The notes under the pieces were generated by a model. The model did not search any database. It saw nothing but the letters and a program-made list of their open reading frames with translations, and was not told the origin of the DNA. Positions 1-48,167 of a stretch of DNA of 48,167 bases are shown here, piece after piece. Position 1 is the first letter of the stretch, and each line of letters starts with the position of its first letter. A program made the translations under genes and the position numbers. Origin of the DNA: a bacterium (GTDB lineage Bacteria; DUMJ01); assembly GCA_014360335.1 (NCBI GenBank), contig JACIXS010000419.1, positions 1 to 48,167 on the forward strand. The letters run 5' to 3'.

Positions 1-870
1 TCTATGTGCCCATCAGTAGTCAAGTTAATCCAGATTAGATTTCCCTCTTTAGTCGATCACCTTACACCTATCCCATCTCCAGAGGAGATTTCTGCTAGAT
101 ATATAAGAGAGGAGCTTATAAAAGATGGTTATAGAGATGAAGAGATAGGGATATTCTTGATCACTCCTTGTACTGCTAAGATATCTGACATAAAGGAAGG
201 AAGAGGTATCCATTATATAAATGGGAGTATAAGTGTAGCGGAAGCTTATAGGCACATTATAAGGTTTATAAAAGAGGTAAGAGAGGACTACAGTGAACCT
301 GTTTTGGGAGAGGGGATTAGTTGGGTAAGGGATGGTGGAGAGGCAAAGAGTCTTGGCATATTGAATTATTTAGTAGTAGATGGAGTAAGAAATGTATTGA
401 AGGTATTGGATGATTTAGATTTAGGTAAGTTAAAGGGAATCAACTTTGTTGAAGGAAGAATGTGCAGTGGTGGATGTGTAGGTGGGCCTTTGAATGTTCA
501 GAACCCATACTTATCTAGAGTAAAGATTAGAATGCTAGAAGAGTTAGGGAGTGGAAAGATAGATACCTCTATATATGAATATCTGAAATCTAATAATTAC
601 TTCTTTAAAGAAAATATCAAAGCAGAATCTTCTCCATATAAACTGGGGGGGGATATTTCTATAGCTATAGATAGGATGAGAAGGCTAGAGGATATCCTTC
701 AAAACCTACCAGGTATTAACTGTGGATCTTGTGGGGCTCCAAACTGTAGAGCATTGGCTGAAGATATAGTAAATGGAGAAGCTAGGATTACTGATTGTAT
801 CTTTAAACTTAAGGATAATATTGAAGAGTATGCCAGAAATTTACTGAGAATGATTAGAGAGGAAAGATAG
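1..870 (+). CDS. Sensory-type [FeFe]-hydrogenase-like protein, 3' part (cut by left edge)
   Basis: The reading frame is open through base 1, so the N-terminal part, including the first H-cluster motif, lies outside the window. What remains resembles the C-terminal half of the [FeFe]-hydrogenase large subunit. Visible are CPSV near the edge, TPCTAK (the usual second-motif position, normally MPCxxK) and EGRMCSGGCVGGP (third H-cluster motif). After a linker comes a CX2CX4CX16C cluster starting CGSCGAPNC, a 4Fe-4S domain typical of group D/HsfB-like hydrogenases thought to sense redox or hydrogen rather than turn over H2. In Clostridia such genes sit beside DRTGG, PHP, HATPase and Hnd/Hyd genes, exactly as here. 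The sensory role is inferred; a catalytic role cannot be excluded without the missing half. The next gene begins two bases after the stop. Confidence 0.85.
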   Translation, partial: SMCPSVVKLIQIRFPSLVDHLTPIPSPEEISARYIREELIKDGYRDEEIGIFLITPCTAKISDIKEGRGIHYINGSISVAEAYRHIIRFIKEVREDYSEPVLGEGISWVRDGGEAKSLGILNYLVVDGVRNVLKVLDDLDLGKLKGINFVEGRMCSGGCVGGPLNVQNPYLSRVKIRMLEELGSGKIDTSIYEYLKSNNYFFKENIKAESSPYKLGGDISIAIDRMRRLEDILQNLPGINCGSCGAPNCRALAEDIVNGEARITDCIFKLKDNIEEYARNLLRMIREER

Positions 871-872
871 TT

Positions 873-1208
873 ATGACTCTAAGAGAGTTATTAGAGGTTT
901 TACCATTAACCAATTTGGGTAACGACTCTGATTTAGAGAAAACCCCTAAAGGGGGATATGTAGGGGATTTGTTAAGTAATGTGATGAGGTTTGCTAAAGA
1001 AGGTAACATATGGATTACTGTGCAAACTCATATAAATGTGATAGCTGTAGCAACTTTGATAGGTGTAAGTTGTATTATATTCCCTTGCGGAATAAAACCT
1101 CCCGAGGAGACTATAGCTAAGGCTAAGGAGGAACATATAGCACTCTTATCCACAGAATTAGATGCCTTTACAATATGTGGTAAAATATATGAGTTAGGTA
1201 TTAGATGA
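873..1208 (+). CDS. DRTGG-domain protein
   Basis: This small 111-residue protein is almost entirely one DRTGG-like domain, with the hydrophobic core around IWITVQTHINVIAVATL and the segment IIFPCGIKPPEETI. Such domains occur as stand-alone proteins in hydrogenase-associated clusters of anaerobic Bacillota and in phosphotransacetylase and CBS-domain proteins, where a regulatory ligand-binding role is suspected but not proven. It begins two bases after the hydrogenase-like gene and overlaps the PHP gene by four bases (ATGA), so it is translated as part of the same operon. I see no enzymatic motif. The family call rests on the sequence pattern plus the very characteristic neighbourhood. Confidence 0.75.
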   Translation: MTLRELLEVLPLTNLGNDSDLEKTPKGGYVGDLLSNVMRFAKEGNIWITVQTHINVIAVATLIGVSCIIFPCGIKPPEETIAKAKEEHIALLSTELDAFTICGKIYELGIR

Positions 1209-1939
1209 AAGTTGCTATAGACCTGCATATACATACGCTACTATCCCCATGTGCTGGGGTAGAGATGATACCTATAAATATAGTAATGAAGGTTCTAGAG
1301 TTAGGGATAGATATGATTGCTATTACAGACCATAATGCAGTAGGAAATATATCGAGTGTGGTGAATTTTGCTAAGAAATATGCACCAGAATTAAAGGTCT
1401 TGCCAGGAATGGAGATTACCTCTAGGGAAGAGGTTCATATCTTAGGTATATTACCCACTTTAGAATCCGCTAAGGAACTAGAACTTATAATACACAAACA
1501 TCTAAGCGATGTTCCAGATAAAAATTATTCAACTGAACAGTTAATTGTGGATGAAGATGCCAACTTTGTTAGATATGAGGAACATTTTTTATTGGGATCG
1601 ACCGATTTCTCTGTAGAAGAGATATCAAATCTAGTCCATTCTTTTGGTGGCATAGTTATTCCTGCCCATATAGATAGAGAATCCTTTGGTCTTATCTACA
1701 CTTTAGGTTTTTTCCCCCCTAATCTTAAAGTTGATGCGGTTGAAGTCTCTAAATTTGCTACAGAAGAAAAACTAGAGATTGTTAGAGCCTCTATCCCTTA
1801 TAGAGTACCTATCATATTCTCAAGCGATGCGCATTTTCTAAATGACTTTTCTAAGCCAAGAACTTTTCTGGATTTGGAAGAGAAAAGTTTTGAAGCCTTG
1901 AAGAAAGCACTAAGAGATTATAAATTCTTAAGAGTTTAA
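1205..1939 (+). CDS. PHP-domain metal-dependent phosphoesterase
   Basis: A 244-residue single-domain PHP protein. Metal-binding motifs are visible in order: DLHIHT near residue 6, ITDHN near residue 39, PAHID near residue 155 and SSDAH near residue 205. PHP domains hydrolyse phosphoesters using a di- or trinuclear metal site; the substrate here is unknown. It overlaps the DRTGG gene by four bases and precedes the NuoE-like gene, with a good AGGAGG site between them. The same order (sensor hydrogenase, DRTGG, PHP, NuoE, HATPase) is familiar from clostridial NADH-linked hydrogenase loci, so a regulatory or nucleotide-signal role linked to redox is possible, but that is inference from neighbours only. 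Confidence 0.85.
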   Translation: MKVAIDLHIHTLLSPCAGVEMIPINIVMKVLELGIDMIAITDHNAVGNISSVVNFAKKYAPELKVLPGMEITSREEVHILGILPTLESAKELELIIHKHLSDVPDKNYSTEQLIVDEDANFVRYEEHFLLGSTDFSVEEISNLVHSFGGIVIPAHIDRESFGLIYTLGFFPPNLKVDAVEVSKFATEEKLEIVRASIPYRVPIIFSSDAHFLNDFSKPRTFLDLEEKSFEALKKALRDYKFLRV

Positions 1940-1950
1940 AGGAGGATAGT

Positions 1951-2412
1951 ATGGACCCTGTTCAGAAGAGACTGGTAGATGAGATAATAGCTAATTGGAA
2001 AGATAAGCCAGGGGCACTGATGCCTGTTTTGCAGGAGATTCAGGAGAAGTTAGGATATCTTCCAACCTCCGCTATGGAAGAGGTTTCTAGAAGTTTAAAT
2101 ATTCCTCTTACTGAAATATATGGAGTGGCAACCTTCTATCACTTCTTCTCACTGAAGCCTAAAGGAAGATATAAGATTCAAGTATGTGAAGGGACCGCAT
2201 GCTATGTTAAAGGGGCAAAGAGGGTTTTAGAGAAGTTTGAGGAAGTATTAGGTATAAAGGTAGGAGAGGTTACTCCGGATGGTAAGTTCTCTATAGAGAG
2301 TGTAAGATGTATAGGTGCCTGTAGCCATGCACCAGCTATTATGATAAATGACCAGGTTTATGGCCGAATGAACTCTGAAAAGGTCTTACAGATTATTAAA
2401 TCGCTGAAATGA
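1951..2412 (+). CDS. NuoE/HndA-like [2Fe-2S] subunit of NADH-linked oxidoreductase
   Basis: A 153-residue protein with the full NuoE-type layout: an N-terminal helical bundle and a C-terminal thioredoxin-fold domain holding one [2Fe-2S] cluster. Ligands are C79 and C84 (CEGTAC) and C120 and C124 (CIGAC). Equivalent proteins are HydC of Thermotoga and HndA of Desulfovibrio, which pair with the NuoF-like flavoprotein and pass electrons between NAD(H) and the iron-sulfur chain in the cytoplasm. Its NuoF-like partner lies at 3321. The start follows AGGAGG with normal spacing, and its end overlaps the HATPase gene by four bases, implying translational coupling. Confidence 0.92.
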   Translation: MDPVQKRLVDEIIANWKDKPGALMPVLQEIQEKLGYLPTSAMEEVSRSLNIPLTEIYGVATFYHFFSLKPKGRYKIQVCEGTACYVKGAKRVLEKFEEVLGIKVGEVTPDGKFSIESVRCIGACSHAPAIMINDQVYGRMNSEKVLQIIKSLK

Positions 2413-2951
2413 TGGAAGAGCTCTCGCTACATATCTTGGATATAGTTGAGAATAGTATAAATGCAAAGGCTACTAAGGTAGATATAGAGATAGATGTAGA
2501 CAAGAGAGAAAATCTTGTAATAATAAAAGTAACCGATAATGGCAAGGGTATGGACGATAAGACTTTAGAAAATGTGAGAGACCCATTTTTTACAACTAAA
2601 ACTACGCGTAAGGTTGGATTAGGTGTTTCCTTTCTAGATGAAATAGCAGAACTTACGGGTGGAAGCTTAGATATTGAGTCTAATTTAGGGATAGGAACGA
2701 CTATTCAGTTGAAACTCCCGTTTGACCATCCAGATAGACCCCCTTTAGGAGATATTATCTCTACACTTATAACTTTACTAGCAACTAATCCTCAAGTTTG
2801 GATAATTTATAGAGAAACTCGTAATGGGAAGACTTGGGAGTTTGATTCTAAAGAAGTGGAAGGATTATTGGGAGACTATACCTGGTTGGGGAAAATAAAA
2901 GAAGTATTGTATAATAGTTACAAAGAATTTACTGGAGGTGAATTGATTTGA
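2409..2951 (+). CDS. Stand-alone histidine-kinase-type ATPase domain protein
   Basis: A 180-residue GHKL-type ATP-binding protein. The N box is HILDIVENSINAKA (about residues 8-21), the G1 box is DNGKGMD (about 53-59), and the segment GLGVSFL with later GIGTTIQLKLP marks the lid and G2/G3 region. No dimerisation-phosphoacceptor domain or membrane segment is present, so it is not a complete sensor kinase; it could be an anti-sigma-like kinase or an orphan ATPase. Such proteins are regularly found between the NuoE- and NuoF-like genes of clostridial hydrogenase operons. The last about 65 residues after the ATPase fold carry no motif I recognise. Overlaps of four bases on both sides indicate coupled translation. 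Confidence 0.85.
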   Translation: MMEELSLHILDIVENSINAKATKVDIEIDVDKRENLVIIKVTDNGKGMDDKTLENVRDPFFTTKTTRKVGLGVSFLDEIAELTGGSLDIESNLGIGTTIQLKLPFDHPDRPPLGDIISTLITLLATNPQVWIIYRETRNGKTWEFDSKEVEGLLGDYTWLGKIKEVLYNSYKEFTGGELI

Positions 2952-3319
2952 AATCATTGGAGGATTTAAAGCGTATAAGAGAGCAGGCACAAGCTCAGAT
3001 AAGGCTTAGAACTCAAGAGGCTAATACAAAGATAATTGTTGGGATGGGGACATGCGGTATAGCAGCAGGTGCTAGAGAAACTTTGATGGCTATCCTTGAT
3101 GAATTGGCAAAGAGAAATATTCAAGATGTAGTAGTTACTCAGACTGGCTGTGTGGGCCTCTGTGAATATGAGCCTCTAGTTAATGTTGTAAAACCAGGAC
3201 AACCAAAGATTACCTACATGAAAGTAACTCCAGAAAGGGCTAGACAGATTATAGCTAGTCATATAGTAAATGACCAGGTTATAAATGAGTGGGTACTAAG
3301 CACAGAAGAAGGGGTATGA
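2948..3319 (+). CDS. HndB-like small (2Fe-2S) thioredoxin-fold ferredoxin
   Basis: A 123-residue thioredoxin-like ferredoxin-type protein. The motif GMGTCGIAAGARET carries C36, and QTGCVGLCE carries C68 and C72, the pattern of HndB-type subunits of NADP/NAD-linked hydrogenases, which show fewer cysteines in the first loop than NuoE. The start is TTG, chosen because GGAGGTG lies seven bases upstream and because TTGA overlaps the previous stop. The N-terminal 20 residues (repeats of Gln/Ala/Arg) are probably helical. The gene is followed by the NuoF-like subunit after one base. It most likely delivers electrons within the soluble diaphorase module. Confidence 0.88.
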   Translation: MKSLEDLKRIREQAQAQIRLRTQEANTKIIVGMGTCGIAAGARETLMAILDELAKRNIQDVVVTQTGCVGLCEYEPLVNVVKPGQPKITYMKVTPERARQIIASHIVNDQVINEWVLSTEEGV

Positions 3320-3320
3320 G

Positions 3321-5132
3321 ATGGCTATAGTCAGGGCTAACGTTCTTATATGTGCTGGGAGTGCCTGTGTATCGTCCAGAGCCTACGAGTTTAAAGAGTC
3401 TCTATTAAAGGCGTTAGAAGAGGCAGGCATAAGAGAAGAAGTAAATGTTGTTGATACAGGTTGTGTAGGAACTTGCGATTTAGGTCCTGTAGCTATAGTG
3501 TATCCTGATGGCGTATTTTATGTAAGATTAAAACCTGAGGATGCCAAGACTATTGTTAATGAGCATCTATTAAAGGGAAGAATTGTAAACAGGCTTCTCT
3601 ATCAACAAGCTATGACTAAGGAGGTCTTCCCCTCTCTCTCTGAGATAGATTTTGTTGCCAAGCAGAAGCGTATAGTATTGAGAAATATGGGAATTATAAA
3701 CCCAGAAAGCATAGAGGAGTATATAGCGAGAGAGGGGTACCAGGCATTGGCAAAAGCCCTTACAATGGACCCGGAAGAGGTTATCGATACGGTAAAGAGG
3801 TCTGGATTAAGGGGACGTGGAGGAGCAGGTTTCCCTACCGGACTGAAGTGGGAACTTACACGTAAGGCGAAAGGGAATCCCAAGTACGTAATATGCAACG
3901 GTGACGAGGGTGACCCAGGCGCCTTTATGGATAGGAGTATTTTAGAGGGTGACCCTCATAGTGTTATAGAGGGGATGATGATAGCTGGATATGCAGTTGG
4001 AGCTAGCAAGGGTTTCTTCTATGTTAGAGCGGAGTATCCTCTTGCAATAAAACGTCTTGAAATAGCTCTTGAGCAGGCAAGAAATTATGGGCTCATAGGT
4101 GAGAATATCTTAGGAACAGGTTTCTCTTTTGATATAGAGCTTAGGAGAGGTTCGGGAGCATTTGTATGTGGAGAGGAAACCGCATTAATTGCTTCTATTG
4201 AAGGTAGGAGGGGAGAACCTAGGCCGAGACCTCCGTATCCAGCTAACAAAGGTTTGTGGGACAAACCTACGGTAATAAATAACGTGGAGACTCTGGCAAA
4301 TATAGCCCCTATCATACTAAATGGTGCTGAGTGGTTTAGTAGTATAGGAACAGAGAAAAGTAAAGGAACCAAGGTATTTGCACTGGCTGGTAAGGTAAAT
4401 AATACTGGTCTTATAGAGGTTCCTTTTGGTACCTCCCTTAGAGAGATTGTCTTTGAAGTTGGTGGAGGTATCCCTGGAGGAAAGAAGTTCAAAGCAGCTC
4501 AGACTGGCGGACCTTCTGGAGGATGTATACCTGCTGAATATCTAGACCTTCCATTAGACTATGAATCCTTGAAGCAGATAGGTGCCATTGTTGGTTCTGG
4601 TGGGCTTATCATTATGGATGAAGATACCTGTATGGTTGACGTAGCTAGATTTTTCCTCGAATTTACACAGAGTGAATCTTGCGGTAAGTGTCCGCCCTGT
4701 AGGGTAGGAACAAGAAAGATGCTTGATATATTAGAGAGGATTATTAATGGGGAGGGGGAAGAAGGCGATATAGAGAGGCTTATAGAGTTAGGTAACGAGA
4801 TAAAGCAGGATTCTTTATGCGGATTAGGACAGACCGCTCCTAACCCCGTCCTTAGCACTATAAGATTCTTTAGAGACGAGTATGAAGCTCATATAAAGGA
4901 GAAGAGATGTCCTGCTAAGTCTTGTAGAGCTCTTATAGCATATCAAGTTATACCTGATAAATGTAAGGGTTGTGGAATATGTGCAAGGGTCTGTCCCGTT
5001 GGAGCTGCTCAAGGTAAGCCTAGAGAGATCCATTTTATAGATAAAGACCTGTGTATAAAGTGTGGAGACTGTTTCGCTAAGTGTCCATTTGGAGCCATAG
5101 AAAAGGTAGATATACTTCTGGTAAAAACCTAA
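3321..5132 (+). CDS. NuoF/HndC/HydB-like NADH- and FMN-binding iron-sulfur subunit
   Basis: This 603-residue protein has the full HndC/HydB architecture. Residues about 1-100 form a thioredoxin-like [2Fe-2S] domain (CAGSAC, TGCVGTC). Residues about 130-440 are the FMN- and NADH-binding NuoF core plus SLBB, with GRGGAGFPTGLKW and CNGDEGDPGAFMDRS. A 4Fe-4S site follows (CGKCPPC at about 454-460, fourth Cys near 500). The C-terminus holds two ferredoxin clusters (CKGCGICARVCPVGA and CIKCGDCFAKCPFGA). The family oxidises or reduces NAD(H), often bifurcating with ferredoxin. Unusually, the next gene is not the hydrogenase catalytic subunit but rnfD, 17 bases after the stop behind AAGGAGG. Confidence 0.93.
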   Translation: MAIVRANVLICAGSACVSSRAYEFKESLLKALEEAGIREEVNVVDTGCVGTCDLGPVAIVYPDGVFYVRLKPEDAKTIVNEHLLKGRIVNRLLYQQAMTKEVFPSLSEIDFVAKQKRIVLRNMGIINPESIEEYIAREGYQALAKALTMDPEEVIDTVKRSGLRGRGGAGFPTGLKWELTRKAKGNPKYVICNGDEGDPGAFMDRSILEGDPHSVIEGMMIAGYAVGASKGFFYVRAEYPLAIKRLEIALEQARNYGLIGENILGTGFSFDIELRRGSGAFVCGEETALIASIEGRRGEPRPRPPYPANKGLWDKPTVINNVETLANIAPIILNGAEWFSSIGTEKSKGTKVFALAGKVNNTGLIEVPFGTSLREIVFEVGGGIPGGKKFKAAQTGGPSGGCIPAEYLDLPLDYESLKQIGAIVGSGGLIIMDEDTCMVDVARFFLEFTQSESCGKCPPCRVGTRKMLDILERIINGEGEEGDIERLIELGNEIKQDSLCGLGQTAPNPVLSTIRFFRDEYEAHIKEKRCPAKSCRALIAYQVIPDKCKGCGICARVCPVGAAQGKPREIHFIDKDLCIKCGDCFAKCPFGAIEKVDILLVKT

Positions 5133-5149
5133 AAGGAGGAACCTAAACT

Positions 5150-6076
5150 ATGGATGATAGGTTTTATGTCTCCGCTCCACCACATATTAGAACTAGATAT
5201 GATGCTAAATATATAATGCGACAAGTAACAGTAGCCCTTATTCCTCCTACAATAGCTGGTATTGTCTTTTTTGGGATTAGGGCTGTTTTGGTCTTACTTA
5301 TCTCTGTACTAAGCTCTATCCTTTGGCAAAGACTAGTTCTATTTGTAAAGGGTGAAAAGAGGGCTTTAGATGGTAGCGAAGTAGTAACAGGTCTTCTCCT
5401 TGCTTTAAATCTTTCACCTCTTGTTCCTTGGTGGATTCCTATAGTAGGAACGTTTATAGCTATAGTATTGGCAAAGGAATTATTTGGTGGATTAGGCTTT
5501 AATATCTTTAATCCTGCTCTTATAGCAAGGGCTTTTCTTTTAGTCTCTTGGCCTATGGAGATGACAACCTGGATGTCTCCGTTTAATGGAGTAACTCAAG
5601 CAACACCTCTAACCTTTCTAAAGTTACAACATACCTATACTCCCTATATAAATCTTTTCTTAGGTAACAGAGGCGGATGTATAGGAGAGACATCTGTCTT
5701 AGCCCTTCTTATTGGAGCAGGATATCTATTCTTTAGAGGTGTAATAGATTGGAAGATCCCTGTACCATATGTACTTACGGTAGGTGTTTTAGCTCTAGCT
5801 TTTAAGCAAGACCCTTTATTCCATATAATGGCAGGAGGTCTAATCCTTGGAGCCTTCTTTATGGCTACTGACTATACCACTACTCCTATTACTAAACTTG
5901 GAAGGATAATTTTTGGTATAAGTTGTGGGGTTATTACAATACTTATAAGACTATTCGGTGGTTATCCTGAAGGAGTCTCCTTTAGCATTCTCTTTATGAA
6001 TGCTATGACACCTCTATTAGACAGATGGACTATACCTAAACCTTTTGGTTATAAAACCTTAAGGAGGAATGTATGA
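5150..6076 (+). CDS. rnfD: RnfD, membrane subunit of ion-translocating ferredoxin:NAD oxidoreductase
   Basis: A 308-residue polytopic membrane protein with about nine hydrophobic segments, matching RnfD/NqrB in length and motifs. NGVTQATPLT near residue 150 corresponds to the region where RnfD carries covalently bound FMN on a Thr (usually SGATPL), and GGCIGETSVLALLIG is a second conserved segment. The C-terminal TDYTTTPIT also fits. In the Rnf complex it helps couple electron flow between ferredoxin and NAD to Na+ or H+ transport. It overlaps rnfE by four bases. The usual upstream partner rnfC is absent; the NuoF-like gene takes its place, and rnfG is missing from between rnfD and rnfE. Confidence 0.95.
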   Translation: MDDRFYVSAPPHIRTRYDAKYIMRQVTVALIPPTIAGIVFFGIRAVLVLLISVLSSILWQRLVLFVKGEKRALDGSEVVTGLLLALNLSPLVPWWIPIVGTFIAIVLAKELFGGLGFNIFNPALIARAFLLVSWPMEMTTWMSPFNGVTQATPLTFLKLQHTYTPYINLFLGNRGGCIGETSVLALLIGAGYLFFRGVIDWKIPVPYVLTVGVLALAFKQDPLFHIMAGGLILGAFFMATDYTTTPITKLGRIIFGISCGVITILIRLFGGYPEGVSFSILFMNAMTPLLDRWTIPKPFGYKTLRRNV

Positions 6077-6666
6077 AAAGGTTTTTGCGTCCTCTTATTA
6101 ATGGTATACTTAGAGAGAATCCAATATTAGTTCTTATGATAGGACTATGCCCTGTTCTAGCAGTATCTAGCGCAGCTATAAATGGGATATATATGGGTTT
6201 AGCAGCTACTTTCGTCCTGGTCGGGTCCAACCTTATCATCTCTATCATCAGAAGGTTTGTCCCTGACCAGATTCGTATACCTATCTTTATTACTATTATT
6301 GCTACTTTTGTTACTATAGTAGATATGGTTATGCATGCATATGCACCTGATATGTACAATATCCTAGGGATCTTTATCCCTTTGATTGTAGTTAACTGTA
6401 TAATCTTAGGTAGAGCAGAGGCATTTGCCTATCATAATGGTGTAATAGAATCGTTAGGGGATGGGATTGGAATGGGACTGGGCTTCACACTTATTCTAGT
6501 AGTTTTAGGAGGAATAAGAGAGTTACTAGGCAATGGGACTCTTTTTGGTTTTCAAGTTATGCCGATAGCCTATAAACCTGTATTACTAATGATACTGCCA
6601 CCAGGGGCTTTCTTAACTATAGGTTTTTTACAAGCTTTGCAGAGATATAGGGGAGGTAAAGGATAA
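6073..6666 (+). CDS. rnfE: RnfE, membrane subunit of Rnf complex
   Basis: A 197-residue protein with six predicted transmembrane helices. It opens like RnfE/NqrD (NPILVLMIGLCPVLAVS at about residues 17-33) and shares the internal pattern IPIFITIIATFVTIVDM and the conserved Asn/Cys stretch VVNCIILGRAEAFA. RnfE and RnfA form the inverted membrane pair that binds an iron-sulfur cluster between them and carries electrons across the membrane. The start ATG overlaps the rnfD stop. It is followed after two bases by rnfA. No unusual composition is seen. Confidence 0.95.
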   Translation: MKRFLRPLINGILRENPILVLMIGLCPVLAVSSAAINGIYMGLAATFVLVGSNLIISIIRRFVPDQIRIPIFITIIATFVTIVDMVMHAYAPDMYNILGIFIPLIVVNCIILGRAEAFAYHNGVIESLGDGIGMGLGFTLILVVLGGIRELLGNGTLFGFQVMPIAYKPVLLMILPPGAFLTIGFLQALQRYRGGKG

Positions 6667-6668
6667 AG

Positions 6669-7253
6669 ATGTTAGCACACTTTTTACTTTTGTTTATAGG
6701 TGCATTGTTAGTAAATAATATACTACTTATTAAGTTTATAGCCCTTTGTTCGTTCTTTGGTGTCTCAAATTCTATGAGCACATCTATAGGTATGGGGATG
6801 GCAGTAACCTTTGTTATGGTCTTAGCTTCTTCTGTGAGCTGGATCTTATGGCATTTTATTCTTGTCCCGTTACATCTTGAATTTTTACAGATATCCTCAT
6901 TTATTCTTACTATAGCAGCTCTTGTTCAGTTTGTTGAGTTATTCCTTAAGAAAAATAGCCCTACTCTTTATAGGTCTATGGGTATCTATCTTCCACTTAT
7001 TACTACAAATTGTGCCATATTAGCGGTAGCCTTTATAAATGTATCAAGTAATTTTAGTTTCATAGAGTCAATAGTATATGCTATAGGAGTAAGCGGTGGT
7101 TATACATTGGCTATAGTTATGTTTGCTGGTATAAGAGAGAGGATGGCTTCTGCGCCTATACCTAGAGCCTTTCAAGGCTATCCTATTGCATTTGTAACTG
7201 CAAGTCTTATGTCCCTTGCCTTTTTAGGTTTTAAGGGGCTATTCGGATTATAG
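6669..7253 (+). CDS. rnfA: RnfA, membrane subunit of Rnf complex
   Basis: A 194-residue integral membrane protein with six hydrophobic helices. ALLVNNILLIKFIALCSFFG (about residues 13-32) is the classic RnfA/NqrE N-terminal motif with its Cys in the half-helix, and TTNCAILAVAFIN is the matching motif of the second repeat. RnfA pairs with RnfE to hold the intramembrane iron-sulfur cluster. The gene closes the diaphorase-Rnf run; rnfB, which normally follows rnfA, is not present, and a TRAP gene comes next after 19 bases. Confidence 0.95.
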   Translation: MLAHFLLLFIGALLVNNILLIKFIALCSFFGVSNSMSTSIGMGMAVTFVMVLASSVSWILWHFILVPLHLEFLQISSFILTIAALVQFVELFLKKNSPTLYRSMGIYLPLITTNCAILAVAFINVSSNFSFIESIVYAIGVSGGYTLAIVMFAGIRERMASAPIPRAFQGYPIAFVTASLMSLAFLGFKGLFGL

Positions 7254-7272
7254 GAAGGAGGGGAGATTAGCG

Positions 7273-7509
7273 ATGGGTGAGAATAATGATTGGAGATTAG
7301 CAGATTTTATTGGTGTAAAAGCTTTAGAAGATGGAGTTACTATAATAGGTCTTACAAGGGGAAAAGAGACTAAGATAAGTCATACTGAGAAGCTTGACGC
7401 AGGTGAAGTTATGTTTGCTCAGTTTACAGAGAATGTATCTGCGATAAAGATAGAAGGTAAGGCAGAGATATATACAAAGTTTGGAAAGATAACTAGCGGA
7501 GATGTATAA
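7273..7509 (+). CDS. mtrB: TRAP, tryptophan-activated RNA-binding attenuation protein (MtrB family)
   Basis: A 78-residue protein that aligns without gaps to Bacillus subtilis TRAP (75 residues, recalled from memory, offset of three). Shared segments include KALEDGVTIIGLTRG, EKLDAGEVMFAQFTE and SAIK. TRAP forms an 11-subunit ring that binds tryptophan between subunits and wraps (G/U)AG-repeat RNA around its edge to terminate trp transcription or block translation. Trp-pocket residues appear kept (T28, T33, Q50, T52, S56). Of the three RNA-binding residues, Lys37 and Lys56 correspond to K40 and K59, but Arg58 corresponds to E61, and Bacillus Glu60 corresponds to K63. No trp genes are in the window. 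The start follows AAGGAGGGG; glmS begins 12 bases after the stop. Confidence 0.9.
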   Translation: MGENNDWRLADFIGVKALEDGVTIIGLTRGKETKISHTEKLDAGEVMFAQFTENVSAIKIEGKAEIYTKFGKITSGDV

Positions 7510-7521
7510 GGAGGATCTTTA

Positions 7522-9351
7522 ATGTGTGGAATAGTTGGATATTTAGGTAAGAAAAAAGCTGTCCCTATTTTGATAGATAATCTAAAGAGACTAGAGTATA
7601 GAGGATACGATTCTGCTGGGGTTGCTGTAATAAAGGATTCTTCTCTAGTTGTAGAGAAAAGTGTTGGGAAATTATCTAAGCTTGAAAGTATAGTTATGCC
7701 AAAAGATTATTCTTCAACTATTGGTGTAGGTCATACTAGATGGGCAACCCATGGAAAGCCATCGGATATAAATGCCCATCCTCATACAGATTGTAAGGGA
7801 GAGATAGCACTTGTCCACAACGGAATTATAGAGAATTATCTGGAGTTGAAAGAGGAACTTATAAGTCGAGGACATAAGTTCCTTTCTGAGACTGACACGG
7901 AAGTAATAGTTCATCTAGTAGAAGAATATTATAAAGGTGATCTACTAGATGCGGTAAAATCAGCGGTTAAGAGATTAGAGGGTTCATATGCTATAGCTGT
8001 CGTCTCTTCAAAAGAGCCAGAAAGGATAGTAGTTGCTAGAAAGGATAGCCCTTTGATATTAGGGATAGGAGAAGGAGAATATTTTGTCGCATCAGATATA
8101 CCTGCGGTACTGAATTATACTCGTAACATCTGGATTCTTGAAAATGGCGAACTAGGAGAAATCACTCTATCTGGCTGTAAGGTCTACGACTTAGAAGGAA
8201 ATGAGAAAAAGAAGGAGACTATGGTTGTTTCATGGGATATCTCTATGGCGGAAAAGGGTGGTTATCCACACTTTATGATAAAGGAGATACATGAACAACC
8301 AAATGCTCTCCGAGAGACCTTTAGAGGTAGGGTAGGGAGCGATGGGCTAGTTAAGTTAGACTTCAAGAATATTACTATAGAAGAGTTGAGAAATCTTAAT
8401 AAGCTCTATTTTGTAGCCTGTGGAACCGCATATCATGCAGGCCTTGTGGGCAAATATCTTATAGAGAGGTTCGTTCGTATACCTGTAGAGGCGGATATAG
8501 CGAGTGAGTTTAGATATCGTGACCCAATCTTTGAGAAGAACAGTCTAATGATAGTTATAAGTCAGTCCGGAGAGACGGCTGATACTTTAGCTGCTCTAAG
8601 GATGGCTAAGGAGAATGGAGTTAAGGTTGTAGCTATATGCAATGTTGTGGGAAGTTCCATAGCAAGAGAATCCGATGATGTCTTATATACATATGCAGGA
8701 CCAGAGATTGCTGTTGCATCTACAAAAGCCTATACATCCCAATTAATGGTTATCTATCTATTGATGTTACTCTTAGCTCAGGTAAAAGGGACTTTACCTT
8801 TAGATAAGGTCAGAGAGTTTGTAGAGGACCTTAGAAGGATACCAGATATTGCTTCTAAAGTCCTAAAAGATTTAGAGCCTGCAATCATCGATTTCTCTAA
8901 GAGATACTATAAAGCTCATGATGTCTTCTTTATAGGACGTGGTTTAGATTATGCCCTTAGTCTAGAAGGAGCTCTAAAACTTAAAGAGATATCCTATATC
9001 CATGCAGAAGCTTATGCAGCAGGAGAACTTAAGCATGGTCCCTTGTCCCTACTGGAAGAAGGGGTTCCTGTAATATGCCTTGCTACTCAAAGGTATCTTT
9101 TGGATAAGATGATAAGTAACATAAAGGAGGTAAAGGCTAGAGAGGCTATAGCTATAGGTTTCGGTATAGAAGGAACAGAAGACCTTAAAGATGTATGCGA
9201 TGAAGTATTCTATGTTCCAAAGGTTAATGATATCTATGCCTCTGTCATAACTGTGATTCCTCTACAGCTTATTGCTTACTATATGGCTAAAGAGAGAGGC
9301 TGTGATATAGATCAGCCTAGAAACTTGGCAAAATCTGTTACGGTAGAGTAA
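7522..9351 (+). CDS. glmS: Glutamine--fructose-6-phosphate aminotransferase (isomerizing)
   Basis: A 609-residue GlmS of normal length. It starts MCGIVGYLG, so Cys2 becomes the N-terminal nucleophile of the glutaminase domain (about residues 1-240), with RLEYRGYDSAG and the TRWATHG motif. Two SIS sugar-isomerase domains follow (about 285-425 and 455-600), and the C-terminus LAKSVTVE is the standard GlmS ending. It makes glucosamine-6-phosphate from fructose-6-phosphate and glutamine, the first step to UDP-GlcNAc for cell wall and any lipopolysaccharide. AAGGAGG lies seven bases before the ATG. I see no glmS ribozyme-like region: the gap to the TRAP gene is only 12 bases, far too short. Confidence 0.97.
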   Translation: MCGIVGYLGKKKAVPILIDNLKRLEYRGYDSAGVAVIKDSSLVVEKSVGKLSKLESIVMPKDYSSTIGVGHTRWATHGKPSDINAHPHTDCKGEIALVHNGIIENYLELKEELISRGHKFLSETDTEVIVHLVEEYYKGDLLDAVKSAVKRLEGSYAIAVVSSKEPERIVVARKDSPLILGIGEGEYFVASDIPAVLNYTRNIWILENGELGEITLSGCKVYDLEGNEKKKETMVVSWDISMAEKGGYPHFMIKEIHEQPNALRETFRGRVGSDGLVKLDFKNITIEELRNLNKLYFVACGTAYHAGLVGKYLIERFVRIPVEADIASEFRYRDPIFEKNSLMIVISQSGETADTLAALRMAKENGVKVVAICNVVGSSIARESDDVLYTYAGPEIAVASTKAYTSQLMVIYLLMLLLAQVKGTLPLDKVREFVEDLRRIPDIASKVLKDLEPAIIDFSKRYYKAHDVFFIGRGLDYALSLEGALKLKEISYIHAEAYAAGELKHGPLSLLEEGVPVICLATQRYLLDKMISNIKEVKAREAIAIGFGIEGTEDLKDVCDEVFYVPKVNDIYASVITVIPLQLIAYYMAKERGCDIDQPRNLAKSVTVE

Positions 9352-9368
9352 TTACTGAAGGTGAAAAA

Positions 9369-10712
9369 ATGTTTTTGAATGTTCGTGATTTTGGAGCACT
9401 TGGTAATGGATTGGTAAAAGACACTAGAGCTTTCAAAGAGGCTATTATAAGATGTGAGAATCAAGGTGGAGGAACGATTTATGTTCCTCCAGGTGTCTAT
9501 CTTATAGAACCAATTCATCTAAAGAGTAACATAACGCTATATCTTGATAGTGGTGCTGTCTTGAAGTTTTCTCAGGACCTGGAGGATTTTCCTCTAGTAT
9601 ATACAAGATGGGAAGGGGAGGAACAAGAGGTTTACTCCCCATTAATATACGGAGAGAATGCTGAGAATATCTCAATTATCGGTTTTGGGACGATCGATGG
9701 CCAAGGAACTATTTGGTGGCAACTTCATAGAGAGAAAAGATTAAAATACCCAAGACCGAGAACGATTTGTTTCTATAAGTGCAAGAATATTACAGTAGAT
9801 GGAGTAAGAATTATAAATTCTCCAAGCTGGACGATAAATCCAATTGGATGCATTAATGTAACCGTTCATAATGTAAAGATTCAAAATCCTTACCATTCAC
9901 CAAATACAGATGGTATTAATCCAGAATCTTGTAAGGGTGTTATTATATCTGACTGTTATATAGATGTTGGTGATGACTGTGTTACACTGAAGTCTGGAAC
10001 AGAGGACTGTAAAGAGAAAATTCCCTGCGAAGATATAGCTATTACAAATTGCATAATGGTTCATGGCCACGGTGGAGTTGTTATTGGTAGTGAAATGAGT
10101 GGTGGAGTTAGGAATGTAGTAGTGTCGAATTGTATATTCGAAGGGACAGACCGAGGGATTAGGATAAAAACTAGGAGAGGTAGAGGTGGAGTAGTTGAGG
10201 ACATTAGAGTCTCTAATATTATTATGAAGGATGTGATGTGCCCATTCGCCTTTTATATGTATTATCACTGTGGAAAAGGTGGCAATGAAAAGAAGGTATG
10301 GGATAAGTCTCCATATCCTATTGATGAATCAACTCCTGTGGTTAGAAGAGTATATATAAGTGACGTTATAGTGAGGCAGGCAAGGGCATCTGCAGGTTTC
10401 CTATATGGACTTACAGAGATGCCAATTAGAGATGTCGTATTCTCAAATGTAGTGATTGAGATGGCAGATAATCCTACTCCTGAGATTCCTGCTATGATGA
10501 GCTTTATTGAGCCGATGGCAAAGAGAGGCTTTATTATAAATACAGTAGAAGATATTCGTTTCTTAAATGTATCTGTTTGCAATCAGATCGGGCCTGCATT
10601 TGAGCTTAAGAATTGTAGAGGCGTGGAGTTTAGTAGTTGTAGTTCGAATAGTACAAAAGAGTATAAGGAACTTCTAAGTTTAGAGGAAGTAGAAGGCATT
10701 GTGGCTAAGTGA
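9369..10712 (+). CDS. Glycoside hydrolase family 28 (polygalacturonase-like), cytoplasmic
   Basis: A 447-residue right-handed beta-helix enzyme. It begins with the pectate-lyase-superfamily motif VRDFGALGNG and carries the GH28 catalytic set: NTDG at about residue 179, GDDC at about 201, GHGG at about 233 and RIK at about 264. The three Asp residues of NTDG and GDDC are the expected catalytic acids and base. There is no signal peptide, so it probably acts in the cytoplasm on imported galacturonate-containing oligomers, as exo-acting GH28 enzymes of thermophiles do. It lies 17 bases after glmS on the same strand and faces a minus-strand sugar-use block across a shared terminator. Confidence 0.92.
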   Translation: MFLNVRDFGALGNGLVKDTRAFKEAIIRCENQGGGTIYVPPGVYLIEPIHLKSNITLYLDSGAVLKFSQDLEDFPLVYTRWEGEEQEVYSPLIYGENAENISIIGFGTIDGQGTIWWQLHREKRLKYPRPRTICFYKCKNITVDGVRIINSPSWTINPIGCINVTVHNVKIQNPYHSPNTDGINPESCKGVIISDCYIDVGDDCVTLKSGTEDCKEKIPCEDIAITNCIMVHGHGGVVIGSEMSGGVRNVVVSNCIFEGTDRGIRIKTRRGRGGVVEDIRVSNIIMKDVMCPFAFYMYYHCGKGGNEKKVWDKSPYPIDESTPVVRRVYISDVIVRQARASAGFLYGLTEMPIRDVVFSNVVIEMADNPTPEIPAMMSFIEPMAKRGFIINTVEDIRFLNVSVCNQIGPAFELKNCRGVEFSSCSSNSTKEYKELLSLEEVEGIVAK

Positions 10713-10743
10713 TTTTTAACATCTGGTATTTGTAGTATAGTCG

Positions 10744-10788
10744 AAGATAAAAGAGCGAGGACTAACTAAAAACTCGCTCTTTTATCTT
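10744..10788. terminator. Bidirectional intrinsic terminator
   Basis: A perfect 16-bp inverted repeat (arms 10744-10759 and 10773-10788, 13-base loop) with a GC-rich core GAGCGAG/CTCGCTC and A/T-rich outer ends. It sits between the converging GH28 gene and the URO-D-like gene and can serve both strands. Confidence 0.88.
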
Positions 10789-10797
10789 TAGCTGATT

Positions 10798-11928
10798 TTA
10801 TTTTATCCAGCCAGTAAGCTTAGCTAATAATCTTGTATATTCTATAAAATTCTGCCAAGAAATGTCTGGTGGAACACCATGGTCACAACCAGGAATATAT
10901 CCTCCATCTTCTAAAAGAGGAGGAACAACTCTCATAACCTCTTCTTCCATAGTTTTTCCACCTTTTGCTATAGCCCTCTTATCTATACCACCTATGTAAG
11001 CCATATTTTTACCAAATTTTTTTCTGAATTCTACTATATCATTACCTGCTGCTACCTCTATTGGGGTGCAACAGTTAATTCCAAGTTCTATCCATAATGG
11101 AATGAGTTCACCTATATAGCCATCGGAATCGATAGAAATTATAGGACACCCACTTTTTCTAATCTCTGGTATCCACTTCTCGTATGCAGGAAACAGAAAC
11201 TCTCTTACCATTTTAGGAGAGATCATACTGTGTCCTTTGTAAGCCATATCTTCAGAAAATACTATATAATCTAACTTAACTCTATCTAAGATTGGTCTTA
11301 GTACCTCTAGGACAAAGTTAGCCCAAAAATTAACCATCTCATGAACAAAATCTGGTTGCTCAATCATAAAGATACACAGGTTTTCTAATCCGCACCATTC
11401 TCTCAACTGCCAAAAAGGTCCATTAATACCTAAGCTTAGAACGTAATCTCTATCCTGGACCTGTTTGCATCTATCTTCAAAATCCTCCGGAAATCTTCCT
11501 GGGGTTTTAGGGTTATAACGTTTTTTCATCTCTTCCCAATCTGAATATGTCTCAACTGGGAATTTATGCCATTTTCTAGTAACAAAATCTTTGGCGTATC
11601 TTAAGTATGTAAAGTCATACTGGTCTGATATTTCTACTATTGCCCCCATCCAATCTTGAACTATATAGTGTCCATCTTTATGTTCTAATATCTTTTCCTC
11701 AAATTGTGGTATCATCTTAAAGGAAACCCCAAGGTCTACCTGAGGTTTTGTCTTTTCCTCTTCTATACCGAGTATCTCTAACAGAGCAGAATAATAATGT
11801 TTCCCTTCAGGAAGCCCTTCTTCTCTCCATCTCTTTAATGTCGATTCTCTCGGTCCACCTGGCATTAAGGGAACCTTATCCGGTTTTCCAAATGTTAATG
11901 TTTCTATGAATCTTTCTCTAGGTGTCAT
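10798..11928 (-). CDS. URO-D family protein (not heme HemE)
   Basis: A 376-residue member of the uroporphyrinogen decarboxylase/MtaA superfamily, beginning MTPRERFIETLTFGKPDKVP, the typical opening of the family. The second half shows the TIM-barrel pattern (YIVFSEDMAYKG, ISIDSDGYIGELI, MAYIGGIDKRAIA). No other heme genes are nearby and it sits in a carbohydrate block directly after a Gfo/Idh dehydrogenase (four-base overlap), so a role in heme synthesis is unlikely. Related proteins are common next to sugar-oxidoreductase genes in Thermotogae and Planctomycetes, with unknown substrate. The zinc HxC motif of corrinoid methyltransferases is not evident. The start is supported by AGGAGG four to five bases upstream. 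Confidence 0.85.
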   Translation of the reverse strand: MTPRERFIETLTFGKPDKVPLMPGGPRESTLKRWREEGLPEGKHYYSALLEILGIEEEKTKPQVDLGVSFKMIPQFEEKILEHKDGHYIVQDWMGAIVEISDQYDFTYLRYAKDFVTRKWHKFPVETYSDWEEMKKRYNPKTPGRFPEDFEDRCKQVQDRDYVLSLGINGPFWQLREWCGLENLCIFMIEQPDFVHEMVNFWANFVLEVLRPILDRVKLDYIVFSEDMAYKGHSMISPKMVREFLFPAYEKWIPEIRKSGCPIISIDSDGYIGELIPLWIELGINCCTPIEVAAGNDIVEFRKKFGKNMAYIGGIDKRAIAKGGKTMEEEVMRVVPPLLEDGGYIPGCDHGVPPDISWQNFIEYTRLLAKLTGWIK

Positions 11929-13145
11929 ACTACGCCTCCTAATAGTTCTTTAACTCTAATAGCGCTACCAGTAGCTATAGATTTATTAGCAGAGATACCT
12001 ATTATTATTGACATAGCTCCTGCTTTTGAGTCTGCCATATGCCCTAAAGGGTCTGGTAGATTCTCTATAAATAACATTCTTTGAAGTCTTTCATCTGCTC
12101 CCCAATGACCTCCTAGGACTTTCTGTATCTCGTAAGTTATTATTTCGTTCTTTCTATTAAAGACCTTTATATACTGATTTGGTTCTCTAACGTAATGTCC
12201 ACTGTGAAACTCTTCTCCTTCCATCCTTCCCTCTGTTCCATTGATTGATATCCTCCAACCCTCATATGGACTATATGCCACAAGAGAATAAGTTAGTATA
12301 GTGCCTTTTGAATACTTTACATTTACACTCATCGTATCTTCGATATCTATCTCTGGAGAGAATACACACCTATCACGGTAGTACCCATCTATATGTTCTG
12401 CTTCAAAGTAGAATTCCTTCATAAAAGGGTCCTTAGAATAATCTACAAAAAATTCACAAGACCCTTTATATTTACAGGTTAAACATCGTTCCCCCCGTTC
12501 TTCTCTCGTTGGTCCGTAGAATCTTCTTGAGCCAAATGCATAGATAATCTCAGGAACCTCTTCTATCCACCAATTTATCACGTCAAAGTGATGGGTAGCT
12601 TTGTGAACTAATAGCCCTCCTGAATTTTCCTTTCTCCTATGCCATCTTCGAAAATAATCTGCTCCATGTCTAGTGTCTAAAAACCATTCAAAGTCTACAC
12701 TTAAGATTTCTCCTATGACCCTTTCTTTTAATAGTTCCTTTATCCTTGTTACATATGGGTTAAATCGATAGTTAAATGTTACAGTTATCTTCTTACCTGT
12801 CTTCTTTTCTGTCTCTAACATAGCCTTACACTTTTCTTCATCTATAGTCATAGGTTTCTCTACAATTACATCACATCCTGCATTCATAGCCCTTATGGCA
12901 TATTCGTGGTGATATCTATCTATAGTTGTAACTATTACACAATCCGGTTTTGTTTCCTCTATCATCCTATCAAAATCTTCAAATACTGGTACCCCTCCAC
13001 AGTGAGTACTTATATATTCTGCTCTTTTTTTATTTATATCAAATATCCCTACCAATTTGGCATAATCTTTAAACTTCTCTACAATTGGAAGGGCATACAT
13101 ATGAAATCCTCTACTACTTGCCCCAGCTAATGCGTATCTTTTCAT
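11925..13145 (-). CDS. Gfo/Idh/MocA family NAD(P)-dependent oxidoreductase
   Basis: A 406-residue oxidoreductase. The N-terminal Rossmann domain has LAGASSRGFH at about residues 6-15 and the EKPMTIDE motif at about 96-103, whose Lys is the catalytic residue of the family; HKATHHFDVINWW supplies the catalytic His region. The C-terminal domain contains an unusual cysteine set, CLTCKYKGSC at about residues 218-227 plus another Cys about 30 residues on, which may bind a metal. The family oxidises or reduces sugars, uronates and cyclitols. It lies in the minus-strand carbohydrate operon, 19 bases downstream of the esterase-like gene, with AAGGAGG before its ATG. Confidence 0.9.
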   Translation of the reverse strand: MKRYALAGASSRGFHMYALPIVEKFKDYAKLVGIFDINKKRAEYISTHCGGVPVFEDFDRMIEETKPDCVIVTTIDRYHHEYAIRAMNAGCDVIVEKPMTIDEEKCKAMLETEKKTGKKITVTFNYRFNPYVTRIKELLKERVIGEILSVDFEWFLDTRHGADYFRRWHRRKENSGGLLVHKATHHFDVINWWIEEVPEIIYAFGSRRFYGPTREERGERCLTCKYKGSCEFFVDYSKDPFMKEFYFEAEHIDGYYRDRCVFSPEIDIEDTMSVNVKYSKGTILTYSLVAYSPYEGWRISINGTEGRMEGEEFHSGHYVREPNQYIKVFNRKNEIITYEIQKVLGGHWGADERLQRMLFIENLPDPLGHMADSKAGAMSIIIGISANKSIATGSAIRVKELLGGVV

Positions 13146-13164
13146 TGTTTATTTCCTCCTTTGG

Positions 13165-15150
13165 CTAGTACTTATAAACTTCTACATTACCCAATCTGTC
13201 TATCTTAGCTATCTCCCCTTTAGCATCTCTTGGATTGACTATTGTAACTTTTCTATCACTTATAGAAAATATAAGATCTTCTATGTCGAAATATCTAGCT
13301 ATCCCATATATCTCTAGCCTTGGGTCATACCTGTAATATTTAGAAGAGATAATGTCTTTGTAGGAGTAAAGTAAGTCTTCCAGATATACCTCTTCTACCT
13401 CTCTATTTATTACACTTACAAATAGTGCATATATAGCACTTATCCCCTTTCCTGCTACCGCAATAGCTATATTGGGATCGAGTCCTTTTATATACTCAAT
13501 AGCTCTCAATACATCAAATACCCTTAATGATGTCATAGACGTTCCAAGCATCATTAGGTCAAAATTTAACTTATATTCTGTTCCGTAATATTCATAGAAG
13601 TTATGGAGATTTATATCCCTACATCTTACAGAGCCTATTCCTCTAGGGTCAAATACGAAGACATCTCCTTTAGTAAGGAACTGTCTAATTAGGTCGAATT
13701 CCTTCTGTATCCCATTGGTCCCTTCATCAAGTATTAGTATAGTACACCTTTTCCTATCTTTCCCTTCTATATATACTCCTGCTGTAGCTATATCTTTTTC
13801 AGTAAACATAAATATCTTTTTATACTTAAGGCTACTATTATAGAAATTAAAAGACCCTTCTTCTATAGTTCTTGGATATAAAGGTTTACTATCCTTTGGA
13901 AGATTTAGTATCTCTAATAGCTTCTCTCTTATCTTTTCTTTATCAGATATCCTTTCATGGTTTTTCTCAAAATACTCATAGTTTAACGCAGAGATATCCT
14001 TAGCGGACTCAAACTCAGCTAAAACCTGACCTGTTTTGGTGCATCTTAATATCTCCTCTTTCTCTATCTCTATGTGCTCTTTTATTTTAGCCTCTTCTCC
14101 TTTTAGATGTTTTACAAACCACTTTACTGCCTCTTGCCTAAGTTCATCATTATAGCTATGAGTCCCCTTAGCTATGTATAGCTTTATGTTTTCCTCTTTG
14201 TTATACAGCCTATAAACTTTTTTAGCCCTCTCATAAGAATCTATAGTTCCTTCTATACAGAAGAAGTCAGAATCTACCGCCCCTATCATTACTGGCTTAG
14301 GCGCAAAACAGGAGATAAAATCATCATAGTTTAGTCCCATCACTATAGCTTTAAAGATATTCTGTTCACTATCATGAGCCTGTCCTGTTTTCATATACTC
14401 TTCTCTAGAAGTAATATATGTGCAAGGAACTGCCACTTTTATTTGTGGTTCTACTAACATTAAATATGAGCTTTGGGTACCCCCTCCTGAGTTTCCAGTT
14501 AATCCTATTCTTGTTGAATCTACCTCCGGTAATGATTCTAAAAGATCAATAGCTCTTATTAGGTCCCAGATAAAGTATCTTGCTATATTAGCACCTACTA
14601 AAGTGCACTGTAGCCCTGCATATGAATGTTCCATTGTTCCCCATCTTATTATGGTTCTTTTTAGTTCTCTATCATAGTACTGCATCCTTTCTCCCTGTCC
14701 TACAGGGTCCACAGCAAGAACTATGAAGCCGTTATTAACAAGTTCTACACAGACCTTTTGATACTCTGGGCAGGCTTTTGCCGATTCCCAATGTCCACAG
14801 GCAAATAAAATAGCAGGAAGTTTACCATTTATTCCTTTAGGCATATAGAGATTAGCAGTTACATAAAAGTTGGGAACGCTTTGGAATATTATCTTTTTTA
14901 TAATATAAGAATCCTTTTCAATTACGCCAGTGTATAATGGATTTAGCTCTGTCTTTTCTATGTCTAAACCGCCTATAGCCTCTATAAAGTAATTTCTTAT
15001 CCTTTCTCTCCTTTTTTCGAACTCTTCTATACTACTTATACTATTCTTTTCTATCGCTTCCTTTTTAAAATATTCAAAAGCTTTCCTTTTTACATATTCG
15101 GGTAGTTGATTCTCTACGTCATAGTATCCATCCAAGAATGGTCTAAACAT
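13165..15150 (-). CDS. Two-domain alpha/beta hydrolase (acetyl-xylan-esterase-like)
   Basis: A 661-residue protein made of two alpha/beta-hydrolase-like halves. The first (about 60-350) keeps a catalytic set: nucleophile S221 in LTGNSGGGTQS, a probable acid in GAVDSDFF and H331 in KGTHSYN; FACGHWESAKA forms the oxyanion region. The second half (about 400-661) has the fold pattern (FVFDPRGIGS) but its nucleophile elbow reads VAGKGISA, without a Ser at the expected place, so it looks catalytically dead. Similar tandem proteins occur in polysaccharide-use clusters and are thought to remove ester groups from sugars. There is no signal peptide, so it is cytoplasmic. Ten bases separate it from the isomerase gene upstream. 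Confidence 0.82.
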   Translation of the reverse strand: MFRPFLDGYYDVENQLPEYVKRKAFEYFKKEAIEKNSISSIEEFEKRRERIRNYFIEAIGGLDIEKTELNPLYTGVIEKDSYIIKKIIFQSVPNFYVTANLYMPKGINGKLPAILFACGHWESAKACPEYQKVCVELVNNGFIVLAVDPVGQGERMQYYDRELKRTIIRWGTMEHSYAGLQCTLVGANIARYFIWDLIRAIDLLESLPEVDSTRIGLTGNSGGGTQSSYLMLVEPQIKVAVPCTYITSREEYMKTGQAHDSEQNIFKAIVMGLNYDDFISCFAPKPVMIGAVDSDFFCIEGTIDSYERAKKVYRLYNKEENIKLYIAKGTHSYNDELRQEAVKWFVKHLKGEEAKIKEHIEIEKEEILRCTKTGQVLAEFESAKDISALNYEYFEKNHERISDKEKIREKLLEILNLPKDSKPLYPRTIEEGSFNFYNSSLKYKKIFMFTEKDIATAGVYIEGKDRKRCTILILDEGTNGIQKEFDLIRQFLTKGDVFVFDPRGIGSVRCRDINLHNFYEYYGTEYKLNFDLMMLGTSMTSLRVFDVLRAIEYIKGLDPNIAIAVAGKGISAIYALFVSVINREVEEVYLEDLLYSYKDIISSKYYRYDPRLEIYGIARYFDIEDLIFSISDRKVTIVNPRDAKGEIAKIDRLGNVEVYKY

Positions 15151-15160
15151 TCTTATCCTC

Positions 15161-16054
15161 TTAAATATCTAACTTTTGTGCTAAGTCTTCTAGGAATTTT
15201 TTGGAATCTATATATGCCTTTTCTATATCTGGAACATTTCCTATGTCTATGGCTATATAACCTTGATAGTTATGCTTTTTAAGGGCTAAGAATATTCCTT
15301 CCCAATCTATATTTCCCTTTCCTAGAGGAAGATGCTCATTAATTTTCCCATCGTTATCAGATACATGGAGATAGAATATTCTATTCCCCAGTTTCTCCAC
15401 TGAAAGAGGTAGAATCTCCTTTTGAGCATTCTGATGCCCAGTATCTAGTACAGCTCCAAAATTATCACTCTTTACATGGTCCATCAATCTAAGAAGGGCA
15501 TCTGTATTACTTATAATTTCTCCAACCCTTGGTTCTAAGCAGAACTTTAATCCAGCGGATTTAGCTGTCTCACTGGCAAACCTAAAACTATCTACCAATA
15601 CATCCCAGAGCTTATTCCAATCAAACTGAGGGTCTATCTTTACTTTATATTGCTTCCCATAACTTATGCTTTCTTTATAAGGAACTTCACCTATAAACTC
15701 TAGAGGTGGTGTATAACTATCAGTCTGTATAGTCTCACAGTCGAAGTATTTGGCCAACTCTACGCCTAACATATAGAGATCCTTTGCCTTTTTTCTCTTC
15801 TCTTCATCTAGACTTACAATATCTGGGATAATAGGGCAGAAGTTTATTATCTTTACTCCAAGATTTCTACAATACTTTTTTATCTTCTCTCTATTGTTAT
15901 ATACCTCTTTTAGATTTTCCTCCCTTACTCCTTCTAGCTCTACATATTCAAATCCCATATCTGCCATCTCTTTTAATGCCTTAAAGATGTTTTCCATACT
16001 TGGCGGATATCCATATTTACTAATCGCATACAGCCAGCAACAACTAATCTTCAT
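15161..16054 (-). CDS. Sugar phosphate isomerase/epimerase-like TIM-barrel protein
   Basis: A 297-residue protein of the xylose-isomerase-like TIM-barrel (AP endonuclease 2) superfamily. Expected metal-ligand strands are visible: FEYVELEGV near residue 35, FCLEPRVGE near 170, FGAVLDTGHQN near 200, FYLHVSDNDG near 229 and the C-terminal GYIAIDIG. The family includes ketose 3-epimerases, inosose isomerases and related enzymes; the substrate here is not predictable. It follows the solute-binding protein gene in the same direction after a hairpin, consistent with a shared carbohydrate pathway. The ATG is preceded by AAGGAGG. Confidence 0.88.
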   Translation of the reverse strand: MKISCCWLYAISKYGYPPSMENIFKALKEMADMGFEYVELEGVREENLKEVYNNREKIKKYCRNLGVKIINFCPIIPDIVSLDEEKRKKAKDLYMLGVELAKYFDCETIQTDSYTPPLEFIGEVPYKESISYGKQYKVKIDPQFDWNKLWDVLVDSFRFASETAKSAGLKFCLEPRVGEIISNTDALLRLMDHVKSDNFGAVLDTGHQNAQKEILPLSVEKLGNRIFYLHVSDNDGKINEHLPLGKGNIDWEGIFLALKKHNYQGYIAIDIGNVPDIEKAYIDSKKFLEDLAQKLDI

Positions 16055-16090
16055 AACTAAGCCTCCTTCTTAAATTTTATTGTTTAAATT

Positions 16091-16122
16091 ATGGGGGAAG
16101 AAGTGCTCTCTTCCTCCCCCAT
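16091..16122 (-). terminator. GC-rich hairpin downstream of the solute-binding protein gene
   Basis: Two 13-base arms (16091-16103 and 16110-16122) around a six-base loop; the one mismatch becomes a G-U pair only in minus-strand RNA, so the hairpin suits that direction. The U-run after it is weak, so it may be a leaky terminator or mRNA stabiliser that keeps the binding-protein transcript more abundant than the genes downstream. Confidence 0.7.
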
Positions 16123-16130
16123 AAAGCTAA

Positions 16131-18092
16131 CTATTTCTCAAAGAAATATTGTTCTGGATGAGTATTGCCAGGAGTATTAAGTGTAACATCACTTAAAGCT
16201 TTTTCAGGTACATTTCTAAAGTTATTCTTTACTACCCCTACTCCCATAGTTGCAGGTGCTAATCCTACTGTACCAATAGTCCATAGATTCTCACTATTTA
16301 ATCTGATTATCTCCTTAGCTAAACTTAGTCTCTTAGCAGGATTTGTAGTTTTTATCGCTTCATCATAGAGTTGTATCACCTTTTTTAGATCCCCTTTAGG
16401 CTCTTCTCCTCCCTTTCCTCTAGTTTGATACCATACTCCAGAAAGTGGGGCTATTCTAGAAACATCGCCATAAGGAAGGAACCAATAGGGATATGTAAGG
16501 AATTGTGGATAGAAGGCTCCATCCATATTCCATATGGCTACCTGTTGTAGACCTGCTCTGATTCTAGTATAGTGTAAAGATCTCTCCTGTACCTGGACTG
16601 CTGTTTTAACCCCAACCGCTTCCCAATATTTTTTTATTAGTTCAGCTGCGTCAACCCAAGGACCAAAGGCGGGAACTACTTCAATAGTAAGGGCTACTAC
16701 TTTTCCATTCGGGAAGGTTCTGAATCCATCTTTGCCCCTCTTCAATCCTAACTTGTCTAGAATTTCATTGGCTTTTTGAGGATTGTATTCTATATATGCT
16801 TTAGCAAACTTCTCCTCAAATGTAGGACAAGTAGGTATTACGGTAGCCTGTCTAGGTGTTCCTAATCCTAGATAGCAGATCTGATTGATCTCATCTCTAT
16901 TAATAGCTAAAGATAATGCGATCCTAAATTCTTTGTTTCTGATAAGATTTCCTATATCATCATCTTCATGGTAGTTCTGATTAAACATAATTTGGCAGTT
17001 TGAACCGTCTCCAGTATTCCATACAATTACTCTGTAGTTGCCCTTCTTAGTGTTCTCTACAAGTAGCGGATAGTTATTGATCATTATATGTCTTAACTGC
17101 ATATCTATCTCTCCTGCTACCGCTTTCATTGTTACCATTTCTGCATCAGAGACTAGAGTATGAGTAATACGGTCAATATAGGGTAATTGATTCCCAGCAG
17201 TATCTATTTTCCAGTAGAAAGGATTTCGCTCCATTATCCATACAGTAGAACTCGGTAGGTTTGTTGGTTTCCAAGCTTTGTGGGTAGGTCTTTCAGGATT
17301 TGCTATCCAATCGTTCTTATTCTGGAACAGTTGATACCAGAACTGGAAACCTTCCTTCTTAGTCAGAGCCTCTAAATCAGCTTTAGATACATATTTAGTA
17401 TGAAATTTTTTCAGATAGTGTTTTGGTAGAAAGGCTTCTATCCCTGTCATCCATTGTAATATTAGTGGATTAGGATTGGCAAAGGTGAACTTAACTGTAT
17501 AATCATCAACTTTTTCTATCTTGGCTGAACCTCCAGCTGTTACCCAAGTGGGTAAAACTGGTGTGAGTTCCTTATTTAAGATTACATCTTCGAACCAGAA
17601 GATAACGTCTTCTGCAGTGAAAGGCTCCCCGTCTGACCACTTCATCCCCTTTCTTAAGTAAAGTATAAGCTCTTTACAATCCTTTGAAAGATTCCATCCT
17701 TTTGCCACATTAGGTTCAATCTTTTTTCCATCTATGCTCCATCTTAATATTGGGTCATATGTGATTCTAGATGGGCCAGCAGAATCAGCTACTCCTAACC
17801 ATACCCTTCTCCATGTTCCTCCATACTCTCCTACCCTTTCTACTGGGACTACAACTGCAGGTTCTTCTGGAAGTCTCTTCTCTACCGATGGTAACTTACC
17901 CTGTTTGACAAGATCAGCTAACATTGGGGCTTCATTAAATTTGGTGATTCGTTTTCCAGTGGCTCTTTGGTAGTCCTTTAGGGTAGCATATTGAGCAACC
18001 GTAGATTTTTGTTGAGAAAACACTAGATAGGCAGAACTAAAGCTTAATATAATACTTAAAGATATCACTAATAAGATTTTTAATCTCTTCAC
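16131..18092 (-). CDS. ABC transporter solute-binding protein, family 5
   Basis: A 653-residue secreted binding protein of the oligopeptide/oligosaccharide type (SBP family 5). Residues about 1-27 form a signal peptide with a Lys/Arg start and a long hydrophobic core; no lipobox Cys is seen. The mature part shows family signatures: LRKGMKWSDGEPFTAEDVIF at about 132-151 and the later NKEFRIALSLAINRDEI. In thermophiles many of these proteins bind oligosaccharides rather than peptides, and the GH28/esterase neighbours suggest that here. The start is GTG, eight bases after AGGAGGG. No permease or ATPase genes accompany it in the window, which is unusual for the family. Confidence 0.92.
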   Translation of the reverse strand: MKRLKILLVISLSIILSFSSAYLVFSQQKSTVAQYATLKDYQRATGKRITKFNEAPMLADLVKQGKLPSVEKRLPEEPAVVVPVERVGEYGGTWRRVWLGVADSAGPSRITYDPILRWSIDGKKIEPNVAKGWNLSKDCKELILYLRKGMKWSDGEPFTAEDVIFWFEDVILNKELTPVLPTWVTAGGSAKIEKVDDYTVKFTFANPNPLILQWMTGIEAFLPKHYLKKFHTKYVSKADLEALTKKEGFQFWYQLFQNKNDWIANPERPTHKAWKPTNLPSSTVWIMERNPFYWKIDTAGNQLPYIDRITHTLVSDAEMVTMKAVAGEIDMQLRHIMINNYPLLVENTKKGNYRVIVWNTGDGSNCQIMFNQNYHEDDDIGNLIRNKEFRIALSLAINRDEINQICYLGLGTPRQATVIPTCPTFEEKFAKAYIEYNPQKANEILDKLGLKRGKDGFRTFPNGKVVALTIEVVPAFGPWVDAAELIKKYWEAVGVKTAVQVQERSLHYTRIRAGLQQVAIWNMDGAFYPQFLTYPYWFLPYGDVSRIAPLSGVWYQTRGKGGEEPKGDLKKVIQLYDEAIKTTNPAKRLSLAKEIIRLNSENLWTIGTVGLAPATMGVGVVKNNFRNVPEKALSDVTLNTPGNTHPEQYFFEK

Positions 18093-18137
18093 CTCTTATC
18101 CCTCCTCTGTATTTTTAATGTTGTTTTTTGTCTCCAT

Positions 18138-18159
18138 ATCTAAGAGATACCTCTTAGAT
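18138..18159. promoter_or_regulatory. Perfect 9-bp palindrome upstream of the solute-binding protein gene
   Basis: Arms ATCTAAGAG (18138-18146) and CTCTTAGAT (18151-18159) with a four-base centre, about 46 bases before the GTG start on the minus strand. No U-run follows on either strand, so it reads as a repressor operator better than a terminator. The regulator is not in the window. Confidence 0.5.
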
Positions 18160-18220
18160 TAACTTGACTGTAAAGTATTACTTGAATAAACTTAAGAGCT
18201 AATCTTATTTTCACCTCCCT

Positions 18221-18904
18221 TCATGCTAGCCTTGGGATGAAGTCTGATCCTAGGAATGCCTCAGCATACTTAGTCCCCCTTAGATATCCTCTTATCTTTG
18301 CTAGGGCTTCTATATATTCTATAATTCCTGGTAGAACAGGGAATTGACTGCTCTGTGTTTTCATTGCAGAAATTTTCTTGTCTAAGGTATCAGTTATATC
18401 TATAAGAAGAGAAGGATGTGTAAAAAGTTCTATTACTTCATAGTAGTAGAGTTCAGGGGTATACCAAGGTGTTCCGAAGTCTGCTAGGACATTCTCAGCT
18501 GCTTTCCATCTAGCTTCATCTGTAATCTCCCATACCGTCCTATGGTCTCTATGCTTATCCTCTTTGTAGTGAGTAAATATCACATCAGGTTTATACTTTC
18601 TTATAATTTTTACACACTCTTGATAGGTCTCTCTATCATTTGTAATCCCTTGATTTGGCTTGTATAAGATTATCCTTTCCTTTATCCCTAAGACTTTATT
18701 ACACTCTTCAGCCTCTCTTAATCTTAGTTCCCTCATCCTTCCCTTCATCTCTATAGAACTATAGCTTGTTTCTCCTATTGCAAAGGTAACTACGTATACT
18801 TCCTTTCCTAGATTAGAGAGTCTTGCTATAGTTCCCCCAACTCCAAGTATCTCATCATCAGGGTGAGCAGAAAAGACCAGTATCCTCTGCCAATTTTCTA
18901 TCAT
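18221..18904 (-). CDS. PIG-L/LmbE family deacetylase
   Basis: A protein of 227 residues from the ATG at 18904, which has GGGAGA eight bases upstream; an in-frame TTG at 18940 would add 12 residues but lacks a ribosome site. The zinc motif AHPDDE lies at about residues 13-18 and the second metal motif HYKEDKHRDHR at about 110-120. The family removes acetyl groups from N-acetylglucosamine-type sugars (GlcNAc-PI, mycothiol or bacillithiol precursors, chitobiose). Its place at the head of the minus-strand carbohydrate block suggests deacetylation of an imported or cell-wall sugar, but bacillithiol-type thiol synthesis is an alternative. No partner genes decide this. Confidence 0.88.
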   Translation of the reverse strand: MIENWQRILVFSAHPDDEILGVGGTIARLSNLGKEVYVVTFAIGETSYSSIEMKGRMRELRLREAEECNKVLGIKERIILYKPNQGITNDRETYQECVKIIRKYKPDVIFTHYKEDKHRDHRTVWEITDEARWKAAENVLADFGTPWYTPELYYYEVIELFTHPSLLIDITDTLDKKISAMKTQSSQFPVLPGIIEYIEALAKIRGYLRGTKYAEAFLGSDFIPRLA

Positions 18905-19006
18905 ACTTTTAGTCTCCCTTATCTTTAACTTGTTCCTCAAGATACTTTTTATTTATTTTATCATAAAAATTGTTTTATGGGTAAATCATAGACTATTAAC
19001 ACCCTC

Positions 19007-19035
19007 TTGCTTTTTGACTTAATATGGTTTATAAT
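19007..19035 (+). promoter_or_regulatory. Promoter of the suf operon
   Basis: TTGCTT (19007-19012) and TATAAT (19030-19035) are separated by 17 bases, about 45 bases ahead of sufC in the divergent gap. I do not see a clear IscR-type box. Confidence 0.6.
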
Positions 19036-19079
19036 CTTTAGTAAGTTGATTAAGTATATTAAAATAGGAAGGTTCAATA

Positions 19080-19844
19080 ATGAGGGAAGAAATAATCCTT
19101 GATGTAAAGGACTTACATGTAAAGGTAGAACAGAGAGAGATTTTAAAGGGATTAAACCTTCGATTGGAGAGGGGGAAAATCTATGCACTTATGGGACCTA
19201 ATGGTGCAGGGAAAAGTACCTTAGCATATGCTATTATGGGACATCCGAGATTTATGGCCTCTAAGGGAAGTATAGTCTTTAAGGGAGAAGATATAACTGA
19301 GCTTTCACCTTCAGAAAGAGCACGGAGAGGTATATTTCTAGCGTTTCAATATCCAATTGAAATTCCTGGAATCACTCTCTTTAATTTTTTGAGGATGATT
19401 TCAAATATAAGAGATAACAAAAATATCTCACCTATTGAGTTTAGTAAACTTCTTAAGGCTAAGTTAAAACTTCTTAATCTTGATGAAGATTTTATTAGGC
19501 GTTATCTAAATGAAGGATTTAGCGGAGGAGAGAAGAAAAAAAGTGAGATCTTACAGATGGCAATTATTAATCCGGAGCTCGTAATTTTAGATGAGATAGA
19601 TTCAGGGTTAGATATAGATGCTATAAAAGTTGTCTCTGATATGATTAAAACCATCTTTAATGAAAATATGACTATCCTTATGATTACTCATTATCAGAGA
19701 CTCTTAGACTATATAAAACCTGATAGCATACTTGTAATAGTTGATGGAAGGATAGTTGCTTCTGGTGGCTATGAACTTATAGGTGTAATAGAGAAAGAAG
19801 GATATAATTCATTAGAGAAGAAGAAAGAGTATGAAAGAGTATAG
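19080..19844 (+). CDS. sufC: SufC, ATPase of the SUF Fe-S assembly complex
   Basis: A 254-residue ABC-type ATPase. Walker A is [10 protein letters not shown] (about 38-47), the signature is [15 protein letters not shown] (about 144-158), and Walker B is [15 protein letters not shown] (about 164-178), all diagnostic for SufC. It drives conformational change in the SufBC2D scaffold during Fe-S cluster formation in the cytoplasm. AGGAAGG precedes the ATG. Its end overlaps sufB by 14 bases. An Fe-S assembly operon fits the many iron-sulfur proteins in this window. Confidence 0.96.
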
Positions 19845-21207
19845 ATACGGATTTAGAGATCCAGAGAAGTATGTGATTAAATTAGATAAAGGTCTTTCTC
19901 GAAAAACAGTTGAAGAGATATCTTGGTTAAAGATGGAGCCTGAATGGATGCGTAAGTTTCGTTTAAACGCATATGAGGTCTTTCTTAAAAAGAAACTCCC
20001 TAACTGGGGACCTGATCTATCTGATCTGAACTTTGATGATATAGTCTACTACATAAAACCATCTGAGAAAAAGAGTACTTCTTGGGAAGAAGTTCCAGAG
20101 TACATAAAGAATACCTTTGAAAGGTTAGGTATTCCGGAAGCTGAGAGAAAGTTTTTGGCAGGTGTATCTGCCCAGTATGAATCAGAGATGGTCTATCATA
20201 AGTTGAAAGAAAATTGGGAAAAGAAGGGGGTAATATTTGTAGATACAGATACCGCTGTAAGAGAATATCCGGATCTTGTTAAAGAATATATCGGCACGGT
20301 AGTTCCTCCTTCTGATAATAAGTTTTCTGCCCTCAATAGTGCGGTTTGGAGCGGAGGAAGCTTTATATATGTACCTGAAGGTGTTTCTGTGGAGATTCCT
20401 CTCCAGGCATATTTTAGGATAAACTCACAAAATATGGGGCAATTTGAGAGAACTCTTATTATAGCAGAACCCGGAAGTTACGTGCATTATATAGAGGGAT
20501 GTACCGCTCCCATATATTCTACGTATTCTCTACATAGCGCTGTGGTGGAGATTATCGTAAAAAGGGGAGCTAGGGTAAGGTATACAACTGTTCAAAACTG
20601 GTCTTATAATGTCTATAACCTTGTTACTAAAAGGGCAGTAGCCTACGATGATGCTGTCGTAGAATGGATAGATGGTAATCTGGGAAGTAAGGTTACTATG
20701 AAATATCCCTCTGTCTATATGTATGGTAAAGGGGCTAAGGCAGAATTGCTCAGTATAGCTTATGCAGGTAAAGGTCAGCATCAAGATGTAGGAGGAAAAG
20801 TGATACATCTAGCTCCATATACTTCTAGTCGAATTATTAGTAAGTCTATAAGTAAAGATGGTGGGAGAAACAGCTATAGAGGATTGGTATACGTAGACCC
20901 TTATGCTACTGAGGCTAATATTAGCGTAAGATGTGATGCACTTATACTTGATCGTTATTCACGGTCTGATACTTATCCTACAATGAGAGTAAAAAACAGT
21001 AACGTTTCTGTATCCCATGAGGCTTCTATAAGTAAAATAGACGAAGAACAGATTTTCTATCTGGAGAGTAGAGGATTAGACAGAGACGAGGCAAATGCTC
21101 TTATAGTTAGAGGTTTTATAGAACCAATCTCTAAAGAATTACCCCTTGAGTATGCAATAGAGCTGAATAGACTTATAAGATTACAGATAAAGGGGGATAT
21201 TGGATGA
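19831..21207 (+). CDS. sufB: SufB, Fe-S cluster scaffold
   Basis: A 458-residue SufB of normal length. Conserved segments include [13 protein letters not shown] near residue 110, [19 protein letters not shown] (about 169-187), the beta-helix repeats, and the C-terminal [18 protein letters not shown] with GFIEPI. Together with SufC and SufD it forms the platform on which Fe-S clusters are built from cysteine sulfur and iron. Cysteine in EGCTAPIY (about 214-221) is a plausible ligand. The gene overlaps sufC by 14 and sufD by four bases, so the three are made together. Confidence 0.97.
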
Positions 21208-21983
21208 TTACATTAGAGAATGATGTCTTTCTTAGGCTTAATCCTAACGGTTCTAACTTAGTTATAGATGAAGGTCACAGAGCAACATACATCTATGAGT
21301 CAGATATAGAAAAAGCATCTACTCCTTTAGATATATATGTAGCTAAAAATGCTTCTTTAAAATTATTTGGAATAATAGATTCAAAGCTTGAGGATAATCT
21401 TGATATTTCTATCTCCCTTAGAGAAAATAGCTTCTGTAAGATTTTTCTTTTGAATTTAGGACAAAGCTTATCAATAAACATAAGGACTGAGCTTCTTGAA
21501 GAAAGAGCATGCATTGATATTAAAGTTATGCACATATTAGTAGAAGAAAAGGAATTTAAACTAGACATATCTCAAAAACACTTAGCCTCTTATAGTAAGA
21601 GTAATCTTATAGTTAAGGGTATATTAAAAGATAAGTCCAGGATGTCTTTTAAAGGAAATATAAATATTGAAAAAAAAGCAGAAAAGGTATCTGCTTATCA
21701 GATAAATAGAACCCTTATCCTAGAGGATGGACCAATGGTAGAAAGTATTCCTATACTGGAGATAGAGAATGATAATGTAGAACTCTGCTCCCATGGTTCA
21801 GCTATAGGAAGAATCGATGAGGAAGAACTTTTCTACCTCGAGAGTAGAGGACTAGATAAGAAAATTGCTGTCAAAATGTTATCAGTGGCTTTCTTACAGG
21901 ATTTATTAGATGAACTTTTTACTGATGTGCCCTTTTTAAAAAATTCTGTTACAGGACAATTGGAAGATATCTTTAAGGAGTAA
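21204..21983 (+). CDS. sufD: SufD-like scaffold partner (short)
   Basis: A 259-residue SufB/SufD family protein, shorter than the usual 350-450 residues of SufD, as in some Clostridia and archaea-like minimal SUF systems. The C-terminal signature [19 protein letters not shown] matches the conserved SufB/D tail, and the middle shows the beta-helix pattern with [10 protein letters not shown] before it. It probably pairs with SufB in place of full-length SufD. The start overlaps sufB (ATGA) and the gene is followed after five bases by sufS. Confidence 0.88.
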
Positions 21984-21988
21984 TTAAT

Positions 21989-23221
21989 ATGTATGATGTA
22001 TATAAGATTAGAGATGATTTCCCTATTCTAAAAGAGAAAGTAAATGGAAAAAATTTAGTCTATCTTGACAATGCAGCAACCACACAGAAACCTCTTTCTG
22101 TTATAGATGCCATAGCAGATTACTATAAGCACTATAACGCTAATGTTCACAGGGGAGTTCACTCCTTAGGAGTTATCGCTACCCAAGAGTATGAAAGAAC
22201 GAGAAAAAAAGTTGCTAACTTTATTAAAGCAGAAGACTCTTCTTGTATAGTCTTTACTAAAGGGACTACTGAGTCCATAAATCTAGTAGCATATGGATGG
22301 GGAAGAAAGTTTCTTAAAGAAGGAGACGAAATTATACTTACAGTTATGGAGCATCATAGTAATATAGTTCCTTGGCAGATATTAGCAAGAGAAAAAGGCC
22401 TTAAGTTAAAATTTATTCCTTTAAAGGATGATGGAACGCTAGATATAGAATCTTTCTACTCTCTTATTACAGGAAAGACTAAGCTTGTAGGTGTAACCTA
22501 TGTGAGTAATGTCCTTGGGACTGTAAATCCTATAGACAATATAGTAGATGCAGCTCACAGTGTTGGAGCTAGGGTTCTTATTGATGGTGCTCAAGGAATT
22601 CCTACTATCCCAACCAATGTGAAAAGTTTAAATGTAGATTTTTTGGCGTTTTCTGCACATAAGATGCTAGGACCTACAGGAGTAGGGGTCCTATATGGAA
22701 AAAGAGAGATATTAGAGGATATGGAGCCTTTATTAGGTGGTGGAGAGATGATAAAGAAAGTTTCTATAACTGACTCAGTATGGGCAGACGTGCCCTATAG
22801 ATTTGAAGGTGGAACTCCTAATATAGCAGGTGTTATAGGTTTTGGTAAAGCGATAGATTACCTAAATAATCTAGGGATGGAAGAGATATTTAAATATGAG
22901 AAACTATTGACAACTTATGCTTTAGAAAAACTATCTGGTATAGATGGACTTACGATATATGGTCCTAGAGACATAAGTTTAAGGAGTGGTATTATTTCAT
23001 TTAACTATAGAGATATTCATCCCCATGATGTGGCGACTATTCTAGACCAAAGTGGTATAGCTATAAGGGCAGGACATCACTGTGCCCAGCCTTTACATAG
23101 TGTGTTAGGTATACCAGCTTCCTGTAGGGTTTCCCTATATATCTATAACACTAAAGAAGAGATCGATTACCTTGTGGAAAGTTTAGAGAGAATTGAGGAG
23201 GTATTTAGAAGTGGAGCTTAA
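21989..23221 (+). CDS. sufS: SufS cysteine desulfurase
   Basis: A 410-residue group II cysteine desulfurase. The PLP-binding Lys lies in FLAFSAHKMLGPTGVG (about residues 217-232), the nearby HHSNIVPW motif is at about 126-133, and the catalytic Cys is in RAGHHCAQP at about 363-371, the SufS pattern. It takes sulfur from L-cysteine and passes it to SufU. YLDNAATTQKP near the start is the class V aminotransferase signature. Five bases separate it from sufD, and its end overlaps the sufU start. Confidence 0.96.
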   Translation: MYDVYKIRDDFPILKEKVNGKNLVYLDNAATTQKPLSVIDAIADYYKHYNANVHRGVHSLGVIATQEYERTRKKVANFIKAEDSSCIVFTKGTTESINLVAYGWGRKFLKEGDEIILTVMEHHSNIVPWQILAREKGLKLKFIPLKDDGTLDIESFYSLITGKTKLVGVTYVSNVLGTVNPIDNIVDAAHSVGARVLIDGAQGIPTIPTNVKSLNVDFLAFSAHKMLGPTGVGVLYGKREILEDMEPLLGGGEMIKKVSITDSVWADVPYRFEGGTPNIAGVIGFGKAIDYLNNLGMEEIFKYEKLLTTYALEKLSGIDGLTIYGPRDISLRSGIISFNYRDIHPHDVATILDQSGIAIRAGHHCAQPLHSVLGIPASCRVSLYIYNTKEEIDYLVESLERIEEVFRSGA

Positions 23222-23684
23222 AGAGTTATATAAAGAAGTTATATTAGACCATTACCAAAATCCAAGAAATTATGGAGAAATCCCTTATGCTTATTCTTCT
23301 GAAGGGATAAATCCCTTATGTAAGTCTGAAGGCGAAAATCCTATATGTGGTGATGCTATATATATTCAGTTTCTAGTAAAGGATAATAGATTAGAGGATA
23401 TAAGGTTTACAGGAACAGGATGCACAATAAGCCAGGCATCTGCATCTATTATGACAGAGTTAGTTAAGGGTAAGTCTTTAGAAGATGTAAAGACTTTAAT
23501 CATTAGATTCAAAAGGATAATGGAAGGAGAAGAGGATTTTACTGAAGATTTGGGAGACCTTTTGGCTTTTGAAGGTGTAAGGAAGCTTCCTGCTCGGATC
23601 AAATGTGCATTACTTGCTTGGGAAGTTTTATTAGAAGGGATAAAGAAATATCTAGAAAGGCAGGTGGAGAGGGTAAATGTATAA
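23211..23684 (+). CDS. sufU: SufU, zinc-dependent sulfurtransferase
   Basis: A protein of 157 residues from GTG at 23211, preferred because GAGGAGGT ends eight bases upstream; an in-frame TTG at 23193 lies inside that ribosome site. Conserved SufU features are ILDHYQNPRNYG near the start, NPICGDAIYI (Cys and Asp ligands), TGTGCTISQASASIM and the C-terminal RIKCALLAW. SufU takes persulfide sulfur from SufS at a zinc site and hands it to SufB. It overlaps sufS by 11 bases and the following mtaB gene by eight. Confidence 0.93.
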   Translation: MELKELYKEVILDHYQNPRNYGEIPYAYSSEGINPLCKSEGENPICGDAIYIQFLVKDNRLEDIRFTGTGCTISQASASIMTELVKGKSLEDVKTLIIRFKRIMEGEEDFTEDLGDLLAFEGVRKLPARIKCALLAWEVLLEGIKKYLERQVERVNV

Positions 23685-25053
23685 AAGTATGGCTTACTCC
23701 TCTTGGGATGAGATGGTCTTTGGTAAGGCTTTATATCCAGTAAGGTGTGGTTTTGACTTGGAGATAGGGGGAGGAATAGTTCATCCTGAACTTAAGTACC
23801 ACCCGAGGCCAGGAACGGAGAGAGATTTCGATACAATCTATCATGAGTACGAGAGAATGACAAGGGATATCTTAGATCGATGTATCCAGATAGGACTTCC
23901 TTCTGTTGTGTTAGAGCTTGAGCATGTATTTCAGCTTACAGATAATCCGAGATGGGGGAAAGAGATAGCACATATGACTAAATGGTTATTAAAAGAGTAC
24001 TATGATAAATTTGGTCTTAAAAGTGCTCTTCGTGTTACTGTAGCAGATATTAGGAAGCCAGAAAATGGATACAGAGCTTCAAGAGAGTACGACAAAATAT
24101 TGGAGAGTTTTAGATTATCCGCAGAAGCTGGAGCGGATATCCTTTCTATAGAATCTACTGGAGGAAAAGAAGTCTTTAATTATGCGGTAACAAGGCAAGA
24201 TTTAGTTGGATGCCTATTTGCTGTAGGTGTCCTGGGCTCTCTAGATATGGAATATCTATGGAAGTATATAGTTAGTATAGCTAGAGAATATAACGTTATA
24301 CCTGGAGGAGATACAGATTGCGCCCATTCAAATTCTGCTATGTTCCTAGCTGGTGGATTTACCAGTAATGAGTTGTCCCATATATTTTCTGCTCTCATAA
24401 GGGCAATAGGTTCCGCTAGGTCTTTAGTAGCCTTTGATGTTGGAGCTAAAGGTCCCGATAAGGATTGTGGTTATGAAGGCCCAATTATAAAGGCAATTAC
24501 TGGATGTCCAATATCTATGGAGGGGAAAAGCTGTGCCTGTGCCCATTCAGACCTTATGGGTAATATTTCTGCTGCTGTATGTGATTTATGGAGTAATGAG
24601 GCAGTCCAATATGGAGAGATGTTTGGTGGAACTACACCCGCAGTCTTTACCGAGATTTTAGGCTATGATGTAGCTCAGATGAACTCCGCTATAAAATTGG
24701 GAGTTGAAAAAGTTTTAAGGGATATATTTATCGCATCTGACGAATTACGAGACCCTCAAGCATATGTAATCTCTCCGAGGGTTGCTTATAATATAGGAGC
24801 TAGTCTTATACTAGGTAAAAACTATTATGAACGGTCTCTCTTTGCTCTTAGAAGAGCTTATGAGGAGTTAGAAAAGGCTATAAAAGAGAATGTATTAGCG
24901 GTATCACCGAAGGAGAGAGAGGTTCTTTCCGAATGTGGAAGAATTATAGATGAATTACCAGAATCAGAAGAGAAGTTTATTGCAAGCTGTATAAAAAGGT
25001 ATAAAGATATAGTGCCAAACTTTAGACTGGACTCTTATGGTCTGGAGGGATAG
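23677..25053 (+). CDS. mtaB: MtaB-like methanol:corrinoid methyltransferase
   Basis: A 458-residue zinc methyltransferase matching MtaB in length and pattern. Zinc-ligand cysteines are seen in GGDTDCAHSNS (about residues 208-218) and GKSCACAHSDLMGN (about 281-294), with FDVGAKGPDKDCGYEGP between. MtaB moves the methyl group of methanol to the cobalt of the corrinoid protein MtaC. The gene for an MtaA-MtaC fusion follows after two bases, so the methyl relay is encoded together. In acetogenic bacteria the acceptor is tetrahydrofolate, in methanogens coenzyme M; nothing here decides the acceptor. The start overlaps sufU by eight bases; an ATG four codons on is an alternative. Confidence 0.9.
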   Translation: MYKSMAYSSWDEMVFGKALYPVRCGFDLEIGGGIVHPELKYHPRPGTERDFDTIYHEYERMTRDILDRCIQIGLPSVVLELEHVFQLTDNPRWGKEIAHMTKWLLKEYYDKFGLKSALRVTVADIRKPENGYRASREYDKILESFRLSAEAGADILSIESTGGKEVFNYAVTRQDLVGCLFAVGVLGSLDMEYLWKYIVSIAREYNVIPGGDTDCAHSNSAMFLAGGFTSNELSHIFSALIRAIGSARSLVAFDVGAKGPDKDCGYEGPIIKAITGCPISMEGKSCACAHSDLMGNISAAVCDLWSNEAVQYGEMFGGTTPAVFTEILGYDVAQMNSAIKLGVEKVLRDIFIASDELRDPQAYVISPRVAYNIGASLILGKNYYERSLFALRRAYEELEKAIKENVLAVSPKEREVLSECGRIIDELPESEEKFIASCIKRYKDIVPNFRLDSYGLEG

Positions 25054-25055
25054 AA

Positions 25056-26810
25056 ATGACCCCAAAGAAAAGAGTAATATCTGCGATTTTAGGTTCCAAA
25101 AGATTAGATAGGATTCCTATAGTGTGTGTAAATCAGACCGCTACTAAGGATCAGTTATCAAGACTTGGTATAAGCTTTTTCGATGCTCATAAAAATCCAG
25201 AAAAGATGGCTAGACTGTCCCTTTCTGCTGTAGAAATTCTTGGATTTGATAATGTAAGAGTCCCCTTCTGTCAGACTGTAGAGGCAGAAGCACTTGGCTG
25301 TAAGATAAGATTTCCTGATGACAGTCTCCCATCTGTTGAGACTCACCCATTCAAGATAGATTCCCCAATAACATTGCCTAGTGACGTCCTATCTAGAGGA
25401 AGAATTCCAGTTGTAATATCAGTAGTAGAGAAACTATCTAAAGAGGTTGGAAAAGAATATCCTGTTGTAGCTGGTATAGTTGGTCCTTTTAGTCTAGCTG
25501 GATATCTCTTGGGACTGAATGATGTTCTAGTTGCATCTATTTCTGATCCTGGGTCTTTAAAGAGATTTCTTGATGTGACCTTAGATTTAGGGATAATTTA
25601 TGGTAAGGCTCTTATTGACGCTGGAGCAGATATTATATGTGTAGAAGATATGAGTGCAAGTACAGAAATGATAAGCCCTCAAGCGTATAAAGATGTGGTT
25701 TTACCTTATCATAAGAGGCTTTTCGAAGAATTGAAATCTGTTATTACCGTCTTACATATATGTGGTAATGTAACTCCAATAATTACATATATGGCAGATA
25801 GTGGAGCAGACGCATTAAGTATAGACCACAAGTTAGACCTTTCTACTGCAATTCAGGTAAAAGATAAAGTGTCCCTAATTGGTAATCTTGATCCAGTAAA
25901 GATATTATTACAAAGTAGTCCTAACGATGTGATAAGCGCTGGAAACAAGGCGTTAGAAGATGGCGTAGATGTGCTAGCTCCGGGCTGTAGTCTGGCATTA
26001 GAGACGCCTACAGAGAATATCAGAGCACTACAGATGGTCTCTCTACCTAAATCGTCCTACACTGTATCTAAAAAAGTGAAGAAGGATATGGAAGTCTTTA
26101 CTAGATACGACCTATATAGAAGAGAAGAGATGGTTAAAAAAAGAGAAGTGGGAAACATCTTAGAAGAGGTAAGAGAAGCAGTAGTAGCTGGTGATAGTAA
26201 GAAGGTTGTAGATTCAGTGAAGAAAGCCTTAGAAATCTATGACCCTATAGAAGTCATAAACAAAGGATTGGTAGAGGGTATTAATATTGTTGGTGAACTC
26301 TGGAACAGTGGGGAATATTTTCTTCCTCAGGTGATTCTCTCTGCAGATGCTATGCAAGTAGGAATAAAGATATGCGAAGAAACAATGGGGAGACCTATAG
26401 AGAAGAAGGGAAGAATTGTTATGCATGTAGCGGAAGGGGATATCCATACTATAGGAAAAGATATAGTTAAGGCATTATTAATAGCATATGGATACGAAGT
26501 GATTGACCTTGGTGTAGATGTCCCTGTAGAAAAGGTAGTAGAGGCGGTTAAGAAGTATAAACCTTGTCTACTTACTGGAAGCGCTCTTATGACTACTACT
26601 ATGTCTGCCTTCCCTAAGATAGCAGAGAGACTAGAGGAAGAAGGGATAGAGGTCCCATTTGCCTGCGGTGGTGGAGCGGTAAATCAAGAATTCTGCGAGA
26701 GTTTTAAATTTGGCATATACGGTGGAAAAGCAATAAATGCCCCATTGATAGCAGAGGCTGCTAGAAGCGGTAAGTCTTGGCAAGAGATAAGAAAGATGTT
26801 TCATAAGTGA
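25056..26810 (+). CDS. Fusion: MtaA-like corrinoid methyltransferase + MtaC-like corrinoid-binding protein
   Basis: A 584-residue protein with two joined parts. Residues about 1-335 are a URO-D/MtaA-type methyltransferase, with zinc-ligand candidates in LHICGN (His about 234, Cys about 236) and [11 protein letters not shown] (Cys about 310). Residues about 370-450 form the helical cap of corrinoid proteins ([19 protein letters not shown]), and about 455-584 form the B12-binding domain with [10 protein letters not shown], whose His (about 464) is the lower cobalt ligand. Normally MtaA and MtaC are separate. The fused protein would accept a methyl group from the MtaB-like enzyme and pass it on to tetrahydrofolate or another acceptor. 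Other methyl substrates cannot be ruled out. Confidence 0.88.
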
Positions 26811-26816
26811 TATAAT
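26808..26816 (+). promoter_or_regulatory. Extended -10 promoter of hcp
   Basis: TG-A-TATAAT is built across the stop codon of the preceding gene. No -35 match lies 17 bases upstream, as expected for extended -10 promoters. It could let hcp respond separately from the methyltransferase genes. Confidence 0.5.
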
Positions 26817-26850
26817 AAAGATACGTAAAAAGATAAGGAGGTCTGAGAAA

Positions 26851-28164
26851 ATGACTAATATAGAGAAACTGGATATGTTTTGTTATCAATGCTCTTGGAC
26901 AGTAAATGGAGTAGCCTGTACAGTTAAAGGCGTCTGTGGTAAGGTTCCTACTGTAGCTAGATTACAGGATAATCTACTCTTTGCTATAAAGGGAATAACC
27001 GCTTATTTGTATCATGCTAGAGAGTTAGGTTATACCGATCCTGAGGTTGATGCTTTCCTCTCTGAGGCTTTTTACTCTACTCTTACCAATGTTAACTTTG
27101 ACCCAGAAAAGTTTGTTGCTTTGGCACTTAAGGCTGGTATGATGAATATAAAAACGATGAAACTTCTAAAAACTGCTCATATAGAAAAATACGGGGAACC
27201 TGAACCTACTAAAGTAAGAACCTGGACAGTAAAAGGGAAGGGGATAATTGTTACTGGTCATGGTCTTAAAGCCTTAGAAGAACTTCTAAAACAGACAGAA
27301 GGAACTGGAATAAACGTCTATACCCATTCTGAACTCTTACCAGCACATGGATATCCTGGTTTAAAAAAATATCCTCATCTAGTAGGCAATCTTGGTAAGG
27401 CATGGCATGATCAGAGACAGTTATTTGCTAAATATCCGGTGGCTATACTTGGAACTTCAAACTGTGTTTTAATACCCCAAGAAAGCTATAAAGATAGAAT
27501 GTTTACAACAGGGACTACTGGTTTACCTGGGGTTAAACATATAGATGGGTATGATTTTACTCCTGTTATAGAAAAGGCAAAGTCCTTACCAGACCTAGAA
27601 GATGAACCAGAAGGACAGTATCTAACTACAGGATATTCAAAGTCAGTAATTCTTTCTTTAGCTGAAAAGATTAAATCTTTTGTAGAATCAGGTAAGATAA
27701 AGCATTTCTTCCTAGTGGGTGGTTGCGATGTTCCAATTAAGAAGAGCCAATACTATAGAGAATTTGTTGAAAAACTCCCCAAAGAGACTGTTGTTCTTAC
27801 ACTTGCCTGTGGAAAGTTTAGAATAAATGACCTAAATCTTGGAGATATAGACGGTATTCCTAGATTAATAGACTTAGGACAGTGTAATGATTCTATAGTA
27901 GCTATAGAATTGGTTGAAGCTTTGGCTAATCTATTTAGCGTTGGAATAAATGAATTACCTCTTACTCTTGTTCTAACCTGGATGGAGCAAAAGGCGGTAG
28001 CTATTCTTTGGAGTTTACTTGCTTTAGGCATCAGAGGTATTTATGTCGGACCTATCTTACCAGCATGGGTCAATGAAGATATACTCAAAGTATTACAGTC
28101 TCAATATGATTTAAGGCTTATCTCTGAGCCAGAAGAAGATATAAAGAATATACTCAGAGTATAA
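26851..28164 (+). CDS. hcp: Hybrid-cluster protein (class III, short)
   Basis: A 437-residue prismane/hybrid-cluster protein, shorter than the about 540-residue class I enzymes and so of the class III type found in anaerobic thermophiles and archaea. The N-terminal [4Fe-4S] ligands read CYQC plus two later cysteines (CX2CX8CX5C). Hybrid-cluster ligands are plausible in GTSNCV (about 208-213), VGGCDVP (about 290-296), LACGKF and DLGQCND. The family reduces hydroxylamine or nitric oxide and protects against nitrosative or oxidative stress. AAGGAGG lies 10 bases before the ATG, and a strong terminator follows. Confidence 0.93.
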
Positions 28165-28182
28165 TTTTACTCTTTGTAATCT

Positions 28183-28219
28183 AAGGCTAGTGCCCTCTAT
28201 ATTAGAGGGTACTAGCCTT
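28183..28219 (+). terminator. Intrinsic terminator of hcp
   Basis: Two 16-base arms (28183-28198 and 28204-28219) with one G-U pair and a five-base loop, followed by a T-rich tract with TTTTTTT. It ends the suf-mta-hcp block. Confidence 0.92.
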
Positions 28220-28243
28220 TATTATTTGCATTTTTTTATTCTA

Positions 28244-28272
28244 TTGTGTTATTCTATTAGTAAATTTAATAA
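28244..28272 (+). promoter_or_regulatory. Promoter of the tldDE operon
   Basis: TTGTGT (28244-28249), 17-base spacer, TAATAA (28267-28272), in the gap between the hcp terminator and tldD. Confidence 0.45.
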
Positions 28273-28348
28273 AAGGGGAGATGATGTTGATTATGGAAGT
28301 CCCTGTTGTTTTTGGGAAAGAAGGGTATAGATTAGTAGGAGTGAAGAT

Positions 28349-29788
28349 ATGAGAGATATAGCTTATATGGCTTTGAATACAGCCCTTGAGTATGGGGCAA
28401 CCTTTTGTGAGGTAAGGGTTATCAAAAGTAGACGGCAGGGGATAAATGTAAAGAATGAATTAGTAGAAGAATTGATAGATAAGGTAGAAGAGGGGATAGG
28501 TATAAGGGTTATAGCTAACGGTTCTTGGGGTTTTGCTGGGACATCCTTCCTAGATAAGAATAATATCATAGAGACCGCAAAGAAGGCAGTTAATATAGCT
28601 CGTGCCAGTAGTTTAACTAAAAAGAGAAACGTAGAGCTTTCTCCTGCTAAAAAGATAATCGCTACTTGGAGCAATCCGGTTAAAATAAACCCATTTGAAG
28701 TCCCTTTAGATAAAAAGGTAAGCCTACTTATTGAGGCGACAAGAATTATGACTAAGGTCAAAGATGTAAAGATAGCAGAAGGAAGTATGGATTTTTGGGA
28801 AACAGAGAAATTTTTTATAAATAGTGAAGGCACAGAAATTTTTCAGCACATAATTGAGAGTGGTGGTGGAATATCAGCCTATGGTATAAGGGAAGGGGAT
28901 GTTCAGAGGAGAAGTTATCCTAATTCTTTTGGTGGACAGTATGAGACTAGAGGTTATGAGTTGATAGAAGAGATAAACCTTCTAGATAACGCCCAAAGAA
29001 TAGCAGAAGAGGCTAGTGCTCTATTAGATGCTCCAGAATGTCCATCTATGGTTACTACACTTATACTTGATGGTTCTCAGGTTGCTTTACAGGTTCATGA
29101 GTCTATTGGTCATCCTACTGAGTTAGATAGGATATTAGGTATGGAGGCAAGCTATGCTGGGACGAGTTTCATATCTGTAAATGATAGAGGCAGACTCAAG
29201 TATGGGTCTAAGATTATGAATATCACTGCAGATGCTACTCTTCCTAACGGTTTAGGTTCCTTCGGTTATGATGATGAAGGGGTACCTGCTCAGAGAATTG
29301 ATATAGTTAAAGAGGGTATTTTAGTTGGTTTCTTAACTAACAGAGAAACTGCTTATGTATTAGGGGAAACCTCTAATGGAACATGCAGAGCTGATGGTTG
29401 GAAGAATATACCTCTTATCAGAATGACTAATATTAATCTTGAACCAGGGACTGGAACTTTGGAAGACCTTATAAAAGATACGGACGAAGGTATTTTTATG
29501 TGTACTAATAAGAGTTGGTCCATAGATGATAAGAGACTAAATTTTCAGTTTGGATTAGAGATAGCTTGGGAGATTAAGAACGGAAAATTAACTAGGATTT
29601 TAAAGAATCCAAACTATACAGGAATCACTCCAGAATTCTGGGGATCTCTAGATGCTGTATGTGGTCCTAGTGAGTGGAAAATATGGGGTGTTCCAAACTG
29701 TGGAAAGGGGCAACCAGGGCAGTTGGCTCATGTGGGGCATGGAACAAGTCCAGCCAGATTTAGGAATGTAAGGGTGGGGGTGAAGTAG
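28349..29788 (+). CDS. tldD: TldD metalloprotease subunit
   Basis: A 479-residue TldD. The zinc motif HESIGH (HExxxH, starting near residue 250) is intact, preceded by LILDGSQVALQ and followed by the conserved ELDRILGMEASYAGTSF. Further family signatures are FGYDDEGVPAQ and the C-terminal CGKGQPGQLAHVGHG. TldD pairs with TldE/PmbA to make a protease that trims unfolded peptides and, in several bacteria, matures ribosomally made peptides. Here the partner follows directly. GGAG is spaced seven bases from the ATG. A link with the SCIFF peptide about 9 kb away is possible but unproven. Confidence 0.94.
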   Translation: MRDIAYMALNTALEYGATFCEVRVIKSRRQGINVKNELVEELIDKVEEGIGIRVIANGSWGFAGTSFLDKNNIIETAKKAVNIARASSLTKKRNVELSPAKKIIATWSNPVKINPFEVPLDKKVSLLIEATRIMTKVKDVKIAEGSMDFWETEKFFINSEGTEIFQHIIESGGGISAYGIREGDVQRRSYPNSFGGQYETRGYELIEEINLLDNAQRIAEEASALLDAPECPSMVTTLILDGSQVALQVHESIGHPTELDRILGMEASYAGTSFISVNDRGRLKYGSKIMNITADATLPNGLGSFGYDDEGVPAQRIDIVKEGILVGFLTNRETAYVLGETSNGTCRADGWKNIPLIRMTNINLEPGTGTLEDLIKDTDEGIFMCTNKSWSIDDKRLNFQFGLEIAWEIKNGKLTRILKNPNYTGITPEFWGSLDAVCGPSEWKIWGVPNCGKGQPGQLAHVGHGTSPARFRNVRVGVK

Positions 29789-31096
29789 ATGTATATGGAC
29801 TCTTTAAGTTATATAATAGACAAAGCTAAGGGGATTGACACAGAGTGTTTTCTTATGTCTAATAGACGTATACTTACTAGATTTGCTAATTCTTACATAC
29901 ATCAGAATGTTTCAGTCGATGAGATGGAGTTATCGATAAGGGTTGTGCTTGATGGTAAGACTGGTAAGGTATCAGTTAACCAACTATCTAAAGATGTTTT
30001 AGATTCTGCACTAAAGAGAGCTACAGAGATAGCTAAGATAACCCCTCCTGATCCAGAGTATTTTGGACTTCCAAATCCTATCCCTGTAGATATCAGAAAG
30101 AAGGAATATCAAGAAATTGATCCAGAAACTTTGGCCAAAAAGGTAAAGGAATTTATTACCGCTACCAATTCCTTAAATGCCTCAGGTGCTTTAGAGGTAA
30201 GTAACATTACAATGGCTATAGTTAACTCAAACGGTATAAGCATAGAGGATAACCTCTTTATGGTTTCTCTAGAAGCGGTGGTCCAAGATGGGGATTCGAG
30301 TGGTTATGTTTATGCGATGGAGAGAAACTTAGAAGATATAGATTTTGTTTCTCTTGCCAAGACTGCTAGTGATAAGGCTAGAAAGGGGCACAACCCTATT
30401 GAATTACCTCCTGGGTACTATACAGTAGTCTTAGAACCTCAGGCGGTAGGCACCCTTATCTCTTTCCTGGGTCTAATGGGTTTTGGAGCGAAGCAGTTTG
30501 AGGAGAAGCGGAGTTTTCTGGTAGGAAAACTGGGTGAAAAGATTACCTCTGATTTGATTAATATATGGGACTATCCTTCACATCCTAAAGCTATAAGTCT
30601 CCCCTTTGATTTTGAAGGTCTTCCTAGAAGAGATGTAATTCTTATAGATAAAGGTGTAGCAAAGAACTTGGTTTACGACTTTAAATATGCTAAGAAAGCA
30701 GGGAAGGAATCTACAGGAAATGCCCTGCCTCAGCCTAATACTGACGGACCAATTCCTTTTAATCTTACCCTTTTACCAGGGAAGAGCTCTTTAGAAGAGA
30801 TGATAACATCAACTAAAAGAGGGATATTGGTTACGAGATTCCATTATACTAATATTGTAGACCCTATTAAAACTATTATTACTGGAATGACTAGAGATGG
30901 AACGTTTTTGATAGAAGATGGAGAAATAGCAACCCCAGTAAAGAATATGAGGTTTACACAGAGTATCTTAGAGGCTTTGAATTCTACAGAGCTTATAGGG
31001 AAAGACCTTTTTAGGGCAGGTGAGCATTTTATTTATCCTACCCTAGTGCCAGCATTAAAGATTAATAGTTTTCAATTTACAGGAGTGACTAGGTAA
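29789..31096 (+). CDS. pmbA: TldE/PmbA protease subunit
   Basis: A 435-residue TldE/PmbA protein starting at the base after the tldD stop. Family segments include RFANSYIHQNVS near residue 31, GYYTVVLEPQAVGTLISFL at about 209-227 and the C-terminal GILVTRFHYTNIVDPI with GMTRDGTFLIEDGEI. TldE lacks the zinc motif and acts as the non-catalytic half of the TldDE heterodimer. The neighbouring ATPase gene starts within its stop codon (one-base overlap). Confidence 0.94.
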   Translation: MYMDSLSYIIDKAKGIDTECFLMSNRRILTRFANSYIHQNVSVDEMELSIRVVLDGKTGKVSVNQLSKDVLDSALKRATEIAKITPPDPEYFGLPNPIPVDIRKKEYQEIDPETLAKKVKEFITATNSLNASGALEVSNITMAIVNSNGISIEDNLFMVSLEAVVQDGDSSGYVYAMERNLEDIDFVSLAKTASDKARKGHNPIELPPGYYTVVLEPQAVGTLISFLGLMGFGAKQFEEKRSFLVGKLGEKITSDLINIWDYPSHPKAISLPFDFEGLPRRDVILIDKGVAKNLVYDFKYAKKAGKESTGNALPQPNTDGPIPFNLTLLPGKSSLEEMITSTKRGILVTRFHYTNIVDPIKTIITGMTRDGTFLIEDGEIATPVKNMRFTQSILEALNSTELIGKDLFRAGEHFIYPTLVPALKINSFQFTGVTR

Positions 31097-31794
31097 TGTT
31101 AAAGATAGAAGGGATCGATGTATATTACGGGGTTATAAGAGCATTAAAAGAGGTATCTTTAACTGTAAATGATGGAGAGATTGTTACCCTTATAGGAGCT
31201 AATGGTGCAGGTAAGACTACTACATTGAAAACCATCTCTGGTCTTATAAGACCTAGAAAAGGTAAGATTACCTTTAACGACTATGATTTGACTAAAATGG
31301 CTCCACATGAAATAGCTAGCTTAGGTATTCTTCAGGTTCCTGAAGGTAGGAGGGTTTTTGGTAATCTTACGGTTATGGAAAATCTACTTATGGGGGCTTA
31401 CCTAAGAAAAGATGATATATCTAAAGACCTGGAATGGGTATTCTCGCTTTTCCCAAGATTGAAAGAGAGACAAAAGCAAAAAGCAGGAACTTTAAGTGGT
31501 GGAGAACAACAGATGTTAGCTATAGCAAGAGCTCTTATGGGTAAGCCAAGTGTGATGTTATTAGACGAACCTTCTTTGGGTTTAGCCCCCTTGTTAGTTC
31601 TCAATATCTTTGAGACTATACAGGAGATAAATAAACAGGGAGTTACTATACTTCTTGTCGAACAGAATGCCTATATGGCTCTTCAGATTGCACATAAGGC
31701 GTATGTTATCGAGACAGGACGGGTGGTTATGGAGGGGACAGGAAAGGAATTACTCAATAATGAAGCAGTTAAAAAGGCATATCTAGGAGGGTGA
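31096..31794 (+). CDS. LivF-like ABC transporter ATPase (orphan)
   Basis: A 232-residue ATPase of the branched-chain amino-acid transporter type (LivF). Walker A is GANGAGKTT (about 34-42), [19 protein letters not shown] is the LivF-specific Q-loop region, the signature is [15 protein letters not shown] and Walker B is [13 protein letters not shown]. LivF normally works with LivG, the permeases LivH/M and a binding protein, none of which is in the window. It overlaps tldE by one base, so it is in that operon. The parent transporter may be encoded elsewhere, or the ATPase may serve another permease. Confidence 0.88.
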
Positions 31795-31798
31795 TAGT

Positions 31799-32452
31799 AT
31801 GAAGTTCTTTGCTGATACTGCTAATATAGAAGAGATAAAACAGATAAAGAAGTGGGGTTTATTAGATGGGGTAACTACTAACCCTACTATCATATCTAGA
31901 GAGAACAGGCCTTTCAAAGAAGTAGTGATGGATATTTTGAGTATAGTCGATGGACCTGTAAACCTAGAGGTAATAAGCACCGATGCTGAAGGTATGATTA
32001 AGGAAGCAATAAAGTTAGCGAGCTTAGCTCCAAATGTGGTTATAAAGATACCTATGACTACTGAAGGTATTATGGCTGTTAAGGAGCTTTCTAGTAGAGG
32101 TGTAAAGACGAATGTTACCCTTACTTTTTCTCCAACGCAGGCTCTTATAGCAGCAAAAGCTGGAGCTAACTATGTGAGTCCTTTTATCGGTAGATGGGAT
32201 GACATATCTACTGAGGGGATGAAGATAGTAGAAGACATCCTTACTATATTTAATAACTACGGTTATAAGACGGAAGTTATAGTTGCTAGTGTAAGACATC
32301 CTATCCATATATTACAGGCAGCGAGATTAGGGGCACATATAGTTACCGCTCCATTTAAGGTGTTAGAACAGCTCTTTCATCATCCGCTTACCGATATAGG
32401 ACTGAAGAGATTCCTTGAGGATTGGAAAAAAGTTCCAAATCCTGAGTTTTAG
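31799..32452 (+). CDS. Small transaldolase / fructose-6-phosphate aldolase family
   Basis: A 217-residue enzyme of the short transaldolase family (TalC/MipB type). [13 protein letters not shown] and [15 protein letters not shown] open the barrel, the Schiff-base Lys is in [11 protein letters not shown] (near residue 83), and [11 protein letters not shown] and VASVRHP are conserved phosphate-binding segments. These enzymes act in the non-oxidative pentose phosphate pathway or cleave fructose-6-phosphate; the short form alone does not tell which, though transaldolase activity is typical in Bacillota and Thermotogae. It begins four bases after livF, behind AGGAGGGTG, and ends at a terminator. 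Confidence 0.93.
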
Positions 32453-32455
32453 CAT

Positions 32456-32481
32456 CTAAGGGGCTAGACCTAGCCCCTTAG
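32456..32481. terminator. Bidirectional intrinsic terminator
   Basis: A perfect 11-bp stem (32456-32466 and 32471-32481) with a four-base loop, followed on the plus strand by TATATTTTT. The stop codon of the minus-strand ferritin-like gene lies inside the stem. Confidence 0.88.
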
Positions 32482-32955
32482 TATATTTTTGAGATTGGTT
32501 AGCCTGTATATATGGGTCTTCTCTTGGCTTATAATCTCTTTTACTAGATTCTTTTCTCTGTCTTCTAAGCCTTCTAAGATTTCGTAGTAATAGAGAATGG
32601 TATCTTTTTCTATCTGAATAGCTAGTTCTATTGCAGATAACTCAGCTCTTGCGTCTTCTACGAATTCTTTTATCTCTTTTTGATTTTTAAAGACCCTATT
32701 TTCCACTAGAGAGTGAAGATATAGATTAGCTTCTTCCTCATTAAAAGCCTTATCGAATCTTCTTCCTGTTAAGTCTTTATAGATAGACTTAAATACCGCT
32801 ATATGCTCTTTTTCTTCTCCTGCTAGATACCTAAAGATTTCTACAGCTTCCTTGTTTTTAGTCCTATTAGCTAGACTTTCGTAAAAGACTACTCCATCTT
32901 CTTCGATCCTTATAGCTATTTCCAATATCTCTTCCAAAGAATAATTCTTGTTCAT
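32470..32955 (-). CDS. Rubrerythrin/ferritin-like di-iron protein
   Basis: A 161-residue four-helix protein of the ferritin-like superfamily. Iron-ligand patterns appear twice: IRIEEDGVVFYE with EEKEH, and LAIQIEKDTILYYYE with SQEKTH, giving the ExxH pairs expected for a di-iron site. It lacks the rubredoxin domain of full rubrerythrins. Such proteins in anaerobes are thought to handle peroxide or iron, but function is not fixed. AAGGAGG precedes the ATG. A short dyad (ATTCTT-AC-AAGAAT, 32981-32994) overlaps its probable -10. Confidence 0.85.
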   Translation of the reverse strand: MNKNYSLEEILEIAIRIEEDGVVFYESLANRTKNKEAVEIFRYLAGEEKEHIAVFKSIYKDLTGRRFDKAFNEEEANLYLHSLVENRVFKNQKEIKEFVEDARAELSAIELAIQIEKDTILYYYEILEGLEDREKNLVKEIISQEKTHIYRLTNLKNILRG

Positions 32956-33082
32956 AAATTTACCTCCTTAACTTATATTTATTCTTACAAGAATTATACT
33001 CTGTTTTACTTTTATATTCGAACAATTACGAATCTTTCTTCATATCTTCTATATGAGAAAGAAAAAAGGAGGGAAGACGCTT

Positions 33083-33586
33083 ATGGAGAAAGGTAATGTC
33101 AAGAGATGGTTGCCTTATTTAATAGTTGCATTAGTTATAGTAGGTATAGTAATTGCTATCTCTGTTAGAAGAACGCCTACAGAACAGCCTACTGAACAGG
33201 CAACTACTGTGGAAGAGACTACAACAGAAGTAGCTGAAGAGGTCTCTACAGAGATAGCTGAGGAAGAGACTGAGGAGGTAGCTGAAGAGACCTCTGAAGA
33301 GGTCCCTGAAGATCAGGCTGAGTATGACCGTATCCGTGAGATATACTGGGAAGGGGATTACGAGAAGGCTATAGAAGAATACAAGGCATTCTTAGATAAG
33401 TATCCTAATAGTGAATGGGCTGATGATGCTTTGTATGATATAGCCTCCTGCTATGAGTATCTTGGAGATAATGAGAAGGCAATAGAGTATTACCAAAAGG
33501 TAATTGATGAGTATCCTGATACCGACCTAGCAGAAAGTGCCCAGTGGAGTATAGATTATCTTAAAGGACAGGAAGAGGGGAGCTAA
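33083..33586 (+). CDS. Membrane-anchored TPR protein with acidic Thr/Glu linker
   Basis: The ATG at 33083 is preferred because AAGGAGGG ends about nine bases upstream; the ATG at 33053 would place that site inside the gene. The 167-residue product has a cytoplasmic basic end, one membrane helix (about 12-30), a low-complexity linker rich in Thr, Glu and Val (about 35-90), and two TPR-type repeats (EGDYEKAIEEYKAFLDKYPN and a second starting LGDNEKAIEYYQKVI) like the YbgF/outer-membrane-assembly type. The repeats probably lie outside the cytoplasmic membrane and bind a protein partner or cell wall. A hairpin terminator follows. Confidence 0.82.
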   Translation: MEKGNVKRWLPYLIVALVIVGIVIAISVRRTPTEQPTEQATTVEETTTEVAEEVSTEIAEEETEEVAEETSEEVPEDQAEYDRIREIYWEGDYEKAIEEYKAFLDKYPNSEWADDALYDIASCYEYLGDNEKAIEYYQKVIDEYPDTDLAESAQWSIDYLKGQEEGS

Positions 33587-33599
33587 TACATAATATTAT

Positions 33600-33625
33600 C
33601 GGGGTAAGTAAGCAATCTTACCCCG
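33600..33625. terminator. Bidirectional intrinsic terminator
   Basis: A perfect 9-bp GC-rich stem (CGGGGTAAG, 33600-33608, with 33617-33625) and an eight-base loop between converging genes. Confidence 0.82.
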
Positions 33626-34514
33626 AGTTAACTGCTTTTATTTCCTTTCTCAATGCTTCTAAGTATGTTCTAGTTAAAAATATAGTTAAATAGAATCGTT
33701 TATAATTAAAGCTCTTATTGCTTTTCAGAATTCTAATTACTCTTCTTTCGTTTATATATCCGAAACCTGTAAGTATCTGATTTAGAATCCTATGAAACAG
33801 GGTATCCTGAATCATAAGTTTAACTTCAAATGTTGGATATTTTCTGTAAAGATAAACCGCACTTTTAGCCCTCTCCTTTTCTTTTTCTATAAGAGCTTTA
33901 AGATTATTCTCATTAGGTAGTGGCTGATAGTGGTATCCTACTGCGTCTGGAACCTTGACAGAGCTTATACCAAACGATTTAAGTTTTAATCCAAAATCTA
34001 TATCTTCCCACCCATAGACGTTAAATACTTCATCAAATCCCCCAACCTTTATAAATATCTCTCTAGGTATAGAGGCGTTACCTGAAGCAAAGTAGGCATT
34101 GGAAAAATCCAGTATAGAGCCTCTACTAGATAATCCTGCATCTATTTCAGATATTGCTATAACTGGTCCAACCGCTACGATTCCTCCAGGATGATTTTTA
34201 TGAACTTTTACATGGCTACTTATAAAATTAGGAAGAACAAATATATCACTGTCTATAAAGATTATTAATTCTCCTTCGCTTTCTTTTACTCCAAGATTCC
34301 TACAGAAGGCTGGTCCCTTTCTCTCAGATAAAGGAATAAATCTAAAGTTTCTATAGTTAAAGAACTTCTTTAGGACCTCTCTAGTATTGTCCTCGCTCCC
34401 ATCATCTATTACTATTATTTCGTATTGAGAATAGTCTTGATTTAAGATAAGCTCTATACATTTAGAGACAATCCTTTCTCTATTTCTAGTAGGAATAATC
34501 ACGCTAACTTTCAT
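33618..34514 (-). CDS. Glycosyltransferase family 2
   Basis: A GT2 enzyme of 298 residues from the ATG at 34514. It opens MKVSVIIPTRNRERIV, has VIDDGSEDNT (about 40-49) and the metal/nucleotide motif IDSD (about 85-88), then GGFDEVFNVYGWEDIDFGLK (about 158-177), the acceptor-side motif with catalytic acid ED. GT-A enzymes like this transfer sugars from NDP donors to cell-surface glycans. No membrane helices are evident. An in-frame start at 34541 would add nine residues but would place a TATAAT box inside the gene, so the shorter form is preferred; the ribosome site is weak. Confidence 0.88.
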   Translation of the reverse strand: MKVSVIIPTRNRERIVSKCIELILNQDYSQYEIIVIDDGSEDNTREVLKKFFNYRNFRFIPLSERKGPAFCRNLGVKESEGELIIFIDSDIFVLPNFISSHVKVHKNHPGGIVAVGPVIAISEIDAGLSSRGSILDFSNAYFASGNASIPREIFIKVGGFDEVFNVYGWEDIDFGLKLKSFGISSVKVPDAVGYHYQPLPNENNLKALIEKEKERAKSAVYLYRKYPTFEVKLMIQDTLFHRILNQILTGFGYINERRVIRILKSNKSFNYKRFYLTIFLTRTYLEALRKEIKAVNSG

Positions 34515-34523
34515 TTGTAATCC

Positions 34524-34529
34524 ATTATA
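34524..34529 (-). promoter_or_regulatory. -10 box of the GT2 gene
   Basis: TATAAT on the minus strand lies 10 bases before the chosen ATG, so the mRNA leader would be only a few bases. The -35 region is weak. Confidence 0.4.
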
Positions 34530-34607
34530 CCATAATATCAAGGTTTGTATTAGGGTCTTATTTTTGATAGAATAGAGTAGAAAAAAGTCTTATTAGGAGG
34601 ATTGCAC

Positions 34608-37148
34608 TTGAGTAGTTCTGGATATGTTAATCCTTATTTAAATAGGATGCTTTCAGCTATAAAGTTAGATAAAGTATTTATACGAGGAGAAGGAAACTAT
34701 CTTTACGATGAAAATGGTATCCGCTATCTAGATTTCATATCCTCTTTTGGAGCTTTGCCGTTTGGATTTAACCATCCAGAGATATGGGAGGTTTTAGAAA
34801 GGATAAAGAAGGAGTCTATCCCTACCATTGTTCAGGCTTCTATTTCCAGGTATCAAGAAGAGGTAGCGGAAAAGTTGATTAATCTAGCCCCAGAAGGGTT
34901 TAGATATGTAGTATTTGCCAATTCTGGAACAGAAGCGGTTGAGATGGCTACAAAGATAGTTTCTCTATTGACTGGTAAAGAGAGATTAATAGTCGCCAAA
35001 GGTGGTTATCACGGTGTACAGAATGAAAGATTTACATATATACCATATGGAGATATAAGTGCTTTAGAGGAAGAGATAGAGAAGAATGCTAAGTATTATG
35101 CTGGTTTTATAGTAGAGCCTATTCAAGGAGAAGGAGGTATAATCTTACCTCCAGAGGATTATCTATCTAAGGTTAAATTCCTCTGCCATAAACATAACAT
35201 CGTATTTATATTAGATGAGATACAAACTGGTTTAGGCAGAACTGGTTCTCTTTTTTTGTGTGAAGGGAAAGACTTTATCCCAGACATATTACTTATTGGT
35301 AAGGTGTTAGGTGGGGGCTTATATCCTATAGGAGCCTGCCTAATTAGAGAAGAATTCTATCCAGAAGGTTTTGATCTGAATAATTTTTCTACTTTTGCGG
35401 GGAATAACATCGCCTGTATGATAGCGGATAAGGTTCTAGATATTTTGACGAGGGATGGTAGAAATTTGATAGACAGAATAAAAGAGAATGGGGAGAGATT
35501 AATTAAGGAGCTATTAAAGTTAAAGGATGAATTTCCCAATCTTATAAAAGATGTAAGAGGTAGAGGGTATTTATTAGGTATAGAATTAGAAATGAATAGA
35601 AGGATATATCCCCAAAGTATACTGAGTGTTCTCTCTGAACAGGAGAGGTTGGTTCCTCTAGTGATTAGTTATCTGTTGAATGAGAAGAGGATAAGATTAG
35701 CCCCTACGTTAAAAAATAATAAGGTTATAAGATTAGAGCCTTCTTTTATAACTACTTGGGACGAATGTCAAGAGGTTATAGATTCTCTTAAAAGTGTTTT
35801 TAATATCTTAGACAGAATGAATACTCCAGAGATTATACGTCCAATTCTTAATATAAGTAAAGAAAGTCTTTCAGTATATAATCTAGATATTATTGATAGA
35901 GAGCCTTGGGAAGATATTTCTCCTTCTTTGGAGGATGGACGTTTTGCCTTTTTAGTTCATCCCCTTGACCTTACAAACTATTATGAGTTTGACCCAACCC
36001 TTTCTGTCCTTCCTAAAGATAGGATAGCTCTCTTTTCTGAGATTGGAAAAGATTTAATAAAACCCTTTGTCATAGGAAAGGTCAGGTTAACTTCGGATTG
36101 TGGAGCTACCGCTTATGGTGAGTTTATAAATATCCCATACACTGCAAGACAGATGATAGAGACACCTCAAGATATAATACTTAAAGTAATAGAAGATGCT
36201 ATTACTCTTGCTATTGATAGAGGAGCAAGGATTCTTGGATTAGGTGCTTATACTTCTGTAGTTACAAGGGGGGGAACCTTAATCAAAGATAAGTATATTC
36301 CTCTAACTACAGGTAATAGCTACACTGTAGTAGCTAGTGTAGATGCATTAAAATTAGCTTCAGGTAAATTAGGAATTAATCTAAATCAAAGTACTGTTAG
36401 TGTTATAGGAGCAACTGGGTCTATAGGAAGGGCTTTAGCTATACTTTTGTCTGAAGATGTCCGTAGAATAATTTTAGTTGGAAATCCCTCTCACCCTAAG
36501 TCTAGCTCTAGGAGATTGAGAAAAGTGGGAGTGGACCTATGTGTGAATATAGTTAGACGTCTAGAATCTGGATGGAGACCTAATGATAAAACTATTGGTG
36601 ATTATCTATCAACCCTGAAGTTACCTCCTTTTGAAGACTTAGATAGCTGGGAAGAGATATTAGATTTACTTGAAGAGAAAGGTTATATAACAATTACTAC
36701 AGACCTTCCTTTGGCTGTGTCTTCTTCTGATATAATCGTTACAGCCACTAATAGTCCTAAAGAACTTATAGAACCTACCTATGTGAAGTTTGGAGCTATT
36801 ATATGCGATATATCTAGACCTCCTAATGTAAGTCCTCTGATGAAAGAGTTAAGACCAGATGTTTTGGTGATTGATGGTGGAGTCGTAGAAATACCTGGTA
36901 GACCATCACTAGGTTGGTACTTTGGATTTGAGAGAGGGTTAGCTTATGCCTGTATGGCAGAAACAATGATGTTAGCATTAGAAAAAAATTATTCTGATAT
37001 GAGCTTAGGAAGTGACCTTACGATAGAAGGAATCAATTATTTTAGGGAATTGGCAAAAAAACACGGATTTAAGATAAGCCAGCTGAGGAGTTTTGATAGA
37101 CCTGTCTCTGAAGAAGATTGGAATAAACTTATAGCCTCTAGACAATGA
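34608..37148 (+). CDS. Fusion: class III aminotransferase + acyl-ACP-reductase-like domain
   Basis: The TTG at 34608 is chosen because TAGGAGG ends seven bases upstream; TTG at 34602 is only one base from it. The 846-residue protein has a PLP class III aminotransferase (about 1-395) with NSGTEAVEMA, ILDEIQTGLGRTG and Lys 232 in LIGKVLGGGLYP. The second part (about 415-846) resembles cyanobacterial long-chain acyl-ACP reductase: TTGNSYT, the nucleotide motif IGATGSIGRA, IDGGVVEIPG and YACMAET, whose Cys (about 782) matches the Cys that forms the acyl thioester in that enzyme. Taken together the enzyme could reduce an acyl thioester to an aldehyde and transaminate it to an amine; this is inference. 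It overlaps the next gene's 3' end by 11 bases, convergent. Confidence 0.85.
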   Translation: MSSSGYVNPYLNRMLSAIKLDKVFIRGEGNYLYDENGIRYLDFISSFGALPFGFNHPEIWEVLERIKKESIPTIVQASISRYQEEVAEKLINLAPEGFRYVVFANSGTEAVEMATKIVSLLTGKERLIVAKGGYHGVQNERFTYIPYGDISALEEEIEKNAKYYAGFIVEPIQGEGGIILPPEDYLSKVKFLCHKHNIVFILDEIQTGLGRTGSLFLCEGKDFIPDILLIGKVLGGGLYPIGACLIREEFYPEGFDLNNFSTFAGNNIACMIADKVLDILTRDGRNLIDRIKENGERLIKELLKLKDEFPNLIKDVRGRGYLLGIELEMNRRIYPQSILSVLSEQERLVPLVISYLLNEKRIRLAPTLKNNKVIRLEPSFITTWDECQEVIDSLKSVFNILDRMNTPEIIRPILNISKESLSVYNLDIIDREPWEDISPSLEDGRFAFLVHPLDLTNYYEFDPTLSVLPKDRIALFSEIGKDLIKPFVIGKVRLTSDCGATAYGEFINIPYTARQMIETPQDIILKVIEDAITLAIDRGARILGLGAYTSVVTRGGTLIKDKYIPLTTGNSYTVVASVDALKLASGKLGINLNQSTVSVIGATGSIGRALAILLSEDVRRIILVGNPSHPKSSSRRLRKVGVDLCVNIVRRLESGWRPNDKTIGDYLSTLKLPPFEDLDSWEEILDLLEEKGYITITTDLPLAVSSSDIIVTATNSPKELIEPTYVKFGAIICDISRPPNVSPLMKELRPDVLVIDGGVVEIPGRPSLGWYFGFERGLAYACMAETMMLALEKNYSDMSLGSDLTIEGINYFRELAKKHGFKISQLRSFDRPVSEEDWNKLIASRQ

Positions 37149-37587
37149 TATCTATTATAACACCTTTTGTTAAAGCTTCTATTCTCAAAATATCTATCTT
37201 CCTTCTTATCTCATCTAATTTTTCATTTATAAGAGGATTATTAAATCTTTCCATACTCTTTAATAATCTCTCCTCTTCTATCAGCTCTCGAATTTCCATT
37301 TTTATCTCATCTGTGTCCTTTGATAATACTTCTGTAACCTCTCTATGACTTCTGTCTTTAAACTTTACTCTAGATTCGCCTCCAACAACTACTAGCCTTT
37401 TTGTTTTTGGGTCTATAGCAAATTTGACTTTTATTTCCGCATCTACGATTTCTTTGTTAGTGTTTAATGCGTATCTTTTAAATACCCTAACGTTTAGTGC
37501 TTCGTGAGACAAAACTCCAGTAATAGCATCAAAGCCTTGATAAAATCTATAAGTAGCACCCTCTCCTGTAAATGTAGTAACTTGCAT
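37138..37587 (-). CDS. Conserved-looking protein of unknown function
   Basis: A protein of 149 residues from the ATG at 37587, which has GGAGG five bases upstream (an ATG six codons earlier lacks one). I do not recognise the family. The N-terminal part (about 1-80) looks beta-rich, with FTGEGATYRFYQGFDAITG and several strands around KVKFAIDPKTKRLVVVGG. The C-terminal part (about 90-145) is charged and helical, possibly coiled coil (EIRELIEEERLLKSMERF). No signal peptide, membrane helix or metal motif is visible. It converges with the aminotransferase fusion gene, overlapping by 11 bases, and diverges from the SCIFF peptide gene. Confidence 0.65.
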   Translation of the reverse strand: MQVTTFTGEGATYRFYQGFDAITGVLSHEALNVRVFKRYALNTNKEIVDAEIKVKFAIDPKTKRLVVVGGESRVKFKDRSHREVTEVLSKDTDEIKMEIRELIEEERLLKSMERFNNPLINEKLDEIRRKIDILRIEALTKGVIIDIIV

Positions 37588-37667
37588 ATTAAGACCTCCA
37601 GACATATATTTTACTATAAAATCTCAAAAAAGAAAGATAAATATCTTAATCACAGATATCCTTTTTA

Positions 37668-37676
37668 TGATATAAT
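37668..37676 (+). promoter_or_regulatory. Extended -10 promoter of the SCIFF operon
   Basis: TG-A-TATAAT (37668-37676) lies 30 bases before the SCIFF peptide ATG; no good -35 is seen. The same TGATATAAT string precedes hcp. Confidence 0.55.
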
Positions 37677-37706
37677 AAGAGAAATTAAAAGCAGTGGAGG
37701 GACAGT

Positions 37707-37874
37707 ATGGGAAGACATATCAGGATAATAACAGAATCATCAATAGATAAGAAAGAGGCGAAGAAGAATTGTCAGGAGTGTCAGACTCCTTGTAGGTCTG
37801 CCTGCAAGACTAGTATGACGGTCGGGAATCTAGTCTGCGAGGTAAAGAGACCATTAGGGAAATGGACTTGGTGA
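37707..37874 (+). CDS. SCIFF-family ribosomal peptide precursor (five-cysteine variant)
   Basis: A 55-residue peptide gene with GGAGG six bases before its ATG. The core NCQECQTPCRSACKTSMTV matches SCIFF peptides (six cysteines in forty-five residues), which a radical-SAM enzyme converts to a thioether-linked product. Cysteines are C22, C25, C29, C33 and C44. The pair known to form the thioether in clostridial SCIFF (Cys and a Thr five residues on) is kept as C33 and T38, but the usual fifth cysteine is M37. The C-terminus runs about ten residues past the last Cys and ends in KWTW. The maturase gene follows, overlapping by up to 13 bases. SCIFF function in the cell is unknown. Confidence 0.9.
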   Translation: MGRHIRIITESSIDKKEAKKNCQECQTPCRSACKTSMTVGNLVCEVKRPLGKWTW

Positions 37875-39160
37875 AGAGAGATTGGCATCCATTCTCTATC
37901 CAGGGAGAATATTTTTTATTTAACAGTCTTGGTTCCCTCTATCAATTAGATGAAGAGGGGGCTAAGGCTGTTGAATCTATCCTTGAAGGAAATAAAGACC
38001 CTCATATTTCTGAAGAGGTCTACAGAGAGATAGAAGAGGTATTAGCCCCTTATGAGTCTGTTGAGATTCAAACTTACGATAACTTGACATTGAAATCTCT
38101 CTGCCTGAATGTTTCTCATTCCTGTAATATGCTCTGCAATTACTGTTTTACAAGTCATAATCTTACATCTGATGGATCTCTTATGAGCTTAGAGACAGCC
38201 TGTAAGGCGATAGATTTCTTAATTGAGGCTTCAAAGGATACGAAGAACATAGAGATAGATTTCTTTGGGGGAGAGCCATTATTAAATTTGGATGTTGTTA
38301 GGGATGCAAGTATATACGGAAAGAAGAGGGCAATCGAGTCTAATAAAAATCTAAGGATAACTCTTACTACAAATGGTCTTCTTCTATCTGAAAAGAATTT
38401 AGACTTACTAGATAAGTTAGAAATAAGTATAGTCTTAAGTCTCGATGGAGGTGAGAAGGTACATAATATACATAGACATTTAATAAATGGGGACGGTTCT
38501 TTTGAGTATATATTACCTAATGCTATGGAGCTAGCTAGAAGGAGACAAGAGGGAGGATACTATATAAGAGGTACTTATACCGCAGAGACTTTAAACTTTT
38601 CTGATAGTTTTAAAGAGCTGGTTGACCTAGGATTTAGGTATATATCTCTTGAACCTGTAGTAACAAGTGATAAGTATCTTTCAATAAAGCAAGAACATAT
38701 CCCTATTTTGAGAGAAGAGTACAGAAAGGTAGCAGAAGAATGTTTGAAAAGTGACGTAAAGTTTTTTCACTTTGAATTACCATTAGAAGAAGGAGCTTGT
38801 TTACCGAGATTAGCTAGAGGATGCGGTGCTGGAGTAGAGTATATGGCAGTAACCCCTGCTGGTGAGATATATCCCTGCCATCAGTTTGTTGGACATACCC
38901 AATTTAAATTAGGTAATATTGAGGGAAGACATATTAACAAAGATTTACAGGAGAAATTTAAAATCTTAAATAGCATAGATAATAAGCCTATATGTAGAGA
39001 TTGCTGGGCTAGATACCTCTGTGGAGGAGGTTGCCTAGCCAACAATTTCAATATAAATAGGAATATTACAGAGCCATACGGAGTTGGTTGTGAGATACAA
39101 AAGTTAAGAATAGAATATGCTCTATGGTTAAGAGCAAAAAGATTGGAGGTAAAGGTATGA
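37862..39160 (+). CDS. SCIFF radical-SAM maturase (SPASM type)
   Basis: A radical-SAM enzyme of up to 432 residues. The cluster motif is CNMLCNYC (CX3CX2C, about residues 88-95), followed by FFGGEPLLN (about 139-147) and TTNGLLL. The C-terminal SPASM/Twitch region has cysteines in RGCGAGVEYMAVTPAG, YPCHQF, CRDCWARYLCGGGCLAN and VGCEI for two further Fe-S clusters. It sits directly after the SCIFF peptide gene, so it is the thioether-forming maturase. Start choice is uncertain: AGGGA at 37856-37860 suits TTG 37868 or GTG 37871 better than ATG 37862, costing two or three residues. The beta-barrel gene starts within its stop codon. Confidence 0.9.
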   Translation: MDLVKRDWHPFSIQGEYFLFNSLGSLYQLDEEGAKAVESILEGNKDPHISEEVYREIEEVLAPYESVEIQTYDNLTLKSLCLNVSHSCNMLCNYCFTSHNLTSDGSLMSLETACKAIDFLIEASKDTKNIEIDFFGGEPLLNLDVVRDASIYGKKRAIESNKNLRITLTTNGLLLSEKNLDLLDKLEISIVLSLDGGEKVHNIHRHLINGDGSFEYILPNAMELARRRQEGGYYIRGTYTAETLNFSDSFKELVDLGFRYISLEPVVTSDKYLSIKQEHIPILREEYRKVAEECLKSDVKFFHFELPLEEGACLPRLARGCGAGVEYMAVTPAGEIYPCHQFVGHTQFKLGNIEGRHINKDLQEKFKILNSIDNKPICRDCWARYLCGGGCLANNFNINRNITEPYGVGCEIQKLRIEYALWLRAKRLEVKV

Positions 39161-39774
39161 GGATAAAGGTTTTTTTAATTACAACTGTAGTCTTAATGTC
39201 TTTTTGTGGTTTGGTAAATGCAAATACTCTATCTAATTGGGGACCAACTGGATTATCAGAAATACCGACTGCAGATGTATTAGATTTTGGAGTAGCGGTA
39301 GCTCCTAATATTGGTTTTTATGGGGAGGATACCTTAGTAAGGATACCCATTACCTTAGGATTGGGTATTGGTGCAGAGATAGGGGTAACTGGTCTTTCTC
39401 TTCCCTCATCATCGGATTTGATACCTATAATCCATGCAAAGCTAAATGTTATAGAGGAAAAGCCTCTCCTACCTGGTTTATCTATAGGAGGACTCTTTGA
39501 TGTGAATAATGCCATAGGAGGGACATCTTTCTATGTTGTTCTTTCTAAAGCATTAGGCAACTTAAAGGGACATATAGGTATAGGGAGTGGAATATATGAA
39601 AGTATATTTGGAGCGTTGGAATTTAAGCTTACCGACAATATAGACCTATTAGGTTTTTATAAATCTGAGCAGTTTGGCGTTGCCCTTAACATAAATGTGC
39701 TCTCATTTTTAAATGCTACAATAACTTATCATGAAGGACTAATACTCCAAGTAGGAGCGAATATTTCACTATAA
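39157..39774 (+). CDS. Secreted beta-barrel-like protein, possible outer membrane protein
   Basis: A 205-residue protein starting at the ATG that overlaps the maturase stop (ATGA), with GGAGGT upstream. Residues about 1-22 form a signal peptide ending near VNA-NT. The mature part alternates hydrophobic and polar residues in Gly-rich strands (ITLGLGIGAEIGVTGL, GHIGIGSGIYESIFG) and ends in LQVGANISL, with a hydrophobic final residue, as in small outer-membrane beta-barrels. The opening GPTGLSEIPTADVLDFG resembles YjbH-like barrel proteins. It suggests a diderm cell. Its direct coupling to a SCIFF maturase is unexpected. A surface-exposed or periplasmic lipocalin-like fold is an alternative. Confidence 0.7.
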   Translation: MRIKVFLITTVVLMSFCGLVNANTLSNWGPTGLSEIPTADVLDFGVAVAPNIGFYGEDTLVRIPITLGLGIGAEIGVTGLSLPSSSDLIPIIHAKLNVIEEKPLLPGLSIGGLFDVNNAIGGTSFYVVLSKALGNLKGHIGIGSGIYESIFGALEFKLTDNIDLLGFYKSEQFGVALNINVLSFLNATITYHEGLILQVGANISL

Positions 39775-39776
39775 CT

Positions 39777-40214
39777 ATGAAACAGATACTTGTTATAGAT
39801 GGCTTAGGCGGAGGATTAGGCGCTGAAATTATAGCTAGATTGAAAGGAATACCTGATATAGAGATAATAGCGGTAGGGACCAATTCATTTGCTACTGGAA
39901 ATATGTTAAAAGCAGGTGCTAGTAAAGGTGCTACTGGAGAGAATGCTATAAAGATGTGTTCTCTAGATGCCGATATTATCGTAGGACCTTGGGGGATAGT
40001 CATACCCAACAGTATGATGGGTGAAATTACTCCAGGAATAGCAGAAGCTGTAGCTACTAGTAAGGCTATAAAGGTATTGATCCCTGTATCTCATCCTAGA
40101 GTTATATTAGTTGAGGAGACAGTTTCATCTTTGAATAGATTGATAAGTCTAGCTATCGAAAAGATAATGGAGATATTAGATGGAAGAGATGATACTTCTA
40201 AAAAGAGCCCCTAA
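39777..40214 (+). CDS. DUF3842 family protein
   Basis: A 145-residue protein whose pattern matches DUF3842: MKQILVIDGLGGGLGAEI at the start, VGTNSFATGNMLKAGAS (about 37-53), GATGENAI and IVGPWGIVIPNSMMGEITP (about 73-91). The glycine-rich start and alternating strands suggest a Rossmann-like nucleotide fold. The function is not known; the family is common in anaerobic Bacillota. It begins two bases after the barrel gene and overlaps the DUF2007 gene. Confidence 0.85.
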   Translation: MKQILVIDGLGGGLGAEIIARLKGIPDIEIIAVGTNSFATGNMLKAGASKGATGENAIKMCSLDADIIVGPWGIVIPNSMMGEITPGIAEAVATSKAIKVLIPVSHPRVILVEETVSSLNRLISLAIEKIMEILDGRDDTSKKSP

Positions 40215-40437
40215 TAAGACAGAGGCAGAAATAGTAAAAGGCTATTTGGAGAGTAATGGAATCTACGTTTTTCTAAAGTCTTCTACTGTTCCCTATGGTA
40301 ATGGGCCAGTTATGGGTATAGGTGGACCAGTAGAGATATGGATTCCAAAAAGCTTTTTAGAGACCGCAACAGATTTGTTAGCAAAAAGGGAAGTTGAAGA
40401 GGGAGGTGGCATCGAAGATGATTCCGTTAAGGGATAG
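40180..40437 (+). CDS. DUF2007 small protein
   Basis: An 85-residue single-domain protein of the DUF2007 type: VLLKRAPNKTEAEI-like opening, then VKGYLESNGIYVFLKSS and IWIPKSFLETATDLLA. The ferredoxin-like fold is seen in putative signal-transducing proteins of unknown ligand. Two starts are possible, ATG 40180 and ATG 40189; the overlap with DUF3842 is 35 or 26 bases. Its 3' end overlaps the rhomboid gene. I cannot assign a function. Confidence 0.75.
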   Translation: MEEMILLKRAPNKTEAEIVKGYLESNGIYVFLKSSTVPYGNGPVMGIGGPVEIWIPKSFLETATDLLAKREVEEGGGIEDDSVKG

Positions 40438-41119
40438 TATACCTTCGAGAAGATTTCCTATAGTCAATGTTATGCTTATAATAGCCAACTTTATAGCCTT
40501 CTTCTATGAACTCTCTCTTGGAGGCGAGCTAGAGAGATTTATATTTCAATATGGCATAATCCCAGCAAGATTTGTGCATGATGTATTAAATCTTGACTCT
40601 GTATCTGTAAGAGATGTTGTCGTTCCTTTCTTTACTGCTATATTCTTACACGGAGGATGGTATCACATACTTAGTAATATGTTATATCTTTGGATATTTG
40701 GAGATAACGTTGAGGATAGGATGGGACATTTTAAATATCTAATCTTTTATCTCTTCTGCGGTATTATGTCAAGCTTTGCACATATCCTGACAAATTTATC
40801 TTCTCCTATCCCTACCATAGGGGCTAGTGGTGCAATTTCAGGTGTATTAGGGGCTTATTTTATAATATTCCCTGAATCTAGGATTATGACTCTACTACCA
40901 TTTGGTTTTTTCCTTCATATAGCTGCTATTCCGGCTTTTCTCTTCTTAGGCTTCTGGTTTATCTCTCAAACCCTGAATGGTATTGCTAGCCTAGCAGTAA
41001 GGACATATATGACTACCGGTGGGGTTGCATGGTGGGCTCATATAGGGGGATTTGTGACAGGTTTTATAATAGGTATTCGGTTTAGACGAAGGTATAGACC
41101 TTACTATTATGGATGGTAA
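40418..41119 (+). CDS. Rhomboid family intramembrane serine protease
   Basis: A protein of 233 residues from ATG 40418, nine bases after GGGAGGTGG; a TTG at 40394 lies before that site. Six or more membrane helices are evident. The rhomboid set is complete: HGGWYHILSNMLYLWIFG (His/Asn side), catalytic Ser137 in GASGAISG and catalytic His208 in WAHIGGFVTG. It cleaves membrane-anchored proteins within the bilayer; targets are unknown. A loop with conserved WxR-type residues is not obvious. It overlaps DUF2007 by 20 bases. Confidence 0.92.
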   Translation: MIPLRDSIPSRRFPIVNVMLIIANFIAFFYELSLGGELERFIFQYGIIPARFVHDVLNLDSVSVRDVVVPFFTAIFLHGGWYHILSNMLYLWIFGDNVEDRMGHFKYLIFYLFCGIMSSFAHILTNLSSPIPTIGASGAISGVLGAYFIIFPESRIMTLLPFGFFLHIAAIPAFLFLGFWFISQTLNGIASLAVRTYMTTGGVAWWAHIGGFVTGFIIGIRFRRRYRPYYYGW

Positions 41120-41128
41120 AAGGAGGAG

Positions 41129-41653
41129 ATGATGAAGGAACATATTAAGCGAGCACTTTTATTGGCTTTCATATGTGCATTCTCTGCTGGAACTTTAGGG
41201 TATTTTTATCAACTTACTACTCCAATCATAAAGGAACAGCAACTAAAAATGCAAGTTTCCCTACAACAAGAAGTATTGCCACAAGCTATGGAATTTAAAG
41301 ATGTTACTGTTAATGGTTATACGGTGCATTTAGGTTTAAGTAATGGAGATGTAGTTGGTGGAACAGCAAAGGTTACCGTGAGAGGTTATGGCGGAAATAT
41401 AGATTTAGTGGTTGGGATGGATATAAATAAGAGAATAACAGGTGTAAGGGTGTTATCTCATAGTGAAACTCCTGGATTAGGGGAGAAGGCGGTAAAGAAT
41501 GATTATCTGGAGCAATATATAAATAAATCGAATGATAATATAAATACTGTAAAGTTTATAACAGGAGCTACAATATCGAGTAAAGCAATACGAGAAGGAG
41601 TGAAAAAAGGTATAGCCTTAATATCTAAGGCTTTGGAGGAATATCAAAGATGA
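41129..41653 (+). CDS. rnfG: RnfG-like FMN-binding subunit, separated from the rnf operon
   Basis: A 174-residue protein with one N-terminal membrane helix (about 7-27) and an FMN-binding domain. The covalent FMN site is TGATISS, with Thr148 the expected attachment residue, and LSHSETPGLGEKA (about 110-122) is the conserved segment before it. This is RnfG of the Rnf complex, normally encoded between rnfD and rnfE. Here it lies 34 kb from rnfDEA and overlaps a nicotinate phosphoribosyltransferase-like gene by four bases. Two adjacent ATGs (41129, 41132) follow AAAGGAGGAG. An FMN-binding protein for another electron path is possible. Confidence 0.88.
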   Translation: MMKEHIKRALLLAFICAFSAGTLGYFYQLTTPIIKEQQLKMQVSLQQEVLPQAMEFKDVTVNGYTVHLGLSNGDVVGGTAKVTVRGYGGNIDLVVGMDINKRITGVRVLSHSETPGLGEKAVKNDYLEQYINKSNDNINTVKFITGATISSKAIREGVKKGIALISKALEEYQR

Positions 41654-42666
41654 GAAGACTATTTTCTGCTTCTGAGGAAGAGATTATAAGCGGAAAAACG
41701 ACGGATATATATTTTGAAAGGACCTATAAAGTTTTAAATAGTATAGGAGCTCTCAATACCCCTGTAGTTGGAGAGATCTTCCCTAGAAAGAGCGGATACC
41801 TAGGTGGAGTTAAAGAGGTATTAAATCTTTTAGAAGGGAAAAAGGTTAGAATCTATTCTATTGAAGAGGGGGAATATATAGAAGAAAAAGAAGTAATAAT
41901 GCGTATTGAAGGGCCATATGGAGAGTTTGGTATATATGAAACTGCTATACTTGGAATTTTAGCTTCTTCGACTGGGTGGGTAACTGCAGCTAGAGAATGT
42001 AAAGAAGCCAGTAATGGAAAACCTGTTCTATCGTTTGGAGCTAGACATGTACATCCTGCGGTAGCTTCTGTGATGGATAGGTCAGCTATAATAGGGGGAG
42101 TCGATGGGGTAAGTTCTATACTTGGAGCAGAACTAGTAGGGATAATCCCTTCTGGAACTATGCCTCATTCCTTAATATTAATTATTGGCGATACGGTTGA
42201 AGCAGCTAGAGCATTTCATAAGGTTCATCCAGAAATTCCACTGGTTGTTTTAGTTGATACATTTAAGGATGAGGCAGAGGAGGCTATAAGAGTGGCAAGA
42301 GAATTTGGGAAATCTTTATACGGAGTAAGACTTGATACCCCTGGAGAGAGGGGCGGTGTAACACCGGAATTGGTTCGAGAGGTAAGACTAAGACTCAATC
42401 AAGAAGGCTTCGACTATGTAAAGATATTTGTCTCAGGAGGGTTAAATCCTACTAGGATAAAGGTTCTTTCTGAAGCTGGCGCAGATGTTTTCGGGGTTGG
42501 TAGTTATATATCTGGAGCTTCACCCATTGATATGACTCTAGATTTGAAAGTGGTTAAAGGAAAACCGTTAGCTAAGAGAGGAAGAATTCCAGGTATTACA
42601 CAAAATCCTAGACTTAAACTTGTGTATGATAACTTGGTGCCGGAAGCCGGGGTCGAACCGGCATGA
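41650..42666 (+). CDS. Nicotinate phosphoribosyltransferase-like protein
   Basis: A 338-residue member of the nicotinate phosphoribosyltransferase family (short subgroup). Conserved blocks are SFGARHVHPAVASVMDRSA (about 127-145), IPSGTMPHSLIL (about 168-179) and the phosphate-binding IFVSGGLNP with GVGSYISGA near 260-285. The enzyme makes nicotinate mononucleotide from nicotinate and PRPP in NAD salvage, which suits an NADH-linked neighbour such as RnfG. The last ten residues (LVPEAGVEPA) are read from the antisense strand of a tRNA-Leu gene; the stop TGA lies in that tRNA's variable arm. Confidence 0.88.
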   Translation: MRRLFSASEEEIISGKTTDIYFERTYKVLNSIGALNTPVVGEIFPRKSGYLGGVKEVLNLLEGKKVRIYSIEEGEYIEEKEVIMRIEGPYGEFGIYETAILGILASSTGWVTAARECKEASNGKPVLSFGARHVHPAVASVMDRSAIIGGVDGVSSILGAELVGIIPSGTMPHSLILIIGDTVEAARAFHKVHPEIPLVVLVDTFKDEAEEAIRVAREFGKSLYGVRLDTPGERGGVTPELVREVRLRLNQEGFDYVKIFVSGGLNPTRIKVLSEAGADVFGVGSYISGASPIDMTLDLKVVKGKPLAKRGRIPGITQNPRLKLVYDNLVPEAGVEPA

Positions 42667-42723
42667 GCTAAAAAGCTCAGCGGATTTTAAGTCCGCAGCG
42701 TCTACCTATTCCGCCATTCCGGC
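42635..42723 (-). tRNA. tRNA-Leu (UAA)
   Basis: A complete class II tRNA of 89 bases including an encoded CCA. The acceptor arms GCCGGAA and TTCCGGC pair, the anticodon loop reads CTTAAAA with anticodon TAA, the T arm contains GGTTCGACCCC, and the long variable arm is a GAGCTTTTTAGCTC hairpin, all typical of tRNA-Leu. Its 3' end overlaps about 32 bases of the converging phosphoribosyltransferase gene. Confidence 0.96.
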
Positions 42724-42737
42724 AGTTTCTAGTATCT

Positions 42738-42765
42738 ATTATACAAAGAAACTCCCCTTTGTCAA
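42738..42765 (-). promoter_or_regulatory. Promoter of tRNA-Leu
   Basis: On the minus strand TTGACA (42765-42760), a 16-base spacer and TATAAT (42743-42738), 14 bases before the tRNA 5' end. Both boxes are perfect, the strongest promoter in the window. Confidence 0.88.
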
Positions 42766-42785
42766 GAGTAAATCCCTGATTTCTG

Positions 42786-42814
42786 TAGACTTCGGCTCGT
42801 TAAAGTGATATTAT
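42786..42814 (+). promoter_or_regulatory. Promoter of the M50 protease gene
   Basis: TAGACT (42786-42791), 17 bases, TATTAT (42809-42814), about 48 bases before the start codon. Confidence 0.45.
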
Positions 42815-42861
42815 AAACTTGGGAAATAATCTATTTATAGGAAGGGGTGATTTTATTTTTT

Positions 42862-43980
42862 ATGGTGGGGAGTCTACGGATAGGTAGAATCCTAGGGATC
42901 CCTATAGAGGTCCACTATACTTGGATTATAGTGTTTGGGCTTATAACTAATACGTTAGCTACTAGCTATCTATCTAACTATACATTATATACTTCTCCCT
43001 ATGTCAATTGGATTATTGGTGCCATAGCTTCTCTAATATTTTTTGTTTGTGTCGCTATGCATGAGATTATGCACTCTTATACTGCAATAAAGTTAGGGTT
43101 AAAGATAAGGCGAATTACTCTTTTTATGTTTGGAGGTATAGCAGAGATAGAGGGAGAGCCTAAATCAGCTAGGGATGAGTTATTTATATCTATTATGGGT
43201 CCAGTTACTAGTGCCCTTTTAGCTCTTGTATTTTTTCTATTCTCTAGGTTTCCATTTAATCCTCTATCCCCTATTGGAGGAGCAATCTTATATCTCTATC
43301 GTGTAAACTTAATCTTGGCAGGATTCAATCTAATTCCTGCTTTTCCTTTGGATGGAGGAAGAGTTTTAAGAGCTATACTTTGGATGAGCCTCAAAAATTA
43401 TAGGAAAGCTACTAGAATTTCAACTGGTATTGGAATGACGTTTGCTACTATGATAATGTTTTTAGGTTTCTATATCCTTCTCTTTGGCCAGTTTATAACT
43501 GGTCTTTGGTTTATTTTTATTGGTTGGTTCCTGAGTCAAGGAGCTATGTCAGGTGAGAGAGAGGTAGATATAAGAGAAGCCTTTACAGATGCTAGAGTGA
43601 AAGACCTTATGAGTAAGGAGGTTCAATCTGTCCCGCCTAATATTAATATAGAAGACCTTGTCTTAAATTATTTTTTATCTTACAGGTATGTAGCTTTCCC
43701 CGTTATGTGGGGGGATAATATACTTGGGATAGTTACCTTGAACGATATAAGAAAAATTCCTCGGGAAGAGTGGAAAAACTATACCGTAAGAGATATAATG
43801 ACTCCGATGTCATCAGACCTTACTATAACTCCCGAGGAATCAGCATTTGATGCCTTTTTGAAGATAAATAAAGGTTCAGTTGGAAGACTTCTTGTTGTAG
43901 AAGAAGACAAACTTATAGGAATTATAAGTAAGACAGACCTTATTAGATTTCTGCAGATAAAATCTATGATATCTAGCTAG
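42862..43980 (+). CDS. M50 site-2-type protease with CBS domain pair
   Basis: A protein of 372 residues from ATG 42862; the start MVGSLRIGRILGIPIEVHYTW matches the family, while GTG 42847 would overlap the AGGAAGGGG site. The zinc motif HEIMH (His67, Glu68, His71) and the second-site NLIPAFPLDGGRVL (about 154-167) are intact between several membrane helices. Residues about 240-370 are two CBS domains (VKDLMSKEVQSVPP and VRDIMTPMSSDL), which may bind adenine nucleotides and gate the protease by energy state. Its substrates are unknown. Confidence 0.92.
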   Translation: MVGSLRIGRILGIPIEVHYTWIIVFGLITNTLATSYLSNYTLYTSPYVNWIIGAIASLIFFVCVAMHEIMHSYTAIKLGLKIRRITLFMFGGIAEIEGEPKSARDELFISIMGPVTSALLALVFFLFSRFPFNPLSPIGGAILYLYRVNLILAGFNLIPAFPLDGGRVLRAILWMSLKNYRKATRISTGIGMTFATMIMFLGFYILLFGQFITGLWFIFIGWFLSQGAMSGEREVDIREAFTDARVKDLMSKEVQSVPPNINIEDLVLNYFLSYRYVAFPVMWGDNILGIVTLNDIRKIPREEWKNYTVRDIMTPMSSDLTITPEESAFDAFLKINKGSVGRLLVVEEDKLIGIISKTDLIRFLQIKSMISS

Positions 43981-43989
43981 TTGAAATTA

Positions 43990-44352
43990 CTACCACTTTT
44001 TTTGCTTACCCTTCCATTTTTCTTCTAGACTTTTCTTAAGGTCTCCCAATCTTTCGTTACTCTCTTTAAGAAAGTGTGATAATTTAAATTCAAATTCCTC
44101 TAGAGATTTGAGCCTTTTTATAGAAACTTCCAGGTCCCCTCTCTTATTGTATCCTATCACTACTGCCTTTACTTTGTCTCCCTCACGAAGATAGTCAGTT
44201 ACCTCTTTTACATATGAAGAATCTATCTCTGAGATGTGCAAGAACGCCTCTCTTCCATCGTTAAGCGTCAAAAATGCTCCAAACTTAGTGACTTTTTTAA
44301 CCTTTCCCTCGACTATCTGTTGATTATCTAATGGCTTTGTGTTGGAATACAT
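43990..44352 (-). CDS. S1 RNA-binding domain protein
   Basis: A protein of 120 residues from ATG 44352, with GGAGA six bases upstream; an ATG eight codons earlier lacks a site. Residues about 12-80 form one S1 domain: VEGKVKKVTKFGAFLTLNDG, AFLHISEID and VKAVVIGYNKRGDLEVSIKR. The tail is charged, Lys-rich and probably helical, ending KWKGKQKKW. It resembles YabR/general stress protein 13, which bind RNA or ribosomes. It is last in the eno-pyk-ftsB-like operon and overlaps the previous gene by 25 bases. In Bacillota YabR also lies next to DivIC. Confidence 0.87.
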   Translation of the reverse strand: MYSNTKPLDNQQIVEGKVKKVTKFGAFLTLNDGREAFLHISEIDSSYVKEVTDYLREGDKVKAVVIGYNKRGDLEVSIKRLKSLEEFEFKLSHFLKESNERLGDLKKSLEEKWKGKQKKW

Positions 44353-44605
44353 AGGATCTCTCCAGGTTTTGTCCATCCTAACTCCTCTCTTACTAATATT
44401 TCTATATATTTGTCATCATATTTGAGTCTATAAATCTCTTCTTCTAGGTTCTTATTTTCCTTTCTTAGTCTATTTAACTGTTCCCTAAGTTGCAGAATCT
44501 TTGCTTTACTTTCATTTATCTGATATAGAACAATAAATGCAGACCTTGATAACACTATTAAATAGAGAACTATAAAAGCTGAAAGTAGCACCTTACATAT
44601 CCTAT

Positions 44606-44609
<4 letters not shown>
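44328..44609 (-). CDS. FtsB/DivIC-like septum formation initiator
   Basis: A 93-residue bitopic protein: a membrane helix at about 6-30, then a coiled coil (about 32-65, INESKAKILQLREQLNRLRK) and a C-terminal motif LVREELGWTKPGEILC, where the EELG-x(3-4)-PGE pattern is diagnostic of FtsB/DivIC. These proteins help assemble the division septum with FtsL and FtsQ/DivIB. The start is TTG, overlapping the pyruvate kinase stop (TTGA), so translation is probably coupled. Linking enolase, pyruvate kinase and a division protein ties glycolysis genes to cell division by transcription; eno-ftsB adjacency is also seen in Proteobacteria. Confidence 0.88.
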
Positions 44610-47322
<2,713 letters not shown>

Positions 47323-47334
47323 TCAGATGGTTAA

Positions 47335-47363
47335 ATTTTAATTAATTACCTATCTATTGTCAA
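47335..47363 (-). promoter_or_regulatory. Promoter of the eno operon
   Basis: On the minus strand TTGACA (47363-47358), 17 bases, TAAAAT (47340-47335), about 43 bases before the enolase ATG. The -35 lies within a small dyad, TTGTC-N7-GACAA (47357-47373). Confidence 0.7.
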
Positions 47364-47426
47364 GGGTAGACAAGAAGAGTAAAATTGAACTAGAAAAACA
47401 TTTTAGGAGGAAGTAAGGTAAGATTT

Positions 47427-47927
47427 ATGGGGAGAAGGGCATTATTTATAGATGGAAATAATTTATATTTTGTCCAGAGAAAATTAAAATGGAATATAGA
47501 TTTTGAGAAGCTTCTTAATTATTTTAAAGGGAATGAAAACTTTTATAATGCATTTTATTACTCAGGGTATGATACTACTGACCAGAACCAAGAGAATTTT
47601 CTCAAAGCTTTGACCTTAATAGGTTATACGGTAAGGAAAAAACCTTTAAAGACTATCTCATCCCTGGACAACGAGGAGAAACAGAAGAGTAATATGGATG
47701 TAGAGATAACCTTAGACCTTATAGTTACCTCTAATCATTACGATGAAGCTTATCTCTTCTCTGGAGATAGCGATTTTGAGAGTGTTATAGAGTATCTTAG
47801 GATGATAGGTAAGGAAGTAGTTGTTGTATCTACCCTGGGACATATAGCTATAGAGTTAAGAAATGCAGCCGATAGATATGTAGACCTAGCTGAATTAAGG
47901 GAATATCTAGAGAAAGCTCATACATAG
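47427..47927 (+). CDS. NYN-domain (LabA-like) protein
   Basis: A 166-residue NYN/PIN-like nuclease-type protein. Acidic residues expected at the metal site are in LFIDGNNLYF (Asp9), KSNMDVEITLDLI (about 88-100) and LFSGDSDFESVIEYL (about 110-124, with GDSDF the key motif). The fold cleaves RNA in many members; the target here is unknown. AGGAGGAAG lies upstream with a rather long spacing of about 14 bases. It is monocistronic, with a terminator hairpin starting right after the stop. Confidence 0.9.
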   Translation: MGRRALFIDGNNLYFVQRKLKWNIDFEKLLNYFKGNENFYNAFYYSGYDTTDQNQENFLKALTLIGYTVRKKPLKTISSLDNEEKQKSNMDVEITLDLIVTSNHYDEAYLFSGDSDFESVIEYLRMIGKEVVVVSTLGHIAIELRNAADRYVDLAELREYLEKAHT

Positions 47928-47928
47928 T

Positions 47929-47966
47929 ATGAGGGTGGAACCTATTCCTCTAGGTCCCACCCTCAT
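47929..47966 (+). terminator. Hairpin terminator after the NYN gene
   Basis: Fifteen-base arms (47929-47943 and 47952-47966) with one A-C mismatch and an eight-base loop; a short mixed AT tract (CCATTTATTA) follows. Confidence 0.78.
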
Positions 47967-48106
47967 CCATTTATTACCCATTCACGAGCCATTTTGAACC
48001 CATTTAACAGGTAATTATTCATAACCTCTAGAAGATTATAAAATATGTACATCCTAAATGTCAACTATTGACATACCTGGGGTGTAATCACTTTTTAGAA
48101 AGAGTG

Positions 48107-48160
48107 CTCCTTTCTGGCTGGAATTGATATACTATAATAAAAAATCCAACCAGAAAGGAG
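48107..48160 (+). promoter_or_regulatory. Inverted repeat around a promoter, upstream of an unseen gene
   Basis: Arms CTCCTTTCTGGCTGG (48107-48121) and CCAACCAGAAAGGAG (48146-48160) pair at 14 of 15 positions. TATAAT (48133-48138) lies between them, and AAGGAG at the end of the right arm looks like the ribosome site of a gene starting beyond the window. Apart from this and a TTGACA at 48068-48073, I see nothing else in 47967-48167. Confidence 0.55.
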
Positions 48161-48167
48161 TGATTTA

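Follow-up and report, generated by a model that had tools for sequence, protein, structure and literature searches.

At one locus of a 48,167-nucleotide bacterial contig (the window, by which we mean this whole stretch of DNA) we observe a gene that joins a class III PLP aminotransferase to a thioester reductase resembling cyanobacterial acyl-ACP reductase (AAR). The host is an uncultured, apparently anaerobic bacterium. The gene occupies an intact frame, and the opposite strand of the same interval carries many stops. Its TTG start and the purine-rich site ahead of it are kept in three congeners including the window species, the gene is found in all three species of the genus in our collection, local gene order is conserved among the three genomes, and the whole-gene dN/dS against the congeners is ~0.1. 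The intact frame, together with matches to both halves that are far beyond chance, confirms that the fusion proposed in a sequence-only reading of this DNA is real. The coordinates of the gene and of related features elsewhere are collected in Table 1. As to the genus itself, its nearest kin in the genome collection were placed with it as "same domain" only, which suggests a deeply separate lineage, and our rRNA search gave no match in its three genomes.

Table 1. Features of the fusion gene and of related loci. Positions are those of the window unless a genome, contig or locus handle precedes them.
Feature	Position	Strand	Basis or remark
Fusion gene, 846 aa	34608-37148	+	One open frame, 846 codons, no internal stops
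Ribosome-binding site AGGAGG	34595-34600	+	7 bases upstream of TTG start 34608
Class III PLP aminotransferase domain, residues 1-400	34608-35807	+	Pfam PF00202; Foldseek PigE 4ppm, YgjG 4uox
YHG motif, residues 134-136	35007-35015	+	~20 residues absent directly after
Asp203 of DEIQTGLGRTG, predicted PLP N1 ligand	35214-35216	+	Identical in 50/50 fusions
Lys232, predicted PLP Schiff-base lysine	35301-35303	+	Identical in 50/50 fusions
Inter-domain linker, residues 401-444	35808-35939	+	dN/dS 0.18-0.44, above either domain
AAR-like thioester reductase domain, residues 445-846	35940-37145	+	Sequence and model matches to AAR/PigE
TTGN segment, residues 567-570	36306-36317	+	T567, G569, N570 invariant in set A1
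Nucleotide-binding GATGSIG (GxxGxxG), residues 601-607	36408-36428	+	Three glycines identical in 50/50 fusions
Cys782 in YACMAET, predicted acyl-accepting cysteine	36951-36953	+	Aligned with AAR Cys294, PigE Cys296
c8 of window genome	G000:C412:32759-33649 (L193:7257-8150)	- (in L193)	Family repeatedly adjoining or fused to AAR-like reductase
PlsY-type acyltransferase fused to AAR-like reductase, family f20	L170:7865-9526; L171:7772-9730; L172:7895-9571	+; +; +	

The two halves of the protein were assigned separately. Residues 6-400 correspond to Pfam Aminotran_3 (PF00202; 257 bits, E 2.9e-76), and Lys232 aligns with the segments AKALGGG and SKSLSGG of YgjG and PigE. Residues 445-846 match the PigE model (E 5.2e-48), the AAR model TIGR04058 (E 7.6e-23) and the sequences of the AAR crystal structures (E 5e-16); Pfam gives a weak Shikimate_DH match only on this half. 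Lys232, Cys782 of YACMAET, TTGN and IGATGSIG all lie exactly where the sequence-only reading had put them, and none of the 50 fusions compared varies at Lys232, Cys782, Glu785 or the three glycines. AlphaFold2 models built from homologue alignments gave pLDDT 91 and pTM 0.85 for the full-length protein, with high confidence in the aminotransferase region apart from one shortened loop, and pLDDT 93 and pTM 0.91 for the reductase domain alone. In Foldseek searches, PigE (4ppm) and YgjG (4uox) came out on top for the whole protein. For the reductase domain the top entry was AAR 6jzu (E 9e-22), and the four best distinct PDB entries were all AAR.

The aminotransferase had been described as complete, but this does not hold for the shortened loop. 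The segment that follows (F/Y)HG in related proteins, KTLGALSATGxxYQxxFxAPV (~20 residues), is absent from the window protein and its two congeners. Using the FHGKT loop with its lysine as a criterion derived in this analysis rather than a published one, we find it in 47 of the 50 fusions as well as in PigE and YgjG, so that it is lacking only in the window's genus. In YgjG the lysine of this segment, Lys183, stands where acetylornithine, ornithine and GABA aminotransferases have an arginine that binds a carboxylate (PMC4244111). This substitution would fit an aliphatic aldehyde as substrate. Loss of the loop may therefore allow the aminotransferase of this genus to accept other substrates. 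Purifying selection is as strong on this half (dN/dS 0.08-0.11) as on the reductase half (0.09-0.10), which argues that the aminotransferase is not decaying.

Described enzymes with these domains bear directly on function. The sequence-only reading knew of no enzyme with this fusion; TamH of tambjamine YP1 biosynthesis in Pseudoalteromonas tunicata, however, is a fatty-amine-forming enzyme with an identical arrangement of the two domains (PMC9594044). With the ligase-ACP protein TamA, NADH and L-Glu it converts a C12 acid to the C12 amine, and omitting glutamate gives C12 aldehyde instead (PMC9594044). Compared by its published description rather than by sequence alignment, TamH likewise places a PLP class III transaminase before an AAR-like thioester reductase, with the GxxGxxG motif, the catalytic Cys and the Lys (PMC9594044). 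TamH is longer (941 aa vs 846 aa) and works with TamA inside a pyrrole cluster, whereas the window protein lacks the FHGKT loop and no partner of that sort is encoded near its gene. A 978-aa protein of Photobacterium, similar to TamH in length, aligns across both domains in the same order, with 29% identity over the main segment.

PigE of the prodigiosin pathway, in which a thioester was reduced and then transaminated in cell lysate (PMC8341465), is homologous to the window protein in both domains (E 5.4e-84 overall; E 2e-28 for the reductase half alone). Its domain order is the opposite, with the reductase first and the aminotransferase second; its substrate is a branched 3-acetylacyl thioester, and it lies far from the window protein in the reductase tree. 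The closest characterised homologs, TamH and PigE, thus act on acyl thioesters and not on the glutamyl or shikimate-type substrates that had been named as the contrary outcome. Cyanobacterial AAR (PDB 6jzq-6jzz) has its fold, cofactor site and active Cys in common with the C-terminal half, but is a stand-alone enzyme that feeds an oxygen-dependent decarbonylase and is ~20-22% identical to the window reductase by structural alignment. The putrescine aminotransferase YgjG/PatA (PDB 4uox) is the closest well-studied stand-alone fold for the N-terminal half (~30% identical), with the difference that it retains the Lys183 segment. The window protein scores below the curated cut-offs of all of these families: 456.6 vs 850 bits for PigE (NF053554), 81.4 vs 449.7 for AAR (TIGR04058), and 202.1 vs 658.65 and 243.7 vs 612 for YgjG (TIGR03372 and NF008570).

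By analogy with TamH, PigE and AAR, the observed domain content, domain order, fold, catalytic residues and purifying selection suggest that the window protein is probably a bifunctional acyl-thioester-to-amine enzyme of the TamH kind, working through what is likely a fatty aldehyde. Cys782 of the C-terminal domain would accept the acyl chain, which is most likely that of a fatty acid carried on the ordinary acyl carrier protein, and the domain would reduce it with NAD(P)H to the aldehyde. The N-terminal PLP domain would then transaminate the aldehyde to a primary amine, taking the amino group from glutamate or another amino acid. The sequence-only reading had proposed this course from acyl thioester through aldehyde to transamination, and homology to TamH and PigE supports it well (PMC9594044, PMC8341465). 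We suggest with less confidence that the substrate is a long-chain acyl-ACP, and that the amine may be destined for a lipid and not for a secreted natural product. This is a known kind of enzyme; what differs here is the trimmed loop, the location outside a biosynthetic cluster, and the co-occurrence in anaerobes with a protein we call c8.

The domain search across genomes that the earlier reading had called for, made as a single scan, recovered 80 loci. Most of these are fusions, and the loci belong to Peptococcaceae, Syntrophomonadaceae, Halanaerobiales, Chloroflexota, Acidobacteriota, Myxococcota, Pseudomonas and Chromobacterium. The fusions of Pseudomonas and Chromobacterium lie beside an AMP-binding ligase and a fatty acid desaturase, several also beside an ACP and a ketosynthase. 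The Photobacterium fusion is found with ketosynthases, FabG-like reductases, a LolA-like protein and an MMPL transporter, and that on a Leisingera plasmid with an adenylate-forming enzyme and an MMPL transporter. The window and Firmicutes fusions have ordinary neighbours (tRNA synthetase, peptidases, formyl-THF ligase, glycosyltransferase). No acyl ligase, ACP or lipid partner was found among the window proteins searched, and the single ACP of the window genome is encoded away from the fusion, beside ORFs resembling fab genes. In the reductase tree, which has long branches, all 32 aminotransferase-reductase fusions fall on one side of a branch with support 87, away from the PigE order; these fusions may have a single origin.

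Several neighbours were considered individually. The glycosyltransferase and radical-SAM genes proved uninformative as partners, being conserved only within the genus. An exosortase link was also rejected: VPLPA-CTERM genes adjoin two relatives on plasmids, and XrtD is a further neighbour of one of these, but the window genome is without an exosortase. The Pseudomonas and Chromobacterium loci (L041-L058) make up an apparently undescribed lipid-type cluster that also contains a LolA-like protein and an FtsX-like permease. Directly upstream of the Peptococcaceae fusions, and of the stand-alone reductases of other Firmicutes, we observed a small helix-turn-helix protein (c1; L008:7395-7964, + strand) that is a possible regulator; a search of the window genome, made with no positive control, did not find it.

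The same two-step chemistry could act on a short or polar acyl thioester, amino-acid-derived or dicarboxylic, to give a small diamine or an amino acid. By general models the aminotransferase is nearest the putrescine and acetylornithine enzymes, the reductase distantly shares ancestry with glutamyl-tRNA reductase, and no fatty acid genes adjoin the fusion in the window. We nevertheless consider this substrate class improbable: the reductase is AAR/PigE-like in both sequence and fold, the clustered relatives sit beside fatty-acyl ligase, desaturase, ACP and ketosynthase genes, and characterised relatives use C7-C14 aldehydes or a 3-acetyloctanoyl thioester.

The loop loss raises a different issue, namely that the aminotransferase half has changed role in the window's genus, so that mainly aldehyde is made and the PLP domain serves another reaction or a structural job. 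The confinement of the loss to three congeners, against retention of the loop in 47 other fusions, PigE and YgjG, and the long stem branch of the genus fit such a change, but it appears quite improbable given that dN/dS on this half is as low as on the reductase half, that Lys232, Asp203 and other PLP residues are kept, and that the region is confidently modelled outside the loop. Even harder to sustain is a role as a natural-product off-loading enzyme of a secondary-metabolite cluster, like TamH and PigE. Such clusters do house every characterised member as well as the relatives from Pseudomonas, Chromobacterium and Photobacterium; the ordinary neighbours in the window and in Firmicutes, the lack of any ligase or synthase near the gene, and its presence in all three species of the genus make this reading very unlikely here.

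The reductase module occurs in forms other than the fusion. A profile search detected the reductase in 48 of 386 genomes, and besides fusions we observe stand-alone copies, adjacent aminotransferase and reductase genes, and copies that carry c8 as an N-terminal fusion. At two loci (L143 and L144) c8, the aminotransferase and the reductase follow one another in that order and in one direction, so that the two domains appear as neighbouring genes with the aminotransferase ahead; at L150 and L157 the aminotransferase and reductase genes are a few kb apart. The c8 protein (~300 residues) has no relative in Pfam, NCBIfam or the PDB. It was found in 20 of the 26 genomes chosen for testing, including the three of the window's genus and each of the seven Firmicutes genomes with a fusion. 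Among these 26 it was not found in Pseudomonas, Chromobacterium, two genomes with cyanobacteria-like AAR, one genome lacking the reductase, and one fragmented genome with the reductase at a contig end. Reductase and c8 thus co-occur in the anaerobes tested. In the Syntrophomonadaceae, Halothermothrix and window genomes c8 adjoins GreA-like and LysS-like genes, the site at which stand-alone-reductase genomes have the reductase beside c8. This gene order suggests that an earlier free-standing reductase may have given way to the fusion.

Thermophiles provide a further form. Among 14 control genomes the AAR model matched the Deinococcota Thermus composti and Deinobacterium chartae as well as Synechococcus and Methanocaldococcus, and in family f20 an AAR-like reductase is fused to a PlsY-type acyltransferase. 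The superoxide dismutase at an f20 locus has 2 differences in 203 positions from PDB 1mng, and MglA of an f20 sister genome is close to PDB 3t12. Both structures are of Thermus thermophilus proteins, and these likenesses make it very likely that f20 belongs to the Thermaceae. A DdrB search found no Deinococcus among the 386 genomes. A glycolipid of T. thermophilus contains an iso-heptadecyl amine whose biosynthesis was described as under study (PMC3398001), and we propose that the PlsY-fused reductase supplies the aldehyde for it. A broader and tentative proposal, which we regard as unlikely, is that in anaerobes and thermophiles the AAR-like reductase, c8 and a free or fused class III aminotransferase make up a pathway devoted to turning acyl-ACP into long-chain alkylamines of membrane lipids, including the alkylamine of Thermus/Deinococcus phosphoglycolipids.

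If the assigned reaction is right, fatty-amine-forming fusions would not be confined to antibiotic clusters but would extend to several anaerobic lineages, where they are encoded in single-gene settings. To our knowledge, no fatty amine has been looked for in those lineages, and searches of the open-access literature turned up neither a paper on fusions of this type from anaerobes nor one on alkylamine-synthesis genes. The co-occurrence of c8 and the Thermus reductase provide a concrete gene list for how bacterial alkylamine lipids may arise, and the shortened loop would offer a naturally altered form of a biocatalyst for converting fatty acids to amines.

Two further genes of the window were observed. 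A radical SAM/SPASM protein (37862-39160, + strand) scores near the SCIFF maturase model, with 412.5 of 425 bits. Additionally, a methanol-cobalamin methyltransferase MtaB adjoins a URO-D/B12-binding protein (23677-26810, + strand), which suggests methanol use in an anaerobe.
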